Source: a virus. Taken from it: a stretch of 64,000 nucleotides of DNA. The DNA lies in the IMG/VR virus record IMGVR_UViG_3300032246_002821, positions 1-64,000 of that record; one strand, written 5' to 3'. The position numbers were made by a program, and so were the translations under genes. Positions 1-64,000 of the stretch are shown here, in pieces (position 1 is the stretch's first letter; each line of letters begins with the position of its first letter). The notes below the pieces were generated by a model. The model had not been told where the DNA came from. It ran no database searches and saw only the letters and a program-made list of their open reading frames with translations.

Positions 1-2007
1 TCCTTTGCCTTTGAATTCTGGATAAACCTCGGCCACACTACGACCTGTATCAGCATCATATTGGTATACTCCTACTGGGTTGACACCAACACTTAAAGTA
101 GTTGCAAATTTGTTTTTACCTTTTTGTACCTTGAAACTAATTCCATTGTTTTCCGAGCCTTCCGCCACACCTTCGTCGCTTTCATTCTTGACACAGTTGG
201 GATATGTTTTACCAAACATCTTTTTGTTACCCTCTTTGTGGTAACCTTTCCAACATGCTTCATCCAATGTATTTCTTGAATGATCTCCGTGTGTCTGACA
301 CATGCCACAGTCTTCACAGACCATTTCCATCTCTGTGCTTTCATTGTGTTTCTTTTTGCCAGCGCAATGCGCCTTCTGACTAAATCCCTTGGGATGGCTA
401 CAGTTGATGCTGCGCTTGTACTTTTTACTCCAGGATTCTGTGACAACTGCTTCCAGTTCATCTGTGGTGTCGCCGGTCACTTTGTATGTTTTTCCGCGTA
501 CCACAAATGTATCTTTACCTGCTTTAATGGCATTCATTCTGGCATTAGTAAACACATTGGATTCTGCCATACCCTGCTGACCTTTTACAGGTTGCCACAC
601 CGGCACCATCTTCAATCCAGCTTTCTGTGCAGCCAGCGCACGATGGTTGCCGTCCAGGATATATCCTGCATCATCGATCACCAAGGGCTTGTTCTGCAGT
701 ATGGCAGCGATGTTGGGTATCAGTTTGTCCACATGATACAGGTCAGTGTCCTGCACACGGTTATAGGGGTCATAGATGTCATCCTGTTCAGGATCGAATA
801 TATGCAGGCTGCTCACAGGCACATCAGCTTCTGTCCAAAAGGGATGATCTGTTATCACATGATCTATATTAAATTCACCTTCGGGATGGATATGTTTCAC
901 ATACTTCAGGATCTCAGCAGCAGGAAACTGTTTTGCATTTTCAGTTACAGATTCTTGTTTTGCACCTTGTGATAGTGCAGCCCTAATGCGGTCACATTCG
1001 GGCCAACGGATGCCCAGATGTTGCAATACTTCAAAAACCGGAAACAAAGCCTTACCGGCATACTCGTAATCTTTCTTTACCATCTCCAACATACTTTTGA
1101 TGATACCGTGTCTGTGTTGTTGGATCAGTGCTGGCAGTCTGGGTTCTATCTCCAGGATGGATCTGGCCAGGTTTTCTGGGCTTCCAGTATCATAAATGTA
1201 ATCACGCAGATTCAATACAGTGAGATCTGTGGCGCCATCTGCCAGATCTTTATACATATTTTGCACATAACCAATCACAGGATCAGAATCAGGATCATAT
1301 GCTTCACCAACTGCTTTTTGTTGTTTGTTGTACGTCATTGCTTTTTTGACAGTCACAAGCTCTGGCCATTGGAGATCTGCATACATATCATCAATTATGC
1401 TTTCCACTGGTATATCTGATTCGTTCTTGATCACATACAGCAAGCCTTTCATTATCTCTGGCTTTAACTCGTTAAAAGAAGCCCACCAGCTCTGCAGGCA
1501 ATCTCTGTCTGTGTCATAAGCAGTTATCAGATTGTTGAAGGCTTCCCAATAATTTTTCTGATCCAGATAACCCAGGAACTCAGCCACCAATTCATCAGAC
1601 TCTTCTGTGCCTTCTGCCAAAGATTCGTTTTTCTTGGCGTGTTGGAATGCCTTGTCGGCCACAGCTATGATGTGGTCCAGTTCAGGCCAATCAGGTTGTA
1701 ACTCTTTCAGGATCCTATCCACATAATGATGGAAATAGTCGTCCAATTCCCAGTCCCTGGGTATGTGTTGGTTTTTGGCTATCTCCAGCACATATTTCAG
1801 AGCATAAGGCTTCATTATTGCACAAACCTGATCGTGTAATTCAGGATACTCATATTCCAGTCCTGACGTTGCCAGCATCAAAGCATCATCGAAATCAGTT
1901 GCGGCCCACTCTTTTATCTTTGCTATGAAATCGTCAGCGTCATATATTTCGTATGGTTCAGCAAAATCATATGCGAAACTTTCTGCTATCACTTGTTTAA
2001 TCTTCAT
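1..2007 (-). CDS. Large virion-associated protein, C-terminus beyond window
   Basis: The frame is open from an ATG at 2007 to base 1, giving 669 residues with no stop, so the gene is truncated by the window. The N-terminus MKIKQVIAES fits a T4 capsid-targeting peptide with an IxE prohead-protease site. Around residues 445-465 there is a ParB-like LDGNHRALAA motif in a context resembling the ParB/Srx nuclease fold. Around residues 540-605 there is a Cys/His-rich stretch (CEDCGMC, GYHKEGNKKMFG) that may bind metal. Probably an internal or capsid-associated virion protein; its activity is unknown. It lies 2 nt downstream of the next gene and is likely co-transcribed with it. Confidence 0.75.
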   Translation of the reverse strand, partial: MKIKQVIAESFAYDFAEPYEIYDADDFIAKIKEWAATDFDDALMLATSGLEYEYPELHDQVCAIMKPYALKYVLEIAKNQHIPRDWELDDYFHHYVDRILKELQPDWPELDHIIAVADKAFQHAKKNESLAEGTEESDELVAEFLGYLDQKNYWEAFNNLITAYDTDRDCLQSWWASFNELKPEIMKGLLYVIKNESDIPVESIIDDMYADLQWPELVTVKKAMTYNKQQKAVGEAYDPDSDPVIGYVQNMYKDLADGATDLTVLNLRDYIYDTGSPENLARSILEIEPRLPALIQQHRHGIIKSMLEMVKKDYEYAGKALFPVFEVLQHLGIRWPECDRIRAALSQGAKQESVTENAKQFPAAEILKYVKHIHPEGEFNIDHVITDHPFWTEADVPVSSLHIFDPEQDDIYDPYNRVQDTDLYHVDKLIPNIAAILQNKPLVIDDAGYILDGNHRALAAQKAGLKMVPVWQPVKGQQGMAESNVFTNARMNAIKAGKDTFVVRGKTYKVTGDTTDELEAVVTESWSKKYKRSINCSHPKGFSQKAHCAGKKKHNESTEMEMVCEDCGMCQTHGDHSRNTLDEACWKGYHKEGNKKMFGKTYPNCVKNESDEGVAEGSENNGISFKVQKGKNKFATTLSVGVNPVGVYQYDADTGRSVAEVYPEFKGKG

Positions 2008-2009
2008 GA

Positions 2010-2852
2010 TTATACACCATACTGCTTCATTAGATTCATCAGATCTTCCACTGGTGTACCAGCTGCCAGGTTCTCATCTGTCCAGTTACCCAGTGTCATT
2101 ATCTGTTTCATGCTCAGTTGTGGATTGTTCTTCTTGTAGAAATCCACGATGGGTTTCTTGGCCCAGTCTGGTATGGCATTCACACCCACATTGCGGTCAT
2201 CTTCCTGTGCCAATTGGCCTGAATCGATATGCAACTGATGGCGTTGCTTGGTAGCTTTGTCATATACCACAAACAGGTTATCGCTCTTGTCATAATGAGC
2301 AAACATATTGTTCTTGTTGGCACTGGTGCACCAGCGAGTGCCTTGTCCTATGAAACAGGCGGCCTTCTGTGTAGTGGGTATACGGATCCAACCTTCTGGT
2401 CCGTTATATACAGTGATCAGTTCTTTCTTTACCGCTTCCAGTTCGGCTGCTTTCTGTGCAGCTTCTGGGTCGGCAGCAGGTTGATTCTGGAATTGTGCTA
2501 TCACATCATATAAGTCAGCAAAGCTCTTGTACTGATTGATGTCTTTGTTTGCGATGCGGGCTTTGTTCTGTTCGAACGCTTGCAGGTCTTGTCCCACACG
2601 ATCCAGATCTTCCGGACGATTCTGTTGTGGTGCTTTGACTATAAGACCAGCCATCCAGGGCATATAGATGCCTTTCTGGCTGGGATCCACATCGCCCAGC
2701 TTTTCCAGGAACGCATCCAGGTCTTTATATCCTGGTAGACCACGCCAGGTCTGCTCCAGTTTTTGTTTGATGAATGCGGCGCGATTGGCCTTCTGGCCCA
2801 CCAGTTCTTCATCCAATCTGTAAAAATTCGTCCACAGTTCCAGTATTTTCAT
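2010..2852 (-). CDS. Conserved hypothetical phage protein with GTRWCTSA motif
   Basis: 280 residues, with no signal peptide or membrane segment. It contains a GTRWCTSA motif followed by Tyr/His-rich strands (LFVVYDKATKQRHQLH, IDSGQLAQEDDR). I recognise this pattern from hypothetical proteins of large phages but know no function. The start ATG lies 24 nt downstream of a GATAAATA late-type promoter, and the following 669+ residue gene begins 2 nt after its stop, so both are probably late-expressed and virion related. Confidence 0.7.
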   Translation of the reverse strand: MKILELWTNFYRLDEELVGQKANRAAFIKQKLEQTWRGLPGYKDLDAFLEKLGDVDPSQKGIYMPWMAGLIVKAPQQNRPEDLDRVGQDLQAFEQNKARIANKDINQYKSFADLYDVIAQFQNQPAADPEAAQKAAELEAVKKELITVYNGPEGWIRIPTTQKAACFIGQGTRWCTSANKNNMFAHYDKSDNLFVVYDKATKQRHQLHIDSGQLAQEDDRNVGVNAIPDWAKKPIVDFYKKNNPQLSMKQIMTLGNWTDENLAAGTPVEDLMNLMKQYGV

Positions 2853-2875
2853 CAGTGCCGATCCATTTGATCTGA

Positions 2876-2883
2876 TATTTATC
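2876..2883 (-). promoter_or_regulatory. T4-like late promoter (GATAAATA)
   Basis: GATAAATA on the minus strand, about 24 nt before the ATG at 2852, with no TTGACA at -35. It matches the T4 late consensus TATAAATA with one change. Confidence 0.55.
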
Positions 2884-2950
2884 TGGCTTAATCATATTAA
2901 GTTGACTTGTGTCTGCATCATGTTATTATGATATATGACAGGAGGCACAG

Positions 2951-3088
2951 ATGTATAACAGTATCGCAGATATACCTGCTTGGTTGGCCGATTATATGGA
3001 GACCATAAGCAAGCTACCCATCACTGAAATCGGTGTGGATGACGTCAATGCCATAGTCGAACTTTTGACCCAGGCTGGCGGGGAATAA
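2951..3088 (+). CDS. Small hypothetical protein, 45 aa
   Basis: A 45-residue acidic protein (MYNSIADIPAWLADYM...) with a strong AGGAGG ribosome site eight bases before its ATG. No known domain. It sits just ahead of the methyltransferase gene on the same strand and may be coupled to it. Confidence 0.6.
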   Translation: MYNSIADIPAWLADYMETISKLPITEIGVDDVNAIVELLTQAGGE

Positions 3089-3099
3089 TAATTATCTGT

Positions 3100-4314
3100 A
3101 TGGAAAATTGTAAACCCCTTAAAAAATGTCTGTGCTGTGGTAACACAGCACTCCACCTGGTGTTGGATATGGGCCAACAACCTCTAGCAAACAGCTTCAA
3201 AGCCACAGCCACCGAAGCAGAAGATGCATATCCGCTGGCAGTGAACTATTGTCCAGATTGCAGCCATCTGCAACTCACACACGCCGTGGCTCCTGAGATC
3301 ATGTTCAAAAACTACCTGTATGTGTCAGGCACCAGCCTGACTATGCAGAATTATTTCCAATGGTTCGCAGGATTTGTCACGGAATATTTTCCCGAGGTTA
3401 AACCCAGGACAGTGCTGGAGATCGGCTGTAATGACGGTAGCCAGCTGAATTATTTCAAACGTTATGGGCTGGACACATATGGCATAGATCCTGCGGAAAA
3501 CATCTATCCCATCAGCAGCCGGAATCACAAGATCATATGTGATTTTTTCACACCTGAAAGTGCTGCCCAGATAGACAAGATCCCAGACATCATCTATGCA
3601 CAGAACGTGTTCGCACACCAGGATGATCCTGAAACGTTCCTGAAACTGTGCAAGCAAGTGATGGGTACCAGCAGCCTGTTGTTCATACAGAACAGCCAGA
3701 GCGCAATGATAGCCAACAACGAATTCGACACTATCTATCACGAGCATCGCAACTTCTTTAACGTGCTGAGTATGCGTACACTGGCACAGAATGTGGGACT
3801 CAATCTGATAGATGTGTTCCGTGGCACCATCCACGGTGGATCAGACATCTTCGTGTTCAGTAGCTATCGCAGCAGCCCAGCACGTATTCAGGGCCTGGTG
3901 GATATGGAACGTGCTGCTGGACTACACGATATCAAGACCTATACAGATTGGGCTACCAGAGCACGTGAGACCACGGAGCAGCTGGCTATGGTGCTGGATG
4001 GTCAGCGTAAATACCATAACCATTTGATAGTGGGATATGGTGCTCCGGCCAAAGGTAATACACTTTTGAACTATGGTAAGATATCGCTGGATTTCATCAT
4101 CGATGACAACCCCCTGAAACAGGGCAAGTTTACTCCTGGGCAAAGCATACCAGTTGCGACCATAGATGAGCTGAAAAAATATCCGGATCGCAGCATATGC
4201 TTCGTGCCATTGGCTTGGAATTTCTTCGATGAGATCCGTGGCAGGATCAAAAAAGTCAGGAACAACAAAAATGACACATTTGTACGATATTTTCCAGATA
4301 TCACAATTCAATAA
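3100..4314 (+). CDS. SAM-dependent sugar C-methyltransferase
   Basis: 404 residues with the three-part layout of NDP-sugar C-methyltransferases: an N-terminal zinc-binding segment (CLCCG near residue 9 and YCPDCSH near residue 51), a central Rossmann methyltransferase core (LEIGCNDGSQL near residue 105), and a C-terminal domain containing VGYGAPAKGNTLL. The family transfers a methyl group from SAM to a deoxysugar-nucleotide carbon. With the RmlB-like and glycosyltransferase genes at 16-20 kb it suggests the phage remodels a surface or virion glycan. Full length for the family. Confidence 0.88.
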   Translation: MENCKPLKKCLCCGNTALHLVLDMGQQPLANSFKATATEAEDAYPLAVNYCPDCSHLQLTHAVAPEIMFKNYLYVSGTSLTMQNYFQWFAGFVTEYFPEVKPRTVLEIGCNDGSQLNYFKRYGLDTYGIDPAENIYPISSRNHKIICDFFTPESAAQIDKIPDIIYAQNVFAHQDDPETFLKLCKQVMGTSSLLFIQNSQSAMIANNEFDTIYHEHRNFFNVLSMRTLAQNVGLNLIDVFRGTIHGGSDIFVFSSYRSSPARIQGLVDMERAAGLHDIKTYTDWATRARETTEQLAMVLDGQRKYHNHLIVGYGAPAKGNTLLNYGKISLDFIIDDNPLKQGKFTPGQSIPVATIDELKKYPDRSICFVPLAWNFFDEIRGRIKKVRNNKNDTFVRYFPDITIQ

Positions 4315-4317
4315 ATA
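4310..4317 (+). promoter_or_regulatory. Possible late promoter (AATAAATA)
   Basis: AATAAATA 43 nt before the ATG at 4361, overlapping the end of the methyltransferase gene. One mismatch from TATAAATA. Confidence 0.35.
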
Positions 4318-4360
4318 TATCGATAGTTTTTACAAAACAGTCAAACCGGAGCAAAACACA

Positions 4361-4681
4361 ATGCGTGTGGAAGAAATCATTTCAGAGGCAGACGAACCAC
4401 TGTTCATCGGTGGACATCGTGTTCCACGTAGCCATCCCATGTATGATGTGCTGATGCGTAAGGCTGCTGAGATTAAGGCACAGGAAGAACCAGCTGCAGA
4501 AGAACCACGTAAGAAACCACGTATGAGTGTTCGTGCTGCCAGTAGAGAAGTACCAGAGGAACCTGTAGCTGAACCTGTAAAAGAACCAGAAAAGAAATCA
4601 GACTGGAGCCTGGGTGGTGTGGATGCCATGCACCAGGCAGCACACAGACAGAAAAAAGACAGATACTGGCCACACAGATGA
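4361..4681 (+). CDS. Putative internal virion protein with capsid-targeting peptide
   Basis: 106 residues. The start was chosen at the ATG giving MRVEEIISEAD; a longer in-frame start upstream would run back through the methyltransferase coding sequence. The N-terminus fits the T4 capsid-targeting sequence (M-basic-x-x-E-(F/I)-I-x-E) with a predicted prohead-protease cut after ISE. The remainder is Pro/Glu/Lys-rich and probably disordered, as in T4 internal proteins. It overlaps the next gene by ATGA. Confidence 0.65.
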   Translation: MRVEEIISEADEPLFIGGHRVPRSHPMYDVLMRKAAEIKAQEEPAAEEPRKKPRMSVRAASREVPEEPVAEPVKEPEKKSDWSLGGVDAMHQAAHRQKKDRYWPHR

Positions 4682-5295
4682 GGGCTAAAGAATTCATATC
4701 CGAATCGGATACAGATGACAAAATAGATAAACCAAAACAAACGCAGCAACCAGAATTGCCGTTTGGGAAGGGTCCGGGTATACCTTTAGATCAACACAAT
4801 ATGACCGAACCTAAAAAGATAGAACCTTTCGATCCCCTCAATGCCATAGCACAGCTGCCTGTACCTGCATCATCAGGAGCATCTGGTAAAAATACAGGAC
4901 CTGCTCCCAATCTGGGCCCAGCTGTCAAGAATGTAGTGGTGCCACCACCAGAACAAGGTGGATTGCTCAATGGCAGGGTGCCAGCTAAACCAGAAGATGT
5001 GACGCATGGTTACAGGAACATGCATCCAGCAGAACTGCAAGGGGCACAGAGTTCAGGATATTTTGAAAAGAATCCCAATCCCAGTCCCAGGATAGATTGG
5101 CCAGCAGACAACAAATATTGGGCATCAGGCGATTCCCAAGGGCATTTTGGTCGCGATTGGAAAAACAAAGAAGATAATGTCAGAGTTCGTGTACCAGTAG
5201 GGATGATTCCCGATGAAACGGCGGTAGATGTAAATCACGCAGAAATTTATAACAAAAATACTGGTGAATGGATGCCAGCTGCAAATTTTAAATAA
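4678..5295 (+). CDS. Internal virion protein with capsid-targeting peptide and HFGR domain
   Basis: 205 residues beginning MRAKEFISES, closely matching the T4 capsid-targeting peptide. A Pro-rich linker (residues about 20-100) follows, then a compact C-terminal domain with GYRNMHPAELQ, YWASGDSQGHFGRDW and a VRVRVPVGMIP strand ending near HAEIYN and GEWMP. I recognise that domain from other phage proteins and it loosely resembles ADP-ribosyltransferase-like toxin folds, but I cannot place catalytic residues. It is likely packaged and injected. A strong terminator follows the stop. Confidence 0.65.
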   Translation: MRAKEFISESDTDDKIDKPKQTQQPELPFGKGPGIPLDQHNMTEPKKIEPFDPLNAIAQLPVPASSGASGKNTGPAPNLGPAVKNVVVPPPEQGGLLNGRVPAKPEDVTHGYRNMHPAELQGAQSSGYFEKNPNPSPRIDWPADNKYWASGDSQGHFGRDWKNKEDNVRVRVPVGMIPDETAVDVNHAEIYNKNTGEWMPAANFK

Positions 5296-5321
5296 AAAAA
5301 ACCGGCGCTAGCCGGTTTTTT
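5294..5321 (+). terminator. Rho-independent terminator
   Basis: Stem AACCGGC / GCCGGTT with a GCTA loop, flanked by A-run and T-run, so it can act in both directions. It starts at the stop of the gene ending at 5295. Confidence 0.9.
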
Positions 5322-5360
5322 CCTTATACAATACCCTGCTCTAACCCGGGCCAGGTCCAG

Positions 5361-5516
5361 CTACCCAGATGCTTCAGTTGATGCAAATGGGCCTAGTTTG
5401 CCATTGTATGTAAACTGATACACAATACCCTTCAGATACTCTTGATATCTCCTATGGGCCACGATTTGGCTTCTGATCCGCCGGATCAGTGTTAGTTCAA
5501 GCCATTGTGTATCCAC
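5361..5516 (-). CDS. Possible small protein, 51 aa, GTG start
   Basis: A GTG-started frame of 51 residues with protein-like composition (IRRIRSQIVAHRRYQEYLKG, then IVYQFTYNGKLGPFAS). A TAGGAG lies about 15 nt upstream, rather far for a ribosome site. It occupies the otherwise empty stretch between the 5.3 kb terminator and speD. No family recognised; coding status is uncertain. Confidence 0.4.
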   Translation of the reverse strand: MDTQWLELTLIRRIRSQIVAHRRYQEYLKGIVYQFTYNGKLGPFASTEASG

Positions 5517-5576
5517 GCAAACAGATCCGGGCTCCTACAGCTCAGATCGCCTCCCCCGTCAGAGGGGGGTTTCAGT

Positions 5577-5939
5577 TCAGGCGTTGCGTGTGATGTAATT
5601 GATACGAACCTTGTCCGCACCAAAATATTCTTTGACCACAGCGATGACATCGTCGATCTCGTAGGTCTTGCAACTGAACACATCCAGGTACATGGTGTTG
5701 TCACGTTCCACAAAGTGAGCAGCCAGGTTGCTGGTCTCGATCAACTGCATCATACTGTAACCAGCCTTGCCAGGATCGTGTGTAGCGAATCGTGCTACGA
5801 TAGGTTCACCGTAAGCGACCATATCGATCCTACGAATTAATTCTTTAGTGAAAGCAGTGATGTTGTCTCCGTCGCTGATCTTGGCATTGTCGCAGCCAGA
5901 GCAGTCGAGAAGGAGGTGAAATCCCCAGTATGTTGACAT
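5577..5939 (-). CDS. speD: S-adenosylmethionine decarboxylase-like proenzyme
   Basis: 120 residues matching the short bacterial/phage SpeD family (start MSTYWGFHLLLDCSGC). The family self-cleaves before a Ser to make a pyruvoyl group and decarboxylates SAM for spermidine synthesis; the Ser would be in LIETSNLAAHF, with Cys of DVFSCKTYE as the second active-site residue. The usual ESH is ETSN here, a variant I associate with phage copies, so activity should be checked. GGAGG precedes the ATG. Confidence 0.8.
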   Translation of the reverse strand: MSTYWGFHLLLDCSGCDNAKISDGDNITAFTKELIRRIDMVAYGEPIVARFATHDPGKAGYSMMQLIETSNLAAHFVERDNTMYLDVFSCKTYEIDDVIAVVKEYFGADKVRINYITRNA

Positions 5940-5962
5940 TATGTCCTCCAGTAATAGAAATA

Positions 5963-5970
5963 TATTTATT
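5963..5970 (-). promoter_or_regulatory. Possible late promoter (AATAAATA) before speD
   Basis: AATAAATA on the minus strand 24 nt before the speD ATG, partly overlapping the perfect palindrome at 5968-5985. Confidence 0.4.
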
Positions 5971-5985
5971 ATCTACATAGATAAT
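5968..5985. repeat. Perfect 18-bp palindrome in the speD leader region
   Basis: ATTATCTACATAGATAAT: 8-bp arms around a 2-bp centre, between the exonuclease stop and speD. It could be an operator or the stem of a weak terminator. Confidence 0.5.
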
Positions 5986-5990
5986 CGGTT

Positions 5991-6542
5991 TTATTTTGGC
6001 CAGCGGCCCATCTTATTGAAACAATCGTTCAACCTGATGATCTGATTCAAGCAATCATATAGTGCGTGATGCTTGGCTGCTTTGGGCATCTGATGATCAG
6101 GTACCATCTGATAGATGGTTCGTGCATCTCTCACTTGCCAGAACTGCCAGGCGTTGCGGATATTGTGAGTCTTGTTGGCTGATTCCAGGATTGGAAAGTC
6201 GAACGCTGAGCCATTGGCCCAGTAACGATCCGCGCCAGAAGCCCAGGCTTCCAAAGCAATCAGCGCATCGGACAGTGGAAAACGATCAGCTTCACCGAAC
6301 GCTTCTTCGCGGATTAACGGCGCCTGCTGTGCCCACCAATTCATAGTGTCATCACTGACAGTACGACCAGGTTGTTCCAGATCAACACGAGTATAGAAGT
6401 AATCCAGAGTGAAAGGATCTGCAACGTCAGAATAATCTTTGTTGTTGTCGAAACGAATAGCAGCAATGGTCAAAATTGCAGCCTGCGGGTCAGTGGCAAC
6501 TGTTTCCAGATCCACCATAATATCTCTGGGTTTTATAATCAT
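5991..6542 (-). CDS. 3'-5' exonuclease, DexA / Rv2179c-like
   Basis: 183 residues of the DnaQ-like DEDD superfamily. The N-terminal motif DIMVDLETVATDPQA carries the first metal-binding Asp and Glu; NGSAFDFPIL supplies the next Asp; HHALYDCLNQI carries the last His and Asp. It matches T4 DexA and the Rv2179c-like exoribonuclease domain. It probably degrades single-stranded DNA or RNA during host takeover. The -10 box lies only about 6 nt before the ATG at 6542, so initiation may be leaderless or use Met9 at 6518. Confidence 0.85.
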   Translation of the reverse strand: MIIKPRDIMVDLETVATDPQAAILTIAAIRFDNNKDYSDVADPFTLDYFYTRVDLEQPGRTVSDDTMNWWAQQAPLIREEAFGEADRFPLSDALIALEAWASGADRYWANGSAFDFPILESANKTHNIRNAWQFWQVRDARTIYQMVPDHQMPKAAKHHALYDCLNQIIRLNDCFNKMGRWPK

Positions 6543-6547
6543 AATCC

Positions 6548-6575
6548 ACTATAACATATTATGCAGATAAGTCAA
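6548..6575 (-). promoter_or_regulatory. Sigma70-like early promoter
   Basis: TTGACT, 16-nt spacer, TATAGT on the minus strand, upstream of the exonuclease. Confidence 0.6.
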
Positions 6576-6594
6576 AGTTTTTCTGCAGTTTTCC

Positions 6595-6602
6595 AATAAA
6601 TA
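6595..6602 (+). promoter_or_regulatory. Possible late promoter (AATAAATA)
   Basis: AATAAATA 22 nt before the first gene (ATG 6625) of the small membrane-protein cluster, divergent from the exonuclease early promoter. Confidence 0.5.
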
Positions 6603-6624
6603 AAGTCGTAGCTGGGAATCAACA

Positions 6625-6765
6625 ATGAGTCGTCAAGAATGGCAGATATTACGCAGACACTTTCCTAATTATTTGGCCTGCCCTTATTCATGGGCCGGGG
6701 TGATATTCGGAAGTGTATCTGGTGTATTGTTATTGGAGATCATCCTGCATTTTTGTTCGAGATGA
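6625..6765 (+). CDS. Small membrane protein, 46 aa
   Basis: First gene of a ten-gene run of tiny proteins. A polar N-terminus (MSRQEWQILRRHFPNYL) precedes one predicted membrane helix (WAGVIFGSVSGVLLLEIIL). The next gene starts 3 nt after its stop. Function unknown; holin, spanin or superinfection roles are possible for the cluster. Confidence 0.6.
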   Translation: MSRQEWQILRRHFPNYLACPYSWAGVIFGSVSGVLLLEIILHFCSR

Positions 6766-6768
6766 ACC

Positions 6769-7050
6769 ATGGATATGTTCTTTAAATTAGTAGCAGACGT
6801 AGGTTTCCCCATAGCAGCAGCTTGCGCTATGGGTTATTTCATCTTTCTTACCATCAAATTCATCCTAGCAGGCGTCACAGGGTCTGTCAACGGATTGAAA
6901 GGTATCATCATGGCACTGGATAATCGTGTCAAGACAATGAATCACGATGTTATCAGGATTGACACACTTATGAGCAATGCGCTAGGCGTCAAGCCAGACG
7001 TGGACCGTATCGCCAGAGCAGACGGTAAGAATGATGCGAGGAGAGATTGA
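6769..7050 (+). CDS. Small membrane protein, 93 aa (GFPIxAA family)
   Basis: One N-terminal membrane helix (VGFPIAAACAMGYFIFLTI), then an amphipathic region (IIMALDNRVKTMNHDVIRID) and a charged tail. It is a paralogue of the 159-residue protein two genes downstream, which shares GFPI-AA--MGY-I followed by IALIDRIRMLDNDLIRL. Both resemble small phage proteins with a holin-like layout, but no catalytic motif is seen. TGATG overlap with the next gene. Confidence 0.7.
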   Translation: MDMFFKLVADVGFPIAAACAMGYFIFLTIKFILAGVTGSVNGLKGIIMALDNRVKTMNHDVIRIDTLMSNALGVKPDVDRIARADGKNDARRD

Positions 7051-7139
7051 TGGATAACCAGACAGTAGCACTAGTTTTTTTTGCTATCTGGGGTTATTTG
7101 TTTATAGAAGAATTTATTAGTTATTTTTTGGGTCACTGA
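7050..7139 (+). CDS. Tiny membrane protein, 29 aa
   Basis: Single hydrophobic helix (VALVFFAIWGYLFIEEFI). Its ATG overlaps the previous TGA (TGATG) and the next ATG follows one base after its stop, which supports real translation despite the size. Confidence 0.5.
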   Translation: MDNQTVALVFFAIWGYLFIEEFISYFLGH

Positions 7140-7140
7140 T

Positions 7141-7296
7141 ATGATAAAAATTATTAAAAAACATATAGATAATGATATAAAAGAAATTCAAGATGCGTGG
7201 AACAATATGGACACATTTAGTCACGTGTTAGTTATATTGTTTGTGACACTTATATTCATGACCACCGATATGATAATGCACAGGATCCACTTCTGA
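7141..7296 (+). CDS. Small membrane protein, 51 aa
   Basis: A Lys-rich N-terminal helix (MIKIIKKHIDNDIKEIQDAW) followed by one membrane helix (VLVILFVTLIFMTTDMIM) and a short basic tail. The stop overlaps the next start as TGATG. Function unknown. Confidence 0.55.
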   Translation: MIKIIKKHIDNDIKEIQDAWNNMDTFSHVLVILFVTLIFMTTDMIMHRIHF

Positions 7297-7775
7297 TGGA
7301 TATCGCAGAACTCGTCAATAAGTTTGGTTTTCCCATCATCGCAGCAGGGGGTATGGGATACATCATCTATACCATCTGGATATGGGCCACTGTGGAGATT
7401 AAACCTGTATTAAGCGAAGCAAATACCACACTGATAGCACTGATCGACCGCATACGTATGCTGGACAATGATCTGATCAGATTGAACCAGAAATTAAACA
7501 TAGTGCTACAGTTGCGTGGCAAGCAGATCGAAAGTGATAGACACTTGGAAGATGTCAGAAACTCCAGTGAAGCACAGAAGAAAGAACTGCAGGCTGCTGC
7601 TGAACAGAGACAGGCCGCTGAAGAGTTGGCACATCAACACACCGTGGAAGTGAAACCCAACGGCACCGTCGAAGTCACAGAAAAAAACGGAATAGATACT
7701 GTTAAAGTGAGTGTCTCACCTCAAGAAAACAAGGAAAAAGTCAATGGCACAACCAATAAACGAAACCCAAGCTAA
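7296..7775 (+). CDS. Membrane protein with coiled coil, 159 aa (GFPIxAA family)
   Basis: N-terminal membrane helix (KFGFPIIAAGGMGYIIYTI), then IALIDRIRMLDNDLIRLNQK and a long Gln/Glu/Ala-rich coiled coil (residues about 75-125). It is a longer paralogue of the protein at 6769. The C-terminus (VEVKPNGTVEVTEKNGI) looks like a separate short strand region. It overlaps the next gene by 32 nt. Confidence 0.7.
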   Translation: MDIAELVNKFGFPIIAAGGMGYIIYTIWIWATVEIKPVLSEANTTLIALIDRIRMLDNDLIRLNQKLNIVLQLRGKQIESDRHLEDVRNSSEAQKKELQAAAEQRQAAEELAHQHTVEVKPNGTVEVTEKNGIDTVKVSVSPQENKEKVNGTTNKRNPS

Positions 7776-8019
7776 AGATGTAGCTGATGCTAGATCAAAA
7801 CAACATGAGCTGCTTCACGGCAGTGACAAAACCGCTGCTCATTTCATATATTGGTTCAGTTGGTTCTGGAGTGCCGTGAGTGCATTTTATTTCTTTGCGG
7901 TGACTTTCGTACCCATGCCCAAGGACAGCCAACATTTTGCAGATATCATTTTGGGTTTCCTCTTGGGTACGGCTGTGGCCACGATCATAGGTTACTTCTT
8001 CGGCAACAGCAAGGAGTGA
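7744..8019 (+). CDS. Small membrane protein with two helices, 91 aa
   Basis: Start taken at the ATG giving MAQPINETQAK; an earlier in-frame ATG (7711) lies inside the upstream gene. Two hydrophobic segments (FIYWFSWFWSAVSAFYFFAV and IILGFLLGTAVATIIGYFFG) form a hairpin, as in some small phage holins. It overlaps the next start as ATGA. Confidence 0.65.
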   Translation: MAQPINETQAKDVADARSKQHELLHGSDKTAAHFIYWFSWFWSAVSAFYFFAVTFVPMPKDSQHFADIILGFLLGTAVATIIGYFFGNSKE

Positions 8020-8156
8020 TGATGGGCGGAAATTTCGGTAACATACACGATTTATGGGCTTTTGGATATCGCTTACCCATCAATGATGCCATATTCCTGG
8101 GCACAATGGCAGCACTGCTACTCGTGGCACTTATATGCGTAGCTTTGAAAATATAA
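8019..8156 (+). CDS. Tiny membrane protein, 45 aa
   Basis: MMGGNFGNIHDLWAFGYRL followed by one membrane helix (IFLGTMAALLLVALICVAL). It starts inside the previous stop (ATGA), and an AAGGAG lies just upstream within the preceding gene. Confidence 0.6.
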   Translation: MMGGNFGNIHDLWAFGYRLPINDAIFLGTMAALLLVALICVALKI

Positions 8157-8174
8157 TAGTTAATAAATACTTGT

Positions 8175-8600
8175 ATGGCAATACAGGATATGGATCCAGA
8201 AAAAGCATTAAAAACTGGAGAAAAATGGGGTAAGACACTTGCCTCAGCAATCTTCGACGTGACTGACGTGTTGCGTGACGGCAAGAACATGAAGGCTGCC
8301 GCTAATGCTAAGATGAAACAACAAAATGCTATGACTGCTGCAAACAATGCTGTGATCAAAGCTAAAAACGAAGCCTACCTTAAACAAAAGCAAGAAGAAG
8401 CGTTCATGAAAATGAGCCACAGCGAGCGCGAAGCCTATAAGAAAATAATGAAAGAACAACGCATTGCTAGCACAGTGAAACAGGCACAGCAGGATGAGAT
8501 GCTGGGCGTTGGTCATTTGATGCTGATAATATTGGGCGTGGCGACCGTGGCGGTGGCTGCTTTCTTCGGTGCAGTGGCATTTGGTGTGATCCACAGATAA
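8175..8600 (+). CDS. Coiled-coil protein with C-terminal membrane anchor, 141 aa
   Basis: A long Ala/Lys/Gln/Met-rich helical region (residues about 35-110) ends in one strong membrane helix (LGVATVAVAAFFGAVAFGV). An AATAAATA box ends only 5 nt before the ATG, which would leave almost no leader, so its role as promoter is doubtful. Function unknown; same cluster as its neighbours. Confidence 0.65.
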   Translation: MAIQDMDPEKALKTGEKWGKTLASAIFDVTDVLRDGKNMKAAANAKMKQQNAMTAANNAVIKAKNEAYLKQKQEEAFMKMSHSEREAYKKIMKEQRIASTVKQAQQDEMLGVGHLMLIILGVATVAVAAFFGAVAFGVIHR

Positions 8601-8622
8601 GTAATCTAAAAGGATCAACAAA

Positions 8623-9222
8623 ATGGCACTAGGAGACGCAATTCTAAAACAACTGAGTAAAAAAGCAGACCAAGTGGGCGATGCTCCCACAGGAGGTCTC
8701 AAGAGCAAAGCAGCATTCATCATCAGTATATTCGCTGCTATCTACAGCTTTGATGCTTTCATAGGCAGCACACTCAGCAGCCGCATCCTGAACGAAACAA
8801 TACATCTCAACGACGTTTACAGCTTCTATCAGGCCAAGAGTATCAAACAGAGCCTGTATCAGATGGCAGCAGATGATCTGGAAATGGTATTGGAAGACAA
8901 GAATATGGCGGCTGGCCCTCGTGAGCAACTCACAGCCAGACTGAACAAATACAAAGCAGCAGTGGCCAGATATGAATCGGATCCTGCTAGTGGTGAAGGC
9001 AAGAAAGAATTGTTGGCTTCAGCCAAACAGATAGAAGCAGATCGAGATCGTGCTAAAAAACAAGCACCCTGGATAGGCATTGCTGGCAGTGTGATGCAGA
9101 TCAGTATAGTTTTGGTCACAGCTAGTATGCTCAGTGCAGGTATGCTTATGTTCTGGGCAGGCATAGCAGCTCAAGCAGCAGCTATAGCAATGATGGCACA
9201 AGGTTTATTTTTGTTCTTTTGA
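8623..9222 (+). CDS. Membrane protein with central coiled coil, 199 aa
   Basis: A hydrophobic segment near residues 27-45, a central alpha-helical region with many Lys/Glu/Ala, and two C-terminal hydrophobic stretches (IGIAGSVMQISIVLVTASML and GMLMFWAGIAAQAAAIAMM). It largely matches no family known to me. The stop overlaps the start of the next 30-residue gene (TGATG). Confidence 0.65.
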   Translation: MALGDAILKQLSKKADQVGDAPTGGLKSKAAFIISIFAAIYSFDAFIGSTLSSRILNETIHLNDVYSFYQAKSIKQSLYQMAADDLEMVLEDKNMAAGPREQLTARLNKYKAAVARYESDPASGEGKKELLASAKQIEADRDRAKKQAPWIGIAGSVMQISIVLVTASMLSAGMLMFWAGIAAQAAAIAMMAQGLFLFF

Positions 9223-9314
9223 TGTTTGATTCAAGTATTTTTATTATTGTCGCCGGAATAGTGCTTGCAGTCATTGCAGGCATTATTTTCCATTATATCA
9301 TCAACAATCACTGA
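9222..9314 (+). CDS. Tiny membrane protein, 30 aa
   Basis: Almost entirely one membrane helix (IFIIVAGIVLAVIAGIIFHY). Start overlaps the previous TGA. It ends the cluster and its 3' end overlaps the convergent hydrolase gene. Confidence 0.5.
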   Translation: MFDSSIFIIVAGIVLAVIAGIIFHYIINNH

Positions 9315-9864
9315 TAAATGCTTTTAACTGCTTGATGCAATCATCGTGTTGCATTATCTCAGCGTGGTTAGCAGCTATCTCATGAACAGCGCCAGCACTC
9401 CAGCCACGCTGACTAGTAAGACTAACAACCCCATCATTCTCATCGAACATATAAGGGTTAAAACCGCGTGTAGTGATTATATGCTGCACTGGCATAGGAT
9501 AGGCCTGGTAGTGCAAATCCATGATGAACCTGCCGTTTTTCTTCAATTCCCTAATGAAACTGCTGCGGCTCATATATTGCTGAGCCATGCTAACATCCAG
9601 ACCATCCAGTGGACTGGCGATCGTTGTAATGCTTTGCACCTGATGGTGTCCAGCTAAAAACAATGCTATCATACCGCCCATGCTGTGACCTATCACGTGG
9701 CAAGGTATTGTCACGGAGTCTATGGCGCGGTTACAGACTTGTTGAAAGTCATTTATATCTTGACTGTAGTCGAACATTTGCCAACTATGGCTCTTAATCT
9801 TGGCCCTAGCATAGTTAAAGATTGTGGGGGTGCTGAATGCACCGTGGATAGCTAATATCTTCAT
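9301..9864 (-). CDS. Alpha/beta-hydrolase (lipase/esterase-like)
   Basis: 187 residues of the alpha/beta-hydrolase fold. LAIHGAF forms the oxyanion segment, GHSMGG (near residue 60) carries the nucleophile Ser, ENDGVVSL the acid and NHAEIM the His, so the triad is complete. It lacks a signal peptide and would act in the cytoplasm unless released at lysis. It overlaps the radical SAM gene by 4 nt and is last in the curli/cyclase operon. Substrate not predictable. Confidence 0.85.
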   Translation of the reverse strand: MKILAIHGAFSTPTIFNYARAKIKSHSWQMFDYSQDINDFQQVCNRAIDSVTIPCHVIGHSMGGMIALFLAGHHQVQSITTIASPLDGLDVSMAQQYMSRSSFIRELKKNGRFIMDLHYQAYPMPVQHIITTRGFNPYMFDENDGVVSLTSQRGWSAGAVHEIAANHAEIMQHDDCIKQLKAFISDC

Positions 9865-10739
9865 TTTTTACTTCCGCAGTATATCAAACATTCTTCTCTG
9901 ATCTGCCCTGTCTCTATTTCTTGTGCTATGTCTGCATCTGTTATCTGTAAATTTTTAATGAAACAACAGGTTATCAGCTGCCCTTTGAAATTGACGTACA
10001 CACTGGGCAAGTTCAGATGCATACAATTTTCTGGATGTAATGTGTTATTCTTATTGTCTTCTATATTACTGACTTTGCCTTTGTGGCGTCCGAACTTTTC
10101 TTCCAAGGACCATGGTTTAATTTCTATAGGTTCGCCGGTCTTGTGGTGCCGGGGCACATTACGATAGCGAACATTTTTTACCAGATAAAAGTTTTTAAAT
10201 CCCATCTGTTTGCTTATTTTGTAAGCATCTTTGATCTGATGTTCATTGTGAGCAAAGGGCAGGAATTGCCATTCAGCACAACCGCCTGCATCAATGAAGG
10301 CCTGGGCATTGTCTATTATTTTATGGAAGTTAGTATTCTGTCTATAGATGGCGTGTGTGTCTGCCAGCCCATCTATACCAAAAATAATCTTGTGTTGATG
10401 ATCTTTTAATTTCACACCCAATTGGCGCCACCAATTGGTGGTTTTTAAACTGCCATTTGTGTGTATCTGTATCATCAGGTTTTTGCCCAGGACCAGATCT
10501 ATGGTATCATCTATATTTTTACTGGCGATGCAATCTCCAAAATTGCCACAGAAAAACACATTGGTTAAATTGGGTAGTTGATTTAAAACTTCTGTTAGCC
10601 GTGGGATAGGTAAATCGGCTATCTGCAGACCAGGTATCACGCCATAACCGTCATTGTTCCTGGGGCAGGCTATGCAGCTGGCATTGCATCTGCTGGTTAA
10701 TTCTATGTGTAACCATTTGACCGTGGCTAGATTGATCAT
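9861..10739 (-). CDS. Radical SAM protein with SPASM-like C-terminus
   Basis: 292 residues. The start ATG at 10739 was chosen because it overlaps the cyclase stop (ATGA); a longer upstream frame would intrude into the cyclase. The 4Fe-4S motif is CNASCIACPR near residue 17 and further Cys residues near the C-terminus (ENCMHL, ITCCF, LIYCG) fit a SPASM/twitch auxiliary cluster. Such enzymes often modify peptides or sugars. Its position between the cyclase and hydrolase makes a modification of a curli-cassette protein conceivable but unproven. Confidence 0.85.
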   Translation of the reverse strand: MINLATVKWLHIELTSRCNASCIACPRNNDGYGVIPGLQIADLPIPRLTEVLNQLPNLTNVFFCGNFGDCIASKNIDDTIDLVLGKNLMIQIHTNGSLKTTNWWRQLGVKLKDHQHKIIFGIDGLADTHAIYRQNTNFHKIIDNAQAFIDAGGCAEWQFLPFAHNEHQIKDAYKISKQMGFKNFYLVKNVRYRNVPRHHKTGEPIEIKPWSLEEKFGRHKGKVSNIEDNKNNTLHPENCMHLNLPSVYVNFKGQLITCCFIKNLQITDADIAQEIETGQIREECLIYCGSKK

Positions 10740-12820
10740 TTTGTGTTTGTGCGGAATACTCCGTCCCAATCTGCGCCAGGTGGATTCTTTATATAATCGG
10801 CACAACGTTCGATCCACATCTCATAATAATGATCCATCTGACCATTAAATGCGCCTATTAGATCCCTACTCATATTCTTAGCGACCGTGAATCTTTGTGC
10901 CTTGTATGCTTTCATCATAGTCACATGATTGATCTTATCCTGATTCCAATTGGGTTTATCAGCACCTTCAGTGTTTAGTACCGTGAAGATGTCCACGCCT
11001 TCTTTCTTGCCCTTAACCGCCAAGCAGTCCAAGGGGAGCGTGAAGAAATCCGTTTTGACATATTCGTTAGTTAGAGGACCAATGACCATAGCCACGTGAT
11101 AAGGCTTAGACTGCCCTTCGAGACGGCTTGCGAGATTAACGCTATCGCCCAAGCAAGTGTAGTCAAAACGCTGCTCACTGCCCATATTACCAACAACGAC
11201 GACCCCGGTATTAATGCCCAGACCCATACCAAAAGGAGGAATACCTTCCGCAGTGACTTCGGCATTGAACGCAGCAAGGCTGTCCAACATTTCCAAGGCC
11301 GTTCTAACGGCGTTCTTCGCGTGTTCTTTATCATCCAGCGGAGCGTTCCAGAATGCCATCTGAGCATCACCGATGTACTTGTCCAGTGTTCCTTCATTGT
11401 CGATGATTTTCCTTGTCATTGCTGTCATGTAGCGGTTCATGATCTTAGTTAATCCTTGGACGTCTTTGCCATAATGCTCACTGATGGTAGTAAAGCCACG
11501 CACGTCAGTGAACATGATGCTTAGTTCTCTGCTGTCTCCTCCCAGCCTGAGCAGGTCTGGATTCTGTTGCAGTTTTTCCACCATCTTGGGACTCAGGTAA
11601 GTGCCAAACTGTTTCTTTATCTGTTGTTTTTGTCTAAATTCTCGAACAAAATTGTTAAAAACACATTGGAAAAATACAAGACTACCAGCGACCAGAAGAT
11701 AGCTGGCATCCAGGAGATAATTTCCATTATCGAATAGGCTAATGTGTACATATATGACCCCTCCTATTAATGTAGCGTACAGAGGTAATGTGGTTTTAAT
11801 ACCAGCACGTGGTACTATCAAGACGAGCAAAATGCTCAATAAAGCCAATGCTGCTAATTCTGCTAGATCTGCCCAGGCTGGGCGACTTATAGTTGTGCCG
11901 CTAATAAGAGTCTGTAATGCCTGCGCTTGCAGATCGTGTGGATAAATTTCGCCCCGGGGAGTGCCTATGATATTACCCAAACCCTCAGCAGTTAGTCCCA
12001 CTATCACTATCTTATCTGATAGATCCAAGGTGCTTTCACGAGTGATCACATCTATGGCTTCCACACGTTCGAATTTGGTGTTCTGGCTCAACCAGATGCG
12101 ACCATTGTTGTCTGTGTTTATGGTGGGAAACTGTGGTATGCGTACCGCTTCTATGCCAGCATCGCCAGTCTTGATCTGATAACTGGGATCTCCTGTGGCC
12201 ACACGGATTATCTCGAGCGGAAAGCTGGGATATAATTCTCCAGCCAGTCTGACTATCATGGGCATACGGCGTACAACACCATCTATTTCTGGTGTTGTGG
12301 CAACTACCCCCACACCGTCCGCGGCTTTGGCCAATTCAGGAATTGGACTGACCCCGCCGCGCCAGCTGAATGTCCAGGGTGCGGGATCTGCGCCTATCTT
12401 GGCCACACCACGGCGCACAGCATCTGGTTGTTGGCTTTTGATACTGACTGCTTGGCTAATCACTACACCTTGATCCAGCACACTTGCCAAGGGATCATCA
12501 CCACCCAATCTATCTGGTTCGGCGAACAGTATGTTCATAGCGATTACGCCGGCATTGGCCTGGCGCAATCTGCCCACCAATTCAGCAAACGCATCGCGAC
12601 GTGGCGGCCACTGGCCCCAACTTTTGAGGGTTTTTTCACCTATGTCTATCAATACAATATCTTTGCTGACCTGTTGTGGCTGACTGGTCATCAGGTAATC
12701 GAAATCTTTCAATCTAAGTGTTTTAACCAGGCTGGGATCTGCATATCGCACAAACAGCAATGCTAAGGCCAAGATGATCACAGCGCCAGTGCCAGTGATC
12801 CAGTTAATGTATTTTTCCAT
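10736..12820 (-). CDS. CHASE2-domain class III adenylate cyclase
   Basis: 694 residues. One N-terminal membrane helix (residues about 8-25), an extracytoplasmic CHASE2 sensor domain (about 30-305), three membrane helices (about 307-390) and a C-terminal class III cyclase domain (about 430-640). Metal-binding Asp residues are present in FTDVRGF and YIGDAQMAFW. Lys of LDKYIGD and Asp of FDYTCLGD are the pair that selects ATP. Asn and Arg of VNLASRLE are also present. It therefore looks catalytically complete and should make cAMP. It is co-operonic with FecR and curli genes. A membrane sensor cyclase is highly unusual for a phage. Confidence 0.93.
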   Translation of the reverse strand: MEKYINWITGTGAVIILALALLFVRYADPSLVKTLRLKDFDYLMTSQPQQVSKDIVLIDIGEKTLKSWGQWPPRRDAFAELVGRLRQANAGVIAMNILFAEPDRLGGDDPLASVLDQGVVISQAVSIKSQQPDAVRRGVAKIGADPAPWTFSWRGGVSPIPELAKAADGVGVVATTPEIDGVVRRMPMIVRLAGELYPSFPLEIIRVATGDPSYQIKTGDAGIEAVRIPQFPTINTDNNGRIWLSQNTKFERVEAIDVITRESTLDLSDKIVIVGLTAEGLGNIIGTPRGEIYPHDLQAQALQTLISGTTISRPAWADLAELAALALLSILLVLIVPRAGIKTTLPLYATLIGGVIYVHISLFDNGNYLLDASYLLVAGSLVFFQCVFNNFVREFRQKQQIKKQFGTYLSPKMVEKLQQNPDLLRLGGDSRELSIMFTDVRGFTTISEHYGKDVQGLTKIMNRYMTAMTRKIIDNEGTLDKYIGDAQMAFWNAPLDDKEHAKNAVRTALEMLDSLAAFNAEVTAEGIPPFGMGLGINTGVVVVGNMGSEQRFDYTCLGDSVNLASRLEGQSKPYHVAMVIGPLTNEYVKTDFFTLPLDCLAVKGKKEGVDIFTVLNTEGADKPNWNQDKINHVTMMKAYKAQRFTVAKNMSRDLIGAFNGQMDHYYEMWIERCADYIKNPPGADWDGVFRTNTK

Positions 12821-12850
12821 ACTGATCCCCTCGATCTTTTACTTATTATA

Positions 12851-13375
12851 TCAACGTTTTGTGTAAGTGTATCCTGAGCAGGGGGGTGTCAAACACTGGA
12901 TACTCATGCTGCTGGCATCTGGTGTTAATGCATTATCCTGCAGAGCATTAGCTGTGATGCCTGAGCCGCTCAGATTAAACACAAAGCTCTTGGGTGCTGA
13001 ACCAGCTTGTTGTATCACAGCTGAGTTGTTGTTATTGCTGGTGGTCTTATCCAGATTGATGGCAGCAGTGTGGTTGCCTGATCCGGTCTGGAATATGGTC
13101 AGTATATTGTTATTGTTATTGGGAGCGATACTAGTGATAAAATTAGCTCCTGATTGTCCAGCTGGAGGTGTGCCAATGAATGCCATATGGGCACCAGTGC
13201 CTTCCTGTATGATGGCTAACTGATTGTTGTTGCCCTGATTGAGCACTATGGCTGTCTTGCTATCACTATCTTTCTGGTTGACGGTTATATTATTAAGATC
13301 TCCCACTTGGTCGATATAAACAGTATCAGCAGCATAAACTGGGGTTATAATCGCCAGTAACCATAATCGTTTCAT
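12851..13375 (-). CDS. Curlin-repeat amyloid protein (CsgA/B-like)
   Basis: 174 residues with a short Sec signal peptide (MKRLWLLAIITPVYA). Curlin-type repeats of the Q-x-G-x-x-N form follow: DQVGDLNNITV, NQGNNNQLAIIQEGTG, FQTGSGNHTAAI, QQAGSAPKSFV. The Cys-containing tail is unusual for curlins. The family is exported through CsgG and polymerises as surface amyloid. Its ATG overlaps the FecR stop (ATGA). Confidence 0.85.
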   Translation of the reverse strand: MKRLWLLAIITPVYAADTVYIDQVGDLNNITVNQKDSDSKTAIVLNQGNNNQLAIIQEGTGAHMAFIGTPPAGQSGANFITSIAPNNNNNILTIFQTGSGNHTAAINLDKTTSNNNNSAVIQQAGSAPKSFVFNLSGSGITANALQDNALTPDASSMSIQCLTPPCSGYTYTKR

Positions 13376-14493
13376 TTGCTCTGCCTTATGGTTATGGTGC
13401 TGCCACCTGGTTTATTGACCTGTTGTAGTATGGGCAAACCGTCCTGATAAATGTTTATCTGTGCGCTGCTGTCCTTGTCCACTATGACTTGAGCGAAGTG
13501 ACTGGGGGCTGCGCGATACAGGTTAAGGCTGTAGTCTTCCACATAGTATTTGAGACCTTGTACTTTGTTGGGTTTATATCTGGGCAACATGGGATCGTCC
13601 TGTTCAGCCAGCGCATTATCCAATAATCCAGCGTTCATGAGATCGATAATGTTTTCCAGGAATGAAGAATCCAGATAGTTTTGTGCCAGTTTGCCAGTTG
13701 CTTCCGCTAGCAGATCCACATTGAGTGCATCGTATCTCAATAAATCTTTATCCAGCTCATTGCGATCTAATATGTTTTTGCCAGTCTCATCGTGGGTGGC
13801 GTGTTTGGGTTTGGTCAATATCAACATATTGCTTATCTGTGCATCTGTCAGTTGCAATATGGTGGGCTTGGCAGGATTGCCTTCCCTGCTAACTGTCTGA
13901 GTGCTCTGGAACATCTTGTCCAACCACACCGTGCCCATATCTGTTGTGACACTTATTTTACCCACTTTGCAATCTTTTTCCAGGCTTTTGTAACCCACTG
14001 GGCAACTGGGCAACAGAACAATTAGGCTACGGCCCAGCTCATCCACTGTCATACTGAAGTCCGTGCCACGCACACCCACAGTAGCAGTGGGTGTTTCTAT
14101 ACTCACAGACTGTGGATTAGCTTTGGCTATTTGGCCTGATGCGAATTTGGCTGTGCCCAGGGCCATCTTGAGTCCCACTTTGCCAGCATCACCTTTGGCT
14201 GGATCATACACAAAGCTGTCTATCACAAGTTTACTCTGTTCGGTTATTTTCACAGTGCTGTTGTCTTGAAAGGTGATGCTGACTTTGCTGTTGGCTGTGA
14301 CCACAGCATCATTCTGCTCCACGCCTGAATCTTTTGCGCTGGGAATCACTTGTTTGTCGCGTTGAATTTCAGTAGGACCAGTCTGTTCTGTTACAGTACC
14401 GGCCGCCGACCAAACATCAGTTGCCTGAACGCACAGTAATGCTGTTGTTACTGCCAACGCTCTTGATATTGACTGTTGAATCCACTGTGCCAC
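13372..14493 (-). CDS. Secreted FecR-domain protein
   Basis: 373 residues with a GTG start 9-10 nt after GGAG, overlapping the end of the upstream curlin gene by 77 nt. A signal peptide (ALAVTTALLCVQATDVWSA) is followed by a FecR domain: VTANSKVSITFQDNSTVKI, KMALGTAKFASG and TPTATVGVRGTDFSM. The C-terminal end (QINIYQDGLPILQQVN) contains a curlin-like strand. Free-standing FecR proteins are often found next to CHASE2 cyclases, which fits this operon. It may act as a periplasmic ligand or nucleating partner. Confidence 0.82.
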   Translation of the reverse strand: MAQWIQQSISRALAVTTALLCVQATDVWSAAGTVTEQTGPTEIQRDKQVIPSAKDSGVEQNDAVVTANSKVSITFQDNSTVKITEQSKLVIDSFVYDPAKGDAGKVGLKMALGTAKFASGQIAKANPQSVSIETPTATVGVRGTDFSMTVDELGRSLIVLLPSCPVGYKSLEKDCKVGKISVTTDMGTVWLDKMFQSTQTVSREGNPAKPTILQLTDAQISNMLILTKPKHATHDETGKNILDRNELDKDLLRYDALNVDLLAEATGKLAQNYLDSSFLENIIDLMNAGLLDNALAEQDDPMLPRYKPNKVQGLKYYVEDYSLNLYRAAPSHFAQVIVDKDSSAQINIYQDGLPILQQVNKPGGSTITIRQSK

Positions 14494-15103
14494 TCTGAGT
14501 GACTCCTATTGTGTTGCTGCCGCCTGTTACATCTACTGTCGCATCGAATCCGTTTAAGCCAGCTGTGCCGGTTTGGCTCACAGTGATGGCATTGCCATTA
14601 CCGCCAGTGCTTGTGATACGAGCTCTTGCTCCCAGTAGATTGGTTGTTGAACTTGTTATTCCCACTGTGTTGTTATCACCAGTGGCATCCACTGTGGCTG
14701 TGCTCTTGGCGCCAGCTGTGACATTAACTGTATTGGTATTACCATTTATATTAGCTGTTATTATAGTGTCTGTACAAGCAGTTGTGGGCGCAGCACCGCA
14801 ACTGGCATTGACAGTGTTGAAACTGCCAGTGACATTGCTGGTCAGTTGAGCACCATTGCCCTGTATATTGAACACGCTGTTGTTATTACTGCCTATCTGT
14901 GTTATGCTTACCAGCTGGCTGTTGCCACGAAAGATCGTTTTATTAGTTTCGTCTCCCACCACGTTGTTGCTACCTGTCTGTGTCACATCTATCGTACTGC
15001 TACTGCCTATCTGATCGATGTATACTGTATTCTGACTTTGAGCGAACACCGGAGTGGTGGCCATTAGCGATAGTGCTAGTAACAGTTTCATAAACTGTTT
15101 CAT
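14417..15103 (-). CDS. Curlin-repeat amyloid protein (CsgA/B-like)
   Basis: 228 residues with a signal peptide (LLLALSLMATTPVFA) and about eight imperfect Gln/Asn/Gly repeats such as DQIGSSSTIDVTQTGSNN, TQIGSNNNSVFNIQGNG and SQTGTAGLNGF, the curlin signature. It lies directly downstream of csgG and is the probable main secretion substrate. Longer than E. coli CsgA (about 151 residues). Confidence 0.88.
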   Translation of the reverse strand: MKQFMKLLLALSLMATTPVFAQSQNTVYIDQIGSSSTIDVTQTGSNNVVGDETNKTIFRGNSQLVSITQIGSNNNSVFNIQGNGAQLTSNVTGSFNTVNASCGAAPTTACTDTIITANINGNTNTVNVTAGAKSTATVDATGDNNTVGITSSTTNLLGARARITSTGGNGNAITVSQTGTAGLNGFDATVDVTGGSNTIGVTQSGTVDSTVNIKSVGSNNSITVRSGN

Positions 15104-15115
15104 AGCCTAGATACC

Positions 15116-15961
15116 TCATTTTTTATCCGTCTTTCGATTCGCTGCCGCGAGTTCTTCTGCTGTAAGCGGAGCGTGTCTCCACAACCCCTTGACTATACCT
15201 TGTTTGATTAAATCCACCACTGCTGCCTCGATCGCAATTCGCACAGCGTATGTGGTGGGTTCGTTAATTGTGACACCAGCTTCAAATTCCACAGCTTTGG
15301 TGCCAGCATCGATAAATTTCATTAGATTAGCACTGGTGCCTGCTGAGTAAACAGTCTTGCTGGCTCCAGAACTTAATAATACTTCGCCAGTGTGTACACT
15401 GACCAGTCTGATGATGATGGTTACCTCATCAGTGCGATACTGAGTGTTGCCATCTATGCCCAGGAATCTGGCGCCGATACCGCCTGATCCCACATTACTA
15501 TCATAACCAATGACACCGCCCTGCAACATTATACCAGCCACCAACATGGGTGCCAGTGGTTTGGCATTTTGTCCTTCATAGGTCTCACGCTGGTTGCGGA
15601 TCAGCTGACGCTCTTTTATCAAGTCGTCCAGTCCCACACGCTCCACAGGTTTAAACCAGGTGCCAGTGCCAGCATCTTGCAGGGCTTTGATCAGGAACAC
15701 TTCTGCACCCTGGGTGACAGCACTGCTAAAAGTGCTGAATTTGTCATTAGGTTTGCGCTGGCCAGTCTTGTCAGTGAAGCTGTACACAGCTACCACTATG
15801 GGAGGACCGTCTGGCTTACGCAAACCTGGCAGTTCTGCTAATCTGGGTTTGCTGATGATTTCAGGCATATCGTTGGGTTCCACGCTGGTGGGCACTTTAC
15901 CCACCAAACTGGTGCAACCTGACAGTGCCAGCAATAATATCAGCCCTATATTCTTAATCAA
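15116..15961 (-). CDS. csgG: Curli secretion channel lipoprotein CsgG
   Basis: 281 residues, close to the 277 of E. coli CsgG. Lipoprotein signal with lipobox LSGC (Cys near residue 16). Family blocks visible include VAVYSFTDKTGQRKPN, FKPVERVGLDDLIKERQLIR, GIMLQGGVIGYDSNVGSGG and YRTDEVTIIIRLVSVHTGEVL. CsgG oligomerises as an outer-membrane pore that exports curlins. It starts at a TTG overlapping the csgF stop (TTGA). csgE is not seen. Confidence 0.95.
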   Translation of the reverse strand: MIKNIGLILLLALSGCTSLVGKVPTSVEPNDMPEIISKPRLAELPGLRKPDGPPIVVAVYSFTDKTGQRKPNDKFSTFSSAVTQGAEVFLIKALQDAGTGTWFKPVERVGLDDLIKERQLIRNQRETYEGQNAKPLAPMLVAGIMLQGGVIGYDSNVGSGGIGARFLGIDGNTQYRTDEVTIIIRLVSVHTGEVLLSSGASKTVYSAGTSANLMKFIDAGTKAVEFEAGVTINEPTTYAVRIAIEAAVVDLIKQGIVKGLWRHAPLTAEELAAANRKTDKK

Positions 15962-16404
15962 AATTTGAAACTCCCGATGGGAACACTGATCTCAGTACGG
16001 TTACCAGTGGGATCGATCAGTGTCAATTTGATCATATTAGTTGTTGCATCTTTTATCCAACTGATGTTAGTGCCTTCGAAGTCCATAGAACCAGAGGTGG
16101 CACCATCGGAAAACATAGCATTGCTCATCTGTAGACTCAGCTGGGCATAGATACGTGATTCCAGATTGTTCAAGAATTTATTTAGATTGGTGTTCTTGGC
16201 AGCAGTTGCTATGGCATCCAGTGCTGCTCGCTGTTCCTGCTTAATAGCTTGTTTGCGATTAAATTCCAGATTCTCGATAGTCAAGGCGTGACTGCTGAAT
16301 CCTTCGCCGCTGAAGCTGGGATTTTTATAGCCAAAAACCATTTCACTCGTCCACGCAGGACCAGAAATCATCAAAATTACAACAAAAGTCATAAATTTAT
16401 GCAT
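15958..16404 (-). CDS. csgF: Curli assembly protein CsgF
   Basis: 148 residues with a signal peptide (MTFVVILMISGPAWTSEM). The mature N-terminus has the CsgF pattern FGYKNPSFSGEG, the segment that inserts into the CsgG pore in E. coli. A C-terminal strand region ends in VPIGSFKF. First gene of the curli operon, 14 nt downstream of a GATAAATA late-type promoter. Confidence 0.92.
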   Translation of the reverse strand: MHKFMTFVVILMISGPAWTSEMVFGYKNPSFSGEGFSSHALTIENLEFNRKQAIKQEQRAALDAIATAAKNTNLNKFLNNLESRIYAQLSLQMSNAMFSDGATSGSMDFEGTNISWIKDATTNMIKLTLIDPTGNRTEISVPIGSFKF

Positions 16405-16418
16405 AAAACTCTCCAGAA

Positions 16419-16426
16419 GTATTTAT
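16419..16426 (-). promoter_or_regulatory. T4-like late promoter (GATAAATA) of the curli operon
   Basis: GATAAATA on the minus strand 14 nt before the csgF ATG, without a recognisable -35. It implies late expression of the whole csgF-to-hydrolase operon. Confidence 0.55.
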
Positions 16427-16466
16427 CTATAGCGCATTTTGATTATGTTTGCATAGTAAATAACCT

Positions 16467-17609
16467 ATGTGGAAAATCTCTTGCCAATATCCCAACTGGT
16501 GTTTCGTAGCCTACGATCAAGAAAAATTATGGGAGATAGGCTACGTCATGAGTTTCTTAGACAGTGTGGACAAGAAGAACCTATACCTGTTTTTCATAGA
16601 TCAAAATAGCTTCTATTCAGCAGACTTTCCCTGGGATATCTTATCAGACAGACTGGCATACGCGAAGGAAAATTCCTTGCATTTCAAAATCATATATCTC
16701 AATATAGGGGAAGCACCTTGTTATCGTTTCGATCTGAAACAATTATGTGATGAGATAAATGATAAAAATATAGTGCCCTATGATGACCAGATACTGTTCA
16801 GCGCCGGTATAAGATATTTCGACGATCCCATTAGAGTAGCCACCAGTTATAATATTGCTTTAAGAAAACAGATCTGGTCGGGCTATGATCACACTCAACC
16901 ACCCACTCATCATTTCATAAGTCTGTGTAGGATTCTACGAAAGCAAAGAGCTGTAGCTAGTGTGGAAATACTGGACAGGGATCTTTTGAAATATGGATAC
17001 ATGAGCGTGGGCAGTGCCTATGCCAGTGTCGACGATCCTGGGCTGTCTTATTGCAGGGATAATTTCGAATTTATACCAGACAGGTACAAACACCTTATGC
17101 CAATGTATCTGGACGGTTATATAGGAGACGGTGTGCCTGCCGCCAGCATCTGTTATCTAAGCCAGAACGATCCCAGGGTATGCAGTGCGTTCGTACACGT
17201 GGTCATGGAGACCAGTTACGATTTTCCTTATGCCCAACAAGGGGGTGCCTGGTTGGTGCCCCTGTTAAGCGAAAAGACTTTCAAACCATTGGTATTCGGC
17301 CAGATACCATTATTCTTGTGCCATAAAGATCAGCTGAAATACCTGAGAGAGATGGGTTTCGATCTGTTCGATGATGTCATAGATCACAGCTATGATCACG
17401 AACCCGATCCTGCCTTGCGTATAATTAAAGTTGTGGATCAATTGGAAAAAATCTGTCGTGACTGGACTCTGGAACAGATGCAACGATATAAAAAAGATAA
17501 CATCGGTCGTTTCACGAATAACAGGAACCGTTTCATAGAAATACTGGCGCTGGAACCTGATCTAATAGGCAAGCCCAGCTTTATTAAAGCCCTCAATAAT
17601 TCTCGATGA
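16467..17609 (+). CDS. Putative glycosyltransferase-like protein
   Basis: 380 residues, no membrane segment. The C-terminal half has LLSEKTFKPLVFGQIPLFLC, then YLREMGFDLFDDVIDHSYD, a pattern seen in viral and phage proteins related to nucleotide-sugar transferases of the exostosin/fucosyltransferase type, where SEKT/K binds the donor. Divergent from the curli operon and convergent with the oxygenase gene, whose end it overlaps. Donor and acceptor cannot be named. Confidence 0.6.
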   Translation: MWKISCQYPNWCFVAYDQEKLWEIGYVMSFLDSVDKKNLYLFFIDQNSFYSADFPWDILSDRLAYAKENSLHFKIIYLNIGEAPCYRFDLKQLCDEINDKNIVPYDDQILFSAGIRYFDDPIRVATSYNIALRKQIWSGYDHTQPPTHHFISLCRILRKQRAVASVEILDRDLLKYGYMSVGSAYASVDDPGLSYCRDNFEFIPDRYKHLMPMYLDGYIGDGVPAASICYLSQNDPRVCSAFVHVVMETSYDFPYAQQGGAWLVPLLSEKTFKPLVFGQIPLFLCHKDQLKYLREMGFDLFDDVIDHSYDHEPDPALRIIKVVDQLEKICRDWTLEQMQRYKKDNIGRFTNNRNRFIEILALEPDLIGKPSFIKALNNSR

Positions 17610-18234
17610 AAGGTTGATCTGACATATCCTGATACACATACCTGTCGAAAGGATCAGCCGTGGTCTGTCCCACGGGCATACTATTGAAACCCAATATGAT
17701 GCGATTTTCATTGGTACCGTTGGGATCGGTCTGGTGTTCCAACCAAGCAGGAAATATCACCAGGGTACCAGGCACGAATTCAGTGGAATGCCTGTGTGCT
17801 ATCAACATATTCCTGCCAGGCAATCTGGCAGGAACGATAATGTGGCTGGCTGCTGCCGGACTGTAGAATGTAGTACCACGTGTACCAGCTGCACCACTGA
17901 GATAATACACCCCAGCTAGGAAAGTGTTGCCGTGGATATGACGATGATGTCTGCCACCAGGTGGCTGTAGTGTGCTCCACAGACTGGTTATCTGGCATTT
18001 GGGTTGGTAACCCATCTGGCTCATGACCCATTCTGTTTGCAACTGGACGAATTCGGCAAAGCTCTTGAACAATGGTTCGTTGTGCAGTGTGGCTTTGCCG
18101 AATTTGATATGTGGTAAATCACGACCCCAATTGGCACTGTCGCTAGCATATTCTATGTACTGTTGTTTCAATTCATCGTGTTGGGGAAAATTGAATGTCC
18201 AGATAGGAATAGTGAAAGCATTAATCTGTGCCAT
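17593..18234 (-). CDS. 2OG-Fe(II) oxygenase
   Basis: 213 residues, the short phage oxygenase family. Facial-triad candidates are the first His of HRHIHGN (near residue 97) with HxH in place of HxD, and His of AWLEHQT; Arg of ENRIILGFN would bind 2-oxoglutarate. Such enzymes are common in T4-like cyanophages and may hydroxylate proteins or nucleotides. It lies 9 nt after the next gene in the sugar cluster. Confidence 0.82.
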   Translation of the reverse strand: MAQINAFTIPIWTFNFPQHDELKQQYIEYASDSANWGRDLPHIKFGKATLHNEPLFKSFAEFVQLQTEWVMSQMGYQPKCQITSLWSTLQPPGGRHHRHIHGNTFLAGVYYLSGAAGTRGTTFYSPAAASHIIVPARLPGRNMLIAHRHSTEFVPGTLVIFPAWLEHQTDPNGTNENRIILGFNSMPVGQTTADPFDRYVYQDMSDQPFIENY

Positions 18235-18243
18235 TGGCTGTCC

Positions 18244-18972
18244 TTAATTTTCGATCTGTTGACCGTTGGGTCCGATATTTCCGGTCACACCTGTGCGGTC
18301 GAATATGACCACATCCTTGTTGGGCAGGAACTTGTACCACAGATGCTCGATATCTATGTAACCACCAGCATCCACACGGTCTTTCATGTGCTTGGTCATC
18401 GTTGTCAACAGTTGGATAAACTCAGGTATACGATTGGTACCCAGGCTGTACACACGCAACATATACTGCATATCAACACCAGTGATGCCAGGCGCGAATT
18501 GGCTCAGGTTGCGTTTGCTGACCACATACTTGTCGCCCACCACACCGCGCTGGTAATCGCCGATCCAGAAACGGTCTGTCAGTTTATATCTGCCACTGAC
18601 TTTAAACACACGATCGCAATCAGCAAACCAGCCCTGCTCCAGTGCCATCTCGAAAAAACCAGTGACCACCACCAGCTCTGTCATATTTTTTACCACATCC
18701 TGCACTGTGATATTTTCAGCTATCCAGTTGACTGTTTCATCTTGACTAAAGTCAACGAAATAATCCACGTGGCTCTGTAGTTCTGCTTTCACATCATCTG
18801 AGATAGCCGGCACACTGCAATCTGTCAGACAGATCACAGCATTGGGCACCCGTTCTCTGATGCTTTTGATTGTTTCCAGCGTCTGCGCCAGTCTTTCGTC
18901 GGGTTTATAAATGCTAAACTTGGCATTTACTGCGCTGGTTACCAATACACCATATTTGCGTTTTTTATTCAT
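18244..18972 (-). CDS. Putative glycosyltransferase-like protein
   Basis: 242 residues with an N-terminal YGVLVTSAVNAKFSIY strand and the central motif VFKVSGRYKLTDRF, which resembles the KxSGRY motif of phage and bacterial glycosyltransferase-like proteins. It overlaps the RmlB-like gene by 8 nt, so the two are co-translated, which supports a sugar role. Confidence 0.6.
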   Translation of the reverse strand: MNKKRKYGVLVTSAVNAKFSIYKPDERLAQTLETIKSIRERVPNAVICLTDCSVPAISDDVKAELQSHVDYFVDFSQDETVNWIAENITVQDVVKNMTELVVVTGFFEMALEQGWFADCDRVFKVSGRYKLTDRFWIGDYQRGVVGDKYVVSKRNLSQFAPGITGVDMQYMLRVYSLGTNRIPEFIQLLTTMTKHMKDRVDAGGYIDIEHLWYKFLPNKDVVIFDRTGVTGNIGPNGQQIEN

Positions 18973-19999
18973 CTAGATCCAACCAATCTGTGCGTTTGAG
19001 AGTCCATTCCACCACTTGGCTGATGCGTTCTGTCAGCTCGATCTTGGGTTCCCAACCCATGCTACGCATCAGGTCTCCACTAAGTGCATATCTGAGATCG
19101 TGGCCCGGGCGGCTGCTGTGGAAGTCCATAAGTTCATAGTTCAGTGGCTTGCCCTGTGCATCAGCTATCAGCTGAGCCAGTTGCAGGTTATTGATCTCCT
19201 GCTTGCCTACCAGATTGAACTTGGGACATACCTTGGTGCCCATATCTGTGTAATGGCGTTCATCCACGTTGTTCAACAAGAACAACAGACCGTCGGCCAC
19301 ATCAGATGCGTGGATATAGAAGCGACTGCCAGGAATGGTCTTGGTGCGGTCGCTGTGTACAGTGATGGTCTCGCCATCGCGCACCTTGCGGATGCACATG
19401 GGGATATACTTCTCAGGATGCTGTCGTTGACCGAACACATTCATAGTATGTGTGATGATCACTGGCAACTTGTAGGTGTTCTCATAACACACTGCCAGTT
19501 CTTCTCCGCCCGCTTTGGTAGCTGAGTAGGGGTTACCCGAATTATAACGATCGTATTCGCCATAGTTCACGCCCACGGGTGCCGGACCAAAAACTTCGTC
19601 TGTGCTGAAGTACACAAAGCGTTCCAAGTCAGGCTGTTTGCGAGCAAATTCCAGGATGTTACAAGTGCCCACCACATTGTCCAGCACGAATTCCATGGGA
19701 TAGTCGATGCTGCGATCCACGTGGCTTCCTGCAGCCAGATGCAGTATGATGTCACATTTGCCGATGCGCTGAGCAGTGAGAGGATTGATCTCTGCACGAA
19801 GATCGTGGAACACGATCTTGACACGTTTGCGAGTTAGTGCATCGTGATCCTGCATAACATCGTGCAGTCGGTTTAGGTTGCCTGAAAAATCCAGACGATC
19901 CAGACTGATGATATTCCAGTCTGTGTGTTTAAGCAAGTGGTCGATTACGTGATGCGCGATAAAGCCAGCACCACCTGTTACCAATACATTTTTTGTCAT
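18965..19999 (-). CDS. NDP-sugar 4,6-dehydratase / epimerase (RmlB-like)
   Basis: 344 residues of the extended SDR family. VTGGAGFIAHHVIDHLL is the NAD-binding Gly motif, FSTDEVFG supplies the Asp-Glu typical of 4,6-dehydratases, and YSATKAGGE is the YxxxK motif. It should make an NDP-4-keto-6-deoxysugar. With the C-methyltransferase at 3.1 kb and nearby glycosyltransferase-like genes it outlines a deoxysugar pathway. Confidence 0.9.
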   Translation of the reverse strand: MTKNVLVTGGAGFIAHHVIDHLLKHTDWNIISLDRLDFSGNLNRLHDVMQDHDALTRKRVKIVFHDLRAEINPLTAQRIGKCDIILHLAAGSHVDRSIDYPMEFVLDNVVGTCNILEFARKQPDLERFVYFSTDEVFGPAPVGVNYGEYDRYNSGNPYSATKAGGEELAVCYENTYKLPVIITHTMNVFGQRQHPEKYIPMCIRKVRDGETITVHSDRTKTIPGSRFYIHASDVADGLLFLLNNVDERHYTDMGTKVCPKFNLVGKQEINNLQLAQLIADAQGKPLNYELMDFHSSRPGHDLRYALSGDLMRSMGWEPKIELTERISQVVEWTLKRTDWLDLDE

Positions 20000-20020
20000 A
20001 GTATCTCCGCTATTGTTGCT

Positions 20021-20049
20021 ATTATATAGTGACTGCTGGCCTAATGCAA
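20021..20049 (-). promoter_or_regulatory. Sigma70-like promoter before the RmlB-like gene
   Basis: TTGCAT, 17-nt spacer, TATAAT on the minus strand, about 22 nt before the ATG at 19999. Confidence 0.6.
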
Positions 20050-20052
20050 TAA

Positions 20053-20373
20053 TTAATCGTAATCTTTGCGGCGTAAATGTGGCAGGCCACGATTATGGAT
20101 TATGCTGTATTTCATATGCAATGTGCTGTTGCTGTCGCTGGTCTTGGGCACCAATAGCAGGAAAAATTTACTGCGACTTATCCACTTGCGTTGCTGTTCC
20201 ACGTTGATTTTATTATGTGGTGGCCAGGGCTGAACGATGGTGAATTCTGGAACGGCTTCCACCAGTTCCAGAATATCTTCATAACTCATACAGGCCAGAT
20301 ATATGTTGTTGACATCAGGATAAGCCCTTTTGCTACTTACATCAGCCAACAATATTAATGTGTTACTGTCCAT
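20053..20373 (-). CDS. Hypothetical protein, 106 aa
   Basis: Start placed at the ATG (MDSNTLILLADV) that overlaps the upstream gene's end by a few bases; the longer frame begins further inside that gene. It has alternating strands and helices (NNIYLACMSYEDILELVEAV) and a basic C-terminus. No family recognised. Last gene of a three-gene early operon. Confidence 0.6.
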   Translation of the reverse strand: MDSNTLILLADVSSKRAYPDVNNIYLACMSYEDILELVEAVPEFTIVQPWPPHNKINVEQQRKWISRSKFFLLLVPKTSDSNSTLHMKYSIIHNRGLPHLRRKDYD

Positions 20374-20599
20374 GTTCAATCTTAGGAATAAGCGGTTCAT
20401 AAAGATCGGCGTCCAATGGTCTTGTTATCTTGCTGGTTTTGTCATACAGGGCAAAACCGATTCCAGTACTGGAATGTTCGAAAGGATAGGTAACAAGCAG
20501 TACACGATTGCCATATCCTTGATCGTTCAGGATACGATTCAAACGGTTATACTGATGACGAATAGTAAATTCGCTAGTGCAATCCACAAGTTGACCCAT
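20363..20599 (-). CDS. Hypothetical protein, 78 aa
   Basis: Start taken at MGQLVDCTSEFTIRHQYN, 11 nt downstream of the previous gene's stop. Later strands read YGNRVLLVTYPFEHSSTGIG. No known domain. Overlaps the next gene by 11 nt. Confidence 0.6.
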   Translation of the reverse strand: MGQLVDCTSEFTIRHQYNRLNRILNDQGYGNRVLLVTYPFEHSSTGIGFALYDKTSKITRPLDADLYEPLIPKIEHGQ

Positions 20600-20609
20600 T
20601 TTACACCTA

Positions 20610-20897
20610 TCAATAAAGTTCGTGAGCAGGTACGACAACAGCGCCACAACGGTCCATCTGTTGCTGTTCAGTATCAGGCAGAGCATCTTCGGGAATCACG
20701 TACCAGCTGTCCACGTGTTCGTGAAGCATAGGCTTGTGCTTTTCCACCTTACAGGCCACCTGGTGCACCAGTCGTTCCAGCACACTGGGATCGGTCACAG
20801 GTTTACGTCCCAGCCGCAACACATATTCACGTGTGGCGAAATCGCTGAAATGATCTTCCATCAATGCAAGTACTCGAGTTTTAACAATCAGTTTCAT
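20610..20897 (-). CDS. Hypothetical protein, 95 aa
   Basis: First gene of the early operon behind a TTGACA-type promoter, with AGGAGG before the ATG. Acidic and His-rich, mostly helical (VLERLVHQVACKVEKHKPM). Possibly a small host-takeover protein; no homology known to me. Confidence 0.65.
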   Translation of the reverse strand: MKLIVKTRVLALMEDHFSDFATREYVLRLGRKPVTDPSVLERLVHQVACKVEKHKPMLHEHVDSWYVIPEDALPDTEQQQMDRCGAVVVPAHELY

Positions 20898-20921
20898 CGG
20901 GTTACCTCCTGTTTATCATTA

Positions 20922-20949
20922 CTTATAGCATACTGCGACAGGGTGTCAA
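20922..20949 (-). promoter_or_regulatory. Sigma70-like early promoter
   Basis: TTGACA, 16-nt spacer, TATAAG on the minus strand, about 25 nt before the ATG at 20897. Confidence 0.7.
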
Positions 20950-20955
20950 GACAAT

Positions 20956-20978
20956 AAAAGGGCCTTGCGGCCCTTTTA
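20956..20978 (-). terminator. Rho-independent terminator
   Basis: AAAAGGGCC / GGCCCTTTT stem with a TTGC loop, just past the stop of the repeat-protein gene. The same hairpin core recurs at 62418-62441. Confidence 0.88.
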
Positions 20979-20982
20979 GGTA

Positions 20983-21429
20983 TTATTTTTTAGCCTTGGG
21001 CTTCCTGGCCTTTTTGACCTTTTCTTTAACAGCTTTGACTTCGGCAACAATTTCATTTACCATTTTTTCTGGTAATGCTTCAGCTGCTTTGATCTCTGCC
21101 TTTACTTCTGCCACAACTGCTTCAGCTTTCACTTCAACAGCAGCAACTTCTGCCTTTACTTCTGCCACAACTGCTTCAGCTTTCACTTCAACAGCAGCAA
21201 CTTCTGCCTTTACTTCTGCCACAACTGCTTCAGCTTTCACTTCCACAGCAGCAACTTCTGCTTTGACTTCTGCCACAACTGCTTCCGCTTTTGCTTCCAC
21301 AACTTTAACATCTGCCTTTACTTCGTCCGCGACCTTCTGCACTTCTGCTTCGATCTTAGCCACAGTGGCGGCAGGTACTTCGGTAGTTTTTGGCGTAATG
21401 CCAAATAGATTTTTTAACCAATTAAACAT
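20983..21429 (-). CDS. Lys/Ala/Glu/Val-rich tandem-repeat protein, 148 aa
   Basis: After an amphipathic N-terminus (MFNWLKNLFGI) the protein is built of 18-residue helical repeats (VKAEAVVAEVKAEVAAVE), about three and a half near-identical copies, followed by a basic tail (KKARKPKAKK). It should form a long amphipathic helix. The design resembles histone H1-like, apolipoprotein-like or phasin-tail proteins; DNA or membrane binding are both possible. Followed by a strong terminator. Confidence 0.75.
   Translation of the reverse strand: MFNWLKNLFGITPKTTEVPAATVAKIEAEVQKVADEVKADVKVVEAKAEAVVAEVKAEVAAVEVKAEAVVAEVKAEVAAVEVKAEAVVAEVKAEVAAVEVKAEAVVAEVKAEIKAAEALPEKMVNEIVAEVKAVKEKVKKARKPKAKK
21091..21300 (-). 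repeat. 54-bp in-frame tandem repeats
   Basis: About three to four near-identical 54-bp units encode the 18-residue repeats of the protein at 20983-21429. Near identity at DNA level suggests recent duplication. Confidence 0.85.
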
Positions 21430-21475
21430 CGATGTCTCCTAGTTTAACTATTTACTACCGTCGGACACTAATGAA

Positions 21476-21655
21476 TTATTTTGAAGGTACTAGGGTCTTC
21501 ATTGCATTGGTGATGGCAGTGTTGGTGACTTTGGTCAGGTCCACCTGGACGTCCACGATCTTGGTGAATACTTCCTTGATTTCCTTGTTGGGCACATAAG
21601 CCAGCACTACATTAGCGGTATTACGGTAAAATTCAGTGATTGATTCGATATTCAT
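21476..21655 (-). CDS. Small helical protein, 59 aa
   Basis: An ATG-started frame reading MNIESITEFYRNTANVVLAY, then KIVDVQVDLTKVTNTAITNA, the look of a short phasin-like amphipathic helix protein. An AGGAG lies upstream and a TATAAATA box 38 nt before the ATG. It sits next to the Lys/Ala repeat protein; PHB phasins of the PhaF type combine similar elements, but that link is speculative. Confidence 0.6.
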   Translation of the reverse strand: MNIESITEFYRNTANVVLAYVPNKEIKEVFTKIVDVQVDLTKVTNTAITNAMKTLVPSK

Positions 21656-21693
21656 TATTAGTTCTCCTTTGTGTTATGATTTATATTACACGA

Positions 21694-21701
21694 TATTTAT
21701 A
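21694..21701 (-). promoter_or_regulatory. T4-like late promoter (TATAAATA)
   Basis: Exact TATAAATA on the minus strand, 38 nt before the ATG at 21655. Confidence 0.55.
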
Positions 21702-21737
21702 TGCGGTGCAATATTTTTTTGTGCAGTGCAACGATTT

Positions 21738-22775
21738 TTATGCGTTATTTTTTAATTGCTGATATGCATAAAGCGCAAAGCTGGCCAAGTTCTTGCCCTT
21801 GCTTTCGCACTGTATGTCGAATTTGTCGGCGAAAGTAAGAGCATAGTCATTGACAGCACTATTCCACATCATATCGCTGTGTGCTCTGAGTGCTGCTTTC
21901 TTCAGTCCAGATTCCAGCAGATCAGGCATCACCGGCCGCACAGACTCCAGAACCACTCTAGATTCTCGGAGTAGGTCTTCGCGGCTGACGCTGTAATGTA
22001 GTACAGGCCGTACACCGCGCCAGCTGTCAAGAATCCTAGCAACACGTACATCATCAGGCGCGAGATAATCTGCATCGCGAATCCAATGATGATGCAAGTC
22101 CAGTACAGTAGGTACAACGTCACTGAGACTGAGACAATCGTCCAGACCATATTTGTACTCCTCGTTCTCCACTGTGATGCAGTTGCGAGCTTCTGGGCTC
22201 AGCCTATTTAAGGCTGCACGAATGCCGTCAGGACCACGTCGGCCGCTGATGTGTACATTACACTTGAAGTCCTGGAATGTCTTACCGTAGCCCATCCACC
22301 TGATGATGTCAGTGTGGTATTCGAATTCTTCTATGCTACGGTTAACAATTTCGTCATTGTCACTCGCAAGCACCACAAACTGACCAGGGTGCATACTAAG
22401 CCTAACGTCAAGAGCTTTAGCAGTGGCACCCACTGTACTGAATGCCTTCTCACAATAATTACGTACATCCGGACGCTGCCAGAAATAACTGTAAGTAGGT
22501 TCAGTGTAGACAGGCAAAAGATTGCTGCTAAGACGCACCATTCTAAGACCGGCATCTTGTTCTCCCACTTTCTTGATCAATTTGTGTACAGCTTCTGTGT
22601 TGTACACCATGATGTCCCACAGCTTCTGTTCAGCAACATCACGTGGCTGACGGTTAAGCCAGGCCACAGTTGTGCCTAGGTCTGTGTATTGCTTGGCGTC
22701 ATCCTTGGGTTTAAGCCCATTGACCTGATCCGGATGGTCAAGCCATTTGCAGCAAAACCCTATACGATTTGTCAT
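21738..22775 (-). CDS. uvsE: UV damage endonuclease UvsE/UVDE
   Basis: 345 residues of the UVDE TIM-barrel family. It begins RIGFCCKWL and shows the family blocks VRLSSNLLPVYTEP, RLSMHPGQFVVLAS, NVHISGRRGPDGIRAALNRL, CITVENEEY and PTVLDLHHHWI, which carry metal-binding His, Glu and Asp. The enzyme nicks 5' to UV photoproducts. It overlaps the upstream gene by 4 nt within an early operon, so repair starts soon after infection. Confidence 0.93.
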   Translation of the reverse strand: MTNRIGFCCKWLDHPDQVNGLKPKDDAKQYTDLGTTVAWLNRQPRDVAEQKLWDIMVYNTEAVHKLIKKVGEQDAGLRMVRLSSNLLPVYTEPTYSYFWQRPDVRNYCEKAFSTVGATAKALDVRLSMHPGQFVVLASDNDEIVNRSIEEFEYHTDIIRWMGYGKTFQDFKCNVHISGRRGPDGIRAALNRLSPEARNCITVENEEYKYGLDDCLSLSDVVPTVLDLHHHWIRDADYLAPDDVRVARILDSWRGVRPVLHYSVSREDLLRESRVVLESVRPVMPDLLESGLKKAALRAHSDMMWNSAVNDYALTFADKFDIQCESKGKNLASFALYAYQQLKNNA

Positions 22776-23089
22776 TCTGTTGTCCCGTGTTGGAGTATGT
22801 ATAATGTTAGCACATTCATGGCATCTTCGCGATTACGAAAGTACAATTTATGTCTGACTTTAGTAAAATCGGACCTATAATCATAGTCACTGGCGAATCT
22901 TTCATTCCTAATAAGCACCTTGCGCCTATCGAACCAAGCCCAATGTCCCATTTGATCTTGGGCTACCTTTCTCAATCCATTAAAAGTTTCATAATCAAGT
23001 ATGACCATCCTGTATTCAAAGTTATAGCGTTTGGCTCGCATACGGTTGTCAGTGGGGGCCAAAACTACATTACCTATTTTTTCTTTCAT
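22772..23089 (-). CDS. Hypothetical protein, 105 aa
   Basis: Middle gene of the early operon with uvsE. The C-terminal segment KLYFRNREDAMNVLTLYIL resembles the EDAxxFxLRW ends of the small paralogue array at 36-37.6 kb, so it may be a distant member. No function known. Confidence 0.65.
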   Translation of the reverse strand: MKEKIGNVVLAPTDNRMRAKRYNFEYRMVILDYETFNGLRKVAQDQMGHWAWFDRRKVLIRNERFASDYDYRSDFTKVRHKLYFRNREDAMNVLTLYILQHGTTE

Positions 23090-23092
23090 GGA

Positions 23093-23287
23093 TCACCATT
23101 TGCCATCTGGGCAAGAACTGAATGTCACACGTATCTTGGTAGGCAAGAAACAGCCACACAATGTACACACATTAAGTTTCTTATTGTCGCAATTATTACA
23201 TATGTCGCGACGTTTGTCAACAGTTGCCTTGTCCGACAAAAATACAGCAGGTATTTCCGGAGGTGGATCGTAAGATTCTGATGTCAT
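23093..23287 (-). CDS. Small Cys-rich zinc-ribbon-like protein, 64 aa
   Basis: Contains CNNCDNKKLNVCTLCGC and a final SSCPDGKW, giving CxxC...CxxCxC...C spacing typical of small zinc-binding phage proteins. The ATG is only about 6 nt downstream of the -10 box, so the mRNA may be nearly leaderless. Precedes the 105-residue gene and uvsE. Confidence 0.75.
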   Translation of the reverse strand: MTSESYDPPPEIPAVFLSDKATVDKRRDICNNCDNKKLNVCTLCGCFLPTKIRVTFSSCPDGKW

Positions 23288-23293
23288 AATACT

Positions 23294-23321
23294 AATATAC
23301 AGCAGATATAACGATTGTCAA
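23294..23321 (-). promoter_or_regulatory. Sigma70-like early promoter
   Basis: TTGACA, 16-nt spacer, TATATT on the minus strand, immediately before the zinc-ribbon gene. Confidence 0.72.
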
Positions 23322-23971
23322 CCGAAATATTGCGGATGGATCATTTGGATAGAGAGCATTTCTGTACCATTCAAATAGGTTTTGATGTGGGGTATGATAT
23401 TTTCCGCTAGGATCCTATGACCATTGGGAGTGAAATGATTGGATCTGCTGTCCTGCATATTTTTACCCCAATCGGGCCAGTCTGCTTTACTGCAACTTGA
23501 CAGTCCCATATCGCTTACCAACCACAATCCATAAGTTTTGTTCACATAAGTGCTATTGAATGCAGGCATATTGATCAATTTGATCTGTCTTTCCCTGCAC
23601 TTGTTTTGTATGTCATCTATCAATAATTTGTACATATTGAAACTGAAAATTTCATCATACAAATGTTCATAATACATCTTGGCCGCTGATATGATTTCTG
23701 ATCTAACAGTATTGTCGAAAGTGAAATTTTCTATATGTGGATTTATAGCAACTGTGGGATGATACAGTCTGCTATGTTCCGTATGAACTATCAGTACCAC
23801 ATCAGGTTCTCTATTCAAAACACGATGGAAGTTTTCCCATATTTTGTACTGGCTCTGTCCGCTGAAACCCTGATGGCTTATAAGATGCAATCCACATTCT
23901 GTTACCATGGTTTCCAGATATGTGTTTTTATAGTCCCGTACGAAGCTGTCCCCCATTATTGCTATGAACAT
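23318..23971 (-). CDS. SGNH/GDSL-hydrolase-like protein
   Basis: 217 residues. The N-terminal MGDSF block carries the candidate nucleophile Ser; the C-terminal SNHFTPNGHRILAENI resembles the block V His region of SGNH hydrolases. Related to the two proteins at 25425-26728, which share the GDSF start and general length. Such proteins act as carbohydrate O-acyl transferases or esterases. TGATG overlap with the carbamoyltransferase. Confidence 0.7.
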   Translation of the reverse strand: MFIAIMGDSFVRDYKNTYLETMVTECGLHLISHQGFSGQSQYKIWENFHRVLNREPDVVLIVHTEHSRLYHPTVAINPHIENFTFDNTVRSEIISAAKMYYEHLYDEIFSFNMYKLLIDDIQNKCRERQIKLINMPAFNSTYVNKTYGLWLVSDMGLSSCSKADWPDWGKNMQDSRSNHFTPNGHRILAENIIPHIKTYLNGTEMLSIQMIHPQYFG

Positions 23972-25428
23972 CAGAAAACCCTTATGTCGTGTAATTCACT
24001 GAACCGCCTGGCATCAGACATATCATTAACTAGTGGTTCGCCTCGTATATTTAGACTTGTGTTTAGCAACATAGCACAACCAGTACGTGCTTGCCAGGCT
24101 TCCAGTATAGCCCGTATGATACCTGGATTGTTATGATGCACAGTTTGCACTCTGCTGGTGCCATCCACGTGACATATAGCCGGATATGTGTCAGGCTCCA
24201 GGCATTTTACCGTATATTGCATGAAATCATATCTGTCATCCGTGACATCGAAATGGAACCTGGCGTGTTCGGCCAGCACCACTGGTGCGAATGGTCTGAA
24301 CTTCTGTCTTTGTTTGATGGTATTGACACGATCTTTCACATCTGGCCCACGTGGGTCGGCCAGTATACTGCGATTTCCCAGAGCACGGGGGCCGAACTCA
24401 GCCCTGCCATTTGCTATGCCTATCACTTGCCCTGATTCCAGAGCATCCACAACTGTTGTGATATCAACATTACCACAGATATCATGTCCCAGATAGACGT
24501 GATCTAATCTTTGCTGACGCCTGGTCTTGTATAAGACCGCGCCCATACTGAGCCCAGCATCGCCTGGATTGGCTGGCACATACATCCGTTTATACACGCC
24601 TGATTTTAGGATTTCACTATTAGCTACGCAATTAAGAGCACACCCCCCACTGATGATCAGGTTGTCACTGGGCAGCAGCTTACGTGCATAGGATACCAGA
24701 CCTTGCATATATTCCTGGAATATCTGTTGAGCACTGGCGGCTATGTCTTCCGCTCGCCAGCCCCGGTGCTCTAGCAAGGATTTAATGCCACGATGGATGT
24801 TATATCGCATAGGGCAGCGAGGCGGTGTCCAATCGCTGAACAACATCTGTTTCAACTCCACCGCGTGTACAGGCTCGCCATAGGCAGCCATACCCATAGT
24901 GATGTATTCTTCTTCGTTGGGTTTGAGTCCAATGGCTTGTGTTATGGCGGTGTAAAATAATCCCATGCTATCTGGATAACTCTGATGCCACTTGCAGTAT
25001 AACTCAGCGCCACATCCGTACCAAATGCTGGTAGTTTTCCATTCTCCTATGGCATCTACCACGATTATTGCAGCGTTAGTGTAGCCGCTGGTATAATAAC
25101 CCAACGCCGCGTGAGCACCGTGATGCGGCACTGTTTCAAATTTCAAATCGTCCAGACCGAATTGCCTTAGATGTGCGACAGGATCCTGAAACACTGGCCG
25201 TTCGCCGCTGTATAGTCTGCGTAGTGCTTTAGTCCAGGGATTCTCGAACCACAATATTTTATCAGGTTTGCCATATCTGGCCATATCTGCCAGCATATGT
25301 TCGTTGAGCAAATTGTCACTTTTTTTCCTGCTGTATCTTTCGCTATGAGCAGCAAATAAAACTTCTTGTTCAGTGGCCAAACACACACTTGCGTCGTGAT
25401 TTAACGCATTTATACCCAGGTATTTCAT
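23971..25428 (-). CDS. Carbamoyltransferase, NodU/CmcH family
   Basis: 485 residues. N-terminal Kae1-like domain: LGINALNHDASVCL, HHGAHAALGYYTSGY (metal-binding His residues), IISGGCALNCVANS. C-terminal domain: FGPRALGNRSILADPR, RPFAPVVL, HVDGTSRVQTV, LLNTSLNIRGEPLV. The family transfers a carbamoyl group from carbamoyl phosphate via carbamoyl-AMP to a hydroxyl, as on Nod factors or antibiotic sugars. All blocks are present. Embedded between SGNH-like genes downstream of a fibre gene, so a glycan on fibre or host surface is a likely target. Confidence 0.93.
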   Translation of the reverse strand: MKYLGINALNHDASVCLATEQEVLFAAHSERYSRKKSDNLLNEHMLADMARYGKPDKILWFENPWTKALRRLYSGERPVFQDPVAHLRQFGLDDLKFETVPHHGAHAALGYYTSGYTNAAIIVVDAIGEWKTTSIWYGCGAELYCKWHQSYPDSMGLFYTAITQAIGLKPNEEEYITMGMAAYGEPVHAVELKQMLFSDWTPPRCPMRYNIHRGIKSLLEHRGWRAEDIAASAQQIFQEYMQGLVSYARKLLPSDNLIISGGCALNCVANSEILKSGVYKRMYVPANPGDAGLSMGAVLYKTRRQQRLDHVYLGHDICGNVDITTVVDALESGQVIGIANGRAEFGPRALGNRSILADPRGPDVKDRVNTIKQRQKFRPFAPVVLAEHARFHFDVTDDRYDFMQYTVKCLEPDTYPAICHVDGTSRVQTVHHNNPGIIRAILEAWQARTGCAMLLNTSLNIRGEPLVNDMSDARRFSELHDIRVF

Positions 25429-26063
25429 ATAATAAATCTACTACCTTCTGAATAATTTGTCAAGGTATTATATAAACTTTTGGCTATCTGGCTATTATGT
25501 TCGTATCCAAAATGGTTGCTGTGATTTTCATTATAAATGACCATATCAAACAGGCATTTTTCCGATACCATGCCTGTTTGAAACTGATAGGTTTGATTGT
25601 AACTACACAAGTGTAATACCTGAGGTATCCGGTGTAATCGGATCAGGTCTTCAAGTTCGTTGTACCAGGATTGTGCTGCCCAGATCCAGTAATTCCTGGA
25701 AAACAAATGTTTATAGTAACCACGGGCTGCATCTAGTATCTCGCTGCTGTAAATAGCTTCTGCCTCTGTGGGAACAAAAATATGATCGTTGTTGGCTTGC
25801 CCTTGTCCTATTCCCAGATCATGGTCGTTGGGCAGGCGGTATTCATTGGTATGACAAATTATCAACAACTTAGGTATTTTAATAGATAATTCTTGCAACA
25901 AACACCTCCTAGTGCTCCACCAACTGGCACCTGGAAAACCTTTGCCCCTGGGTATGTTTGTCTCACCTGTCAACAGATAGTGTAACTCCCAGGGCCAGTC
26001 GCCTGTTTTGTGCCTTTGCCCACAAAAACTATCACCTACGATCAATATTTCATCGCTGGTCAT
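25425..26063 (-). CDS. SGNH-hydrolase-like protein
   Basis: Start set at the ATG at 26063, which overlaps the preceding stop (TGATG). It shares ILIVGDSFCG, WWSTRRCLL, LLIICHTNEYRLPNDH and YYKHLFSRNYW with the next paralogue, to which it is clearly homologous along its whole length. Ser of GDSF is the probable nucleophile. Overlaps the carbamoyltransferase start by 4 nt. Confidence 0.7.
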   Translation of the reverse strand: MTSDEILIVGDSFCGQRHKTGDWPWELHYLLTGETNIPRGKGFPGASWWSTRRCLLQELSIKIPKLLIICHTNEYRLPNDHDLGIGQGQANNDHIFVPTEAEAIYSSEILDAARGYYKHLFSRNYWIWAAQSWYNELEDLIRLHRIPQVLHLCSYNQTYQFQTGMVSEKCLFDMVIYNENHSNHFGYEHNSQIAKSLYNTLTNYSEGSRFII

Positions 26064-26728
26064 CAAGGCAATAATTCCTGAATGATCTCACCATCTGCAT
26101 AATTGGATAAAAGGTTCAACAGAGTATTAGCTAACCGCAGGTTTTCCCTTTCGTGGAAATGGTTGCGGCTGAATTGTTTGCTGTCCTTGTCGTGGATGCT
26201 GCTGAGATGGAATAGGTTTTGTCTGCTGGTCATCCCTTTTCTAAATTTGTATCTGTACGCAAAACACCACAGATGTATAACTTTGTCTACATTATGCTGT
26301 TGCATCAACTCATCACATTCTTTATACCAGCGATCAGCGGCCCATTCCATATATTCTTTGCTAAAAAGGTGCTTATAAAATAATTTCGCAGCATCAAATT
26401 TTTCAGGATAATAAGTGTGTTTCACTTCATCTGGAACAAATAAATCATCGCTATCTAGTATACCCAAAGTGATACCATAATTGTAATCGCTGGCTAATCT
26501 ATAGGGATCTGTATGACAGAAAATAGCTATCTTGGGGCTAGCTTGTTCTAATTCCGCAAGTAAACGACATCTCACGCTCCACCAACTGCCGCCTTTGAAA
26601 CCTGCGCCACGTGGCTGGGTCTTAACGCCAGTGAGCAATTCGGTCAACACCAGTGGCCAATCATTTGGCTGGCTGCGATCAAAAGCAAAACTGTCTCCCA
26701 ATATCAAAATATCTTGAGGTATTAACAT
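26063..26728 (-). CDS. SGNH-hydrolase-like protein
   Basis: Paralogue of the gene at 25425 (ILILGDSFAFD, WWSVRCRLL, IAIFCHTDPYRLASDY, FYKHLFSKEYM). Start taken at the ATG at 26728, overlapping the preceding TGA. Tandem duplication followed by divergence is apparent. A catalytic block V is less clear (RNHFHERENLRLANT). Confidence 0.68.
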   Translation of the reverse strand: MLIPQDILILGDSFAFDRSQPNDWPLVLTELLTGVKTQPRGAGFKGGSWWSVRCRLLAELEQASPKIAIFCHTDPYRLASDYNYGITLGILDSDDLFVPDEVKHTYYPEKFDAAKLFYKHLFSKEYMEWAADRWYKECDELMQQHNVDKVIHLWCFAYRYKFRKGMTSRQNLFHLSSIHDKDSKQFSRNHFHERENLRLANTLLNLLSNYADGEIIQELLP

Positions 26729-26829
26729 CAATAGATAAAAGGATCTCTTTTCTTCAATTCTTCCAGCATTTTTTTACGTTTGTATCTGTAATAGATGTTG
26801 TAAAAAAAATTATAAATTGTCTTGAACAT
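26728..26829 (-). CDS. Tiny basic protein, 33 aa
   Basis: Aromatic and basic (IYNFFYNIYYRYKRKK). It is defined by overlapping starts and stops at both ends (TGATG with each neighbour), which argues it is translated or serves translational coupling. Function unknown. Confidence 0.5.
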   Translation of the reverse strand: MFKTIYNFFYNIYYRYKRKKMLEELKKRDPFIY

Positions 26830-28004
26830 CAACTTATCCTTTGCCAACTGTTCTGACCCAGGCATCTATAGATGCCGGATCCGTCTCTCAAGATTTGCAA
26901 CTCGCCAGGCTCGCCCACTTGTTCCGGAATACGATCAGTGACCTTGACCAAGATGCCGTTGAATCTGATGGGACCTGATATCTCTATCTCTCCGGTGTTC
27001 TTCAATTTGATCTGATCCTGGTTGTTGGTGCCCAGGCTGACATCTGTCATCCTGGTGCTGCCTGCGAACATTGTGCGCTGTGCAGATTTAACCAGCGTGA
27101 ACTCTGCATCCTGGTCCCAGACGCTCAGTGCTCCACGGGCTTCTTCCGTGTTGATACCCACCTTGTTATCAGATACCATGAGTGTTTCACAGATTATGGC
27201 CTGCCCACTAACAGTGAGTTCTGTCAGGTTACCCAATCGACGCAGGTTGCTGTTGATCACGCCAGGTCCTAGTGTGTCGGTGCTCAGTACCAGTTTTCCG
27301 TTATCCAGTATACCACGATTGGTCAAATCTATGTTAAGCTGATTGTTGGCAGATATCCTCTCATCACTGATATCTGCGGCGTATTTTCTCAGTATAGCAC
27401 TGTCGGCTATGGGCCCTGTGACATTCAGTATGCCTTCCACCGTGAGGTTATTGGTGAAAGTGTTGTCACTGATCAGCAAGTTTTCCGCTGTGATGTTGTT
27501 GACTACCACCAGCCCAGTGTCAGTTATGGTCAATTGGGGGCTGTCGCTGACATCCTGTATGCCGGTGCTGGTGAAGTTCTTGTAGATGCCACCAGTTATG
27601 CTCTCGGCATTCAGTGTATATCCTGTGAAATCCACGCTGCTGTAAGCTATGCTTCTTTCAGGGAATGACACCGTATCCAGCAAGTTTTTCACAGTGCTGG
27701 TGGTCTTGCTTTCTATCAGCGCAGTGAGATCCAGCTCTGCCAGTTTGTTTTCCAGTATCTTCTGGGCAGCCCCCATCAGATAATCTGTGACGATGTTATT
27801 GACGATGGCGCTGACTTCAGCTTCCAGATCCCTGTGGCCCACCACCTGTGCCAGCAACCTGTTGCTGGTGTTGACGATCACGTTGTTTATATTGGTCTGC
27901 AGGCTATCACTGATGATTTTGTCCAGATCGGTGCTTTGCAGATAGTTTTCTATCGCTGCACGTACACTATTGTTGATCTGTTCTTGTATGTTTAGATCTA
28001 TCAA
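26829..28004 (-). CDS. Fibre/structural protein
   Basis: 391 residues. An N-terminal helical half (residues about 1-120) is followed by beta-rich segments typical of phage fibres: NITAENLLISDNTFTNNLTV, VEGILNVTGPIADS, KVGINTEEARGALSV, TGEIEISGPIRFNG. The C-terminal end (GEPGELQILRDGSGIYRCLG) resembles fibre tip domains. Probably a trimeric tail or neck fibre. It heads the SGNH/carbamoyltransferase cluster. Confidence 0.75.
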   Translation of the reverse strand: MIDLNIQEQINNSVRAAIENYLQSTDLDKIISDSLQTNINNVIVNTSNRLLAQVVGHRDLEAEVSAIVNNIVTDYLMGAAQKILENKLAELDLTALIESKTTSTVKNLLDTVSFPERSIAYSSVDFTGYTLNAESITGGIYKNFTSTGIQDVSDSPQLTITDTGLVVVNNITAENLLISDNTFTNNLTVEGILNVTGPIADSAILRKYAADISDERISANNQLNIDLTNRGILDNGKLVLSTDTLGPGVINSNLRRLGNLTELTVSGQAIICETLMVSDNKVGINTEEARGALSVWDQDAEFTLVKSAQRTMFAGSTRMTDVSLGTNNQDQIKLKNTGEIEISGPIRFNGILVKVTDRIPEQVGEPGELQILRDGSGIYRCLGQNSWQRIS

Positions 28005-28711
28005 CCAAACCTCACATTGATTATATGTTCATAATGTTTTTTAAAAAACCCACGATATAAAAGGTTTTTCTGAATCATATAATCAGTGCCGTTGAGATCA
28101 CTGCTGTATTTGGCCAGTTGTTTGAAATACATGGTACGACGCATTTCAGGACCCAGAACTGTTAAATCGTGATTGTCTTTTATCATGTATATATAGTTCT
28201 GCCAATTCTGTCTGTTATTTTTATCCCAATTGGTCTGGTCTATCACGATATAGTCTGCGTCGGTGTGGTGTGTGGTGGTTTCTGCTTGGCTACGCTTGTG
28301 AGGAGCGGCGTTCTTGTAATCCTGACAGGTGGTGATCAACCAGCCACGTGTGCTGTTTTTTAATTCACTCAATCTGTCTCGCTGTTCCAGTTCTGTCTCA
28401 GCATAAGTGAGGTATTCGTCCAGCGCCAGGCACAGATCTGCTGGCTCCTGCATCTGATCCAGGCTGTCGATAAATTTGCTGCTGCTACCCCAATAATGTT
28501 TCACAGACTGATCAGCAACAACCGTGCAGTCATATGTTTTTTCCAAACATAGCACTACAGGATTGAAACTGGGAAAGATTATTGTTTCTGGGACTTGGTC
28601 TAACGACTCTATTACTTTTACAAGTAATGCAGCTTTGGCTTCCGCTTGTTCTATCCATCTGGAAAGATCTGCAATCTGCTGGATCTGCATCCAGTATTTG
28701 GTATTGATCAT
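28001..28711 (-). CDS. Hypothetical protein, 236 aa
   Basis: ATG at 28711 preferred over a GTG one codon earlier. Mixed alpha/beta with many Trp/Tyr (DQTNWDKNNRQNWQNYIYMI). No recognised motif. Overlaps the fibre gene by 4 nt, so perhaps a fibre-assembly or modification protein. An ACTAAATA box lies about 20 nt upstream as a weak late-promoter candidate. Confidence 0.6.
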   Translation of the reverse strand: MINTKYWMQIQQIADLSRWIEQAEAKAALLVKVIESLDQVPETIIFPSFNPVVLCLEKTYDCTVVADQSVKHYWGSSSKFIDSLDQMQEPADLCLALDEYLTYAETELEQRDRLSELKNSTRGWLITTCQDYKNAAPHKRSQAETTTHHTDADYIVIDQTNWDKNNRQNWQNYIYMIKDNHDLTVLGPEMRRTMYFKQLAKYSSDLNGTDYMIQKNLLYRGFFKKHYEHIINVRFG

Positions 28712-28746
28712 CACGAATCCTCTAGAGATATTTAGTGGATTCAGTG

Positions 28747-28938
28747 TTATTTTACAAGCAAGCCCAGTTCTTTGAGCTCATCGTGCAGCACGAAGTCATC
28801 CGTGACCTGTTGTGTCTGACCTGCCTTGATATTTTTGATCAATCGTTCCACATCAGGAGCAGCCATGGTTGTGCATTTTTTGAAAGCCGCTCTGACTTTA
28901 CTCCAATCAATCGTGCCTCTAAATCCATAAATCAACAT
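28747..28938 (-). CDS. Hypothetical protein, 63 aa
   Basis: Start at MLIYGFRGTIDWSKVRAAF, 8 nt after AGGAG and downstream of an early promoter; the longer frame would begin upstream of that ribosome site. Helical and basic. No family recognised. Confidence 0.6.
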   Translation of the reverse strand: MLIYGFRGTIDWSKVRAAFKKCTTMAAPDVERLIKNIKAGQTQQVTDDFVLHDELKELGLLVK

Positions 28939-28958
28939 ATTGTTTGCTCCTAGTATCG

Positions 28959-28987
28959 ATGATACTAAAGAAGTTAACACTTGTCAA
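28959..28987 (-). promoter_or_regulatory. Sigma70-like early promoter
   Basis: TTGACA, 17-nt spacer, TATCAT on the minus strand before the 63-residue gene. Confidence 0.62.
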
Positions 28988-29673
28988 TTAAAAATGTAAC
29001 GGCCATTAACTATTTTCACTGGCACAGGCTGTTGTGTGGATTCGAATACGTCATAGCCCTGTTTGAGTTGTTGCCAAAAGTCTGCGTTCTGACCTGACAT
29101 ACCAGATGCCCAGCCCATCCTGTGGGGATAGATCTGCAACTGAACAGTATGCTGTCCTGCCTGTAGCGCATCGCGGATACTGGCATACAAATCCTGCATA
29201 GGACCATCTTTGATGGCATAACAACCTATGCTACTGCAACCACCGTGGATCATCAGTGCCGACCCAGTATAGCCTTTGCTGCGGTCATAGGCATTGGGAA
29301 AACCAGTGTTAATGCTGAGCCATTCCCTGCTGTGTGGATTGAGACTGCTGATATTGATCTCATAAAAACCTTCAGGCGCCTGCCGATCACCTTCGCGTTT
29401 CTTGGGTCCTGGACCGCCACTGTATTTGCAGATCTCGAACGTGGCAACCAACACGAAACGATCGCCTTTGTGCCGCCACAATTCCAATTGATTCTCTTGT
29501 TTAAAGATCCTGACAAGTGCTGCCGCCCTGTCCGAGATGTTAGCAGTGCTGTTGCGATCTTTCATCCATTGGCTGGCGGCCACTTGGCCGCGAGCAGGAT
29601 GCCGGGGCTGATCAGGAACCGTGTGGGTACAGGCTGTGAGCAGCAATAATAGCAGTGATGCGAGTAATTTCAT
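28984..29673 (-). CDS. L,D-transpeptidase lipoprotein (YkuD/YafK-like)
   Basis: 229 residues with a lipoprotein signal (LLLLLTACTH; lipobox Cys near residue 15). YkuD-type catalytic motif HGGCSSIGCYAI at residues about 139-150, with the conserved His, Ser and catalytic Cys. PEGFYEINISSLNP is the strand before it, as in YafK. The family forms or cleaves L,D bonds in peptidoglycan or on attached lipoproteins. A phage copy may harden or loosen the wall of the infected cell. ATGA overlap with the upstream gene. Confidence 0.88.
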   Translation of the reverse strand: MKLLASLLLLLLTACTHTVPDQPRHPARGQVAASQWMKDRNSTANISDRAAALVRIFKQENQLELWRHKGDRFVLVATFEICKYSGGPGPKKREGDRQAPEGFYEINISSLNPHSREWLSINTGFPNAYDRSKGYTGSALMIHGGCSSIGCYAIKDGPMQDLYASIRDALQAGQHTVQLQIYPHRMGWASGMSGQNADFWQQLKQGYDVFESTQQPVPVKIVNGRYIFN

Positions 29674-30443
29674 GTCCAGAGGCTTTTGCGTACTGTAATG
29701 ATACGGATCAGCATTTCTTGATCTTGTTTTTCATACTGCTCTTCGATCTCACGAAGTTTAGTGAATGCTGTATCAGATTCTGCAATCTGTTCAGGTGTGA
29801 CATCCTCTGCCTTCTGCTTCCAGCTATAAGGATATTTCGCACAGTACGCGGTCCATCCGCTTGCTTCATGTGGATCAGGTCTGGTAGGGCGTGACTTAGC
29901 CCAGTCATAGACCAGCTTGACTTCTCTGGCACTGTTAGCTTGGGTGTCAGCGCGATTGTATTCGTCCAGTTCTGGACTGTCCAGACCCATCTCCCATTCC
30001 AGGTACTTGAGCCCCAGTCCAGGACAACGACCGTTGCGCCACTGTGCGTTCTCTACCTCATCACTGCCACACCACATATGTTTATATGCCAGCTCGATCT
30101 CCACATAGTCGATGATGGCATTTGCCAGTGCCGTCAGGATTCGCTCATCAGTGTCCCAGTATTCACCCACAGGACAATCGGTACGCAACTGATGTGATTT
30201 GCGATAGAAGCGATTGCGGATATAATAACGAGTGTTGTAATAGGGAGATGTAATAAAGTTGTATACATCTTCGATAAAATCTGGCAGGGTTTCAGTGAGG
30301 AACCAACCTACAGGATGTTCCTTTCGGATGCGAGCATTGATCTCGTCCCATTCGCCCAAGCCTGCCCATTGTGGTTTATCGATACCGAATCGCCGGCGTA
30401 GTGATTCTACCCACCCGCTATCGCCCAGATATAATCTTGCCAT
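29670..30443 (-). CDS. Conserved hypothetical phage protein, 257 aa
   Basis: Trp/Tyr-rich soluble protein (SPYYNTRYYIRNRFYRKSHQ; YVEIELAYKHMWCG). I recognise this type from other large phages but know no function. Starts 17 nt after the end of the tRNA-Thr gene, on the same strand. Confidence 0.7.
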   Translation of the reverse strand: MARLYLGDSGWVESLRRRFGIDKPQWAGLGEWDEINARIRKEHPVGWFLTETLPDFIEDVYNFITSPYYNTRYYIRNRFYRKSHQLRTDCPVGEYWDTDERILTALANAIIDYVEIELAYKHMWCGSDEVENAQWRNGRCPGLGLKYLEWEMGLDSPELDEYNRADTQANSAREVKLVYDWAKSRPTRPDPHEASGWTAYCAKYPYSWKQKAEDVTPEQIAESDTAFTKLREIEEQYEKQDQEMLIRIITVRKSLWT

Positions 30444-30459
30444 AATCGCCTTTAAATTT

Positions 30460-30534
30460 TGGTGCCGGTAGAGAGAATCGAACTCCCAATCTACTGATTA
30501 CAAATCAGTTGCCTTACCATTGGGCCATACCGGC
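30460..30534 (-). tRNA. tRNA-Thr (anticodon UGU), CCA encoded
   Basis: Minus-strand cloverleaf: acceptor GCCGGTA/TACCGGC, anticodon stem ACTGA/TCAGT with loop TTTGTAA (anticodon TGT at 30502-30500), T-arm with TTCGATT, discriminator A and encoded CCA at 30462-30460. Reads ACA and other ACN codons. The only canonical tRNA seen in the window. Confidence 0.95.
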
Positions 30535-30540
30535 ATATAA

Positions 30541-30906
30541 TTAATTATCTTCTGTAGGTACGACAAACATGATGCCGTCCCATTCCTTATTTACTTTAGC
30601 AGCTTCTGTACAAAAGTCAACTACTCTTTCATAAAATTCGTCTATCTCGCCACTGAATTGGCCACGTAAACTCTCGGCAATTTCAATAGCGCGATTCCAT
30701 TCGCCCGATTTATAAGCAGTGATCATCTCCTGATGCAGCCCTTTGTAGAAGGGCAAAGTGCTGATCTCTGCCAGATTGATGGCTTCAACCACGGCATATA
30801 AAACCATAGGTTTTTCCATACCAGGCTGTAGCAAAGTATCCAGTTCCAGGATGGTGTGTTTTTCTTTGAGTTGCTCTGCAACTGCGCTGTCAAAAATTAT
30901 GTTCAT
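30541..30906 (-). CDS. Conserved hypothetical protein, helical, 121 aa
   Basis: Short TPR-like helical centre (YKGLHQEMITAYKSGEWNRA). It resembles small conserved proteins of T4-like marine phages and the helical tail found after some cyclase domains, but no catalytic site is seen. Preceded by a TTGCTT-N17-TATAAT promoter. Confidence 0.65.
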   Translation of the reverse strand: MNIIFDSAVAEQLKEKHTILELDTLLQPGMEKPMVLYAVVEAINLAEISTLPFYKGLHQEMITAYKSGEWNRAIEIAESLRGQFSGEIDEFYERVVDFCTEAAKVNKEWDGIMFVVPTEDN

Positions 30907-30912
30907 AGTACC

Positions 30913-30941
30913 ATTATATATAACTAATTATAACAAAGCAA
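30913..30941 (-). promoter_or_regulatory. Sigma70-like promoter
   Basis: TTGCTT, 17-nt spacer, TATAAT on the minus strand just before the ATG at 30906. Confidence 0.5.
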
Positions 30942-30947
30942 GAAAAA

Positions 30948-31724
30948 ATGCATTTTGATTTATTAAGCGATCTACACGAAAACTGGTGGCCAGTGGACCA
31001 ACGTATGGACTATGCTGGATTGGGCACCAGTCTGCTGGCGGTGGTTGCTGGTGACATCAGCCAGGACTGGAATTACACCTACGACTATCTGGCCATTATG
31101 GCTAGACATTACCGTCACGTGATATTCGTGGATGGTAACCACGAGCATAATGGAGCCAATAACATACAGGCCAACTGTGACCTGTTCTCGGCTCGTATAA
31201 AAAACCTGGACAATGTCACCTATCTGCACAAGAGCGCAATCGTTCTGGATGACACTGCTTTCATCGGCTGCAACGGTTGGTGGACTTATGACTTTTGCGA
31301 GCCCGAGATGAGCAAACAGGATTGTTGGTTACAACTGCTGTTACAGACCAATGACGAATACAAGATGTCTGAAAATCTACACGTGGCCAGGGAGGAGTAT
31401 CGTTACCTGGTACAGCAATTACAGATATTCGATGCGGATTTTCGCATCAATAACATCGTGATCGTGACCCATACTGCACCGCTCAAGAAGTTCCGTTACA
31501 TTCCTGCCAGTATGAGTGAGGCAAATATGGGCAGAGCAGGCAACAGTTTTATGGCCAATGCGCTAAGATACAACACCAACAAAAAGATCCGTGCCTGGTG
31601 CTTCGGCCACGTACACAAACAATGGGACGAAACCATAGACGGTATCCGATATGTTTGCAATCCCCGTGGCAGGCCAGGAGACGATCTCAGCCCTGTGTAT
31701 TACCCTAAACTGATCGAAGTTTAA
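30948..31724 (+). CDS. Calcineurin-like metallophosphoesterase
   Basis: 258 residues with every metallophosphoesterase motif: DLHEN (start), AGDISQD, GNHEHNG, THTAPLKKF and CFGHVHKQWDE. It binds two metals and cleaves phosphomonoesters or diesters; a cyclic-nucleotide phosphodiesterase role is possible given the cyclase in this genome, but the family is broad. Plus-strand gene isolated among minus-strand genes. Confidence 0.9.
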   Translation: MHFDLLSDLHENWWPVDQRMDYAGLGTSLLAVVAGDISQDWNYTYDYLAIMARHYRHVIFVDGNHEHNGANNIQANCDLFSARIKNLDNVTYLHKSAIVLDDTAFIGCNGWWTYDFCEPEMSKQDCWLQLLLQTNDEYKMSENLHVAREEYRYLVQQLQIFDADFRINNIVIVTHTAPLKKFRYIPASMSEANMGRAGNSFMANALRYNTNKKIRAWCFGHVHKQWDETIDGIRYVCNPRGRPGDDLSPVYYPKLIEV

Positions 31725-32044
31725 CCTTCGGGTTCCAGTTTGACATTCAGTGGAAAGTTGTTGTTTCTAGCCAGCAGTGTCACTTCCACTGCCTTGCTTT
31801 CTGCGATCTCGAAAGGCAACAAAGCCACGCTGGCTTGCCCTTGTTCGTGGATCTTCATGGTGAGATCGGCTGCCGATTCTGGCGTGTGTTCGAACAGTTC
31901 CATCAGTACAGCGATGACAAAATCCATGCTTGTGACATTGTCATTGAGGAAAACCACGTTGTACCTAGGTGGTGGAACGATGTCCAACTTGGCTGCGATC
32001 TTATGTTTGGTCTTGGTAGCAGTGTCTGTGCTCATCTTATCCAT
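31721..32044 (-). CDS. clpS: ClpS-like Clp protease adaptor
   Basis: 107 residues. The ClpS core is clear: PPRYNVVFLNDNVTSMDFVI, LMELFEHTPESAADLTMKIH, then a VALLPFEIAESKAVEV strand-helix. ClpS delivers N-degron substrates to ClpAP. The DN-T-MDFV binding-pocket pattern is intact. ATG at 32044 preferred over the GTG before it; 32035 is also possible. Placed next to hsp20 and S21 genes; it may redirect host proteolysis. Confidence 0.9.
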   Translation of the reverse strand: MDKMSTDTATKTKHKIAAKLDIVPPPRYNVVFLNDNVTSMDFVIAVLMELFEHTPESAADLTMKIHEQGQASVALLPFEIAESKAVEVTLLARNNNFPLNVKLEPEG

Positions 32045-32055
32045 CACTATTATTT

Positions 32056-32083
32056 AACACAGCGGGCAAAATTACCCGCTGTG
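32056..32083 (-). terminator. Hairpin terminator after hsp20
   Basis: Stem CACAGCGGG/CCCGCTGTG with an 8-nt loop followed on the minus strand by TTAAATAAT. The T-run is weak. Confidence 0.6.
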
Positions 32084-32099
32084 ATATTACTATAACACA

Positions 32100-32528
32100 T
32101 TAATTGATATATGCAATAGATATTTTTTGTGGTTTGTCTTCTTCAGGAATATGCTGTTCCAATTCGATAGTAAGCATACCATTCTTTACTGTGGCACTCT
32201 TTACTTCCACGTTGTCGGCCAGTTGCCAGCTGCGTTCGAACTTGCGGGTGGCGATGCCACGGTACAGGAAATTGCTTTCACTGGGTGTCTTGATCTCACC
32301 TGTGACAGTCAGCAATCCCTTGTGCAAGGTCACATCCAGATCTTCCTGTGTGAAGCCGGCCACTGCCACTTCTATACTGAAGATGTTTTCTTCGTTCTGG
32401 ATGATGTTGTAGGGAGGATAACCTGTGCTGTTTGTTACACTGGTAGTGGTGTGTAGGCGATTAAAGATGTCATCGAAACCTACGCTAACTCTGTGGAAGT
32501 CGTGAAGTTGCTGTAATAGATTAGTCAT
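32100..32528 (-). CDS. Small heat-shock protein Hsp20
   Basis: 142 residues with an alpha-crystallin domain: YPPYNIIQNEENIFSIEVAV, GFTQEDLDVTLHKGLLTVTG, RGIATRKFERSW, VKNGMLTIELEQHIPEE and a short tail. Common in T4-like cyanophages. It holds unfolding proteins during infection. AAGGAG ribosome site before the ATG. Confidence 0.95.
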   Translation of the reverse strand: MTNLLQQLHDFHRVSVGFDDIFNRLHTTTSVTNSTGYPPYNIIQNEENIFSIEVAVAGFTQEDLDVTLHKGLLTVTGEIKTPSESNFLYRGIATRKFERSWQLADNVEVKSATVKNGMLTIELEQHIPEEDKPQKISIAYIN

Positions 32529-32607
32529 TGCTTGTTTCTCCTTTGTTAAGCAAGAATATCAGACGGCCCATAAAGGCACCGTCCAACATTATATATGCAT
32601 TCAGGTA

Positions 32608-32850
32608 TTAAAGTGCAATACCTGCCGTACGCATTTCTTTTAATTTTTTCTGCCAACGCTTCTGGGCACGTGCTTTGGCCTTCTTGCGCTTCTGGCTGGG
32701 TGTCTCGAAACGCTCGCGTTCGCGCAACGTCTGGAAGATACCATCGGATTGGATCTGTTTCTTCAATTTACGCAGGGCTTTGTTGACGTCGTTGTTGTGG
32801 ACTTCCACGAACAGGCCCTTCTGTTTTAGATCGGTTACTTCAAAGCTCAT
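32608..32850 (-). CDS. rpsU: Ribosomal protein bS21 homologue
   Basis: 80 residues; start at MSFEVTDLKQ, as the 11 upstream residues lie in the previous gene. FVEVHNNDVNKALRKLKKQI is the S21 core, followed by LRERERFETPSQKRKKAKAR and a basic tail. bS21 sits near the anti-Shine-Dalgarno region of the 30S subunit, so phage copies are thought to bias initiation to phage mRNA. Confidence 0.93.
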   Translation of the reverse strand: MSFEVTDLKQKGLFVEVHNNDVNKALRKLKKQIQSDGIFQTLRERERFETPSQKRKKAKARAQKRWQKKLKEMRTAGIAL

Positions 32851-33238
32851 TTTTTCCCTCTTGGTGCTTCTGGTAATTAGCATATCTTTCGGCCAGCCAA
32901 GAATAAAGATCGAATGTCTGTCTGTGCGTGGCTTTGCCTATGGCATTGTCTCCCCAGGCCCACACATTATCTTGTGCCAGCAGATAGCCTTTCAGTATTT
33001 CTTTATTGCCCTGAAAGCGGCAATTTATCAAGCAGGCAGTGGCGTGTTTGGCTGCATTGATGCACCAGACATCGTCGGTCTCTTTGCTGCCATACAAGAA
33101 AACGGTCACGGGTTCAGGCATGGTTTTCACTATCTGACTGAAACGTTCCACATCCGACCATTCGCAATCCACTAGTAATATCTTGAAACGATTGCTCAGG
33201 TCCATATCAGGTACGGTTACTATCCTGCTTTCATCCAT
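32840..33238 (-). CDS. Hypothetical protein, 132 aa, nuclease-fold-like
   Basis: Rossmann-like pattern: ILLVDCEWSDVERF (Asp after a hydrophobic strand), VTVFLYGSKETDDVW, KHATACLINCRFQGNKEI and NVWAWGDNAIGKA. The spacing recalls NYN/PIN-like nuclease folds, but I cannot confirm the acidic triad. Overlaps the upstream membrane protein gene by 8 nt and the S21 gene by 11 nt. Confidence 0.6.
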   Translation of the reverse strand: MDESRIVTVPDMDLSNRFKILLVDCEWSDVERFSQIVKTMPEPVTVFLYGSKETDDVWCINAAKHATACLINCRFQGNKEILKGYLLAQDNVWAWGDNAIGKATHRQTFDLYSWLAERYANYQKHQEGKNEL

Positions 33239-34670
33239 TTGCCAGCTTTTCTTCTATGGCCACTTGTTCCGTGACAGTCAGTTCGTCCAGTTCGATCTCG
33301 CCTCGACCCAGCCTGCCTATCTGCCAGTGCTGCCAGTGTTCATCGTCAGTGTAACTGGTATTGGTGGCTTTGTCAACTTGGATCCAATTGGTGCCATTGA
33401 ATTTGTACAGCAGATCTGGTTTGCCGGTGTTGATGAACAACTGGCCTATCTCACCCGTATCTGGGAATTCGGGGCCCAGTATGCTGCTGTGAGCATTGGC
33501 TGTGAAATCTTCTGCGTCTGCCCCTGCGGCCTGTTCCTTGGCGATGTCTTGCACTGCTTGCAACTGTGATTGCAGATGATTGATAGTGTGTTGTTTGCTT
33601 TCATTCTCTGCCAGCATATGATCCAGTGCTGTGGTCAACTTACTGATGGTGGCATAGTCCGTGTTATCCACCACAGGTGGCTGAGCTTCCAACTTAACGA
33701 TGGCTTCTGCTAATTCTTCTTCCAGTCGCTGTATCTCTGAGTCATCTTTTATCAGCACTTCGCGTATGACTTCCACAGGCACCTGGACTTCTCGGATCAC
33801 CTCCACAGGCACTTCGACTATCTTTTGGATCACTTCAGGATCCTGATGCACTTCTGCTTCTGCCTGCGCTTGCTGTTCAGCTTGATCTTCTTTGCGACGG
33901 TTCATGACCATTGTCACACCCAATACCATCGCCACTGCCAGTGGATCGAATACAGCCACGATGACGATGATCACCCAACGAACCGCTCGTTCCATCATAT
34001 CTTTGTTGGCATTGTCGTCGTATATCAGCTGTGCGATATACTTGATGGGACCAACTTCGGCTTCCATTTTCAGTTGTTCTTGGTTCAGCTTGAGCTTTTG
34101 TCTGCTGAGTTCTGTGATGCGATTGTTACTGGCATCTATGCTGGCATTGAGGCTGTCGCGCTCTTTCTTCTGGCTGTCACGTAATTTGGTAGCTTGTGTT
34201 GCCATAGCCGCAGTGCGGTTGTTGTCACGATCAGCATTAGCCCCTGATCCTTTGAGCAGGCTGCCGACCGCATCGTCCATCTGTGCCATGACTTTTCGGG
34301 CATCGTCGATGCGTCTTTGTTCTATGGCAATGTTCTGGTCCACTTGTTGCACCAGTAGATCCCCGCCCCCAGCCTGGCTGGTCACCTCGATGTGAGCACG
34401 GCTCAGGAACCCGAAAATACCCATACTGGTGATGAACATCAGCACTATCACCGCCAAGCTCATGTAGCTTTTGAGCAGCCATTTCAGATGACCCCAATAG
34501 GTGTGTAGCCACACCGTGGTGACTATCTTGCCCACTTCCAACACACTTCCCATGATAACGATGGGCCAGAACACACCGCTGAATATGGCAGTGAGACCGT
34601 AAATGCTGTAGTATGCTGCCACTCCGCTGATGCTGAGCGCAGTCAATAGCGCGATATAATTTAAAAACAT
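33231..34670 (-). CDS. Membrane protein with long coiled coil, 479 aa
   Basis: Three N-terminal membrane segments (residues about 3-35 and 65-90), a long periplasmic or cytoplasmic coiled coil (about 115-215), a fourth membrane segment (WVIIVIVAVFDPLAVAMVLG near 230), and a Gln/Glu/Val-rich tail ending in a LFINTGKPDLLYKFNGTNWI domain. A similar layout occurs in hypothetical membrane proteins of T4-like cyanophages. Function unknown; it may remodel the host inner membrane. Confidence 0.75.
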   Translation of the reverse strand: MFLNYIALLTALSISGVAAYYSIYGLTAIFSGVFWPIVIMGSVLEVGKIVTTVWLHTYWGHLKWLLKSYMSLAVIVLMFITSMGIFGFLSRAHIEVTSQAGGGDLLVQQVDQNIAIEQRRIDDARKVMAQMDDAVGSLLKGSGANADRDNNRTAAMATQATKLRDSQKKERDSLNASIDASNNRITELSRQKLKLNQEQLKMEAEVGPIKYIAQLIYDDNANKDMMERAVRWVIIVIVAVFDPLAVAMVLGVTMVMNRRKEDQAEQQAQAEAEVHQDPEVIQKIVEVPVEVIREVQVPVEVIREVLIKDDSEIQRLEEELAEAIVKLEAQPPVVDNTDYATISKLTTALDHMLAENESKQHTINHLQSQLQAVQDIAKEQAAGADAEDFTANAHSSILGPEFPDTGEIGQLFINTGKPDLLYKFNGTNWIQVDKATNTSYTDDEHWQHWQIGRLGRGEIELDELTVTEQVAIEEKLANG

Positions 34671-34673
34671 AAA

Positions 34674-35693
34674 TTATTTACCTGTTGTATCAAAGAATTT
34701 ACTGATGCTTTCTGGCATCTGTTGTCCACGACTTCGTTCCAGACTTGTCATATAATCCCAGAATAACACACGGTTCTGCAGATTGCAATCTAATAGTGGC
34801 AGTGACAACCGCTCACGTTCTGCAGGCAGCAACACATTGAGTTGTAAAAATTCCGGATCAGTGAGAGTGAATCTCTCCTGTGTGATGCCCAGATCTGTGA
34901 GATAATCAGCCAGTTGAGCCTGTCCCAGGATGCTGACTGCGTGTAGCACAGTATGCACACTGAGTCTGTTTGTGCATATAGATTGGAATTGTCGTAAATT
35001 ATCAGTTATCCTGTGCCAGCTGGCATTCCATCTGGTCCATTCGTAGCTGTCTGCGAAACCATCTATGCTGGCATTGATCCTCACGGCAGGATGCTCTATG
35101 AATTTTTTGGTTTTCCTGGTATTGTAGGTAAGATTGGTACTCAGGTTCATTGTGTCTATCTGATGATCCAGCAATAGCTGCTGCAACCACTCCACGATAT
35201 CATCATCATACAGTGGCTCGCCCCCCTGGATGTTGATGTTCAGGGGCATATCTATGGTATGGATGAAGCGTTGTATGCGCTCGCGTTGGCTGATGTGTAT
35301 GCTGAAACTTTTTAGTTTCTTTATCTTGTAGTAGCTTTTAAGATGTTCAGGCAGCTGGCTGATATCCTCACTCAACAGGCTGCTATATTCGGGCCTGCAC
35401 ATCAGGCACCTGAGATTGCACTGGTTGCCCACGTTTATGGTCAGGCTGTAATGGTTGGGTGTCTGGCTCAGGCCCAGCCTGGTGCTGATATCCCCTGCTG
35501 CTTCCGTGTGATGGCAGATGTCACAAAAATCGAATCCCGTGTAATTTTGCTGTTGCACATAGTGCATACGCTGCCGGCTGTCGACAAACGTCTGATCTGG
35601 TCTATCTTGTTGTACAGGATCATTGCAGCAAAGACCTATCTTGCCCACAGGATCGAATTTGGCCACCAGCCCTTTAAACGCCAGGCACTTCAT
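34674..35693 (-). CDS. Radical SAM protein (twitch/SPASM type)
   Basis: 339 residues. An N-terminal Cys cluster (LCCNDPV, FCDICHHTE) precedes the radical SAM motif CNLRCLMC (near residue 98) and NIQGGEPLYD. This order, with auxiliary cluster ligands first, is typical of phage twitch-domain radical SAM proteins. Substrate unknown. Overlaps the preceding gene by 20 nt, as in the rest of this operon. Confidence 0.85.
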   Translation of the reverse strand: MKCLAFKGLVAKFDPVGKIGLCCNDPVQQDRPDQTFVDSRQRMHYVQQQNYTGFDFCDICHHTEAAGDISTRLGLSQTPNHYSLTINVGNQCNLRCLMCRPEYSSLLSEDISQLPEHLKSYYKIKKLKSFSIHISQRERIQRFIHTIDMPLNINIQGGEPLYDDDIVEWLQQLLLDHQIDTMNLSTNLTYNTRKTKKFIEHPAVRINASIDGFADSYEWTRWNASWHRITDNLRQFQSICTNRLSVHTVLHAVSILGQAQLADYLTDLGITQERFTLTDPEFLQLNVLLPAERERLSLPLLDCNLQNRVLFWDYMTSLERSRGQQMPESISKFFDTTGK

Positions 35694-36042
35694 TATCTGC
35701 TACCACTATCCATCCTATACTTAATAGATCTGCTTTTATCTCGTCAATAACCGTGCCTTCGCCTGCCCTGGTGTTGTTATATTCATCAATCCCCATACCT
35801 GCACAATAGAATTCCAGATAATCTTCAGAGGCCATATTGTTGAATAACCTGCTTGCTATGCCTCCAGCATAACGCCAGCTGCAACTCCATCGTTCATCAG
35901 CCAACACGGGTTCCACCGCCAGTTTCTGGAATTCATTATTGCATAATGCAGCATAGAGGTTATGACAATACAAGTCATTACCAGCAGCTTTTTCCCTAAT
36001 ATATTTGCTATCGTACAGTTCACGTTCCAGATTATTGTTCAT
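35674..36042 (-). CDS. Hypothetical protein, 122 aa
   Basis: Start at the ATG overlapping the upstream TGA (ATGA). Acidic protein with DERWSCSWRYAGGI and DYLEFYCAGMGIDEY. It follows the paralogue array but lacks the FxLRW ending. No family recognised. Confidence 0.6.
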   Translation of the reverse strand: MNNNLERELYDSKYIREKAAGNDLYCHNLYAALCNNEFQKLAVEPVLADERWSCSWRYAGGIASRLFNNMASEDYLEFYCAGMGIDEYNNTRAGEGTVIDEIKADLLSIGWIVVADNEVPGV

Positions 36043-36290
36043 GACCACCTCAATACAAATAATGTCAGATCTTCCTCGCTGTCAAAAGCTATTATACCCT
36101 GCCCTATCCAGCTGACCCGCATACCCTGCTCTACCGACTGATCAAGGATCAGTCTCATCTCGTCAAGGAGGGCGTTGCGTTCAGGTTCCATAGCCTGCGT
36201 GAAGCTCTTGGGCGCAGGGTTACGACAGCGTATGCCGCGCAACCACAGTGGATTGCCGTCCACAGTCGCCCATCGTATACGACGAGTCAC
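36039..36290 (-). CDS. Small array protein with C-terminal LFVLRWS, 83 aa
   Basis: A GTG start at 36290 overlapping the previous stop is preferred; the longer ATG frame would overlap its neighbour by 123 nt. Pattern: basic N-terminus, WIGQGIIAFDSEEDLTLFVL then RWS. Member of the tandem paralogue family. Confidence 0.6.
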   Translation of the reverse strand: MTRRIRWATVDGNPLWLRGIRCRNPAPKSFTQAMEPERNALLDEMRLILDQSVEQGMRVSWIGQGIIAFDSEEDLTLFVLRWS

Positions 36291-36526
36291 AACCACCTCA
36301 TTACAAACAGCGTGGCATCTTCCTTGTGCTTGAACATCAGTATAGGCATAGGGCTCATTGTTGCGTGATCTAATATATAGGCCCATTGTATCTGCATTAG
36401 TCGCAGCCATTGGGTCACATCTTCATCGCCGATATATAATAACTCTGAGAAAGTCTCTGGACAACGACGTCTCTGAGGCAACAGATGTCGTATGTCCACC
36501 GGTGTCCAACCGTCCCAATCATTCAT
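36287..36526 (-). CDS. Small array protein with C-terminal LFVMRWL, 79 aa
   Basis: Start at the ATG overlapping the upstream stop (ATGA). Family end MPILMFKHKEDATLFVMRWL. Function unknown; coupled to both neighbours. Confidence 0.62.
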   Translation of the reverse strand: MNDWDGWTPVDIRHLLPQRRRCPETFSELLYIGDEDVTQWLRLMQIQWAYILDHATMSPMPILMFKHKEDATLFVMRWL

Positions 36527-36744
36527 GACCATCTCAGTATGAATCTCACGGCATCTTCTTCTGTGGCGAATACGATGTCGTTTCTAACGATGCGAGCATT
36601 GTATTCTTTATTCAATATCTCATTGCCATACAGATACTGATCGTCAGACTCCACGAAGTTTTTCCACACTTGTGCATAGTCGCGGGCATACGTTACCCCA
36701 TCTGGATTGATACCCCATTCTATGAAACAGATACGAACAGTCAT
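36523..36744 (-). CDS. Small array protein with C-terminal RFILRWS, 73 aa
   Basis: ATGA overlap at both ends. IVRNDIVFATEEDAVRFIL followed by RWS is the clearest copy of the shared ending: strand, acidic EEDA, hydrophobic, R-W. Confidence 0.62.
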   Translation of the reverse strand: MTVRICFIEWGINPDGVTYARDYAQVWKNFVESDDQYLYGNEILNKEYNARIVRNDIVFATEEDAVRFILRWS

Positions 36745-36974
36745 GAATACCTCATTACGAATGACATATACGACATTTCATCGAAGAAGTCAAGATATAT
36801 CCTGTCACGGGGATATTCAGCTGAGTTATCAAATCCAAAGCGTCTGACACAGCCCAATTCTTTTTGCATACGCCAGCTGAGGAATATGCTGATGCCATGT
36901 TCAGCAATCAAGTCCTGCCTTATGGGTTGCCATTCCTGTTCTGTCATCTCTACCATGAGGAATTTGAACTTCAA
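36741..36974 (-). CDS. Small array protein with C-terminal SFVMRYS, 77 aa
   Basis: A TTG start overlapping the upstream TGA (TTGA) is proposed, reading MKFKFLMVEMTEQEWQPIRQ; an ATG at about 36941 is the alternative. Ends RIYLDFFDEMSYMSFVMRYS. Confidence 0.5.
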   Translation of the reverse strand: MKFKFLMVEMTEQEWQPIRQDLIAEHGISIFLSWRMQKELGCVRRFGFDNSAEYPRDRIYLDFFDEMSYMSFVMRYS

Positions 36975-37282
36975 ATTTGCCACCTCAATGAATAAGCAGT
37001 CGCGGCTTCCTTGGACAACATAACAAACATTTTTACAACATATTCTTCGCAATTGATGTCCAGATAATTTTTTAGGAATATCTCATATTCCCAACCCTGA
37101 TCCTCTATCCAGCTGATGCGTTCCAGATTTTCTATCTTGTTCCATTCCTCGCGAAGATCTGTGAGAGGAGTGTCAGACTCACGTTTGATGATGAAACTAT
37201 CCAGCTGCAAAGCAGCATGAGTCTCAGGCACAGGTCCTGTCCTGTCCTGAGCATTCAGCAGATTTTGGAAATTGTTAGCCAT
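36971..37282 (-). CDS. Small array protein with C-terminal YSLRWQI, 103 aa
   Basis: Start at MANNFQNLL where ATG overlaps the previous TGA (TGATG). The ending VKMFVMLSKEAATAYSLRW matches the family with an altered acidic segment. Confidence 0.6.
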   Translation of the reverse strand: MANNFQNLLNAQDRTGPVPETHAALQLDSFIIKRESDTPLTDLREEWNKIENLERISWIEDQGWEYEIFLKNYLDINCEEYVVKMFVMLSKEAATAYSLRWQI

Positions 37283-37581
37283 CACCCACCTGCAAACGCC
37301 ATAGTGATCAGTGCAAGTTCTAGGTCGTCTCTTACATATATACGCATTTTGCCGTATTCGCTCTCCCAGCACCAGACGTTGGGCAAGTTTCTCCTCAGAT
37401 GTAATTCACAAGCTGGCCCCCATTGCTGCCAACACCAGACACGCATATCACTGAATAGCTCTGCTTTGGTGTTATTTGCTTGGGCAGTGAACTTGATGAA
37501 AGGCTCTACCATGAATTTGAAATTTTCGCAGCCGTTGTACCTGCGGTCTAGTTTAGTAACCTTGTAATTACCTATCTGCAT
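37282..37581 (-). CDS. Small array protein, 99 aa
   Basis: Start at MQIGNYKVTKLDRRYNG. Trp-rich middle (WCWQQWGPACELHLRRNLP) and the ending GKMRIYVRDDLELALITMAF align loosely with the array family, though the RW is lost. Overlaps the upstream gene by 14 nt. Confidence 0.6.
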   Translation of the reverse strand: MQIGNYKVTKLDRRYNGCENFKFMVEPFIKFTAQANNTKAELFSDMRVWCWQQWGPACELHLRRNLPNVWCWESEYGKMRIYVRDDLELALITMAFAGG

Positions 37582-37915
37582 ACCATACTTCCTCGATGCT
37601 AAATCCACCATAATAGCCGTTGTGCTCGTTGTGGTTTACCAGTGTGATGAAACCTGAGTCAGTCTGGATTTCCAAGAACTGTGTGTCGTGTACATCATAA
37701 CCATTTTCGTCGCTCACATCAGGACCGTCCTTGACTTCGTAGCACATGAATCTGCTACCAATCAGCTGTCGCACATCATCGTCTGTGCTCATGTAACGAT
37801 TTTCGCAGCAGCACTGACCGTTGTCACGCAATGTCAACTTGCCAAAGTCAAACTTCAAGGTGATGCTGTCTTCATCTACCTCTGCATCACGGATGATCAT
37901 ACCTTTAAGCTGCAT
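37568..37915 (-). CDS. Conserved hypothetical protein, 115 aa
   Basis: Start at MQLKGMIIRDAEVDEDS. The all-beta pattern CCCENRYMSTDDDVRQLIGS and FITLVNHNEHNGYYGGF resembles a family common in phages and plasmids that binds an unknown ligand. Overlaps the SWIM gene by 11 nt. Confidence 0.7.
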   Translation of the reverse strand: MQLKGMIIRDAEVDEDSITLKFDFGKLTLRDNGQCCCENRYMSTDDDVRQLIGSRFMCYEVKDGPDVSDENGYDVHDTQFLEIQTDSGFITLVNHNEHNGYYGGFSIEEVWYADR

Positions 37916-38270
37916 TTTCCAAAACCTGTCTGATATGTTTGCAGTCCCGGCGGAAGCCATAACCTGGGCAAGTGCAGGAGCGTTGTTTGCCGTCTATGGT
38001 CACACTGTAGGTGCTGCCTTTGCTGCCTGTGACGATGTGTACACGCTGGCTCACGGCAATGGGTGGCACGGTGTAATCTTCACTGCACTCTTCGATCCAT
38101 TCCGCTGGAATGATGTGCAGGCCCTTGTGGTCCACAATGCACACTGCACCAGGCTCAGCCCACTTGGGAGCAGGCACACGCTCTCCGCGGTACTCATGAA
38201 ACTCACGCACCACCCCACGAGCATATAGATGACGCTTGGGCCACTTGGGATCACGAACCTTGACGTACAT
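37905..38270 (-). CDS. SWIM zinc finger protein, 121 aa
   Basis: Start at MYVKVRDPKWPKRH, 9 nt after AAGGAG. The C-terminus contains a SWIM finger: YSVTIDGKQRSCTCPGYGF, then RRDCKHI (CxC...CxH). SWIM domains bind DNA or proteins. Second gene of the early operon. Confidence 0.85.
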   Translation of the reverse strand: MYVKVRDPKWPKRHLYARGVVREFHEYRGERVPAPKWAEPGAVCIVDHKGLHIIPAEWIEECSEDYTVPPIAVSQRVHIVTGSKGSTYSVTIDGKQRSCTCPGYGFRRDCKHIRQVLENAA

Positions 38271-38391
38271 CTGTATGCTCCTTGTTAACTCGTTTGCGGT
38301 TGTAGCTGCCAGCACCCTTGCGAGCAACGACGATGCGCTGGCGATACTTGCGATCCGCCAATGCTTTTGCCTGTATGCTACGCTGTTTCAT
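38251..38391 (-). CDS. ArfA-like alternative ribosome-rescue protein, 46 aa
   Basis: 46 residues, strongly basic, start at ATG 8-9 nt after an AGGAG. The segment KYRQRIVVARKGAGSYNRKR aligns with the core of E. coli ArfA (LFRQRVEKNKKGKGSYMRK), including the RQR and K-G-GSY-RK positions. ArfA enters the empty mRNA channel of stalled ribosomes and recruits RF2. The hydrophobic tail of full-length ArfA is absent, as in the active truncated form made when tmRNA fails. First gene of an early operon. Homology call is from memory of the family. Confidence 0.6.
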   Translation of the reverse strand: MKQRSIQAKALADRKYRQRIVVARKGAGSYNRKRVNKEHTDVRQGS

Positions 38392-38417
38392 CACTCGCTC
38401 CTGGGCTCTATATATTC

Positions 38418-38445
38418 AATATAGCACACAAAGACCATCTGTCAA
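38418..38445 (-). promoter_or_regulatory. Sigma70-like early promoter of the ArfA-like operon
   Basis: TTGACA, 16-nt spacer, TATATT on the minus strand, about 27 nt before the ATG at 38391. No terminator was seen before 32.6 kb, so it may drive the whole operon down to S21. Confidence 0.75.
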
Positions 38446-38487
38446 CCACAAAAAGAAAGATCTCCCGCAGATCAATCTGCGGGAGAC
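38446..38487 (-). terminator. Rho-independent terminator
   Basis: Stem TCTCCCGCAGA/TCTGCGGGAGA with a 4-nt loop, then TCTTTCTTTTTG on the minus strand, between the 92-residue gene and the ArfA-like operon promoter. Confidence 0.85.
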
Positions 38488-38505
38488 CACAATCATCAAG
38501 CTGTA

Positions 38506-38784
38506 TCAAGCAGCCTGTTCGACCTTCTGGGCAACTGCTTCAGCAGTGACCTGGGCCCGGGTATTCTGCGACAAGAACTTCTCGCGCATCGTGGCCTGCT
38601 TGGTTGCATTACCGATGTAAACTGCGGCATCTTGCTTGGTCATTGGCTGCGGCAACACCTGGATGTCGATGTCAGTCTTGCCTTCACGAGCCAAGATCTT
38701 GGCATAATCGGCGCGGTTGGTGGCGCGGAAAACAACAGAACCATCGGTTTCACGAGCAGTACCAGCGTATGTAAAAGTCTTCAT
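38506..38784 (-). CDS. Hypothetical protein, 92 aa
   Basis: Strand-rich N-terminus (FTYAGTARETDGSVVFRATN) and a helical Ala/Gln tail. Monocistronic: early promoter upstream and terminator downstream. No family recognised; probably an early host-interaction protein. Confidence 0.65.
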   Translation of the reverse strand: MKTFTYAGTARETDGSVVFRATNRADYAKILAREGKTDIDIQVLPQPMTKQDAAVYIGNATKQATMREKFLSQNTRAQVTAEAVAQKVEQAA

Positions 38785-38837
38785 TGTAGATCTCCGTAGA
38801 GTTGAGGGTTAAAAGTTCAAGTCCAAATTACATTATC

Positions 38838-38865
38838 ATATTAACACGGTCTAAGACCGTGTCAA
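38838..38865 (-). promoter_or_regulatory. Early promoter with operator-like palindrome in spacer
   Basis: TTGACA, 16-nt spacer, TAATAT on the minus strand. The spacer holds the inverted repeat ACACGGTCT/AGACCGTGT (38844-38862), so a repressor could sit between -35 and -10. Confidence 0.72.
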
Positions 38866-38874
38866 CACTTTTTT

Positions 38875-39222
38875 TCAGTCCAAACGGCTGGCGGCATAAG
38901 CCTTGAAGCCGTATTTCTTCAGCACTGCGGCAGCAGCCACAGCACCAGCTTCCTTGCAGTCGATGCTCTGTCCGGGCCACTTGGCTGGGTCCCAGATCTG
39001 ATAAGCAGGACCACCAAAGCCAGGCCTAAAACCCATCTCCTTGAGCTGGGCCCGTTCAGCCTTGCCCAATTTGGTATTGCCCTTGTTTGCTGGGTAAACT
39101 TCCACCCAGGCAAAGCCACATGCACCACCATCACGACCTTCATAACGCTCGTCTGCCCGTTGTTTGGCAGCGTATTGAGCGGCAATGGTCATTTCAGTAA
39201 CAACAGCTTGCGTATTCAACAT
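38875..39222 (-). CDS. Hypothetical protein, 115 aa
   Basis: Start at MLNTQAVVTEM, 6 nt after GGAG; earlier in-frame codons overlap the promoter. Contains CGFAWVEVYPANKGNTKLG and GFRPGFGGPAYQIWDP, a compact domain I recognise in phages without known function. Own early promoter. Confidence 0.68.
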   Translation of the reverse strand: MLNTQAVVTEMTIAAQYAAKQRADERYEGRDGGACGFAWVEVYPANKGNTKLGKAERAQLKEMGFRPGFGGPAYQIWDPAKWPGQSIDCKEAGAVAAAAVLKKYGFKAYAASRLD

Positions 39223-39250
39223 GTGCATCTCCATCATCAACTTATAACTC

Positions 39251-39278
39251 AATATAACACGGCTTTATCAGGTGTCAA
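39251..39278 (-). promoter_or_regulatory. Sigma70-like early promoter
   Basis: TTGACA, 16-nt spacer, TATATT on the minus strand before the 115-residue gene. Confidence 0.72.
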
Positions 39279-39409
39279 CCATTAATTTGCTGAACGGTGC
39301 ATTTATTTCCAGTAACTTCTTCGTAGAACATCACTTCTTCCATCAGGTTACCCAGATCAGCGTTGCGGCAAATTTCACGACCATTGTGGTTGTATGCTAC
39401 CCAAATCAT
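39275..39409 (-). CDS. Hypothetical protein, 44 aa
   Basis: MIWVAYNHNGREICRNADLG, then a short acidic helix. Preceded by AAAGGAG and its own early promoter; its stop lies inside the next gene's -35 box. Function unknown. Confidence 0.62.
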   Translation of the reverse strand: MIWVAYNHNGREICRNADLGNLMEEVMFYEEVTGNKCTVQQING

Positions 39410-39439
39410 AGTGTGCTCCTTTGCTTCAACTTATACCCC

Positions 39440-39467
39440 AATATAGCACGTGATCTGATGGTGTCAA
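39440..39467 (-). promoter_or_regulatory. Sigma70-like early promoter
   Basis: TTGACA, 16-nt spacer, TATATT on the minus strand, 31 nt before the 44-residue gene. Confidence 0.72.
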
Positions 39468-39508
39468 CCACTATTTTCCAGAAAAATTCTCCAATGATTT
39501 CAAGGCAG

Positions 39509-39540
39509 AAAAATCCCCTGTATCAGTTAAAATACAGGGG
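39509..39540 (-). terminator. Rho-independent terminator after the autotransporter-like gene
   Basis: Stem CCCCTGTAT/ATACAGGGG, then ATTTTTC on the minus strand, just past the stop at 39548. Confidence 0.9.
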
Positions 39541-39547
39541 AAATTTA

Positions 39548-42500
39548 TCAGAAGCGCCAGTCTAGACCTATCATACCAGTTGTGTTGGTATAGTGGTTGC
39601 CTCTTGCATAACTGATGCTGGCATTCACGCTGATGTCATCAGTCAGCTTCTCCTTGACAGTGGCTTTGATACTCTTGACATTACCAAAGTCCTTGGTCTG
39701 TGTGCTACGAGCTTCAACAGCAACATTGTCGTTGAACTCATATCTCAAACCTACATAGGGATTGGCTTGGATAGTGGTCTTGGCTGCTGGTGCAGTTGCT
39801 AACAGAGCATTACTGTCCCAGGCATTTGACACACTGCTGCGGACAACTGTTACACCAGCCAGTGGACGGAATCCCCACAGTGTATCAGCTGCATAAACAG
39901 TTAGATCACCATAAGTGTTGGTCTGTGCTGCTTTGCTTACACCACCGAAACCTATGTCTTGTAGACTGGTCTGTGTGGTGTAAACACCCTTGCTCATGCC
40001 CAATGTGCCTTTGATCCAAACATAGTCTTGCTTGGATAGAAGATAGATAGCACCAGCATAGGTGTCGCCGCTTGTGCGAGTGTTGACAAATCCAGCACTC
40101 TCACTGTTGCTAGCACGGAAAGCAAAACCAGTAGTGTTGTTCTCCGCAGTCTGTTGCCAGCCACCTGAAAAATTCTTGCTGTTCATGCGACCAGTTGTAG
40201 TAGTACGATCAAAGCTGGGAGTGATCCAAGCACCGTCTTTTGTGCTGAGAGCATCAACGATGAACGGATTGGTTCTGTTGGCTTTCATCACATCTGACAT
40301 AGCACCCACATTGGCTGTACGTGTAGTAACATATGGATTAGCCACTACCTGTGTACCAGTCACAGTGTTGGTTGATACTTGGTTACTGATAGTAGTCGTG
40401 CTAGCCACACTATTACTTGTACTAGTTGACTGTGTAGTTGAACCATTGCTAGTGACAGTTGACCCATCGCTGTAGGTTGTTACAGTAGTAGGGGTAGTAT
40501 CAGTTACAGTTGTCACTGGAGTAGTATTTGTAACAACGGTAGTTATTGGAGTAGTTGTAGTGATCACTGTGCTGAACGGTGTGCTGGTTGTTATAGTAAC
40601 AGTTCTAGTTACTACTAGATTGCTGCCCTGTCGCTGTCCAGCAAATGCTGATCCTGTAGTGATGGTTGGTGTCCCAGTTGTGATATTAGCAACCTGCACA
40701 GGAGTACCTGGTGTGCTGGTAGTGGTTGTAACTGTTGTACCATTTGTTGATGTTGTTGTTACAACTGGATTACCTGGAGCAGTTCCTGTTATATAAACAC
40801 TTGGTCTCCATTCGACACTTACTAGATTATTGTTCTGTGTAAGTGTCCAGTTCACACCAGCTACTGTACCGCTTGTTGTGACAAACGCACCAGTGATACT
40901 GCCGCTGGCATTGATCACATTCACATAAGGACTGTTCAGTACTACATTAGTCGATGTGTTACCCACTATCTGTGGAGTATATGTGGCATTTGTTCCCAAT
41001 GTCAACATACCATTTACAGTCAATTGACCATAAGCAACACCATTGAACCAAGTAGTGATATTGCCATTGCTGGTCATATCACCGTTTACCACAGTGTTAG
41101 CACCCGCACCAATCGCAAGTGTTCCATTGTTAGTAACAGTTACGGCATTGATACCAACGCCCAGGTTGTCAGTTAATGTGCTGCCTGTGTTGATGTTCAC
41201 TGCCGATAATGGTTGGAAAGTAAACGCTCTTGGGAAGTTGCCATATGTGCCTGAGGGTGCACCTGTGTTAGCAGGATCGCCTAAGTTGCCAGCAAGTGTA
41301 GTTGTTGCTGTGGTAGCATTAGTTCCAATGTTTACCACTGCGGTGCTGTCAGTTGTGCGAACTGCACCAGCAACTGAACCAGTTCCTAGTTGATTAAGCA
41401 CACCATTAGTTGATAACTGGACATCACCAGTGATAGTTCCGGCATTGTTGATAATCGCTCCAGTGTTTGTACCTAGATTGATTATGGCTATACCGCTGTT
41501 GCCAGTGATAGTGCCTGTAGCATTATTGTTGATAGTGCTGCCTGCTGTGGTGTTGATAAAGTCTACACCAACATCGCCAGTGATGCTGCCATTGTTATTA
41601 ATCGTAGCATTATTGCCCATAAGTACTGCTGGCATACTATTAGTGCCAGTTGGTGTGCTAGTGATGCTACCGTCGTTGTTTAGTACTGTATTACCATATC
41701 CCATCATAACAACACCGTCGCCATTAGTAACTGCGATAGTACCAGTTGCTGTGTTATTAACTGTCGCTGTGCCTGTGCTGCCGGTGCCATTGAAACTAGT
41801 TACGATGCCGTGTGCTGAATAGCCATTGCCCAGCAGTGTGTTACCGCTAGTGTTAGCAGTGATATCGCCGCTGTTTGTCACTGTGATGTTGCTAGTAGTA
41901 TTAGTACCCTGCTGAGCATTGATGCCAGTGCCGTTGTCTGTAGTGATAGTTCCAGCATTAGTGATAGTGGTTGTGCCAGCATTTGTACTATTGATACCAT
42001 TGCTGTTAGCACCTGTGACGTTAATCGTACCGTTGTTTGTGATGGTACCATCTGTAGGCTGTCCTAATGTAAAGGTAGTAGTTGTACCTGTGGGATTAGT
42101 GCTGGTTGTAGCAGCAGGAGCACCGTTGGGATTGTTTGTGCTCATTGTGCTGTTATAACCACCAGCAGTTCCGCTAGTTGTACCACCAGTTGCACTTGGT
42201 CCGCCACCGTTCTGGTTGGCTACCAGACCTACTGTGCTCTGTCCTGGTGTACCGCTGCTGTTGACGATACAGGCATTGCTACCGCCCCAAGCACCCTGAC
42301 AAGCACCAAAGCCTGGGCTGCTTGTCCAACCCTGTGCCGTGATGCCATTGTAAGGACCAAACTCTGGATTGTACAGCCTGTTGTTGCCAGCACCGTTCAC
42401 TGTCAGTGTGGGCGCACGATACCAAGGACCGTAATCTCCTGCCCAATATGAACCGTCGATACCATACATGCTGACCTTGGCATAGGCCACCGTCGCTGCC

Positions 42501-42889
42501 TGTGCTTGAGTCAATGTCTTGCTGATGGCCAGTGTGGTCCAGGGCACAGCGGGATCGATCTGCGGATTGCCGCCCAGTGCATTAGGGTTAGGCAAGTTGT
42601 TGCTGAAGCTGGTGTTAGCACTGGTAACCAGTGCATTACCACTGGTGAAGAACTCGATCTTTACGTTAGCAGTGTCTGATTGTCCTGCACGGCCGCCACC
42701 GTTATGTGCCAGGACACTAAAGTCGAAAGTACCACCCTGTTGCATAGTGCTGTCGAACACCACGAACTGGCTGATGGTAGTAGTCACATAAGCTGTGGCT
42801 ATACTGTTGTAAACTTGCTGTGCTGATGCTTCTCCGGCTACAAATAAGCCAGCAATCAAAGCACAGGCTTTGATTAGATTCTTAATCAC
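39548..42889 (-). CDS. Autotransporter-like outer-membrane protein
   Basis: About 1,113 residues. A GTG start after GGAGAG is preferred, giving a clean signal peptide (LIKACALIAGLFVAGEASAQ). The passenger (about 220-640) is made of Asn/Thr/Gly beta-helix repeats such as TITNAGTITTDNGTGI; a very Thr-rich linker (about 700-870) follows. The C-terminal 200-plus residues alternate as beta-barrel strands and end in GLDWRF, the terminal-Phe signal for BAM insertion. Secretion to the host outer membrane is implied; adhesion, receptor masking or superinfection exclusion are possible roles. Confidence 0.82.
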   Translation of the reverse strand: MIKNLIKACALIAGLFVAGEASAQQVYNSIATAYVTTTISQFVVFDSTMQQGGTFDFSVLAHNGGGRAGQSDTANVKIEFFTSGNALVTSANTSFSNNLPNPNALGGNPQIDPAVPWTTLAISKTLTQAQAATVAYAKVSMYGIDGSYWAGDYGPWYRAPTLTVNGAGNNRLYNPEFGPYNGITAQGWTSSPGFGACQGAWGGSNACIVNSSGTPGQSTVGLVANQNGGGPSATGGTTSGTAGGYNSTMSTNNPNGAPAATTSTNPTGTTTTFTLGQPTDGTITNNGTINVTGANSNGINSTNAGTTTITNAGTITTDNGTGINAQQGTNTTSNITVTNSGDITANTSGNTLLGNGYSAHGIVTSFNGTGSTGTATVNNTATGTIAVTNGDGVVMMGYGNTVLNNDGSITSTPTGTNSMPAVLMGNNATINNNGSITGDVGVDFINTTAGSTINNNATGTITGNSGIAIINLGTNTGAIINNAGTITGDVQLSTNGVLNQLGTGSVAGAVRTTDSTAVVNIGTNATTATTTLAGNLGDPANTGAPSGTYGNFPRAFTFQPLSAVNINTGSTLTDNLGVGINAVTVTNNGTLAIGAGANTVVNGDMTSNGNITTWFNGVAYGQLTVNGMLTLGTNATYTPQIVGNTSTNVVLNSPYVNVINASGSITGAFVTTSGTVAGVNWTLTQNNNLVSVEWRPSVYITGTAPGNPVVTTTSTNGTTVTTTTSTPGTPVQVANITTGTPTITTGSAFAGQRQGSNLVVTRTVTITTSTPFSTVITTTTPITTVVTNTTPVTTVTDTTPTTVTTYSDGSTVTSNGSTTQSTSTSNSVASTTTISNQVSTNTVTGTQVVANPYVTTRTANVGAMSDVMKANRTNPFIVDALSTKDGAWITPSFDRTTTTGRMNSKNFSGGWQQTAENNTTGFAFRASNSESAGFVNTRTSGDTYAGAIYLLSKQDYVWIKGTLGMSKGVYTTQTSLQDIGFGGVSKAAQTNTYGDLTVYAADTLWGFRPLAGVTVVRSSVSNAWDSNALLATAPAAKTTIQANPYVGLRYEFNDNVAVEARSTQTKDFGNVKSIKATVKEKLTDDISVNASISYARGNHYTNTTGMIGLDWRF

Positions 42890-42970
42890 AATTCTCTCCA
42901 AAATAATTGATTTTGTCGAGTTTTTCTTTTACTTTAGATTGAATCGTTGATTAAAAATGAATGTTGTTGA

Positions 42971-42994
42971 GTGCCTGACATATTTATCAGGCAC
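42971..42994 (-). terminator. Hairpin terminator with late promoter box in its loop
   Basis: Stem GTGCCTGA/TCAGGCAC with an 8-nt loop region that contains most of GATAAATA. On the minus strand a TTCATTTTT run follows about 10 nt later. It ends the 43006 gene. Confidence 0.6.
42981..42988 (-). promoter_or_regulatory. T4-like late promoter (GATAAATA)
   Basis: GATAAATA on the minus strand, 92 nt before the preferred autotransporter start, lying in the terminator hairpin. Confidence 0.45.
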
Positions 42995-43005
42995 CGCAAC
43001 ATCTT

Positions 43006-43395
43006 TTATGCTACTTTAAGGTCTGAACCCACTTCAGCGTAGCTTTTACGGGCTTTCTTGCCTGCTACCTCAATCTTGTCTGACTCGATCTTGTGATTGA
43101 GTTCGTCGATTCTGCTAAGACTGTTTTCCACTTTAGCATCAGCTTCTGCAACTGCCAACTTTTGTTCAGCGATCTTTAGATCACGACGACGAAGTTCCAC
43201 GTCATATACAGCACGTTCCAGATTGCGGCTGTGTTCTATATCTTCCATGCTAACTGGCAGATCACTGACCATGTCGTTACGCATTTCCTTTTTAATATAC
43301 CAGGCATAAATCTTTAGTATAAAGTACCAGACAGTGCTGGTGGCAATGACAGCTAGTGTAAAACTTGCGCCGTCTATTTTATTGATGATATCCAT
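43006..43395 (-). CDS. Membrane-anchored coiled-coil protein, 129 aa
   Basis: One membrane helix (FTLAVIATSTVWYFILKIY), then a long charged coiled coil (residues about 50-115). Layout fits a holin-associated or spanin-like inner-membrane protein, and it lies next to the SleB endolysin. No lipoprotein partner identified. Confidence 0.65.
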   Translation of the reverse strand: MDIINKIDGASFTLAVIATSTVWYFILKIYAWYIKKEMRNDMVSDLPVSMEDIEHSRNLERAVYDVELRRRDLKIAEQKLAVAEADAKVENSLSRIDELNHKIESDKIEVAGKKARKSYAEVGSDLKVA

Positions 43396-43431
43396 ATTTG
43401 ATCTCCACTTGGATCAATTATATAGCTGTGA

Positions 43432-43896
43432 TTATATGCGCCTATAAAAATAATGGCCGCCTATCTGCGCCGTTTTTACCAGTCTGGGATCGCGAAACGG
43501 ACGATTGTTGAAAAATTCAGCACTGTTGCTGACATCAGTATGAAAGCCCAGCATAACTAGTTCTGCACTGGCCAAACTGCGCTCATATTGCTCTTGGCGT
43601 GTGATTATCAGGGTTTTATCGCAGGCGAATGTGAATTGACAACGGCCCTGCCAGCGTTGGTACACAACATTGCAGATGGTATTGCCATAACGACCGCTGT
43701 TAACCCTGTTCATAATAACTTTGCCCACAGCAATGCGGCCAATATCCGATTCATTACCTGCTTCAAAATATATGGCTGTGGCCATACATTGCAGTTGTTT
43801 TGCATCGGGTTTGGGCGCGGTCCAACTAAACCATTCTGCCTGTGCTGTGTTTAAGCCGATGATTAAGGTTATCACAGCAATGTAAAATCTAATCAT
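43432..43896 (-). CDS. Cell-wall hydrolase, SleB family (endolysin)
   Basis: 154 residues; start at ATG after a perfect AAAGGAGG site. N-terminal signal or signal-anchor (FYIAVITLIIGLNTAQA), then a SleB/Hydrolase_2 domain: MATAIYFEAGNESDIGRIAV with the catalytic Glu, VIMNRVNSGRYGNTICNVVY and RCQFTFACD. Likely a muralytic transglycosylase-type endolysin exported by Sec. A longer frame upstream overlaps the tmRNA and is not used. Confidence 0.9.
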   Translation of the reverse strand: MIRFYIAVITLIIGLNTAQAEWFSWTAPKPDAKQLQCMATAIYFEAGNESDIGRIAVGKVIMNRVNSGRYGNTICNVVYQRWQGRCQFTFACDKTLIITRQEQYERSLASAELVMLGFHTDVSNSAEFFNNRPFRDPRLVKTAQIGGHYFYRRI

Positions 43897-44019
43897 ATTA
43901 CCTCCTTTGGTATTCCGCAGACAGTTGTCCTGGGAATATATAGGGTCAGCGATTAATGGAAAATCTAGCAAGTTAGGCGCACAAGGCCGAGTGTGCTGAC
44001 ACTGTTGTTCAGACTGTTG

Positions 44020-44404
44020 TGTCACGAGGCTGTCTGATGTAGCCCTACCTGGTAGACCAGGAATTGTTTTAACTGCGTATCAGCCGCTTACGCAAGCTGG
44101 TTGTACTGGTATTTAGTGGCCCGTTCTGTTGCCGGGTGGAGCCATACCCCTGGTGGTTACGCTGCTAGAGCGAACTCCTGAGTAGCAAAGTTATCGTTTG
44201 CATTTGTCATTTTGCTTTCTGTCTCAGCTGGTCTTTATCACACCTGTCGATCCTATTTCGCCCCCATCAAAGATACACTGACTCGAAACAGTGCCGGCCA
44301 GTCACCTATCAGTTAGTGGTGTGCTATCCAGTGTATCTATGGTGGAGGCGCCGGAGTACTGCCCTCCGGGTCCAGTGAGTTTATTCCACTTCGCCTCAAC
44401 GACA
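44020..44404 (-). ncRNA. ssrA: Circularly permuted two-piece tmRNA
   Basis: On the minus strand the acceptor piece comes first (about 44404-44340): it ends CGCCTCC-A-CCA. The coding piece starts at 44265 with GGGGGCGAAATAGGATCGAC, so GGGGGCG pairs with CGCCTCC. Between them the spacer has a perfect ATACACTG/CAGTGTAT hairpin, presumably excised. The tag frame at 44201-44157 is GCA...TAA and encodes ANDNFATQEFALAA. A GCCTC/GAGGC helix plus GAC/GTC can join the two pieces. Permutation and 5' sequence resemble alphaproteobacterial tmRNA. Confidence 0.93.
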
Positions 44405-44415
44405 TAAGCATATTA

Positions 44416-44444
44416 TTTATAGCATTAAATGTGTAGTATGTCAA
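44416..44444 (-). promoter_or_regulatory. Promoter of tmRNA, sigma70-like overlapping a late box
   Basis: TTGACA, 17-nt spacer, TATAAA on the minus strand; the -10 is inside an exact TATAAATA (44414-44421), so both early and late polymerases could use it. Confidence 0.65.
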
Positions 44445-47400
44445 CTATTTCTGGGCGATACATCAAATTGACCGTCGGGCCCTGAACCGCCCCAACCAGT
44501 TGTTTCGTTTCTGTCCATTCCAGTTTTCATTGTTTTGAGTATGGCCTGGAATTGGTTACGTATCTTGTCCAGCAAAGGAGCCAACACCTGGCTTCCCAAC
44601 AATGTGGTGCCCAATGCATCCACATTGGATGGTGTCACTTGGCTGAGCATCTCCAACATACCATATACCATCTGATCTGTCAGGAAGGGATTATCATATT
44701 TGGTTGTACCGATGCTGCCGTATAGGATTTTATTACACAGGCTCAGCATCGTGCCCACGAACATCTCATTATTGGTCAGTAATAACCCTTTTTCGTCTAT
44801 GGTGGCAAACAGGTTCTGGCTACGGTTCAGTCCCACCACATAGCACTTGTTACCGATGACCAGTGTATTACGGCCTACAACTTGGCTCAACACATCCATA
44901 CCTATGGTTTTCTTTACCTGCTCGCTGGTGTTGGCCCATTGTATGTCGTAATATGCTTCGTCGGCCTGTGCAGGCAACATATGAGCAGGATCGTTTCCGC
45001 TGTTGATCAATGCTGTATTTCTCAACTGTATATAGATGTCATCTGGATTTTGTGGTGCAGGAGGATCCAACAACACATCAGGCACTATGGGCATTTCGCC
45101 ATTGTAAACAGTCTGGGCGAAACCATAGGGATCATTGTAATATTTGCTCCTGGGCAGATCGAATCGACCTGTGTCTATACCCAGCTCTGTCAATAATTCT
45201 TTGTTTTTACCCTGACGCATAGCTGCTTTTATGCTGTCTCCCCAGATGTCATCGGTGGCAACTCGTTCGAGGAAATGTCCCATTTCTCCATAACCCATAT
45301 TCATTCCGTGATAGGGCAGCTGGCTTGCGAACACGAATGCGTTGGTGGGGTTCTGATCCAGTCCATCTGTGTTGAAATGATCTATACCGAAAGTCTTGCT
45401 CATATGGTTTTCTTTAAGCAACTGAGCACAACTGGCCAAATGCGCTGCTTCGCTGGCAGCAAGCAGTTTTTTCAATGTGGGATCAGTCGTGTTTTTTATC
45501 ACAGTCAGCTGTGCTTCCACATAAGGGATGAAATCTGTAAGACAAGCGTCCAGACTGGTATAAACTATACCATCATAAGGGGTGGTGCCGAAATCGTGGA
45601 TCACTGGCAGACCAGTTGCACCCAGCGGCACTGCATTGCCATCAGCATCTGTGACATTGCTCAGATATTGAGTGCTGGTGCTGGTATCTCCAGTGATGGG
45701 ATTGGTTATAGTTTTGGTTGGCAGTGTACCTGTCAAACCTCCTGTCAAACTGTTGCTGACATCCGCTGCGTTCACCACTTTTGTCAGTTTATTAGTGGGA
45801 GCACCAGCCCAGGGCACACTCACTTTAGGTGTGATAACGATAGTGTCCACATTAGTGCTGCCAGCTGGAGGTGTGCCTCCACCTGATACACTTGTTCCGT
45901 CAGGAGCAGGTACATTATAGAGACCGTTTATTATGTTGTGCATGATATTCAATCTGCGTTGAAGTTCCTGCCCATCAGTGGTGGCCATCACCGCATCATT
46001 GGCCGCGATGATATGTGGCAGAGTGTCGTTATGCACATAACCAGCACAAGTACCCATGAAATCTGCCATAGTTATTTCGCCTATGGTACCGCCACCGAAA
46101 CCATATGTGCTCTGTATCTCGTCTACGGCAGGCTGATAGTATGGCGTGCTCATCTGGCTCACGTGGTTCAGATCCAGGCCAGGATCCACTTTGCTCAACA
46201 CCATACCCACCTGTTGGAAATTTTCAGCTCTGGTGATGCCCAGGCTCATGAAGTGTTCGCCCAGTTCTTTGAAGTTATTGTGCGGACTGCTCTGGCTCAT
46301 ATTGGGCATCATGGTCTTGTAATCTGTCAGCTGTCCCAGATGTGTAACAGGTGTGCTCACATTGAAATGGCTGCTGACACTAGCCACTGCTGTGGGATCG
46401 CTGATCTGTGTCAGCACATTCTGCACACTCTTGTCGTACCTGGGATCATCCACGCCTGCCAGAGGCACACCAGCTGTGACCAATTTGGTAGTGAGACCTG
46501 TCTTGGTTCCCAGACCAGCATTGAGTATCTGATTGGCCACGTTGCCAGGTTGCATAAGCCTGGTGGGATTACTGGTGCTGAATGTGCCCATATTCAGCAT
46601 ATCAGTGCTGGCGCCAGCAAGATTCCTGGTTAGACTGGTCACTCCATAACTTAGCACATCATTCATATTGCGGAAATTGGCCCCCAACGCACCAGGACCT
46701 TGGGTACCGAATTTTGCCGCACTGGCTTCACTAGCTGCGCCCACCATCTGATTGGCTATGCCGCTATAAGCGTTGGATACGCCCAGATTGTTCATCATTG
46801 CATTGAGGCCGCCGCCCACTGCACCCCCCACCATATTATTGGCCACGTTCTTGATCATACCCTGGAGTCCACCATTGGCCGCGAACTGCTGCATCACGTT
46901 GGGCAGATTCATGGGATTTTGCATTATTGCATTGAGGGGCGCCATCAGTTGTCCCAGTGCTCCATTGATAGCACCATTTGCGATGCCAGCCAGCTGTGGT
47001 GGCAACACTCCTGTGAGGCTGGGTAGTATGCTACCGCCCAGTTGGCTTATCTGTTGCATTATGGGGCCAGTGATGCTGCTCATAGCACTGCCCAATGCTC
47101 CCTGAGCGAATCCACCCAGGCCCTGCCCGCTCATTATGCCGCTGATGCCGCCCTGCAAGGCACCCTTCATCATATCGCCAGCCACACCTGTGATCCCAGC
47201 TGCTCCCAGCGCATTGGTCAACTGGCTGGTCAGTCCATTGGTTGCCATTCCCAGTGCGTTCTGTAATCCAGCTGCGCTCATGAGACTGGCGGGATTCATC
47301 CCGCTGCTGGCACAGCCAGCACCTCCCGCGCCTGGTGCGCCGGGCATACCAGGAGGACCTCCTGCTGCACCAGCAGGTGGTTTGGCATTGGGATCTATGT

Positions 47401-47950
47401 TTTGATCAATGAGGCTGTTTGTACCTGTACCAGCCACTTTAGCACTGTCACCGCCATTGCTGTTTAATTGATCTGCCCAGGTGGTTTTGCTGTTGTTGGT
47501 AAACCCTTGCAAACCACTCACATACTGGGCTAATTCTGCATCACTTGCACCATTTTTCACCAGTTCGCCATATTTTTGCACCGCTTGGCAATTACCACAG
47601 GCGTAACTCATTGCCACACCGATAGCCTGGGCATTGGGACTGGCGTTCTCGATGGCACCACCGCTTGCTTTATAAATGTTCTGATAGTACTGATCGCTGG
47701 CTTGGTATTGCAGTGTAGCCAGTGCTGTAGGTTGATCTATCTTGGTGTCTGGCGTGACAGTGGTCAATCGTCCTGTGTTGGGATCTATATACTGGCTGGT
47801 GCCTCCCACACGCCAGGCGCTGAAACTGCCGTCACGTACATTGGTATCAGCGTGAGCACTCAATAATTGACCACTTCTAGGGATAGCACCTTCGGTACTA
47901 TTGATAACTTTCATAGCCTGTACCAGGCCTGGTCCTTGTAGTGTTGCCAT
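44441..47950 (-). CDS. Large structural protein, probable baseplate/tail protein
   Basis: 1,169 residues. N-terminal about 170 residues resemble the phage-lysozyme-like domain often found in large tail proteins of T4-like marine phages (INSTEGAIPRSGQ; AIGVAMSYACGNCQA). A Gly/Ala/Met-rich low-complexity region (about 190-440) follows and then a long helical region without recognised motifs. Last gene of the operon that begins with the fibre at 58 kb and directly after the 434-residue structural gene. Confidence 0.72.
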   Translation of the reverse strand: MATLQGPGLVQAMKVINSTEGAIPRSGQLLSAHADTNVRDGSFSAWRVGGTSQYIDPNTGRLTTVTPDTKIDQPTALATLQYQASDQYYQNIYKASGGAIENASPNAQAIGVAMSYACGNCQAVQKYGELVKNGASDAELAQYVSGLQGFTNNSKTTWADQLNSNGGDSAKVAGTGTNSLIDQNIDPNAKPPAGAAGGPPGMPGAPGAGGAGCASSGMNPASLMSAAGLQNALGMATNGLTSQLTNALGAAGITGVAGDMMKGALQGGISGIMSGQGLGGFAQGALGSAMSSITGPIMQQISQLGGSILPSLTGVLPPQLAGIANGAINGALGQLMAPLNAIMQNPMNLPNVMQQFAANGGLQGMIKNVANNMVGGAVGGGLNAMMNNLGVSNAYSGIANQMVGAASEASAAKFGTQGPGALGANFRNMNDVLSYGVTSLTRNLAGASTDMLNMGTFSTSNPTRLMQPGNVANQILNAGLGTKTGLTTKLVTAGVPLAGVDDPRYDKSVQNVLTQISDPTAVASVSSHFNVSTPVTHLGQLTDYKTMMPNMSQSSPHNNFKELGEHFMSLGITRAENFQQVGMVLSKVDPGLDLNHVSQMSTPYYQPAVDEIQSTYGFGGGTIGEITMADFMGTCAGYVHNDTLPHIIAANDAVMATTDGQELQRRLNIMHNIINGLYNVPAPDGTSVSGGGTPPAGSTNVDTIVITPKVSVPWAGAPTNKLTKVVNAADVSNSLTGGLTGTLPTKTITNPITGDTSTSTQYLSNVTDADGNAVPLGATGLPVIHDFGTTPYDGIVYTSLDACLTDFIPYVEAQLTVIKNTTDPTLKKLLAASEAAHLASCAQLLKENHMSKTFGIDHFNTDGLDQNPTNAFVFASQLPYHGMNMGYGEMGHFLERVATDDIWGDSIKAAMRQGKNKELLTELGIDTGRFDLPRSKYYNDPYGFAQTVYNGEMPIVPDVLLDPPAPQNPDDIYIQLRNTALINSGNDPAHMLPAQADEAYYDIQWANTSEQVKKTIGMDVLSQVVGRNTLVIGNKCYVVGLNRSQNLFATIDEKGLLLTNNEMFVGTMLSLCNKILYGSIGTTKYDNPFLTDQMVYGMLEMLSQVTPSNVDALGTTLLGSQVLAPLLDKIRNQFQAILKTMKTGMDRNETTGWGGSGPDGQFDVSPRNS

Positions 47951-49254
47951 TATGTACTAGTTCCTGATATGCTGGCGTAGAGATTGGTCAGAGCCGATCC
48001 TTTGACGCCCAAGTTTGCCAATTCCATGATATTGACACTGCTGGGATAAAACACCGGTGGGCTGAATTGGGCGGTGGCTGGCTCGAAAGTATCGCTGACA
48101 ACGTTTAGCACACCAGGTATGGCTATGGGTGCTCCAGTGCTACGCATATGTTTCAAACCAGGAGCCGGTACCCGTAATTTGGGATCTTGTGAGGCACCTA
48201 TGTTTACCACGCTGGTCTGAGCTAATATATCAGCACTGCCGCTCTTGCTGAAATATCCTTTGAGTGTTTGCTGGTCATCTGCCACGCTGGGAATAGATGC
48301 GCCCATCAGTCTTGCTATATGGTCGTGATTGGTGTATGGTTTAAGATTCTTCAAACCTTGCTGGAAATTTTCAGGTGCACTTTGGGCCAACTCTTGTAGT
48401 TGCTGGCTCATATGTAAACTGTCGTGTACGTAAGAAATATCGCTGCCGAATACCCTGGTATCGCTCTCGAAATCTCTTAGATGTGTACCGCCGGCATCGC
48501 TGCCAGCTATTCCTTGGCCGTGATTATATGTGGTTGTGAGGTTGCCACTTATGGCACTGTTATTAGCTATAGTAGCTGGTAGATGAACAAATATACCAGT
48601 GATGGGGTCTTGCATAGGTGGATGATAATTATGTACCATATCAGCACCGCTCAATAATCCACTAGTGGTAAAATCATAAAGGGGTTTATTAAAAGTATGT
48701 ATAGCGCCGCTGACATTCGCATCATTGCTTTGCAAAGATCTTTGTTTGTCGTAATTGTCCACGATCCAATAGCTGACATTACTTACAACACTCACACTGG
48801 GTTTTTCCAGGTATAGTTGTGTGTTGCTTACTATCATTCCCACACGGCCCAGGAAGATATTAGCCACGCTAGTGGTCACACTGATGTTGGGAATATACAA
48901 GTCCTGTCCTGTCTTGATATTTGCTATGAAATAAGTGTTGTATCCTGATACAGTGGCATTGGTGCCGTAGGTGGTGATGTTGCCCACGCTGTTGTAGTTG
49001 TATACCAAGTTGGGATAGAACTGGATAGCACGGTAGCTGCTGCCAGTTATGGCAACATTGGCATTAGCGGTTAAAACCATGCTGTTGTTGTTGCTGACAT
49101 AACTGACATAGCCCACAAACACCCCAGTGCTGTTGGCAATATAGCTGCCTCTGCTGAAGTTGTTGACAAATTTGGTGTTGGATCCAGTGACCACATTGCT
49201 TGTTTTACTACAAGTGACAGTGCCATTGGGACTCAGGTTGGCTGTATAAGGCAT
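47950..49254 (-). CDS. Structural protein, 434 aa
   Basis: Start at MPYTANLSPNGTVTCS, which overlaps the PAAR gene stop; a longer frame would overlap PAAR. The N-terminal half is rich in beta segments with repeated TGSNTKFVNNF and VSGYNTYFIANI elements, as in phage tail or baseplate wedge proteins. Between the PAAR spike tip and the 1,169-residue protein, so likely in the baseplate. Confidence 0.72.
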   Translation of the reverse strand: MPYTANLSPNGTVTCSKTSNVVTGSNTKFVNNFSRGSYIANSTGVFVGYVSYVSNNNSMVLTANANVAITGSSYRAIQFYPNLVYNYNSVGNITTYGTNATVSGYNTYFIANIKTGQDLYIPNISVTTSVANIFLGRVGMIVSNTQLYLEKPSVSVVSNVSYWIVDNYDKQRSLQSNDANVSGAIHTFNKPLYDFTTSGLLSGADMVHNYHPPMQDPITGIFVHLPATIANNSAISGNLTTTYNHGQGIAGSDAGGTHLRDFESDTRVFGSDISYVHDSLHMSQQLQELAQSAPENFQQGLKNLKPYTNHDHIARLMGASIPSVADDQQTLKGYFSKSGSADILAQTSVVNIGASQDPKLRVPAPGLKHMRSTGAPIAIPGVLNVVSDTFEPATAQFSPPVFYPSSVNIMELANLGVKGSALTNLYASISGTST

Positions 49255-49541
49255 TAGGGTCCTATGATCACCTGGGCTTTTACTGGTATCATTTTGTGTT
49301 TGCAGATATCGTGATTGCCTAGATAAGCTGCTGGTCTGCCATTGATTATGACCGAATGGCTGCAATTCAAAACGATAGGATTGGGAGGATGTTTTCTTTT
49401 CTTGCCAGATGGATGCGGTGTAACCATATCGCCCTTGCGGCCAGCTGGTTTACCGTTAAAGATAGTATCCAAAGCACCCATAAATTGTTTACCACGTGCG
49501 GTATTAAAACTACCCAATACACTGGGAAAAAATCCTGCCAT
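49254..49541 (-). CDS. PAAR-domain spike tip protein
   Basis: 95 residues. GRKGDMVTPHPSGKK, NCSHSVIINGRPAAYLG and HDICKHKMI form the PAAR pattern with metal-binding His and Cys. Equivalent to T4 gp5.4, which caps the central spike. ATG at 49541 follows AGGAG. Confidence 0.88.
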   Translation of the reverse strand: MAGFFPSVLGSFNTARGKQFMGALDTIFNGKPAGRKGDMVTPHPSGKKRKHPPNPIVLNCSHSVIINGRPAAYLGNHDICKHKMIPVKAQVIIGP

Positions 49542-49553
49542 TTTTATCTCCTG

Positions 49554-49862
49554 TTATAGAGCTTTGGCAATAGTCAACCCTGTGGTTTTAGCCAGGTATT
49601 GATTAGCCAACTCTGATTCTGTAGGACCGTGAAAGGCCACTGCGTGTTTATTTAACACCACAGAAGCAGCGTTGGGGCCCATGCTAAAAACCGCAGGTGC
49701 TAGACCAAAACCGCCTTGTGGCGTATTGATCAGTACGTGCGGTTTGGTTAGTCTATAGTAAGTATCGGTTTCTTCTGCGATCCTGGCGACTACTTCCTCG
49801 CCAGCAGTGGTTTTGAGAGTGACTACATCGTTGGCTTCATAACTTGTTTTCGTTAATAACAC
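49554..49862 (-). CDS. Small SH3/Sm-like hypothetical protein, 102 aa
   Basis: A GTG start inside the glutaredoxin gene. YEANDVVTLKTTAGEEVVAR and TYYRLTKPHVLI suggest an Sm- or SH3-like barrel. Conserved in T4-like phages as I recall, role unknown. Lies between grx and the PAAR gene. Confidence 0.65.
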   Translation of the reverse strand: MLLTKTSYEANDVVTLKTTAGEEVVARIAEETDTYYRLTKPHVLINTPQGGFGLAPAVFSMGPNAASVVLNKHAVAFHGPTESELANQYLAKTTGLTIAKAL

Positions 49863-50103
49863 GTTTATTTTCCTGGATATCTGAGGGATGCAACTGGGTC
49901 AGTCCAGTATAGCCACCCTCTACCAGTAATTTATCGTTATAGTATAGCTGTGGTACCGTTTTGTGACCTTGAGCTGTCAACCATTCCCTGAGATCAGGGT
50001 TCTTGGTGATGTTGACTTCTTCGTACTGTTCGCCTAGCTTTTTGAGATATGCTTTTGCGCCGTCACAATAGGGACAAAAATCTTTGGTATATACTATTAT
50101 CAC
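49837..50103 (-). CDS. grx: Glutaredoxin
   Basis: 88 residues; GTG start overlapping the previous stop. Active site CPYC near residue 11, cis-Pro in HKTVPQLYY, glutathione-binding GGYTGL. It reduces ribonucleotide reductase, whose genes are two genes upstream in the same operon. Confidence 0.93.
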   Translation of the reverse strand: MIIVYTKDFCPYCDGAKAYLKKLGEQYEEVNITKNPDLREWLTAQGHKTVPQLYYNDKLLVEGGYTGLTQLHPSDIQENKRVINENKL

Positions 50104-50789
50104 TTGCGGTCCCCCATAAGCTGTAGCAAGCTAGTAAAGATGTTTACAAAATCCAGATAAAGATTCAATGCACCAAATACACCAGCTTTTTCACGCTCGT
50201 CTCCCCACAGATCATAATATGTCTGCTTGATCTGTTGCATATCCCAGGCAGTCAAACCTGTGAAGATGATAACACCCAGCGCCGAGCAGATCATCTGTAA
50301 TGCACTGCTCTGCAGGAAGATGTTAACCAATCCAGCGATGATGATCCCGAAAAGGCCCATCATCAAAAAACTGCCCATATTACTAAGATCGCGTTTGGTT
50401 GTATAGCCCCACAATGCGGTGGTGCCGAATGTAGCGGCTGTGATGAAGAACACCTGGGCAATGCTGGCCATGGTATAAGCCACAAAAATACTGCTGAGGC
50501 TGAGTCCCATCAGGGCACTGAACACAAACAGGCAGATCTTCGCTGTGTCTAAGCTCATGCTATTGGCTTTGAACCCCATGAAAAACGCCATACCCAGTGG
50601 TGCCAGCATAACCACCCAAGCCACCGGTGTGCCCCATATGGCAGCGATCAATGCTGGTGTGGTTCCCACGATGAAAGCGATGGCACCACTGATGGCCAGT
50701 GCTGCTGTCATATAATTAAAAACACCGATCAAATAACGACGTAATCCTTGATCGTATGATTGTACACTATCTGTGTAATTGTCGTACAT
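50100..50789 (-). CDS. Bax inhibitor-1 / YccA-family membrane protein
   Basis: 229 residues; start at MYDNYTDSVQSYDQGL, 6 nt after AGGAG. Seven predicted membrane helices and the family pattern, including AYTMASIAQVFFITAATFG, LWGYTTKRDLSNMG and ALNLYLDFVNIFTSLLQL. E. coli YccA inhibits the FtsH protease; others act as calcium channels. Placed between nrdB and grx; could protect phage membrane proteins from FtsH. Confidence 0.9.
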   Translation of the reverse strand: MYDNYTDSVQSYDQGLRRYLIGVFNYMTAALAISGAIAFIVGTTPALIAAIWGTPVAWVVMLAPLGMAFFMGFKANSMSLDTAKICLFVFSALMGLSLSSIFVAYTMASIAQVFFITAATFGTTALWGYTTKRDLSNMGSFLMMGLFGIIIAGLVNIFLQSSALQMICSALGVIIFTGLTAWDMQQIKQTYYDLWGDEREKAGVFGALNLYLDFVNIFTSLLQLMGDRK

Positions 50790-50799
50790 TGTCATCTCC

Positions 50800-51903
50800 T
50801 TATAATTTGAATCCTGCGAATGTATTATTGTCCACGTCTTGCACTGTGCCACCCTGGACATAACTGCTTATTTCGGTCTCCTGTGGCGCGACCTGAACAT
50901 CAGATCCAGCGATCCATTTCTGCGTCCAAGGCAGTGGATTACTTTTTGTGGCATATGGCTGACCCAGGCCCACTGCCTGCATACGCTTGTTGGCGATGAA
51001 TTCCACATATTCGGCCAACAACTGATAGTTGAGACCGATCATGCTGCCATCTTTGAACAGATATTGCGCCCAGGCCTTTTCCTGCTGCACAGCATCATCG
51101 AATAATTTAAGAGCTTCATCCCGGCATTCTACTTCGATCTTGGCATAATCAGGATCGTCCTTGGGCAGGATTTTCAGCAATGTCTGAGTGCTGGCCAGAT
51201 GCAGATTTTCATCACGAGCGATGAACTTGATGATCTTGGCGTTGCCTTCCATCTTCTTGAGCTCAGCAAACGCCCAACTACAAGCGAAGCTGACGTAGAA
51301 CCTGACACCCTCCAGGATGTTCACGCTCATCAAGCAAAGCCACAGGGCTTTCTTGTGCTCATATTCATTGCCTTTGTAGGCTTCTGGATCGTGTGCCATC
51401 ATGTTATTGTAGTGGATCAGTTTGTCATACCAACGACTGATGTCACCGGCGCAATCCACGATCTCCTGGATGTCCATGAGTTCGTCGAAAACCTTGCTTG
51501 GGTTTGCATACACGTTGCGGATAATGTGAGTGTAGCTACGACTGTGGATGGTCTCTGAAAATGTCCAGGTGGTGATCCAGCTCTCCAGTTCAGGCAGGCT
51601 GCACACAGGCCCAAACGCCACCATTGGAGCGCGGCCCTGTACACTATCCAGCAGGATCTGGCGTTTCAGGTTACTAGTGAAAATATGCTGTTCGTGTTCT
51701 GTCAGGTCCTTGAAGTCCTTGGCGTCACGTAGTGTGTCCACTTCCTGTGGCAACCAAAAAAATCCCAGTTGCTTCTCTGTCAGCTTATCGAACTGCTTGT
51801 ACTTCATGGTGTCGTAACGCTGGATGGTCACGCCACCATTGGGGTCCAAAAATGCCAGACTCTGAGTGTGATCACTTTTATTTTCGGTATCAAAAACGCT
51901 CAT
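50800..51903 (-). CDS. nrdB: Ribonucleotide reductase class Ia, small subunit
   Basis: 367 residues. Iron ligands and radical Tyr occur in WTFSETIHSRSYTHIIRNVY (Glu, His, Tyr) and later in EGVRFYVSFACSW and KFIARDENLHLAST. C-terminal tail NTFAGFKL binds NrdA. Same length and layout as the E. coli class Ia subunit. Ten nt after nrdA. Confidence 0.97.
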   Translation of the reverse strand: MSVFDTENKSDHTQSLAFLDPNGGVTIQRYDTMKYKQFDKLTEKQLGFFWLPQEVDTLRDAKDFKDLTEHEQHIFTSNLKRQILLDSVQGRAPMVAFGPVCSLPELESWITTWTFSETIHSRSYTHIIRNVYANPSKVFDELMDIQEIVDCAGDISRWYDKLIHYNNMMAHDPEAYKGNEYEHKKALWLCLMSVNILEGVRFYVSFACSWAFAELKKMEGNAKIIKFIARDENLHLASTQTLLKILPKDDPDYAKIEVECRDEALKLFDDAVQQEKAWAQYLFKDGSMIGLNYQLLAEYVEFIANKRMQAVGLGQPYATKSNPLPWTQKWIAGSDVQVAPQETEISSYVQGGTVQDVDNNTFAGFKL

Positions 51904-51912
51904 AATAACCTC

Positions 51913-54219
51913 TTAAATGGTGCAGCTTTCACAGTCTGCTTCGTTGACATCTGGTAATTCTACTACATCTGGAACAAACTTGTCAATGTTTATTTCGCCC
52001 TGACCGTCATAGGTGTTGAAGTAGTAAAGGGTCTTTGTGCCGTATTTGTAGCACATGAGCAGATGTTTCAGCATCTCGCTCATTGGTATCTTTTCGTCCG
52101 CATAATGCTGCGGATTATAACTGGTGTTGACACTGATGGCCTGGTCGATGTATTTCTGCAACACAGCACACAGCTTCAGATAACCTTCTGGGCTTTTCTG
52201 ATCCCACAGCAGCTCATACTTGTTTTTCAGCTTTTTAAATTCAGGCACAACCTGACGCAGTGCGCCGTGCTTGCTCTGTTTGATACTGATAAGACTGCGT
52301 GGAGGTTCGATACCATTGGTAGCATTGGCCACCTGTGCTGATGTTTCAGCAGGCATCAGTGCCATCAGTGTGCTGTTGCGGATGCCGGTTTCCTTCAGCT
52401 GTTCACGCAGGCTGTTCCAGTCCATGCGTTCAGTATGAGGCACCAGTTCATCCACTTCTTTCTTGTAAGTGTCGATAGGCAGGATGCCTGTGTGATATTT
52501 GGTCTGGCTGCTGAGTGGTGCTGCTCCCTTCTCACGAGCCAGGTCGGCTGATGCTTTGATCAGATAATAACTCCAGGCTTCGGCATATTCGTCTACCACA
52601 GCCAGTGCCGCTGGATCCGAATACTTGAGATCGTTCTTGGCCAGGAAGTAGGCAAAGTTGATGATGCCGATACCCAGTGGACGACGATTCATTGTGCTGA
52701 TCTCTGCGGCGATAACAGGATACTTCTGGTAGTCCAACAGTTCGTCCAGTCCACGCACAGCCAGGTCACACATCTTGGCGAAGTCGTGTGGTTCTTTCAC
52801 ATTGCCCCAGTTGATTGCTGATAATGTACACAGGCTTATCTCACCTTCAGGGTCGGCACTGTGTTGCAGTGGTTTTGTGGGCAGTGTGATTTCACAGCAC
52901 AGGTTGCTCTGGCGCACAGGGCTGGTGCTTTCCAGGAAACTGCTGTGTGTGTTGGCGTGATCCACATTCATCAGATAGATGCGACCGGTGTTCTTGCGTT
53001 CTTCCATGAACATACTGAACAGGTCCACTGCTTTGAATGTCTTCTTGCGGATCTTGGTGTTCTTTTCTGCTCGCTCATAAAGTTCCTTGAACCGGTCCTG
53101 ATCGTTGAAGAAAGCCTCATACATACCAGGTACTTCGTGTGGACTGAAGCAAGTGATGTCGCCACCTGTGAGTAATCTCTCATACATCAGCTTGTTGAAC
53201 TGCACACCATAATCCATATGGCGGATGCGAGTGTCTTCCGTGCCTTTGTTATTTTTGAGCACCAACAGGTCTTCCACTTCCAGATGCCATATGGGATAAT
53301 ACAATGTGGCAGCACCATTACGCACACCGCCCTGGCTGCAACTACGCACAGCACTCTGCAGGTGTTTCCAGAAAGGAATGACACCAGTGTGGCTGGTATC
53401 GCCATTACGCACGGCTGAACCGATGGCACGGATACGTCCAGCATTGATACCGATGCCAGCTTTCTGGCTCACATATTTGACGATACTGGTGGCTGTGGCA
53501 CTGATGCTGTCCAGGCTGTCGTCTGTCTCGATCAGCACACAACTGCTGAACTGGCGTTGTGGTGTACGGACACCTGCCATGATGGGAGTGGGCAAACTGA
53601 TGTCGTGCTTGCTGATGGCATCATAGTAATCCCGCACATATTTCATACGAGTAGCTTGGGGATAACGACTGAACAGGGTGGCAGCGATCAGCGCATAGGC
53701 CACCTGAGGTGTTTCTTTGATTTCACCAGTGACACGGTTCTGTACCAGGTACTTGCCACGCAGTTGCTCCATGGCCACATAAGTCAGGGTCTGGTCACGG
53801 TCGTGGTCCACGAACTTGTCGATCTGTTCCCATTCCGCTTCGGTATAATCTGTCAGCAGGCTGGGATCATAGAATCCTTCTTTGACATTCTTCTTGATCA
53901 GCGTCAGCAGTGGCCAGGGCTGATAATCATTGTACACTTCCTTACGCAGGTGATAATTGACCAGACGACCTGCCACATACTGATAGTGTGGTGCTACTTC
54001 GCTGATCAGATCTGCCGCCGCTTTGATCAGGGTTTCCTGGATTTCAGTGGTCTTGATGTTGTTGTATAGTTGGATCTGGCTTTTGATTTCCACTTCACTT
54101 GCACTTACGCCTGGCAAATTCTCCGTGGCCCAAAACACCACTCTGTGAAACTTCTCTAGATCTAGTAGTTCTTTTCTTCCGTCACGCTTTGTTACATTGA
54201 TACCGCGGCTGGCAATCAT
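51913..54219 (-). CDS. nrdA: Ribonucleotide reductase class Ia, large subunit
   Basis: 768 residues from the ATG at 54219 (a TTG six codons earlier is possible). N-terminal ATP-cone (VTKRDGRKELLDLEKFHRVV) and catalytic core: FSSCVLIE, RQSNLCCEITLPT (active-site Asn, Cys, Glu) and SLCTLSAINW (second redox Cys). C-terminal CESCTI is the swinging dithiol. Supplies dNTPs. It is unusual that it lies downstream of a tail-fibre gene in one operon. Confidence 0.97.
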   Translation of the reverse strand: MIASRGINVTKRDGRKELLDLEKFHRVVFWATENLPGVSASEVEIKSQIQLYNNIKTTEIQETLIKAAADLISEVAPHYQYVAGRLVNYHLRKEVYNDYQPWPLLTLIKKNVKEGFYDPSLLTDYTEAEWEQIDKFVDHDRDQTLTYVAMEQLRGKYLVQNRVTGEIKETPQVAYALIAATLFSRYPQATRMKYVRDYYDAISKHDISLPTPIMAGVRTPQRQFSSCVLIETDDSLDSISATATSIVKYVSQKAGIGINAGRIRAIGSAVRNGDTSHTGVIPFWKHLQSAVRSCSQGGVRNGAATLYYPIWHLEVEDLLVLKNNKGTEDTRIRHMDYGVQFNKLMYERLLTGGDITCFSPHEVPGMYEAFFNDQDRFKELYERAEKNTKIRKKTFKAVDLFSMFMEERKNTGRIYLMNVDHANTHSSFLESTSPVRQSNLCCEITLPTKPLQHSADPEGEISLCTLSAINWGNVKEPHDFAKMCDLAVRGLDELLDYQKYPVIAAEISTMNRRPLGIGIINFAYFLAKNDLKYSDPAALAVVDEYAEAWSYYLIKASADLAREKGAAPLSSQTKYHTGILPIDTYKKEVDELVPHTERMDWNSLREQLKETGIRNSTLMALMPAETSAQVANATNGIEPPRSLISIKQSKHGALRQVVPEFKKLKNKYELLWDQKSPEGYLKLCAVLQKYIDQAISVNTSYNPQHYADEKIPMSEMLKHLLMCYKYGTKTLYYFNTYDGQGEINIDKFVPDVVELPDVNEADCESCTI

Positions 54220-54233
54220 TATCTGGTCCTTTT

Positions 54234-54683
54234 TCAAACTGGTAGGTGGTCAATAGTTACTGTGTTTATTAGATCGACTTCAGGGCCGATAGTGGAGATA
54301 TTTACCACGGCACCCAATTGGTAATTAAGCATATATTTCCCACTCTCACAGTTGACTAAATTAAGGTATTGGTGATTTTTTCTATCTTTGTAGCATTGTA
54401 ACACCATCGTGTCACGATGTCTATAATCGCTGTAGTATAAGGTATAGAACATTCCCAGCGCACGAGCGCAATCGCAATAATGACCTGCACCTATCAGTGA
54501 CCAGGCATCTGGCCAGTCCGTGGGATCATCCAAATTGAGATAACGATGTTCCAGTGGGCACTGGGCCCAATCGGCGGCAACCTGACTGACATAATCAGGT
54601 TGCAGATTTTTTCTATAATTTCGCCAATTAAGGATTCGATCTTCAGTACGTCCGTTAAACCATTTCCAAGTATCTGATTGCAT
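54234..54683 (-). CDS. Conserved hypothetical protein, 149 aa
   Basis: Start at MQSDTWKWFNG, overlapping the fibre gene by 29 nt; a GTG 10 codons earlier is possible. Contains TDWPDAWSLIGAGHYCDCAR and ALGMFYTLYYSDYRHRDTM. Similar proteins occur in T4-like cyanophages, function unknown. Confidence 0.7.
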   Translation of the reverse strand: MQSDTWKWFNGRTEDRILNWRNYRKNLQPDYVSQVAADWAQCPLEHRYLNLDDPTDWPDAWSLIGAGHYCDCARALGMFYTLYYSDYRHRDTMVLQCYKDRKNHQYLNLVNCESGKYMLNYQLGAVVNISTIGPEVDLINTVTIDHLPV

Positions 54684-57600
54684 AGTTGAGAGTGCCAGTT
54701 CCGTTGGTATCACTTATATATTGAATGTCGCTGCTGCTGTAGGTAAATGTCACACCCACATCTCCTGTCTGGGTACTGTCATCATCGATAGCAAAGGCAC
54801 CGTTGAGCACTTTGGTGAAAGTGGTCCTGCCTGTTCTCACCTGGCTATTTCTCACGATGGTATAGATGAATTCGAATCCTGTGCTCTGATCCCAATCATC
54901 GAAATTGACACCCAGTGCTGCTGTGGTGCTGGCTGCAAGGGTGACACTCTTGCCCATATTTTGTTGGAAAGCACCCAGGCGTAGGCCCGTGGATAGGTTC
55001 CATTCAACGCTGCTAGCGGTTTCGGATACACGATGCACTGTGAGATTATAGGTGTCGGTCCTGTCGAATTGATCTGCGATACTACCGCAACCAACAGCAG
55101 TGCTGTCGAAATAGATTATCACGCTGGCTGGCAGAGTATATCCTCTGAGATCATTGGCTACATCGCGATAATAGTTACCCATACTGAGGAAATTGGTAGC
55201 ATTGGTGATGTAACATCCGCTGTCATATACCAGATCCATTATACTGTTGGTCAATGTGACATTTTTCGCGCTTGTGCCTGCAAAATACACACCCTGGTAA
55301 AGATTTTCGAAAGTACAACTGTCTATCAGAGTGTTTGTTAAATTTTGTCCAGAAGGCAAATATATGCCCACATTGAATCCATCGAACAGGCAGTCCGTGA
55401 CATTGAAATCACTGCTACTTACCAGGCTCTGGCCATTAATCCTGATGGCACTGGTGGGCACTCCCAGGATCGCATCATTCAAAGTGCTTACCGAAGTCTT
55501 GGGTCCTTTGAATCTCACATTGGTCAGGGTGACTCTGCTGGCGCTGTCCACGATGATACCATCACCTGTGCTGTTCAAGCTCATGTTCTGGATAGTGATG
55601 TCCGTGGGCAGACTGGCCCCGTTCAAACCTATAAGGCTCTGGGTCTGTTGCAGGTTATCTGCGGTATATATTACCCAGGTGATGTAAGGAGCGATATAAG
55701 GGCTGCGGGTCTGTGTTATGACCGTGTTGTATGCACCTTCACCCATCAGTATGGCGTGGCTGGGTACTTTGATGTCACTGCTGATCACATAGTTGCCTGC
55801 AGGGAAATACAGTATTTTCCTCGCTGCCAGGCTGCTGCTTCTGCAATAGATTTCATAAAGAGCGCGGTTGATGGCTTCCGTGTCATCTGTTGCACCATCG
55901 CCTTTGGCGCCGAAGTCTTTGACGCTGACGAAATCATCCAGTTTGTTCTGTAGTGGGCGTACGGTCCTGGCGCTGCCCACACTGAAGCTCTGGCTGGTCC
56001 AGGTCAGTCCATCAGTGCTGTAACTCAGTTGCCCATTGGCTCCGGCAGCTACGAATTGGGTATTATAAACAACCACTTCCAGATCGTAGGTAAGACTATT
56101 TGAGGTCTTTTTGAAGTATTTGTGTTGCTGTGTGCCATAATAGACCAGGCCATATTGGCCCACGATCACATTGACATTATTGTTATACGCTGTATCGAAC
56201 AGATAGGGAGCGATGAGATTGGTTCCGAAATATTGGGTGGAAGTGTTCCAAGTGCTGGCATCTGTGCTGGTGAGGTAAGTCAAGCCTATGTCACCACCCA
56301 CATAAAAATATGTGTTAACATAAGTCAGATCCATCAGATTGCTTTGAGTATATGTGGTCCTGGTGGTCCAACTACCTGGCAGTGCAGTTGCGCTCACTGC
56401 CACCACACCATTGTCACCCACAGCGATATAACGGCTGATGGTGCTATTCCAAATTATTTTGTTAAGATTACCTACAGCTACAGTGTTGCCACTGGGATCT
56501 GTGGCACTGTTGGCCAGAGCACTGATCCAGGTCACACCGCTGTCTGTGCTGTAGACACCTATACCTGATGCGCCCACTGCCACTGCTTTGGTGCTATTGA
56601 TGGTCACACTATTGAGATCTGTGGTAAGTCCGGTGCTCTGTGCAGTCCAGCTGGTGCTGTTGGTACCTGTCAGCACAGTGCCGCTGGCACCCACAATAAA
56701 ATAAGTGCTGCCAGTGATTTGGTTGATGCCATAGAGATTGTTGGATGTGCCGCTGGTTCTGCTGGTCCAGGTCACTGCATCAGGACTGGTGAGGATAACA
56801 CCGCTGTTGCCCACCACGATCCATCTGGTATTGGTGTTGTCATAGTATGCACGGTTCAATCCTGTGGATACGCCGCTTGTCTGAGCAGTCCAGGCGATGC
56901 CATTTGTACTGGTATATATACCGCCGCTACCTGTGAGCGCCACGAACTTGCCTGATCCTATACCATAATACAGTGTGGTAACGTTTTCCAAACCGCTGGC
57001 GATATTGCTGAGATAGCTGATCGTGGTGCCGCTGTTTTTGTAAACATCGCCCCAGCTGGTTATGTAGAAAGCATTGGTGCCATCGTTGGTGACACCTGTG
57101 TAAGCGTCGATCAAACTTCTAGACCAGGTCACAGCATCGGTGCTGTAAAACACCTTGCTATTGCCGCCCACGGCAATGAAAGCACTGTCTTGATAATGCA
57201 CACCATACAGATCATATGATGTGATGCTGCTGCTGGTCCAGGTTATGCCATCGGTACTGACTGCTACCTTGCCTCCGGTACCCACTGCCACGTATTTGCT
57301 GCCGCTGTAGCATAATCCTTGCAAGCTGGTGGTGATAGCAGGTGTGACACCTGACTGCAATGTCCAAGTGATGCCGTCCAGGCTGCTATAGATGCTACCG
57401 GTCAGTGTGACCAGGACGAATTTGCTTGCACCATAGATGATGTCATTGATGGTGGTGTATGCCACCAGGCTCAGGCTATATGTGGTCCAGTAAGTGGCAT
57501 TGGTGGGTAGATAGCCCAGCGTGGTGCTCAGTGCTTTGTATGTGGTGCCCTGGTAATTGACCAGATCATTGGCATTGTAAGTGGTGGTGCTGACGAAGTC

Positions 57601-58089
57601 CTGTTGCACTCCTGCCTGCTTCCACACGGTTCCGTCTGTGCTGTAGATGATGGTACCATTGCCACCCACAGCCACGAATTTACCTGCACCATAAGCAACA
57701 CCCAATAGATTGTTTGTGGTACCGCTCTTGGTATTGCTCCAGTTGATACCATCGCTGCTTATCAAGATATTGCCGTTGGTGCCCACAGCCACATAAATGC
57801 TGGCACCATATGTCACTGCATTGTATTGTGCTTTGGCACCACCTGTGACAGGATTGTATCCGGCATCGGTATTTTTATATGTATATGTGTTAGCCAGGTT
57901 CAGGATATCGCTGTATTCGGTGAGGATTTCCGTGTTTCCGGTTTCTGGAGCACCATCAGCAAGCGTACCGTTACCGATGTACAGTTTTCGTTGATCCACA
58001 CTGTAACCCAGTTCTGCCTTGCTTAACTGTGGAAGATTCGCTCCCAATCCGCTGCGATGTTGTATTCTGGAAATTTGCACAATGGCCAT
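54655..58089 (-). CDS. Tail fibre/spike with tropism-determinant N-terminus, propeller repeats and beta-helix
   Basis: 1,144 residues. Residues 1-60 match the short N-terminal domain of phage fibres such as Mtd (RSGLGANLPQLSKAELGYSV). Residues about 85-700 contain a dozen or more propeller-like repeats (GKFVAVGGNGTIIYSTDG, GSKYVAVGTGGKVAVSTDGI). Residues about 745-1000 form a pectate-lyase-type beta-helix beginning FVSVKDFGAKGDGATDDTEA. Likely receptor binding and possible glycan cleavage. Late-type promoter 19 nt upstream. Confidence 0.88.
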   Translation of the reverse strand: MAIVQISRIQHRSGLGANLPQLSKAELGYSVDQRKLYIGNGTLADGAPETGNTEILTEYSDILNLANTYTYKNTDAGYNPVTGGAKAQYNAVTYGASIYVAVGTNGNILISSDGINWSNTKSGTTNNLLGVAYGAGKFVAVGGNGTIIYSTDGTVWKQAGVQQDFVSTTTYNANDLVNYQGTTYKALSTTLGYLPTNATYWTTYSLSLVAYTTINDIIYGASKFVLVTLTGSIYSSLDGITWTLQSGVTPAITTSLQGLCYSGSKYVAVGTGGKVAVSTDGITWTSSSITSYDLYGVHYQDSAFIAVGGNSKVFYSTDAVTWSRSLIDAYTGVTNDGTNAFYITSWGDVYKNSGTTISYLSNIASGLENVTTLYYGIGSGKFVALTGSGGIYTSTNGIAWTAQTSGVSTGLNRAYYDNTNTRWIVVGNSGVILTSPDAVTWTSRTSGTSNNLYGINQITGSTYFIVGASGTVLTGTNSTSWTAQSTGLTTDLNSVTINSTKAVAVGASGIGVYSTDSGVTWISALANSATDPSGNTVAVGNLNKIIWNSTISRYIAVGDNGVVAVSATALPGSWTTRTTYTQSNLMDLTYVNTYFYVGGDIGLTYLTSTDASTWNTSTQYFGTNLIAPYLFDTAYNNNVNVIVGQYGLVYYGTQQHKYFKKTSNSLTYDLEVVVYNTQFVAAGANGQLSYSTDGLTWTSQSFSVGSARTVRPLQNKLDDFVSVKDFGAKGDGATDDTEAINRALYEIYCRSSSLAARKILYFPAGNYVISSDIKVPSHAILMGEGAYNTVITQTRSPYIAPYITWVIYTADNLQQTQSLIGLNGASLPTDITIQNMSLNSTGDGIIVDSASRVTLTNVRFKGPKTSVSTLNDAILGVPTSAIRINGQSLVSSSDFNVTDCLFDGFNVGIYLPSGQNLTNTLIDSCTFENLYQGVYFAGTSAKNVTLTNSIMDLVYDSGCYITNATNFLSMGNYYRDVANDLRGYTLPASVIIYFDSTAVGCGSIADQFDRTDTYNLTVHRVSETASSVEWNLSTGLRLGAFQQNMGKSVTLAASTTAALGVNFDDWDQSTGFEFIYTIVRNSQVRTGRTTFTKVLNGAFAIDDDSTQTGDVGVTFTYSSSDIQYISDTNGTGTLNYAIRYLEMV

Positions 58090-58107
58090 GGTAATCTCTC
58101 TTTAGAG

Positions 58108-58115
58108 TATTTATC
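58108..58115 (-). promoter_or_regulatory. T4-like late promoter (GATAAATA) of the fibre-nrd-baseplate operon
   Basis: GATAAATA on the minus strand 18 nt before the fibre ATG, overlapping the end of the exonuclease gene. Confidence 0.6.
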
Positions 58116-58812
58116 AGTTAGACAGATAGTATTCAGCTACCCTAGTCCACCATTTTTCTGTCCAGTATTCATACTCGTCCGCTTTGATGATCCAGCGTTG
58201 GGGTTCCAGGTCCTTGCTGCACATCAGCACCACTATCTGAGCAACATCAGTGCCAAAAAGATGATTATGAGCTTGACTATATGCCGCACCTTGCAGGAAG
58301 TAGTCATCGATCCATTCGGTTCTCTTGGGTTTGTTAGTCTGTTTAAAGTCGATGATACTGGGTTTTCCATCGTATACTCCCACTAGGTCAGTAGTACCTG
58401 CATATAGACCAGTGTGATACAGATTGGCTTCGCTTGCCCACCATTCCTGTAAGCTGGGTTTCAGATATTCGTCGATGATTATTTGTGCCATCTTGGCGGC
58501 CTGTTGATGTACCATATTGCCGCCCGTCTTGAGCTCACCGTGTTCCAGCCAGTTTTCCAACTGCTTGTGCATACTGGTACCACGTCCTGCTGCTTCGGTG
58601 GTGATGGCTTGTGCCTGTGTGTGACCCACACGATTGCGCCATTCCTGTAGTGCTTGCCGCTTTTCCTCTGGTTTGGTCTTGTCCAGGATCGTGGTCACAC
58701 TGGGCACAGCATCTGTGCCATTGGTCTCGTATAAACGACCGCGGTCTGTCTGCCTGCGGGTCAATTTGGGATAATTGAATGTGGGATTATATTTTACCAG
58801 GTTATTTGCCAA
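58114..58812 (-). CDS. PD-(D/E)XK exonuclease (RecB/Cas4-like)
   Basis: 232 residues. Core motifs: GRGTSMHKQLENWL, GLYAGTTDLVGVYDGKPSII, DFKQTNKPKRTEW and YFLQGAAYSQAHNHLFG. These are the His, Asp, (E/D)xK and QxxxY elements of RecB-like nucleases, present in many T4-like phages. Likely DNA processing in recombination or host DNA breakdown. Confidence 0.88.
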   Translation of the reverse strand: MANNLVKYNPTFNYPKLTRRQTDRGRLYETNGTDAVPSVTTILDKTKPEEKRQALQEWRNRVGHTQAQAITTEAAGRGTSMHKQLENWLEHGELKTGGNMVHQQAAKMAQIIIDEYLKPSLQEWWASEANLYHTGLYAGTTDLVGVYDGKPSIIDFKQTNKPKRTEWIDDYFLQGAAYSQAHNHLFGTDVAQIVVLMCSKDLEPQRWIIKADEYEYWTEKWWTRVAEYYLSN

Positions 58813-59132
58813 TATATGTACTGTCCATCGCTACTTTTACGACTCACAGTATAACCTAATTTGGTGAAATTGTCAATAACGGCCTTCATCTGGCCGTCCA
58901 GAGCATTGTTGGTAATGGTAGTTTGCCACACATTGAAATAGTTGGCATTCAGTGTCATAGGGCTACCCACCACTGTGTTTCCTGCAAAGCTAGTACGAGT
59001 GTTTGCTCCCAAACTGGCACTGACATTACCAGCTGCTGCTTGTGTCAATATGTTGATATTGAGCAGGGCTATTTCAGTTTCAACAGTTGGGCTACTTAAA
59101 CTTTTTGTTCTGGTATCTGATGCAGTTAACAT
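58794..59132 (-). CDS. Hypothetical virion-associated protein, 112 aa
   Basis: Ser/Thr/Asn-rich, beta-rich (NVSASLGANTRTSFAGNTVV) with a C-terminal helix-strand domain DNFTKLGYTVSRKSSDGQYI. Overlaps the exonuclease by 19 nt. Possibly structural. Confidence 0.6.
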   Translation of the reverse strand: MLTASDTRTKSLSSPTVETEIALLNINILTQAAAGNVSASLGANTRTSFAGNTVVGSPMTLNANYFNVWQTTITNNALDGQMKAVIDNFTKLGYTVSRKSSDGQYIYWQITW

Positions 59133-59149
59133 TTTGGTCTCCCAATTAC

Positions 59150-59956
59150 TTATTTGGTTTTTTTGTTTTTGGGTCGTTTAACTTTATAAGTCTTGCCATC
59201 TACCGTGAACTCTGATGCTCCTGCGGCCCTGGCTGCTACCAGTGCGCCGCTGAAGGCGTTGCCTTCACGTAAACTCAGTTCCCTGTCGGTGGCATCCACG
59301 GCAGCCTGCCATAATCTGTCCATGGCACCTGTGTTACGCAACAGCTTGAATGTGAGATTCTCCACACCATATTCGCCCGATTGTTCCAATCCAGCCTGGC
59401 GCATTTTCTTTATCTTGTCTTTCAATTTGTTTATAGTGTCGCTGTCACCACTGTGTACCGCCTGCATTATATCGCTGTTGAGTTGTGTGAATTTGTGTTC
59501 TATATTGGTGCTGTCGGGATTGGCTGTGATGTGTTTGGGTTTTTTTAACCAGGCATCGTGGAACACGCTGTACACGCCATTGCTGATGTGCGCTTGGTCG
59601 CTGTCCTGCACATAAACTTCCACAGTGTGACCCAGTATGTCTATGTCGTGCTGATCATTGAATTGTGATTTTTTAGCCAGGAACAGTTCCCTTAGATTGG
59701 CTTCGCAAGGACTGTTCACGTCTGCTGTCAGGTGTAGATCTATATCCGAATTCTGATTGTAATTGTAGCTGGCGTTACTGCCACTGATAGTGATATCAGT
59801 GAGAGCCAGATCCGGAACATTTATGAATTTAATAAATGCCTTGGCTATGCGGAACAGAGCCAGTCTGACTTCTGGACGTAAATGATTGTCTACCCATAGA
59901 TCAGGATTTAAATGTTTGTGAAAATGTACAAGCTGATCCAGATCGTCTATACGCAT
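59150..59956 (-). CDS. Nucleotidyltransferase-fold protein, 268 aa
   Basis: ITISGSNASYNYNQNSDIDL contains the GS...DxD pattern of the nucleotidyltransferase superfamily, with a later HTVEVYVQDSDQAH strand giving a third acid. The C-terminal tail EFTVDGKTYKVKRPKNKK resembles tails of other virion-associated proteins here (compare VVRGKTYKVTG in the gene at 1-2007). It could nucleotidylate a host target or be a virion protein with that fold. Confidence 0.7.
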   Translation of the reverse strand: MRIDDLDQLVHFHKHLNPDLWVDNHLRPEVRLALFRIAKAFIKFINVPDLALTDITISGSNASYNYNQNSDIDLHLTADVNSPCEANLRELFLAKKSQFNDQHDIDILGHTVEVYVQDSDQAHISNGVYSVFHDAWLKKPKHITANPDSTNIEHKFTQLNSDIMQAVHSGDSDTINKLKDKIKKMRQAGLEQSGEYGVENLTFKLLRNTGAMDRLWQAAVDATDRELSLREGNAFSGALVAARAAGASEFTVDGKTYKVKRPKNKKTK

Positions 59957-59963
59957 CTGGTAT

Positions 59964-60296
59964 TTATAGGCTGGCAGCTTTGCTAGCCATCTGGTCCACA
60001 GTGTTGGCCTGGGCCTCAGGATTGGGTTGGCCCTGTAACATCTGTTCGTCTTGTCCTATAGTGATGCTGTTCTGATTATAATCGGTCACAAGATTCTGGA
60101 TGTGATTGTTGTCGCGATATAATGCTTGGAAGTCGTCGTAATTGAAACTGTAGCCCATATTGCTCATCATCTTTGCAATGCTGCTGATGGGAACAGCAGT
60201 ACCTGGTTTGGTTTTGGCCTTCAGGTACTGCAATATGGTCATTAAGATTCCGGCTTGGCTACTGACAAAATCCGGGGCGACTTCCAAAAGTTTCAT
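59964..60296 (-). CDS. Hypothetical protein, 110 aa
   Basis: Start at MKLLEVAPDFVSSQ, 1 nt after the preceding stop. Helical with a Gln-rich tail (QDEQMLQGQPNPEAQANTVD). Likely structural or scaffold-associated from its neighbours. Confidence 0.62.
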   Translation of the reverse strand: MKLLEVAPDFVSSQAGILMTILQYLKAKTKPGTAVPISSIAKMMSNMGYSFNYDDFQALYRDNNHIQNLVTDYNQNSITIGQDEQMLQGQPNPEAQANTVDQMASKAASL

Positions 60297-60297
60297 A

Positions 60298-61194
60298 TCA
60301 AACTCGCTTGCCGCGACCCAGTTGTTCACTACCACCAGTTGCACTGTCAGCTGTGGCCAATTCTTCAGGTTGAGCAGCAGGTGCTGCGCCTGTATCTGTC
60401 ACATTACCGCCTTCCAAACCACTAGCAGGGGCAGGAGCAGCGGCAGCAGGTGCTGCTGACATATCCATGGGCTGAGCACTGTAAACACCACGGCTGGCGT
60501 TGTCCAGCGTATCACGTGCGCCGTTGGCTGCATCCATGATAGTGGCCATAGCAGCACTGGCAGTGGAATTGAACTGGTTTGCTTGATCGATACCGATCTC
60601 GTCTTTCATAGCACTAACCAATGCAGGCAGTTGTTCGTTCTGCATCTTGCCGATCTTTCCCACCAGATCCTGGATGGTATCAACCATATCACGAGCTGCC
60701 ATTGTCACACGGGCAGTTTCGATCTCACCTTCTGTTAGTGCCAAACGCAAGATACCCATCGCACGATGAGTTGTGCTTTCCTGGGCCATCTTGGTAGCTG
60801 TGGCATACATCACATCGTCTGCACGATTGCCATAACGCTTCTTGAAATCGCCCTTTACTTTCTTCATACCTTTAACGTATTTTTCACGTTTGGCTTTTGC
60901 TTTGCTGTCCATTTTTCTTTCCACTAGATTCATACGGCTGCTTGTTTCCAATTCGGCTCTCCAGCTTTCCAGCACACGGCTAACCATAACTGCTTCCATG
61001 AATTCTGGATTGCGTTCTGCGTGGTGTGCCTGGCTAGTGCTGCGGATGGCACTGATTTTATTGTGTAGAGTTTGAAGCATATTGCTGGCATCTGATTCGT
61101 TGATACGCTCCAGATCCAGTTGCCATCTGTAAACTTTACTTAATTGCTGATTGAGCTCTTGAGCTGCTGTCTTACCAAATTCGTTAACAAACAT
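60298..61194 (-). CDS. Scaffold-like/virion helical protein, 298 aa
   Basis: Long helices and an Ala/Pro-rich tail (residues about 245-280). The segment KKVKGDFKKRYGNRADDVMY followed by ATATKMAQ is a motif recurring in internal virion proteins of marine T4-like phages. Behind an exact TATAAATA late promoter. Probably a prohead core or internal protein. Confidence 0.68.
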   Translation of the reverse strand: MFVNEFGKTAAQELNQQLSKVYRWQLDLERINESDASNMLQTLHNKISAIRSTSQAHHAERNPEFMEAVMVSRVLESWRAELETSSRMNLVERKMDSKAKAKREKYVKGMKKVKGDFKKRYGNRADDVMYATATKMAQESTTHRAMGILRLALTEGEIETARVTMAARDMVDTIQDLVGKIGKMQNEQLPALVSAMKDEIGIDQANQFNSTASAAMATIMDAANGARDTLDNASRGVYSAQPMDMSAAPAAAAPAPASGLEGGNVTDTGAAPAAQPEELATADSATGGSEQLGRGKRV

Positions 61195-61217
61195 AGGATT
61201 GTCCTTGTATTTGTAAG

Positions 61218-61225
61218 TATTTATA
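61218..61225 (-). promoter_or_regulatory. T4-like late promoter (TATAAATA)
   Basis: Exact consensus on the minus strand, 23 nt before the ATG at 61194. Confidence 0.65.
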
Positions 61226-61658
61226 GTAAGTTGGCGGTTTTTTCCAATTCGTGTATCTGGTTTTTCAGATTATCCAGCTCACCATCTGCCCTGGCCAGAC
61301 GATCTTCGTACACCCTTTTATCAGGATTCATACGGAACAAGTGCTTGTAATGGTGCTGATCTTTGACGAAAATGTCATATTTTTGATCGATACCCTGGAT
61401 CGCTCTGATGATTTTGTGCTTTTTCAGGGTTATGAACGCGGCTGCAAGCACAGCCAACCGTTTTTGTCTTAGTTCAGTTATCACGTTTCCGTTTTTATCT
61501 GTGACTTGCCACAAGTTTTCTGTGGGACTGATATGAAACTTTCCCACTTGCAAATTGCCCATATGATTTTTTACTATCAATTGCTTGGTAGTAATATCTT
61601 CATACTGCTGTTTAATAAAGTTTTGTACTTTGTCATACTGCTGAGATACATTTTTCAT
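61221..61658 (-). CDS. Hypothetical protein, 145 aa
   Basis: Basic, with a strand domain (NLQVGKFHISPTENLWQVTD) and a C-terminal coiled coil (RLARADGELDNLKNQIHELE). Its end overlaps the late promoter of the next gene. No family recognised. Confidence 0.62.
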   Translation of the reverse strand: MKNVSQQYDKVQNFIKQQYEDITTKQLIVKNHMGNLQVGKFHISPTENLWQVTDKNGNVITELRQKRLAVLAAAFITLKKHKIIRAIQGIDQKYDIFVKDQHHYKHLFRMNPDKRVYEDRLARADGELDNLKNQIHELEKTANLL

Positions 61659-61694
61659 TCTTAAATCCTAGCAGTTTTGTTATGGGGAGTCTAT

Positions 61695-61964
61695 CTAAAT
61701 GTGTGATTTAGCCACATAGAGTATTAGTCCCAGTAGTGCTGTCAATAGTGAGCCGATTAAGCCAATGCCGATGCCGATAATTTTTTTATAAGCCAGTGTT
61801 TCTTTTTCGATTAACATACTTTTAATTTCGCTCACTATGGACTCGACTTTAGCCAGTCTCTGTTCCATACTTTCCATTCTTTCATCCAATTTGTCATAGC
61901 GATCATCACAGAGTTCCACGTGGGCTTCCAGGCTTTTCTTTTCTATATCTGCTAAAATACCCAT
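61695..61964 (-). CDS. Coiled-coil membrane protein, XhlA/holin-like, 89 aa
   Basis: N-terminal coiled coil (DERMESMEQRLAKVESIVSE) and one C-terminal membrane helix (IIGIGIGLIGSLLTALLGLI), the layout of XhlA/BhlA-type proteins that assist holins. Candidate lysis accessory factor. Late-type promoter 22 nt upstream. Confidence 0.7.
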   Translation of the reverse strand: MGILADIEKKSLEAHVELCDDRYDKLDERMESMEQRLAKVESIVSEIKSMLIEKETLAYKKIIGIGIGLIGSLLTALLGLILYVAKSHI

Positions 61965-61985
61965 TTGAATTTCCAGGATGATAAA

Positions 61986-62387
61986 TTATTTATCAGTATC
62001 GAAAGGGTATAAAAAGCTGATATTTTGTTCTGCACAGTTGTGTCTCATATACTTCTGTGGAAACTGCACAGTCTCTTCCAGACCAGTTATCATAGGAATA
62101 TAATCGGTGTCCTGCTTCAAATGATACAACGGGTCATCCGCCAGCGCCACTGCATCCATATTGGCCAGTTCGAAATCGAAAATCCATACATTATGGTGGC
62201 CAGAAAACACGCTGCCCAATTCCAGGTTTTCCACACTGCGCCAGATCTTTTTGGGTTGGGTGTGCAATATCACGCTGCTACGGATGCTGAGTGTTTGCAG
62301 CAGGGTATTCCAATTACGCCGCTGAAGCTGATAAAATTGTTCATTGCCGCTGGTGGTTATATCGAATAAACAAAAACATCTTATCAT
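61986..62387 (-). CDS. Hypothetical protein, 133 aa
   Basis: Start at the ATG giving MIRCFCLFDITTSGN rather than an upstream TTG. Contains WNTLLQTLSIRSSVILHTQP and NVWIFDFELANMDAVALADD. Related hypothetical proteins occur in cyanophages as I recall. The strong hairpin terminator at 62418-62441 lies just upstream. Confidence 0.62.
   Translation of the reverse strand: MIRCFCLFDITTSGNEQFYQLQRRNWNTLLQTLSIRSSVILHTQPKKIWRSVENLELGSVFSGHHNVWIFDFELANMDAVALADDPLYHLKQDTDYIPMITGLEETVQFPQKYMRHNCAEQNISFLYPFDTDK
61987..61994 (-). promoter_or_regulatory. T4-like late promoter (GATAAATA)
   Basis: GATAAATA on the minus strand, 22 nt before the ATG at 61964. Confidence 0.5.
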
Positions 62388-62417
62388 AGGTTTACTTATA
62401 ACAGTAAAAATCGCCAA

Positions 62418-62441
62418 AGAAAAAGGGCCTTGCGGCCCTTT
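62418..62441 (-). terminator. Rho-independent terminator
   Basis: AAAGGGCC/GGCCCTTT stem with a TTGC loop and a TTTTTC run on the minus strand, after the gene ending at 62464. Same core as the terminator at 20956-20978. Confidence 0.88.
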
Positions 62442-62463
62442 AGCTTGCGATATGCGATATCTA

Positions 62464-62859
62464 TTATGATAGTGCTAGTTTGAAACCAGCGTCGAATACC
62501 AGGGTACCACGAGCATCGATGTTGTTAGTGTTACCATACCAACCTGAACCGTTACCACCGCCACGAATCTGTGCCTGTAGTGTAGCTGCTGTAGTTGCAC
62601 CGTATACACCTTCTACCATCAAACTGATGTTGCCGCTTGATGAGTTTTCAACCTGATAAACCAATACTGAAGCATTGCTTTCGATGTTGTTCAGGATGTC
62701 TTTCACAGCACCGTTAACACCCATTTCAGCTGAAATGTCTTGTGCTGAACCACCGTTGTTGCAAATGTATAGACCAAAGAACTTTGGTGCTTTACCAACA
62801 AAACTCTGAGCAACACCAACTGTGCCGGCATTACCATTTACGCGATAAAAATCTGCCAT
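62464..62859 (-). CDS. Putative structural protein, 131 aa
   Basis: Gly/Asn/Ser/Ala-rich, beta-rich protein (NGNAGTVGVAQSFVGKAPKF; YGATTAATLQAQIRGGGNGS). Alone between an exact TATAAATA promoter and a strong terminator, so probably strongly expressed late: a decoration, tail or head structural protein is likely. Confidence 0.7.
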   Translation of the reverse strand: MADFYRVNGNAGTVGVAQSFVGKAPKFFGLYICNNGGSAQDISAEMGVNGAVKDILNNIESNASVLVYQVENSSSGNISLMVEGVYGATTAATLQAQIRGGGNGSGWYGNTNNIDARGTLVFDAGFKLALS

Positions 62860-62896
62860 CTTATTTCTCCAAAAAATTGCGCTTGTACGCTACAAT

Positions 62897-62904
62897 TATT
62901 TATA
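62897..62904 (-). promoter_or_regulatory. T4-like late promoter (TATAAATA)
   Basis: Exact consensus on the minus strand, 37 nt before the ATG at 62859. Confidence 0.65.
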
Positions 62905-62926
62905 CCAGATGTAGAATATCGGCTGA

Positions 62927-63175
62927 TTACTTGCTTTCGTTTATGCGGCGCAGACCACGTGTGAATTTGGCTGGATCTTGCGTCCTGATGCTGTTGATCA
63001 AGCGTCTTTCCAGCTCGTCTGCCTCGGGACCGTCATATTGTTCACGTATGGTATTGATCAAATTAACTGCGCTGTTAATGATATGATTGGCTCTGCTTTC
63101 AATGATCAGCTCAGGATTGCGACCTGTGCCGATATGGCTTAACTCGTCCAATATGCTACGTGTTTGTTTACGCAA
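62927..63175 (-). CDS. Conserved small phage protein, 82 aa
   Basis: Helical: LIIESRANHIINSAVNLINT and LINSIRTQDPAKFTRGLRRI, a pattern I recall from conserved small proteins of T4-like marine phages. Role unknown. AATAAATA 17 nt upstream. Confidence 0.68.
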   Translation of the reverse strand: MRKQTRSILDELSHIGTGRNPELIIESRANHIINSAVNLINTIREQYDGPEADELERRLINSIRTQDPAKFTRGLRRINESK

Positions 63176-63192
63176 ATGTAGTACTCCGATAA

Positions 63193-63200
63193 TATTTATT
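63193..63200 (-). promoter_or_regulatory. Possible late promoter (AATAAATA)
   Basis: AATAAATA on the minus strand 17 nt before the ATG at 63175. Confidence 0.45.
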
Positions 63201-63304
63201 GGTTCCTACAGTTATAACAAATTATATTCCAGATCAATTTCATCCAAAACGCCATTTCCAGCGGATAAATTATTACATAGGCATTATAGGCAAAAGAGGC
63301 AATT

Positions 63305-64000
63305 ATGGCAAACGAATTACCAAAGAACGCATTACAACAACTTGAACGATTATTGGCAGCATTTAAACGAACGGTACCAGATACACCAGATTACCAGGAC
63401 AGGCTCGCAGAAGAATTAGATATAATACTGCGCCTGCGATTCACAGATTACTTCCTACAGATATGCGAAGTACTGGCGCTCACCACAGACATACCACATA
63501 TGACCCGAGGTTCGGCCGGCAGCAGCGTTGTATGCTGGGCACTGGGCATCACAGATGTGGATCCTGTCCTACAGAACATACCAGTGGCTAGATTTTTAAA
63601 TCCACATCGTGATGATCTACCTGATGTGGACATAGACTTTCCGCACTGGGCACAGGGCATAGTGATGCAACGAATATTCGATCGCTGGCCGGGCCGCAGT
63701 GCCAGGATCAGCAACTATGTGATGTATCGTGAGAAGTCAGCCAGGCGTGAAGCAGCACGCCGTATGGGTGCCACTGGCAAGCTAAAACGCGATTTCAAAC
63801 TGTCAGATCTGGACATAGATCACTCCGAGGCTGCTCGCATAGAACGCAAGTTGCTGGGCAAGAAACGAGCCATCAGCAAGCACTGCGGTGGCATATTGAT
63901 ATTCCGCAACAGCGTACCCAAGAGCCTGATCAATGGCGAGAATCAGATCCTGCTGGACAAGAACGAAGTGGAAGATCTGGAACATCTGAAGATAGACATC
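63305..64000 (+). CDS. DnaE-type DNA polymerase III alpha subunit, N-terminal part
   Basis: 232 residues in the window, open at the right edge. TRGSAGSSVVCWALGITDVD and PVARFLNPHRDDLPDVDIDF (residues about 70-112) match the DnaE palm, with the catalytic Asp pair in PDVDIDF. AISKHCGGILIFRNSVP matches the later KHAGGVVI block and DKNEVEDLEHLKIDI the next one. The PDVDIDF motif is about 300 residues earlier than in E. coli DnaE, so the N-terminal PHP domain is missing. AAAGAGG precedes the ATG. Confidence 0.88.
   Translation, partial: MANELPKNALQQLERLLAAFKRTVPDTPDYQDRLAEELDIILRLRFTDYFLQICEVLALTTDIPHMTRGSAGSSVVCWALGITDVDPVLQNIPVARFLNPHRDDLPDVDIDFPHWAQGIVMQRIFDRWPGRSARISNYVMYREKSARREAARRMGATGKLKRDFKLSDLDIDHSEAARIERKLLGKKRAISKHCGGILIFRNSVPKSLINGENQILLDKNEVEDLEHLKIDI

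Follow-up and report, generated by a model that had tools for sequence, protein, structure and literature searches.

A curli-secretion and FecR-CHASE2 cyclase module in a phage with a PA5oct/Atu_ph07-like terminase, and a candidate sensing role for FecR

The window analysed here is a stretch of 64,000 nucleotides, positions 1 to 64,000 of the 182,953 bp IMG/VR virus contig IMGVR_UViG_3300032246_002821, a record in which a terminase gene was found. Eight minus-strand open reading frames lie at window positions 9301-16404, at the coordinates given earlier. They encode, in this order, CsgF, CsgG, a first curlin-repeat protein (Cur1), a FecR-domain protein, a second curlin-repeat protein (Cur2), a CHASE2 class III cyclase, a radical SAM protein and an alpha/beta hydrolase (Table 1). 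The identities assigned in the original prediction are borne out by family support for each of the eight (Pfam, PHROG, NCBIfam), the radical SAM protein and Cur2 being the weakest supported.

Table 1 Features of the curli and FecR-cyclase locus in the window.
Feature	Position	Strand	Evidence
T4-late-type promoter-like GATAAATAC	16419-16427	-	23 nt ahead of csgF
CsgF, secreted partner of the CsgG pore	15958-16404	-	Pfam CsgF 6.8e-14
CsgG outer-membrane secretion lipoprotein, lipobox LSGC	15116-15961	-	Pfam 2.8e-51
Cur1, curlin-repeat protein 1, secreted, predicted beta-solenoid	14417-15103	-	Pfam Curlin_rpt 2.8e-9
FecR-domain protein, signal peptide and putative curlin-like C-terminal tail (last ~60 residues)	13372-14493	-	Pfam FecR 1.6e-11
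Cur2, curlin-repeat protein 2	12851-13375	-	Pfam Curlin_rpt 3.3e-4, barely above cut-off
CHASE2 transmembrane class III adenylate cyclase (predicted)	10736-12820	-	CHASE2 3.9e-45; Guanylate_cyc 1.8e-19
Radical SAM protein	9861-10739	-	PHROG radical SAM 1.2e-24; distant NCBIfam match 4e-12
Alpha/beta hydrolase	9301-9864	-	Pfam hydrolase families ~5e-6

Four of the seven gene junctions (CsgF/CsgG, FecR/Cur2, cyclase/radical SAM and radical SAM/hydrolase) are 4-nt ATGA/TTGA overlaps, the radical SAM ATG at 10739 overlapping the cyclase stop. The CsgG/Cur1 and Cur2/cyclase junctions are gaps of 12 and 30 nt, respectively. FecR overlaps Cur1 by 77 nt; its GTG start lies inside the Cur1 end and its signal peptide is encoded within the overlap. 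The predicted late-type promoter is supported both by GATAAATAC upstream of csgF and by an enrichment of ATAAATA near csgF among relatives, where it occurs in 16 of 49 viral loci compared with 1.9% of random 100-bp stretches. The gp23 and sheath Pfam models gave 0 matches to the record, which is uninformative, and at the nucleotide level the module matched no phage record.

The elements of type VIII (curli) secretion are present. CsgG carries a lipobox and matches solved CsgG at 8e-51 across residues 7-262. In E. coli, the CsgF docking peptide docks into CsgG, as seen in CsgG-CsgF structures. The phage CsgF contains the corresponding N-terminal CsgG-docking motif, FGYKNPSFSG, and its N-terminus aligns with E. 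coli CsgF of 6l7a, at a weak score (E 0.065). The motif is kept in 52/52 phage CsgFs, those of Melnitz and HTVC008M included, a pattern of residues that speaks against loss of the CsgF-CsgG pairing in phages. Curlin-repeat substrates are found as well, with weak support for Cur2, whose residues 18-62 match the NCBIfam CsgB-like family (6.8e-6). The AlphaFold2 model of Cur1 (pLDDT 85, pTM 0.80) shows short strands arranged in a ladder; Foldseek of this model in the PDB returned weak beta-helix matches, none <1e-3. The reported lack of csgE holds: CsgE was found neither in this record nor in 13 other phage records by a search that detected it in two bacterial genomes.

A viral scan with the cyclase as query yielded 80 loci, from which profiles were built. 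The whole six-gene module is present in 52 viral loci, counting HTVC008M, Melnitz and the window; the loci were picked by cyclase, and the frequency of cyclase-free curli genes lies outside these counts. In 49 of the complete loci the genes run CsgF-CsgG-Cur1-FecR-(Cur2)-cyclase along a single strand (Cur2 is lacking in 14), and the remaining three (L074, L075 and L077) have the cyclase on the strand opposite to the curli genes. With median dN/dS values of 0.07-0.15, all six genes are under purifying selection. The window has the pelagiphage-type T8SS-FecR-cyclase arrangement, with the gene order on one strand and CsgE absent. CsgF, CsgG, Cur1, FecR, Cur2 and the cyclase almost certainly constitute a phage curli-secretion and FecR-cyclase unit.

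The eight-gene operon originally proposed is upheld for these six conserved genes, while the radical SAM and hydrolase genes lack conserved linkage. Both were rejected as module members: the radical SAM gene occurs in 0 module relatives, its three relatives sitting in module-free loci, and hydrolase relatives are present in just 2 module loci (L010 and L075). The two genes are local additions to the module. The radical SAM Pfam score, 0.014, is below the cut-off. A second radical SAM protein is encoded by the same phage (window 34674-35693, minus strand). A 2OG-Fe(II) oxygenase gene lies close to csgF (17593-18234, minus strand) and a Nol-like carbamoyltransferase gene further along the window (23971-25428, minus strand); genes of these two kinds also lie beside the HTVC008M curli module.

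The claim that no phage couples csgG and csgF to curlins, FecR and a sensor cyclase proved wrong. In a gene-order check of phage genomes, Pelagibacter phage HTVC008M (gp014-gp019) and Methylophilales phage Melnitz (gp99-104) have the same order as the window, and both lack CsgE. A CsgF-CsgG-curlin-FecR-curlin-cyclase module was described in 2022 in Pelagibacter myo- and podophages, together with the suggestion that it is transferred between phage families (PMC9599517); csgF and csgG were also reported in PMC7029224 and PMC9004378. The window differs from the two isolates in that CsgG, FecR and the cyclase are only 36-48% identical, and from the pelagiphage module in its PA5oct/Atu_ph07-like terminase and in the radical SAM and hydrolase genes added downstream. 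The kind of module is thus already described, and the window is a further member in a different phage lineage. Full-length FecR and cyclase matches in the phage collection are limited to HTVC008M and Melnitz, and CsgG matches to these two and one 1.5-kb Salmonella phage record. The latter (OR851715.1, Salmonella phage S.Kent 1-2-1, 1,499 bp) is unannotated, encodes CsgG and is probably host DNA deposited as phage.

An ungated CsgG pore could serve uptake of large nutrients, as proposed for pelagiphages (PMC9599517), or controlled leakage and lysis timing, in line with the pinholin-like role proposed for Melnitz (PMC9004378), and the absence of CsgE fits such a function. However, a bare pore needs neither two curlins under purifying selection nor a conserved CsgF docking motif. 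Moreover, PMC9004378 states that curlin genes are missing in Melnitz, contrary to its GenBank record, which annotates two curlin-repeat proteins (L082:12845-13564 and 14623-15639). We regard the ungated pore as quite improbable. Alternatively, curli fibres could be the whole purpose, an amyloid coat aggregating siblings or blocking superinfection while the FecR-cyclase pair merely tunes expression. The minimal set for fibres is complete (CsgF, CsgG and two curlins), and both sibling capture and defence against superinfection have been proposed (PMC7029224, PMC9599517), but no clumping was seen with Melnitz cultures (PMC9004378), and this reading explains neither the curlin-like FecR tail nor why a CHASE2 cyclase is so strictly linked. 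This makes the fibre-only purpose unlikely, if still a serious candidate.

The carrier is by its terminase neither a pelagimyophage nor an HTVC023P-type podophage, an assignment separate from that of the module. The window terminase is 54% identical to that of Pseudomonas phage PA5oct and ~50% to those of Sinorhizobium phage Phosso and Agrobacterium phage Atu_ph07. Among module-bearing contigs, it is 63% identical to G016 (locus L075) and 53% to G013 (L069). Identity is 32-37% to HTVC008M, Melnitz and the remaining module carriers whose terminase matches over its full length, and 38% to one fragment among the pelagimyophage-like records. In the terminase tree, the window, L075 and L069 group together (100/100). 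In the concatenated module tree, the neighbours of the window are instead pelagimyophage-like contigs, among them L006, L049 and L004 (94/97); a single clade of the window, L075 and L069 is rejected for the module by the AU test (p 0.021). The conflict between a PA5oct/Atu_ph07-like terminase and a pelagimyophage-like module indicates that the module most likely moved between phage lineages.

The cyclase was predicted to be catalytically complete, and the metal-binding Asp pair, Lys, Asn and Arg are indeed all present. D439, K481, D485 and R566 are kept in 83/83 phage cyclases and N562 in 82/83. The K481/T555 pattern presumably denotes the adenylate type. The Melnitz cyclase (L082, MZ577097.1) has N562 replaced by Ser and T555 by Asp, unlike nearly all relatives, and may on these substitutions be altered or inactive. 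A phage-encoded cAMP effector was rejected, as no protein with a cNMP-binding domain was found in 12 phage records; this absence points to an output via the host, or via a phage protein of another kind. Small proteins of 121-128 residues, whose resemblance to the phage cyclases is confined to the cyclase C-terminal tail (ending near DWDG), are encoded at L074:17938-18303 (minus strand), L075:4029-4415 (plus strand) and L077:15009-15395 (minus strand); those of L074 and L077 sit just upstream of csgF.

The FecR protein consists of an N-terminal signal peptide followed by the FecR domain, and an N-terminal anti-sigma domain is absent. This layout rules out a FecIR-type FecR anti-sigma regulator, which is a single-pass protein with a cytoplasmic anti-sigma domain. 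No solved structure matches FecR by sequence. In the AlphaFold2 model, the FecR domain (residues 30-205) is followed by a poorly modelled linker and then by six short strands (314-370), with pLDDT of ~85-89 that drops to 64-73 over the last dozen residues. Foldseek of the model returned the FecR-type anti-sigma signalling domains 4m0h and 6ovk, with the cell-surface-signalling domain of PupR among the matches, as well as a surface-anchoring domain, 5ix9 (E 0.011).

The six strands of the modelled tail are ~7 residues each, with curlin-like spacing. The C-terminal motif of phage FecR proteins is conserved (e.g. TITIKQ), Q371 being invariant in 38 aligned sequences, and an h-x-h-x-Q ending is found in 58/63 phage FecR proteins against 4/898 other ORFs. 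Compared with curlin profiles, the tail profile gave E-values of 0.002 and 0.0009, against 0.19 or worse for control FecR segments, and a score of 22.2 against 14.2 for the best among 30 column shuffles. The hhalign probabilities are only 14-24%, and Pfam Curlin_rpt does not match the FecR tails, the likeness lying below its threshold. Together, the data are suggestive, not conclusive, of a curlin-like tail in phage FecR proteins. The tail does not appear in the main-text description of the pelagiphage module in PMC9599517, and is new relative to it.

The two halves of the module have separate bacterial relatives. Bacterial csg operons encode homologous CsgG, CsgF and curlin repeats, and the docking motif of phage CsgF is similar to the E. 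coli one; the phage module differs from them in having no CsgE, and FecR and cyclase genes are missing from all 39 bacterial csgFG loci (~10 kb on each side where the contig allows). These loci comprise 33 from a phylum-wide draw and 6 alphaproteobacterial ones, and the same profiles detect CsgG in 39/39. FecR-CHASE2 cyclase clusters are known from Campylobacterota (PMC9239204), and the 80 closest bacterial cyclases found here are at most 39% identical and mostly alphaproteobacterial. A FecR gene is present in the fetched flank of 38/80 of these loci; in 24/80 it is co-directional with the cyclase and no more than 400 bp upstream of it. In such pairs FecR directly precedes a full-length homologous cyclase, as in the phages, but is mostly longer, has C-termini that differ from the phage tail, and has no curli genes nearby. 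It is often a giant adhesin-like protein, frequently of 500-3000 residues, with RTX repeats in at least one case. The FecR genes best matching the phage profile among the bacterial cyclase loci (L104, L131, L142, L156 and L143) are on the strand opposite to the cyclase, directly beside it in L143 and some kilobases off in the other four.

Curli genes are absent from the 80 bacterial cyclase loci and from 20 wider bacterial FecR loci, so that none of the 80 cyclase, 39 csgFG and 20 FecR loci offers a bacterial forerunner of the complete six-gene module. In this sample the combination of curli genes with a FecR-cyclase pair is phage-specific, in agreement with PMC9599517. Host DNA misassembled into the viral contig, a danger raised in the original prediction, or a non-functional passenger, has one argument in its favour, the usual occurrence of curli genes in bacteria. 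The 49 same-order viral loci, the two isolates, dN/dS of ~0.1 and the occurrence of the order in 0/39 bacterial csgFG loci exclude a misassembled host fragment, and leave this explanation as a whole with a vanishingly small probability.

The FecR protein could also be a secreted fibre subunit or cap, a CsgB-like nucleator or anchor whose tail templates curlins, with the cyclase answering another input. The curlin-like tail and the match of the FecR model to a surface-anchoring domain are consistent with this role. On the other hand, FecR directly before the cyclase in many curli-free bacterial loci argues that the FecR-cyclase relation is older than the curlins, and we find the structural role improbable.

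We tentatively favour, at somewhat less than even confidence, a phage-adapted six-gene curli secretion module joined to a bacterial FecR-CHASE2 pair, in which FecR relays the curlin or pore state to the cyclase. Late in infection, CsgG as outer-membrane pore and the barrel-docked CsgF would export two beta-solenoid curlins, which may form fibres, with no CsgE gate. The FecR protein would be exported to the periplasm or surface, where its tail would contact curlins or the loaded pore. The FecR domain would then signal this state to the inner-membrane cyclase through the periplasmic CHASE2 domain of the latter, and the cAMP made by the cyclase would act through a host cAMP receptor to some benefit of the phage. 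FecR is probably the input of the cyclase; that curlin or pore state is what it senses is possible but uncertain. In Sinorhizobium meliloti, the outer-membrane beta-barrel protein NsrA feeds CHASE2 cyclases (PMC13001267), but NsrA is a protein other than CsgG and takes a plant protein as its signal. The opposite-strand cyclases of L074, L075 and L077, the sub-threshold score and low hhalign probabilities of the tail, the lack of a cNMP-binding protein in the 12 phage records and the lack of clumping with Melnitz all count against the favoured model.

Marine virology has yet to settle what phage-encoded curli are for, and amyloid release and cAMP signalling, both put forward originally, are plausible as putative roles. 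The presence of the module in a PA5oct/Atu_ph07-like phage indicates that it travels as a unit outside the pelagiphages. The FecR-cyclase pairing on bacterial chromosomes and the curlin-like FecR tail allow what were listed as separate auxiliary genes to be treated as a single circuit open to testing. In its full form, which we consider doubtful, FecR would be a secretion sensor through which the CHASE2 cyclase responds to the condition of the curli pore or fibre. The resulting trans-envelope circuit, built by the phage, would signal amyloid export in the form of cAMP; it would have been rewired from a bacterial adhesin-FecR-cyclase pair and have spread as a unit across unrelated phage lineages.

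Follow-up and report, generated by a model that had tools for sequence, protein, structure and literature searches.

The closest described counterparts of the gene reported here are the alphaproteobacterial two-piece tmRNAs (RF01849; Caulobacter ssrA). With them it shares a permuted order, an acceptor stem carrying G3-U70, a GGAUCGAC D-loop, a GGCRGUA T-loop, an encoded CCA, an AND...LAA tag and a 3′ pseudoknot; it differs in being phage-encoded, in lacking pseudoknot 1 and in having a six-pair T-stem. Permuted tmRNAs encoded by phages are not a new type and have already been published. ARAGORN has suggested 53 two-piece phage tmRNAs, and Melnitz has been described (PMC9004378). The tmRNAs of these marine phages (Melnitz, Mosig and others) are, like ours, phage-encoded, permuted and of the alpha type, but the phages differ. 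A glutamine riboswitch is located at ssrA in Melnitz, whereas no riboswitch reached threshold here, and ssrA is common but not defining in the Melnitz group, whereas every testable locus of the lineage studied here carries a tmRNA. Among jumbo phages, to which our virus belongs along with Sinorhizobium phages AP-J-162 and Phosso, tmRNA and Clp proteins have been listed for AP-J-162 (PMC11242549). tmRNAs are also reported in Bradyrhizobium elkanii phages (PMC12656738), and an ARAGORN-based survey of huge phages found both tmRNA and SmpB among their translation genes (PMC7162821); we find the former but not the latter.

The window analysed is a 64,000-nt stretch, the first 64 kb of the 182,953-bp viral record IMGVR_UViG_3300032246_002821, itself a fragment. 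On this window ARAGORN reported a tRNA-Thr alone. Because it misses both the window copy and those of several relatives at this locus, surveys that depend on it undercount phage tmRNAs; in IMG/VR, at least 119 contigs contain the alpha core GGGGGCGAAATAGGATCGAC. The new element is the apparent status of the tmRNA as a conserved gene under a promoter of its own in a lineage of uncultured jumbo phages, of which we found no statement in the open-access literature, as far as our incomplete coverage of it extends.

Architecture of the tmRNA gene

A preliminary description of positions 44020–44404 had proposed a phage-encoded circularly permuted tmRNA, to be abandoned if covariance scores fell below threshold. 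Both relevant Rfam models score it above their cut-offs on the minus strand: alpha_tmRNA (RF01849) at 44448–44115 (135.5 bits against 50, E 7.9e-37) and tmRNA_permuted (RF04321) at 44404–44157 (95.2 bits against 47, E 3.4e-17). The gene is shifted relative to the interval first described, with a promoter upstream at 44444–44416 and 44020–44114 lying downstream of the modelled RNA. In the 5′-to-3′ direction the minus strand presents promoter, acceptor piece, 74-nt spacer, coding piece, resume codon, tag, TAA and 3′ pseudoknot. Both pieces, the excised spacer between them, the tag (ANDNFATQEFALAA) and its stop codon are intact.

The acceptor piece (44340–44404, 5′ end approximate), delimited by the RF04321 and RF01849 alignments and by acceptor parsing, comprises a linking-helix strand, the T-arm, the 3′ acceptor strand CGCCTCC (44350–44344) and an encoded ACCA (44343–44340). 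The coding piece (44115–44265, end approximate, the RF01849 match reaching 44115) runs from acceptor-stem G1 through the 3′ pseudoknot and opens with GGGGGCG (44265–44259). As had been proposed, the acceptor piece precedes the coding piece, the two strands pair, and CCA is encoded; the stem has seven pairs and includes G3-U70. The T-arm, CCGGAG-GGCAGTA-CTCCGG (44351–44369, minus strand), has six pairs rather than five, a feature that the window copy has in common with one relative (L246). Its loop does lack TTCRA, as noted earlier, but this is unremarkable because the Rfam alpha consensus is itself GGCgGUA at that position, close to the GGCAGTA of the window.

The 74-nt spacer between the pieces (44266–44339, minus strand) would be removed in maturation. 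It contains the hairpin that had been called perfect, which is in fact near-perfect, with 11 standard pairs including G-T (44338–44328 with 44281–44271) that prolong the acceptor helix. A spacer stem of 9–13 pairs follows CCA at the same place in 17 of the 18 lineage tmRNAs defined below, the remaining one (L236) having six pairs.

Toward the 3′ end lies a pseudoknot of the PK2 type (44117–44153, minus strand), in which S1 joins 44153–44148 to 44136–44132 and S2 joins TGGCTC (44144–44139) to GGGCCA (44122–44117). An S2 stem of at least six pairs is present in 82 of 84 distinct viral tmRNAs, as against 19% of shuffles. Pseudoknot 1, by contrast, is absent from the window copy, its region missing from the RF01849 alignment, and the distance from G1 to the resume codon is 64 nt compared with 80–88 nt in most of the viral permuted tmRNAs examined. 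Copies with 46–68 nt over this span also occur on other viral contigs. An upstream pseudoknot 1 is typical of two-piece tmRNAs without defining them (PMC3985003), and all four pseudoknots of the E. coli RNA can be replaced with activity retained (PMC2481249). We do not claim that its loss is virus-specific, the excess of long contigs among viral tmRNAs without pseudoknot 1 being weak (Mann-Whitney p 0.02). The folding energy of the precursor is unexceptional (z −1.8); what supports the structure is the covariation described below.

The tag frame, GCA...GCG TAA (44157–44201, minus strand), begins with the resume codon GCA at 44201 and encodes ANDNFATQEFALAA followed by TAA, which bears out the LAA-type degron ending (ALAA) first noticed. 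In E. coli the frame is set by A86, four bases ahead of the resume codon (PMC2481249); an A at this −4 position is found in the window copy and in 91 of 93 distinct viral tmRNAs.

Upstream of the gene stands what appears to be a dedicated sigma-70-type promoter, TTGACA-N17-TATAAA (44416–44444, minus strand). The exact sequence occurs once in the 182,953-bp record, where 0.03 occurrences are expected, and just upstream of the tmRNA gene in all 18 lineage members examined. The promoter tool demands T at position 6 of the −10 box and so does not list it. Covariance models, conserved signals and covariation together support the identification as a phage-encoded, permuted, alphaproteobacterial-type two-piece tmRNA, for which processing into two pieces is predicted.

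A fixed locus in a jumbo-phage lineage

The gene lies between a structural gene of 1169 aa without a PHROGs match (44441–47950, minus strand), which we took as the marker of the locus, and, downstream, a PHROGs endolysin-type cell-wall hydrolase (43432–43896, minus strand; likely start ATG 43896 with an AGGAGGT ribosome-binding site, in an ORF listed to 44025). Two terminase relatives in IMG/VR, G020 and G012, have a permuted tmRNA adjoining homologues of these neighbours. As a single query the structural protein yielded no confirmed relative in IMG/VR and no match in phage records. A scan with an alignment of three of its homologues, blind to the tmRNA, identified 22 viral loci. A tmRNA is present in 18 of them, sixteen detected by covariance search (one cut by a contig end) in addition to G012 and G020. 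The other four (L223, L224, L227, L243) are uninformative because their contigs end inside the structural gene or less than 1 kb from it; all loci whose contig reaches more than 1 kb past that gene carry the tmRNA. Two further loci found through an NrdB-type gene (L246 and L247) likewise carry it, and a cell-wall hydrolase homologue lies downstream in 16 loci. Several loci and orthologues are near-duplicates, so that the effective number of independent cases is somewhat smaller than these counts.

For sequence comparison we assembled 18 lineage tmRNAs, namely the window copy, 15 from structural-gene loci, and those of L246 and L247. Acceptor pairs 4–6 show 3, 4 and 3 pair types, respectively, with compensating changes, and T-stem pairs also covary. 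Pairs 1, 2 and 7 are invariant, and pair 3, the alanine signal G3-U70, is G-U in all 18. Because the acceptor parser accepted only strands that pair, the pairing as such is in part built in; it imposed neither covariation nor G3-U70 nor the promoter.

Distances between tmRNAs track those between the neighbouring proteins (Mantel r 0.66, p 0.0002, n 17). One clear exception, L236, pairs a tmRNA nearly identical to that of the window with a diverged structural protein; inheritance is thus not purely vertical, and exchange of tmRNAs between phages is suggested. Six loci (L214, L222, L226, L231, L232, L241) differ in T-loop and D-loop type (TTCGA-like or TGCGAAT with GATT-type D-loops, as opposed to GGCRGTA with GGATCGAC), which suggests either that their tRNA-like part was replaced or that the loops changed jointly.

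Integration commonly takes place at tmRNA genes, and among the IMG/VR contigs with tmRNAs many are short and may be host flanks, so that a recently captured host gene or an att remnant, passively carried, might be envisaged. We consider this extremely improbable. The gene is complete rather than a fragment, the 182,953-bp record (itself a fragment) gave no tyrosine integrase match, and the fixed locus, shared along with promoter and covariation by diverged phages, already contradicts a relic. Instead, the tmRNA looks like a core gene of this jumbo-phage lineage rather than a recent host capture, and because relatives keep the same gene in the same place under the same promoter, its presence seems to reflect a need of the virus and not an accident.

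By terminase, the nearest jumbo phages are PA5oct-like (54% identity), Phosso (51%) and Atu_ph07 (50%), and the tail sheath gives identical nearest neighbours. The record holds 24 tRNA genes. Elsewhere in the window we noted a Nol-like carbamoyltransferase (23971–25428; phrog_1601, E 1e-97) and a ribonucleotide reductase large subunit (51913–54237) whose top phage match, Stenotrophomonas phage DLP_6, is only 62% identical.

In Sinorhizobium phage Phosso itself (PV764938.1) we found an unannotated permuted tmRNA (L002:3444–4046). It is alpha-type like that of the window but has a 410-nt spacer, a retained pseudoknot 1 region, the tag ANDNVSTKVALAA and different neighbour genes. By eye, a pair of long inverted repeats can be seen in its spacer, each of which pairs with a different acceptor strand. 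Other viral permuted tmRNAs have unusual tags: 33 residues (AKASTTESAVKVTKARGFRFGGARVAAADAAFA, with an ending other than LAA) in a jumbo-phage relative (L216:1501–1764, on the 354,959-bp contig G024), 29 residues (ANDNALSNVTFVDFSAPVTAVNEDFALAA) on four contigs (L150, L162, L185, L201) and 31 residues (ANDNVAQPKFMKKRNTFARKVGFTKGMALAA) on another (L172). In the terminase relative G042, the permuted tmRNA (L212:1501–1771) has a short tag, ANDEVFALAA, and its acceptor and D-loop sequences are different; it was apparently acquired independently, from a different group of hosts.

Tags within the lineage remain in frame despite codon insertions (for example ANDNFVAQDYALAA, ANDNFISSKAYALAA, ANDNAPVEMRLAA and AANDNFAFEHALVA), and in ten lineage loci ARAGORN independently arrives at the same tag readings. 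Their middles diverge strongly at the same locus; the last residues are mostly kept, with an LAA ending in most. The first 11 residues of the window tag have no exact match in 84,980 species genomes, by a pattern that does match the window, nor in IMG/VR; a looser pattern found none either but, having had no positive control, is given no weight. A plasmid collection also gave no match. The earlier suggestion that the tag points to the host accordingly holds only weakly. The alpha-type sequence fits an alphaproteobacterial host, but with the gene mostly inherited within the phage lineage while the tag drifts, the tag does not directly mark the host. An alphaproteobacterium nevertheless is the likely host, given the alpha-type tmRNA and the fact that Phosso and Atu_ph07 infect rhizobia.

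Proposed role in ribosome rescue

We propose, with a probability of about 0.8, that the gene is a functional jumbo-phage ssrA, matured and used by host factors and kept for ribosome rescue during infection. The gene architecture, covariation, G3-U70, frame signal, promoter and fixed locus on which this proposal builds are read from the DNA itself; that the RNA is processed and charged, relies on host SmpB, tags proteins and benefits the phage we infer from established tmRNA biology. The gene's own sigma-70 promoter would be used by host RNA polymerase. The tRNA-processing enzymes of the host would then cut out the 74-nt spacer, with RNase P acting before G44265 and 3′ trimming at the encoded CCA, and the two pieces would be held together by the acceptor stem and the linking helix. 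Charging by host AlaRS is expected to proceed via G3-U70. SmpB was detected neither in the 182,953-bp record (a fragment) nor in 32 related records, so host SmpB is presumably used, which together with host EF-Tu would bring the tmRNA to stalled ribosomes. The tmRNA would append A-ANDNFATQEFALAA, and the tagged product would be degraded by ClpXP-type proteases. For the phage, the benefit would be continued ribosome rescue at a time when mRNAs are being truncated by the infection and host genes turned off.

It is also conceivable, though very unlikely in our judgement, that the RNA is a decoy that competes with or inhibits host trans-translation. A phage precedent exists in the tag-less tmRNA-like RNA of mycobacteriophage DS6A (cited in PMC11915505). 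That RNA has no tag frame; the window gene has an intact one, and essentially all relatives retain tag frame, resume signal, stop codon and 3′ pseudoknot, unlike the DS6A form.

A working tmRNA whose diverged tag alters the fate of tagged proteins, through adaptor or protease preference or through phage ClpXP, and so redirects proteolysis, strikes us as quite improbable. The divergence of tag middles at one locus, with last residues mostly kept, is in keeping with such retasking. ClpP is found in 8 of the 32 related records; ClpX and ClpP are both encoded by the tmRNA-bearing Phosso, G042 and G024 (the contig of the 33-residue tag), and ClpP by G058, so that some relatives may perform the degradation step with a protease of their own. 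The ALAA ending is an ordinary degron, however, and neither ClpP nor AAA_2 has a match in the 182,953-bp window record (a fragment) or in the available sequence of several tmRNA-bearing relatives; moreover, some phages that lack a permuted tmRNA have ClpXP too (Atu_ph07, PA5oct, G045).

Beyond ribosome rescue with host factors, which we favor, a bolder version would have the phage lineage keep its own tag-and-degrade pathway, built from a tmRNA with a dedicated early promoter, a fast-changing tag and phage-encoded ClpXP. We regard this as unlikely. Were it true, the phage would control which truncated proteins are removed, and might evade control by the host, or anti-phage RNases that put the host tmRNA out of action.

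Phage tmRNAs are usually noted singly and taken for cargo that the phage has picked up. In the present case, blind testing through the neighbouring gene shows that a tmRNA is kept at one place, with promoter and alanine signal constant, across diverged jumbo phages. This raises two testable questions: whether a lytic phage needs its own ribosome rescue, and whether a diverging phage tag does something that the host tag does not.
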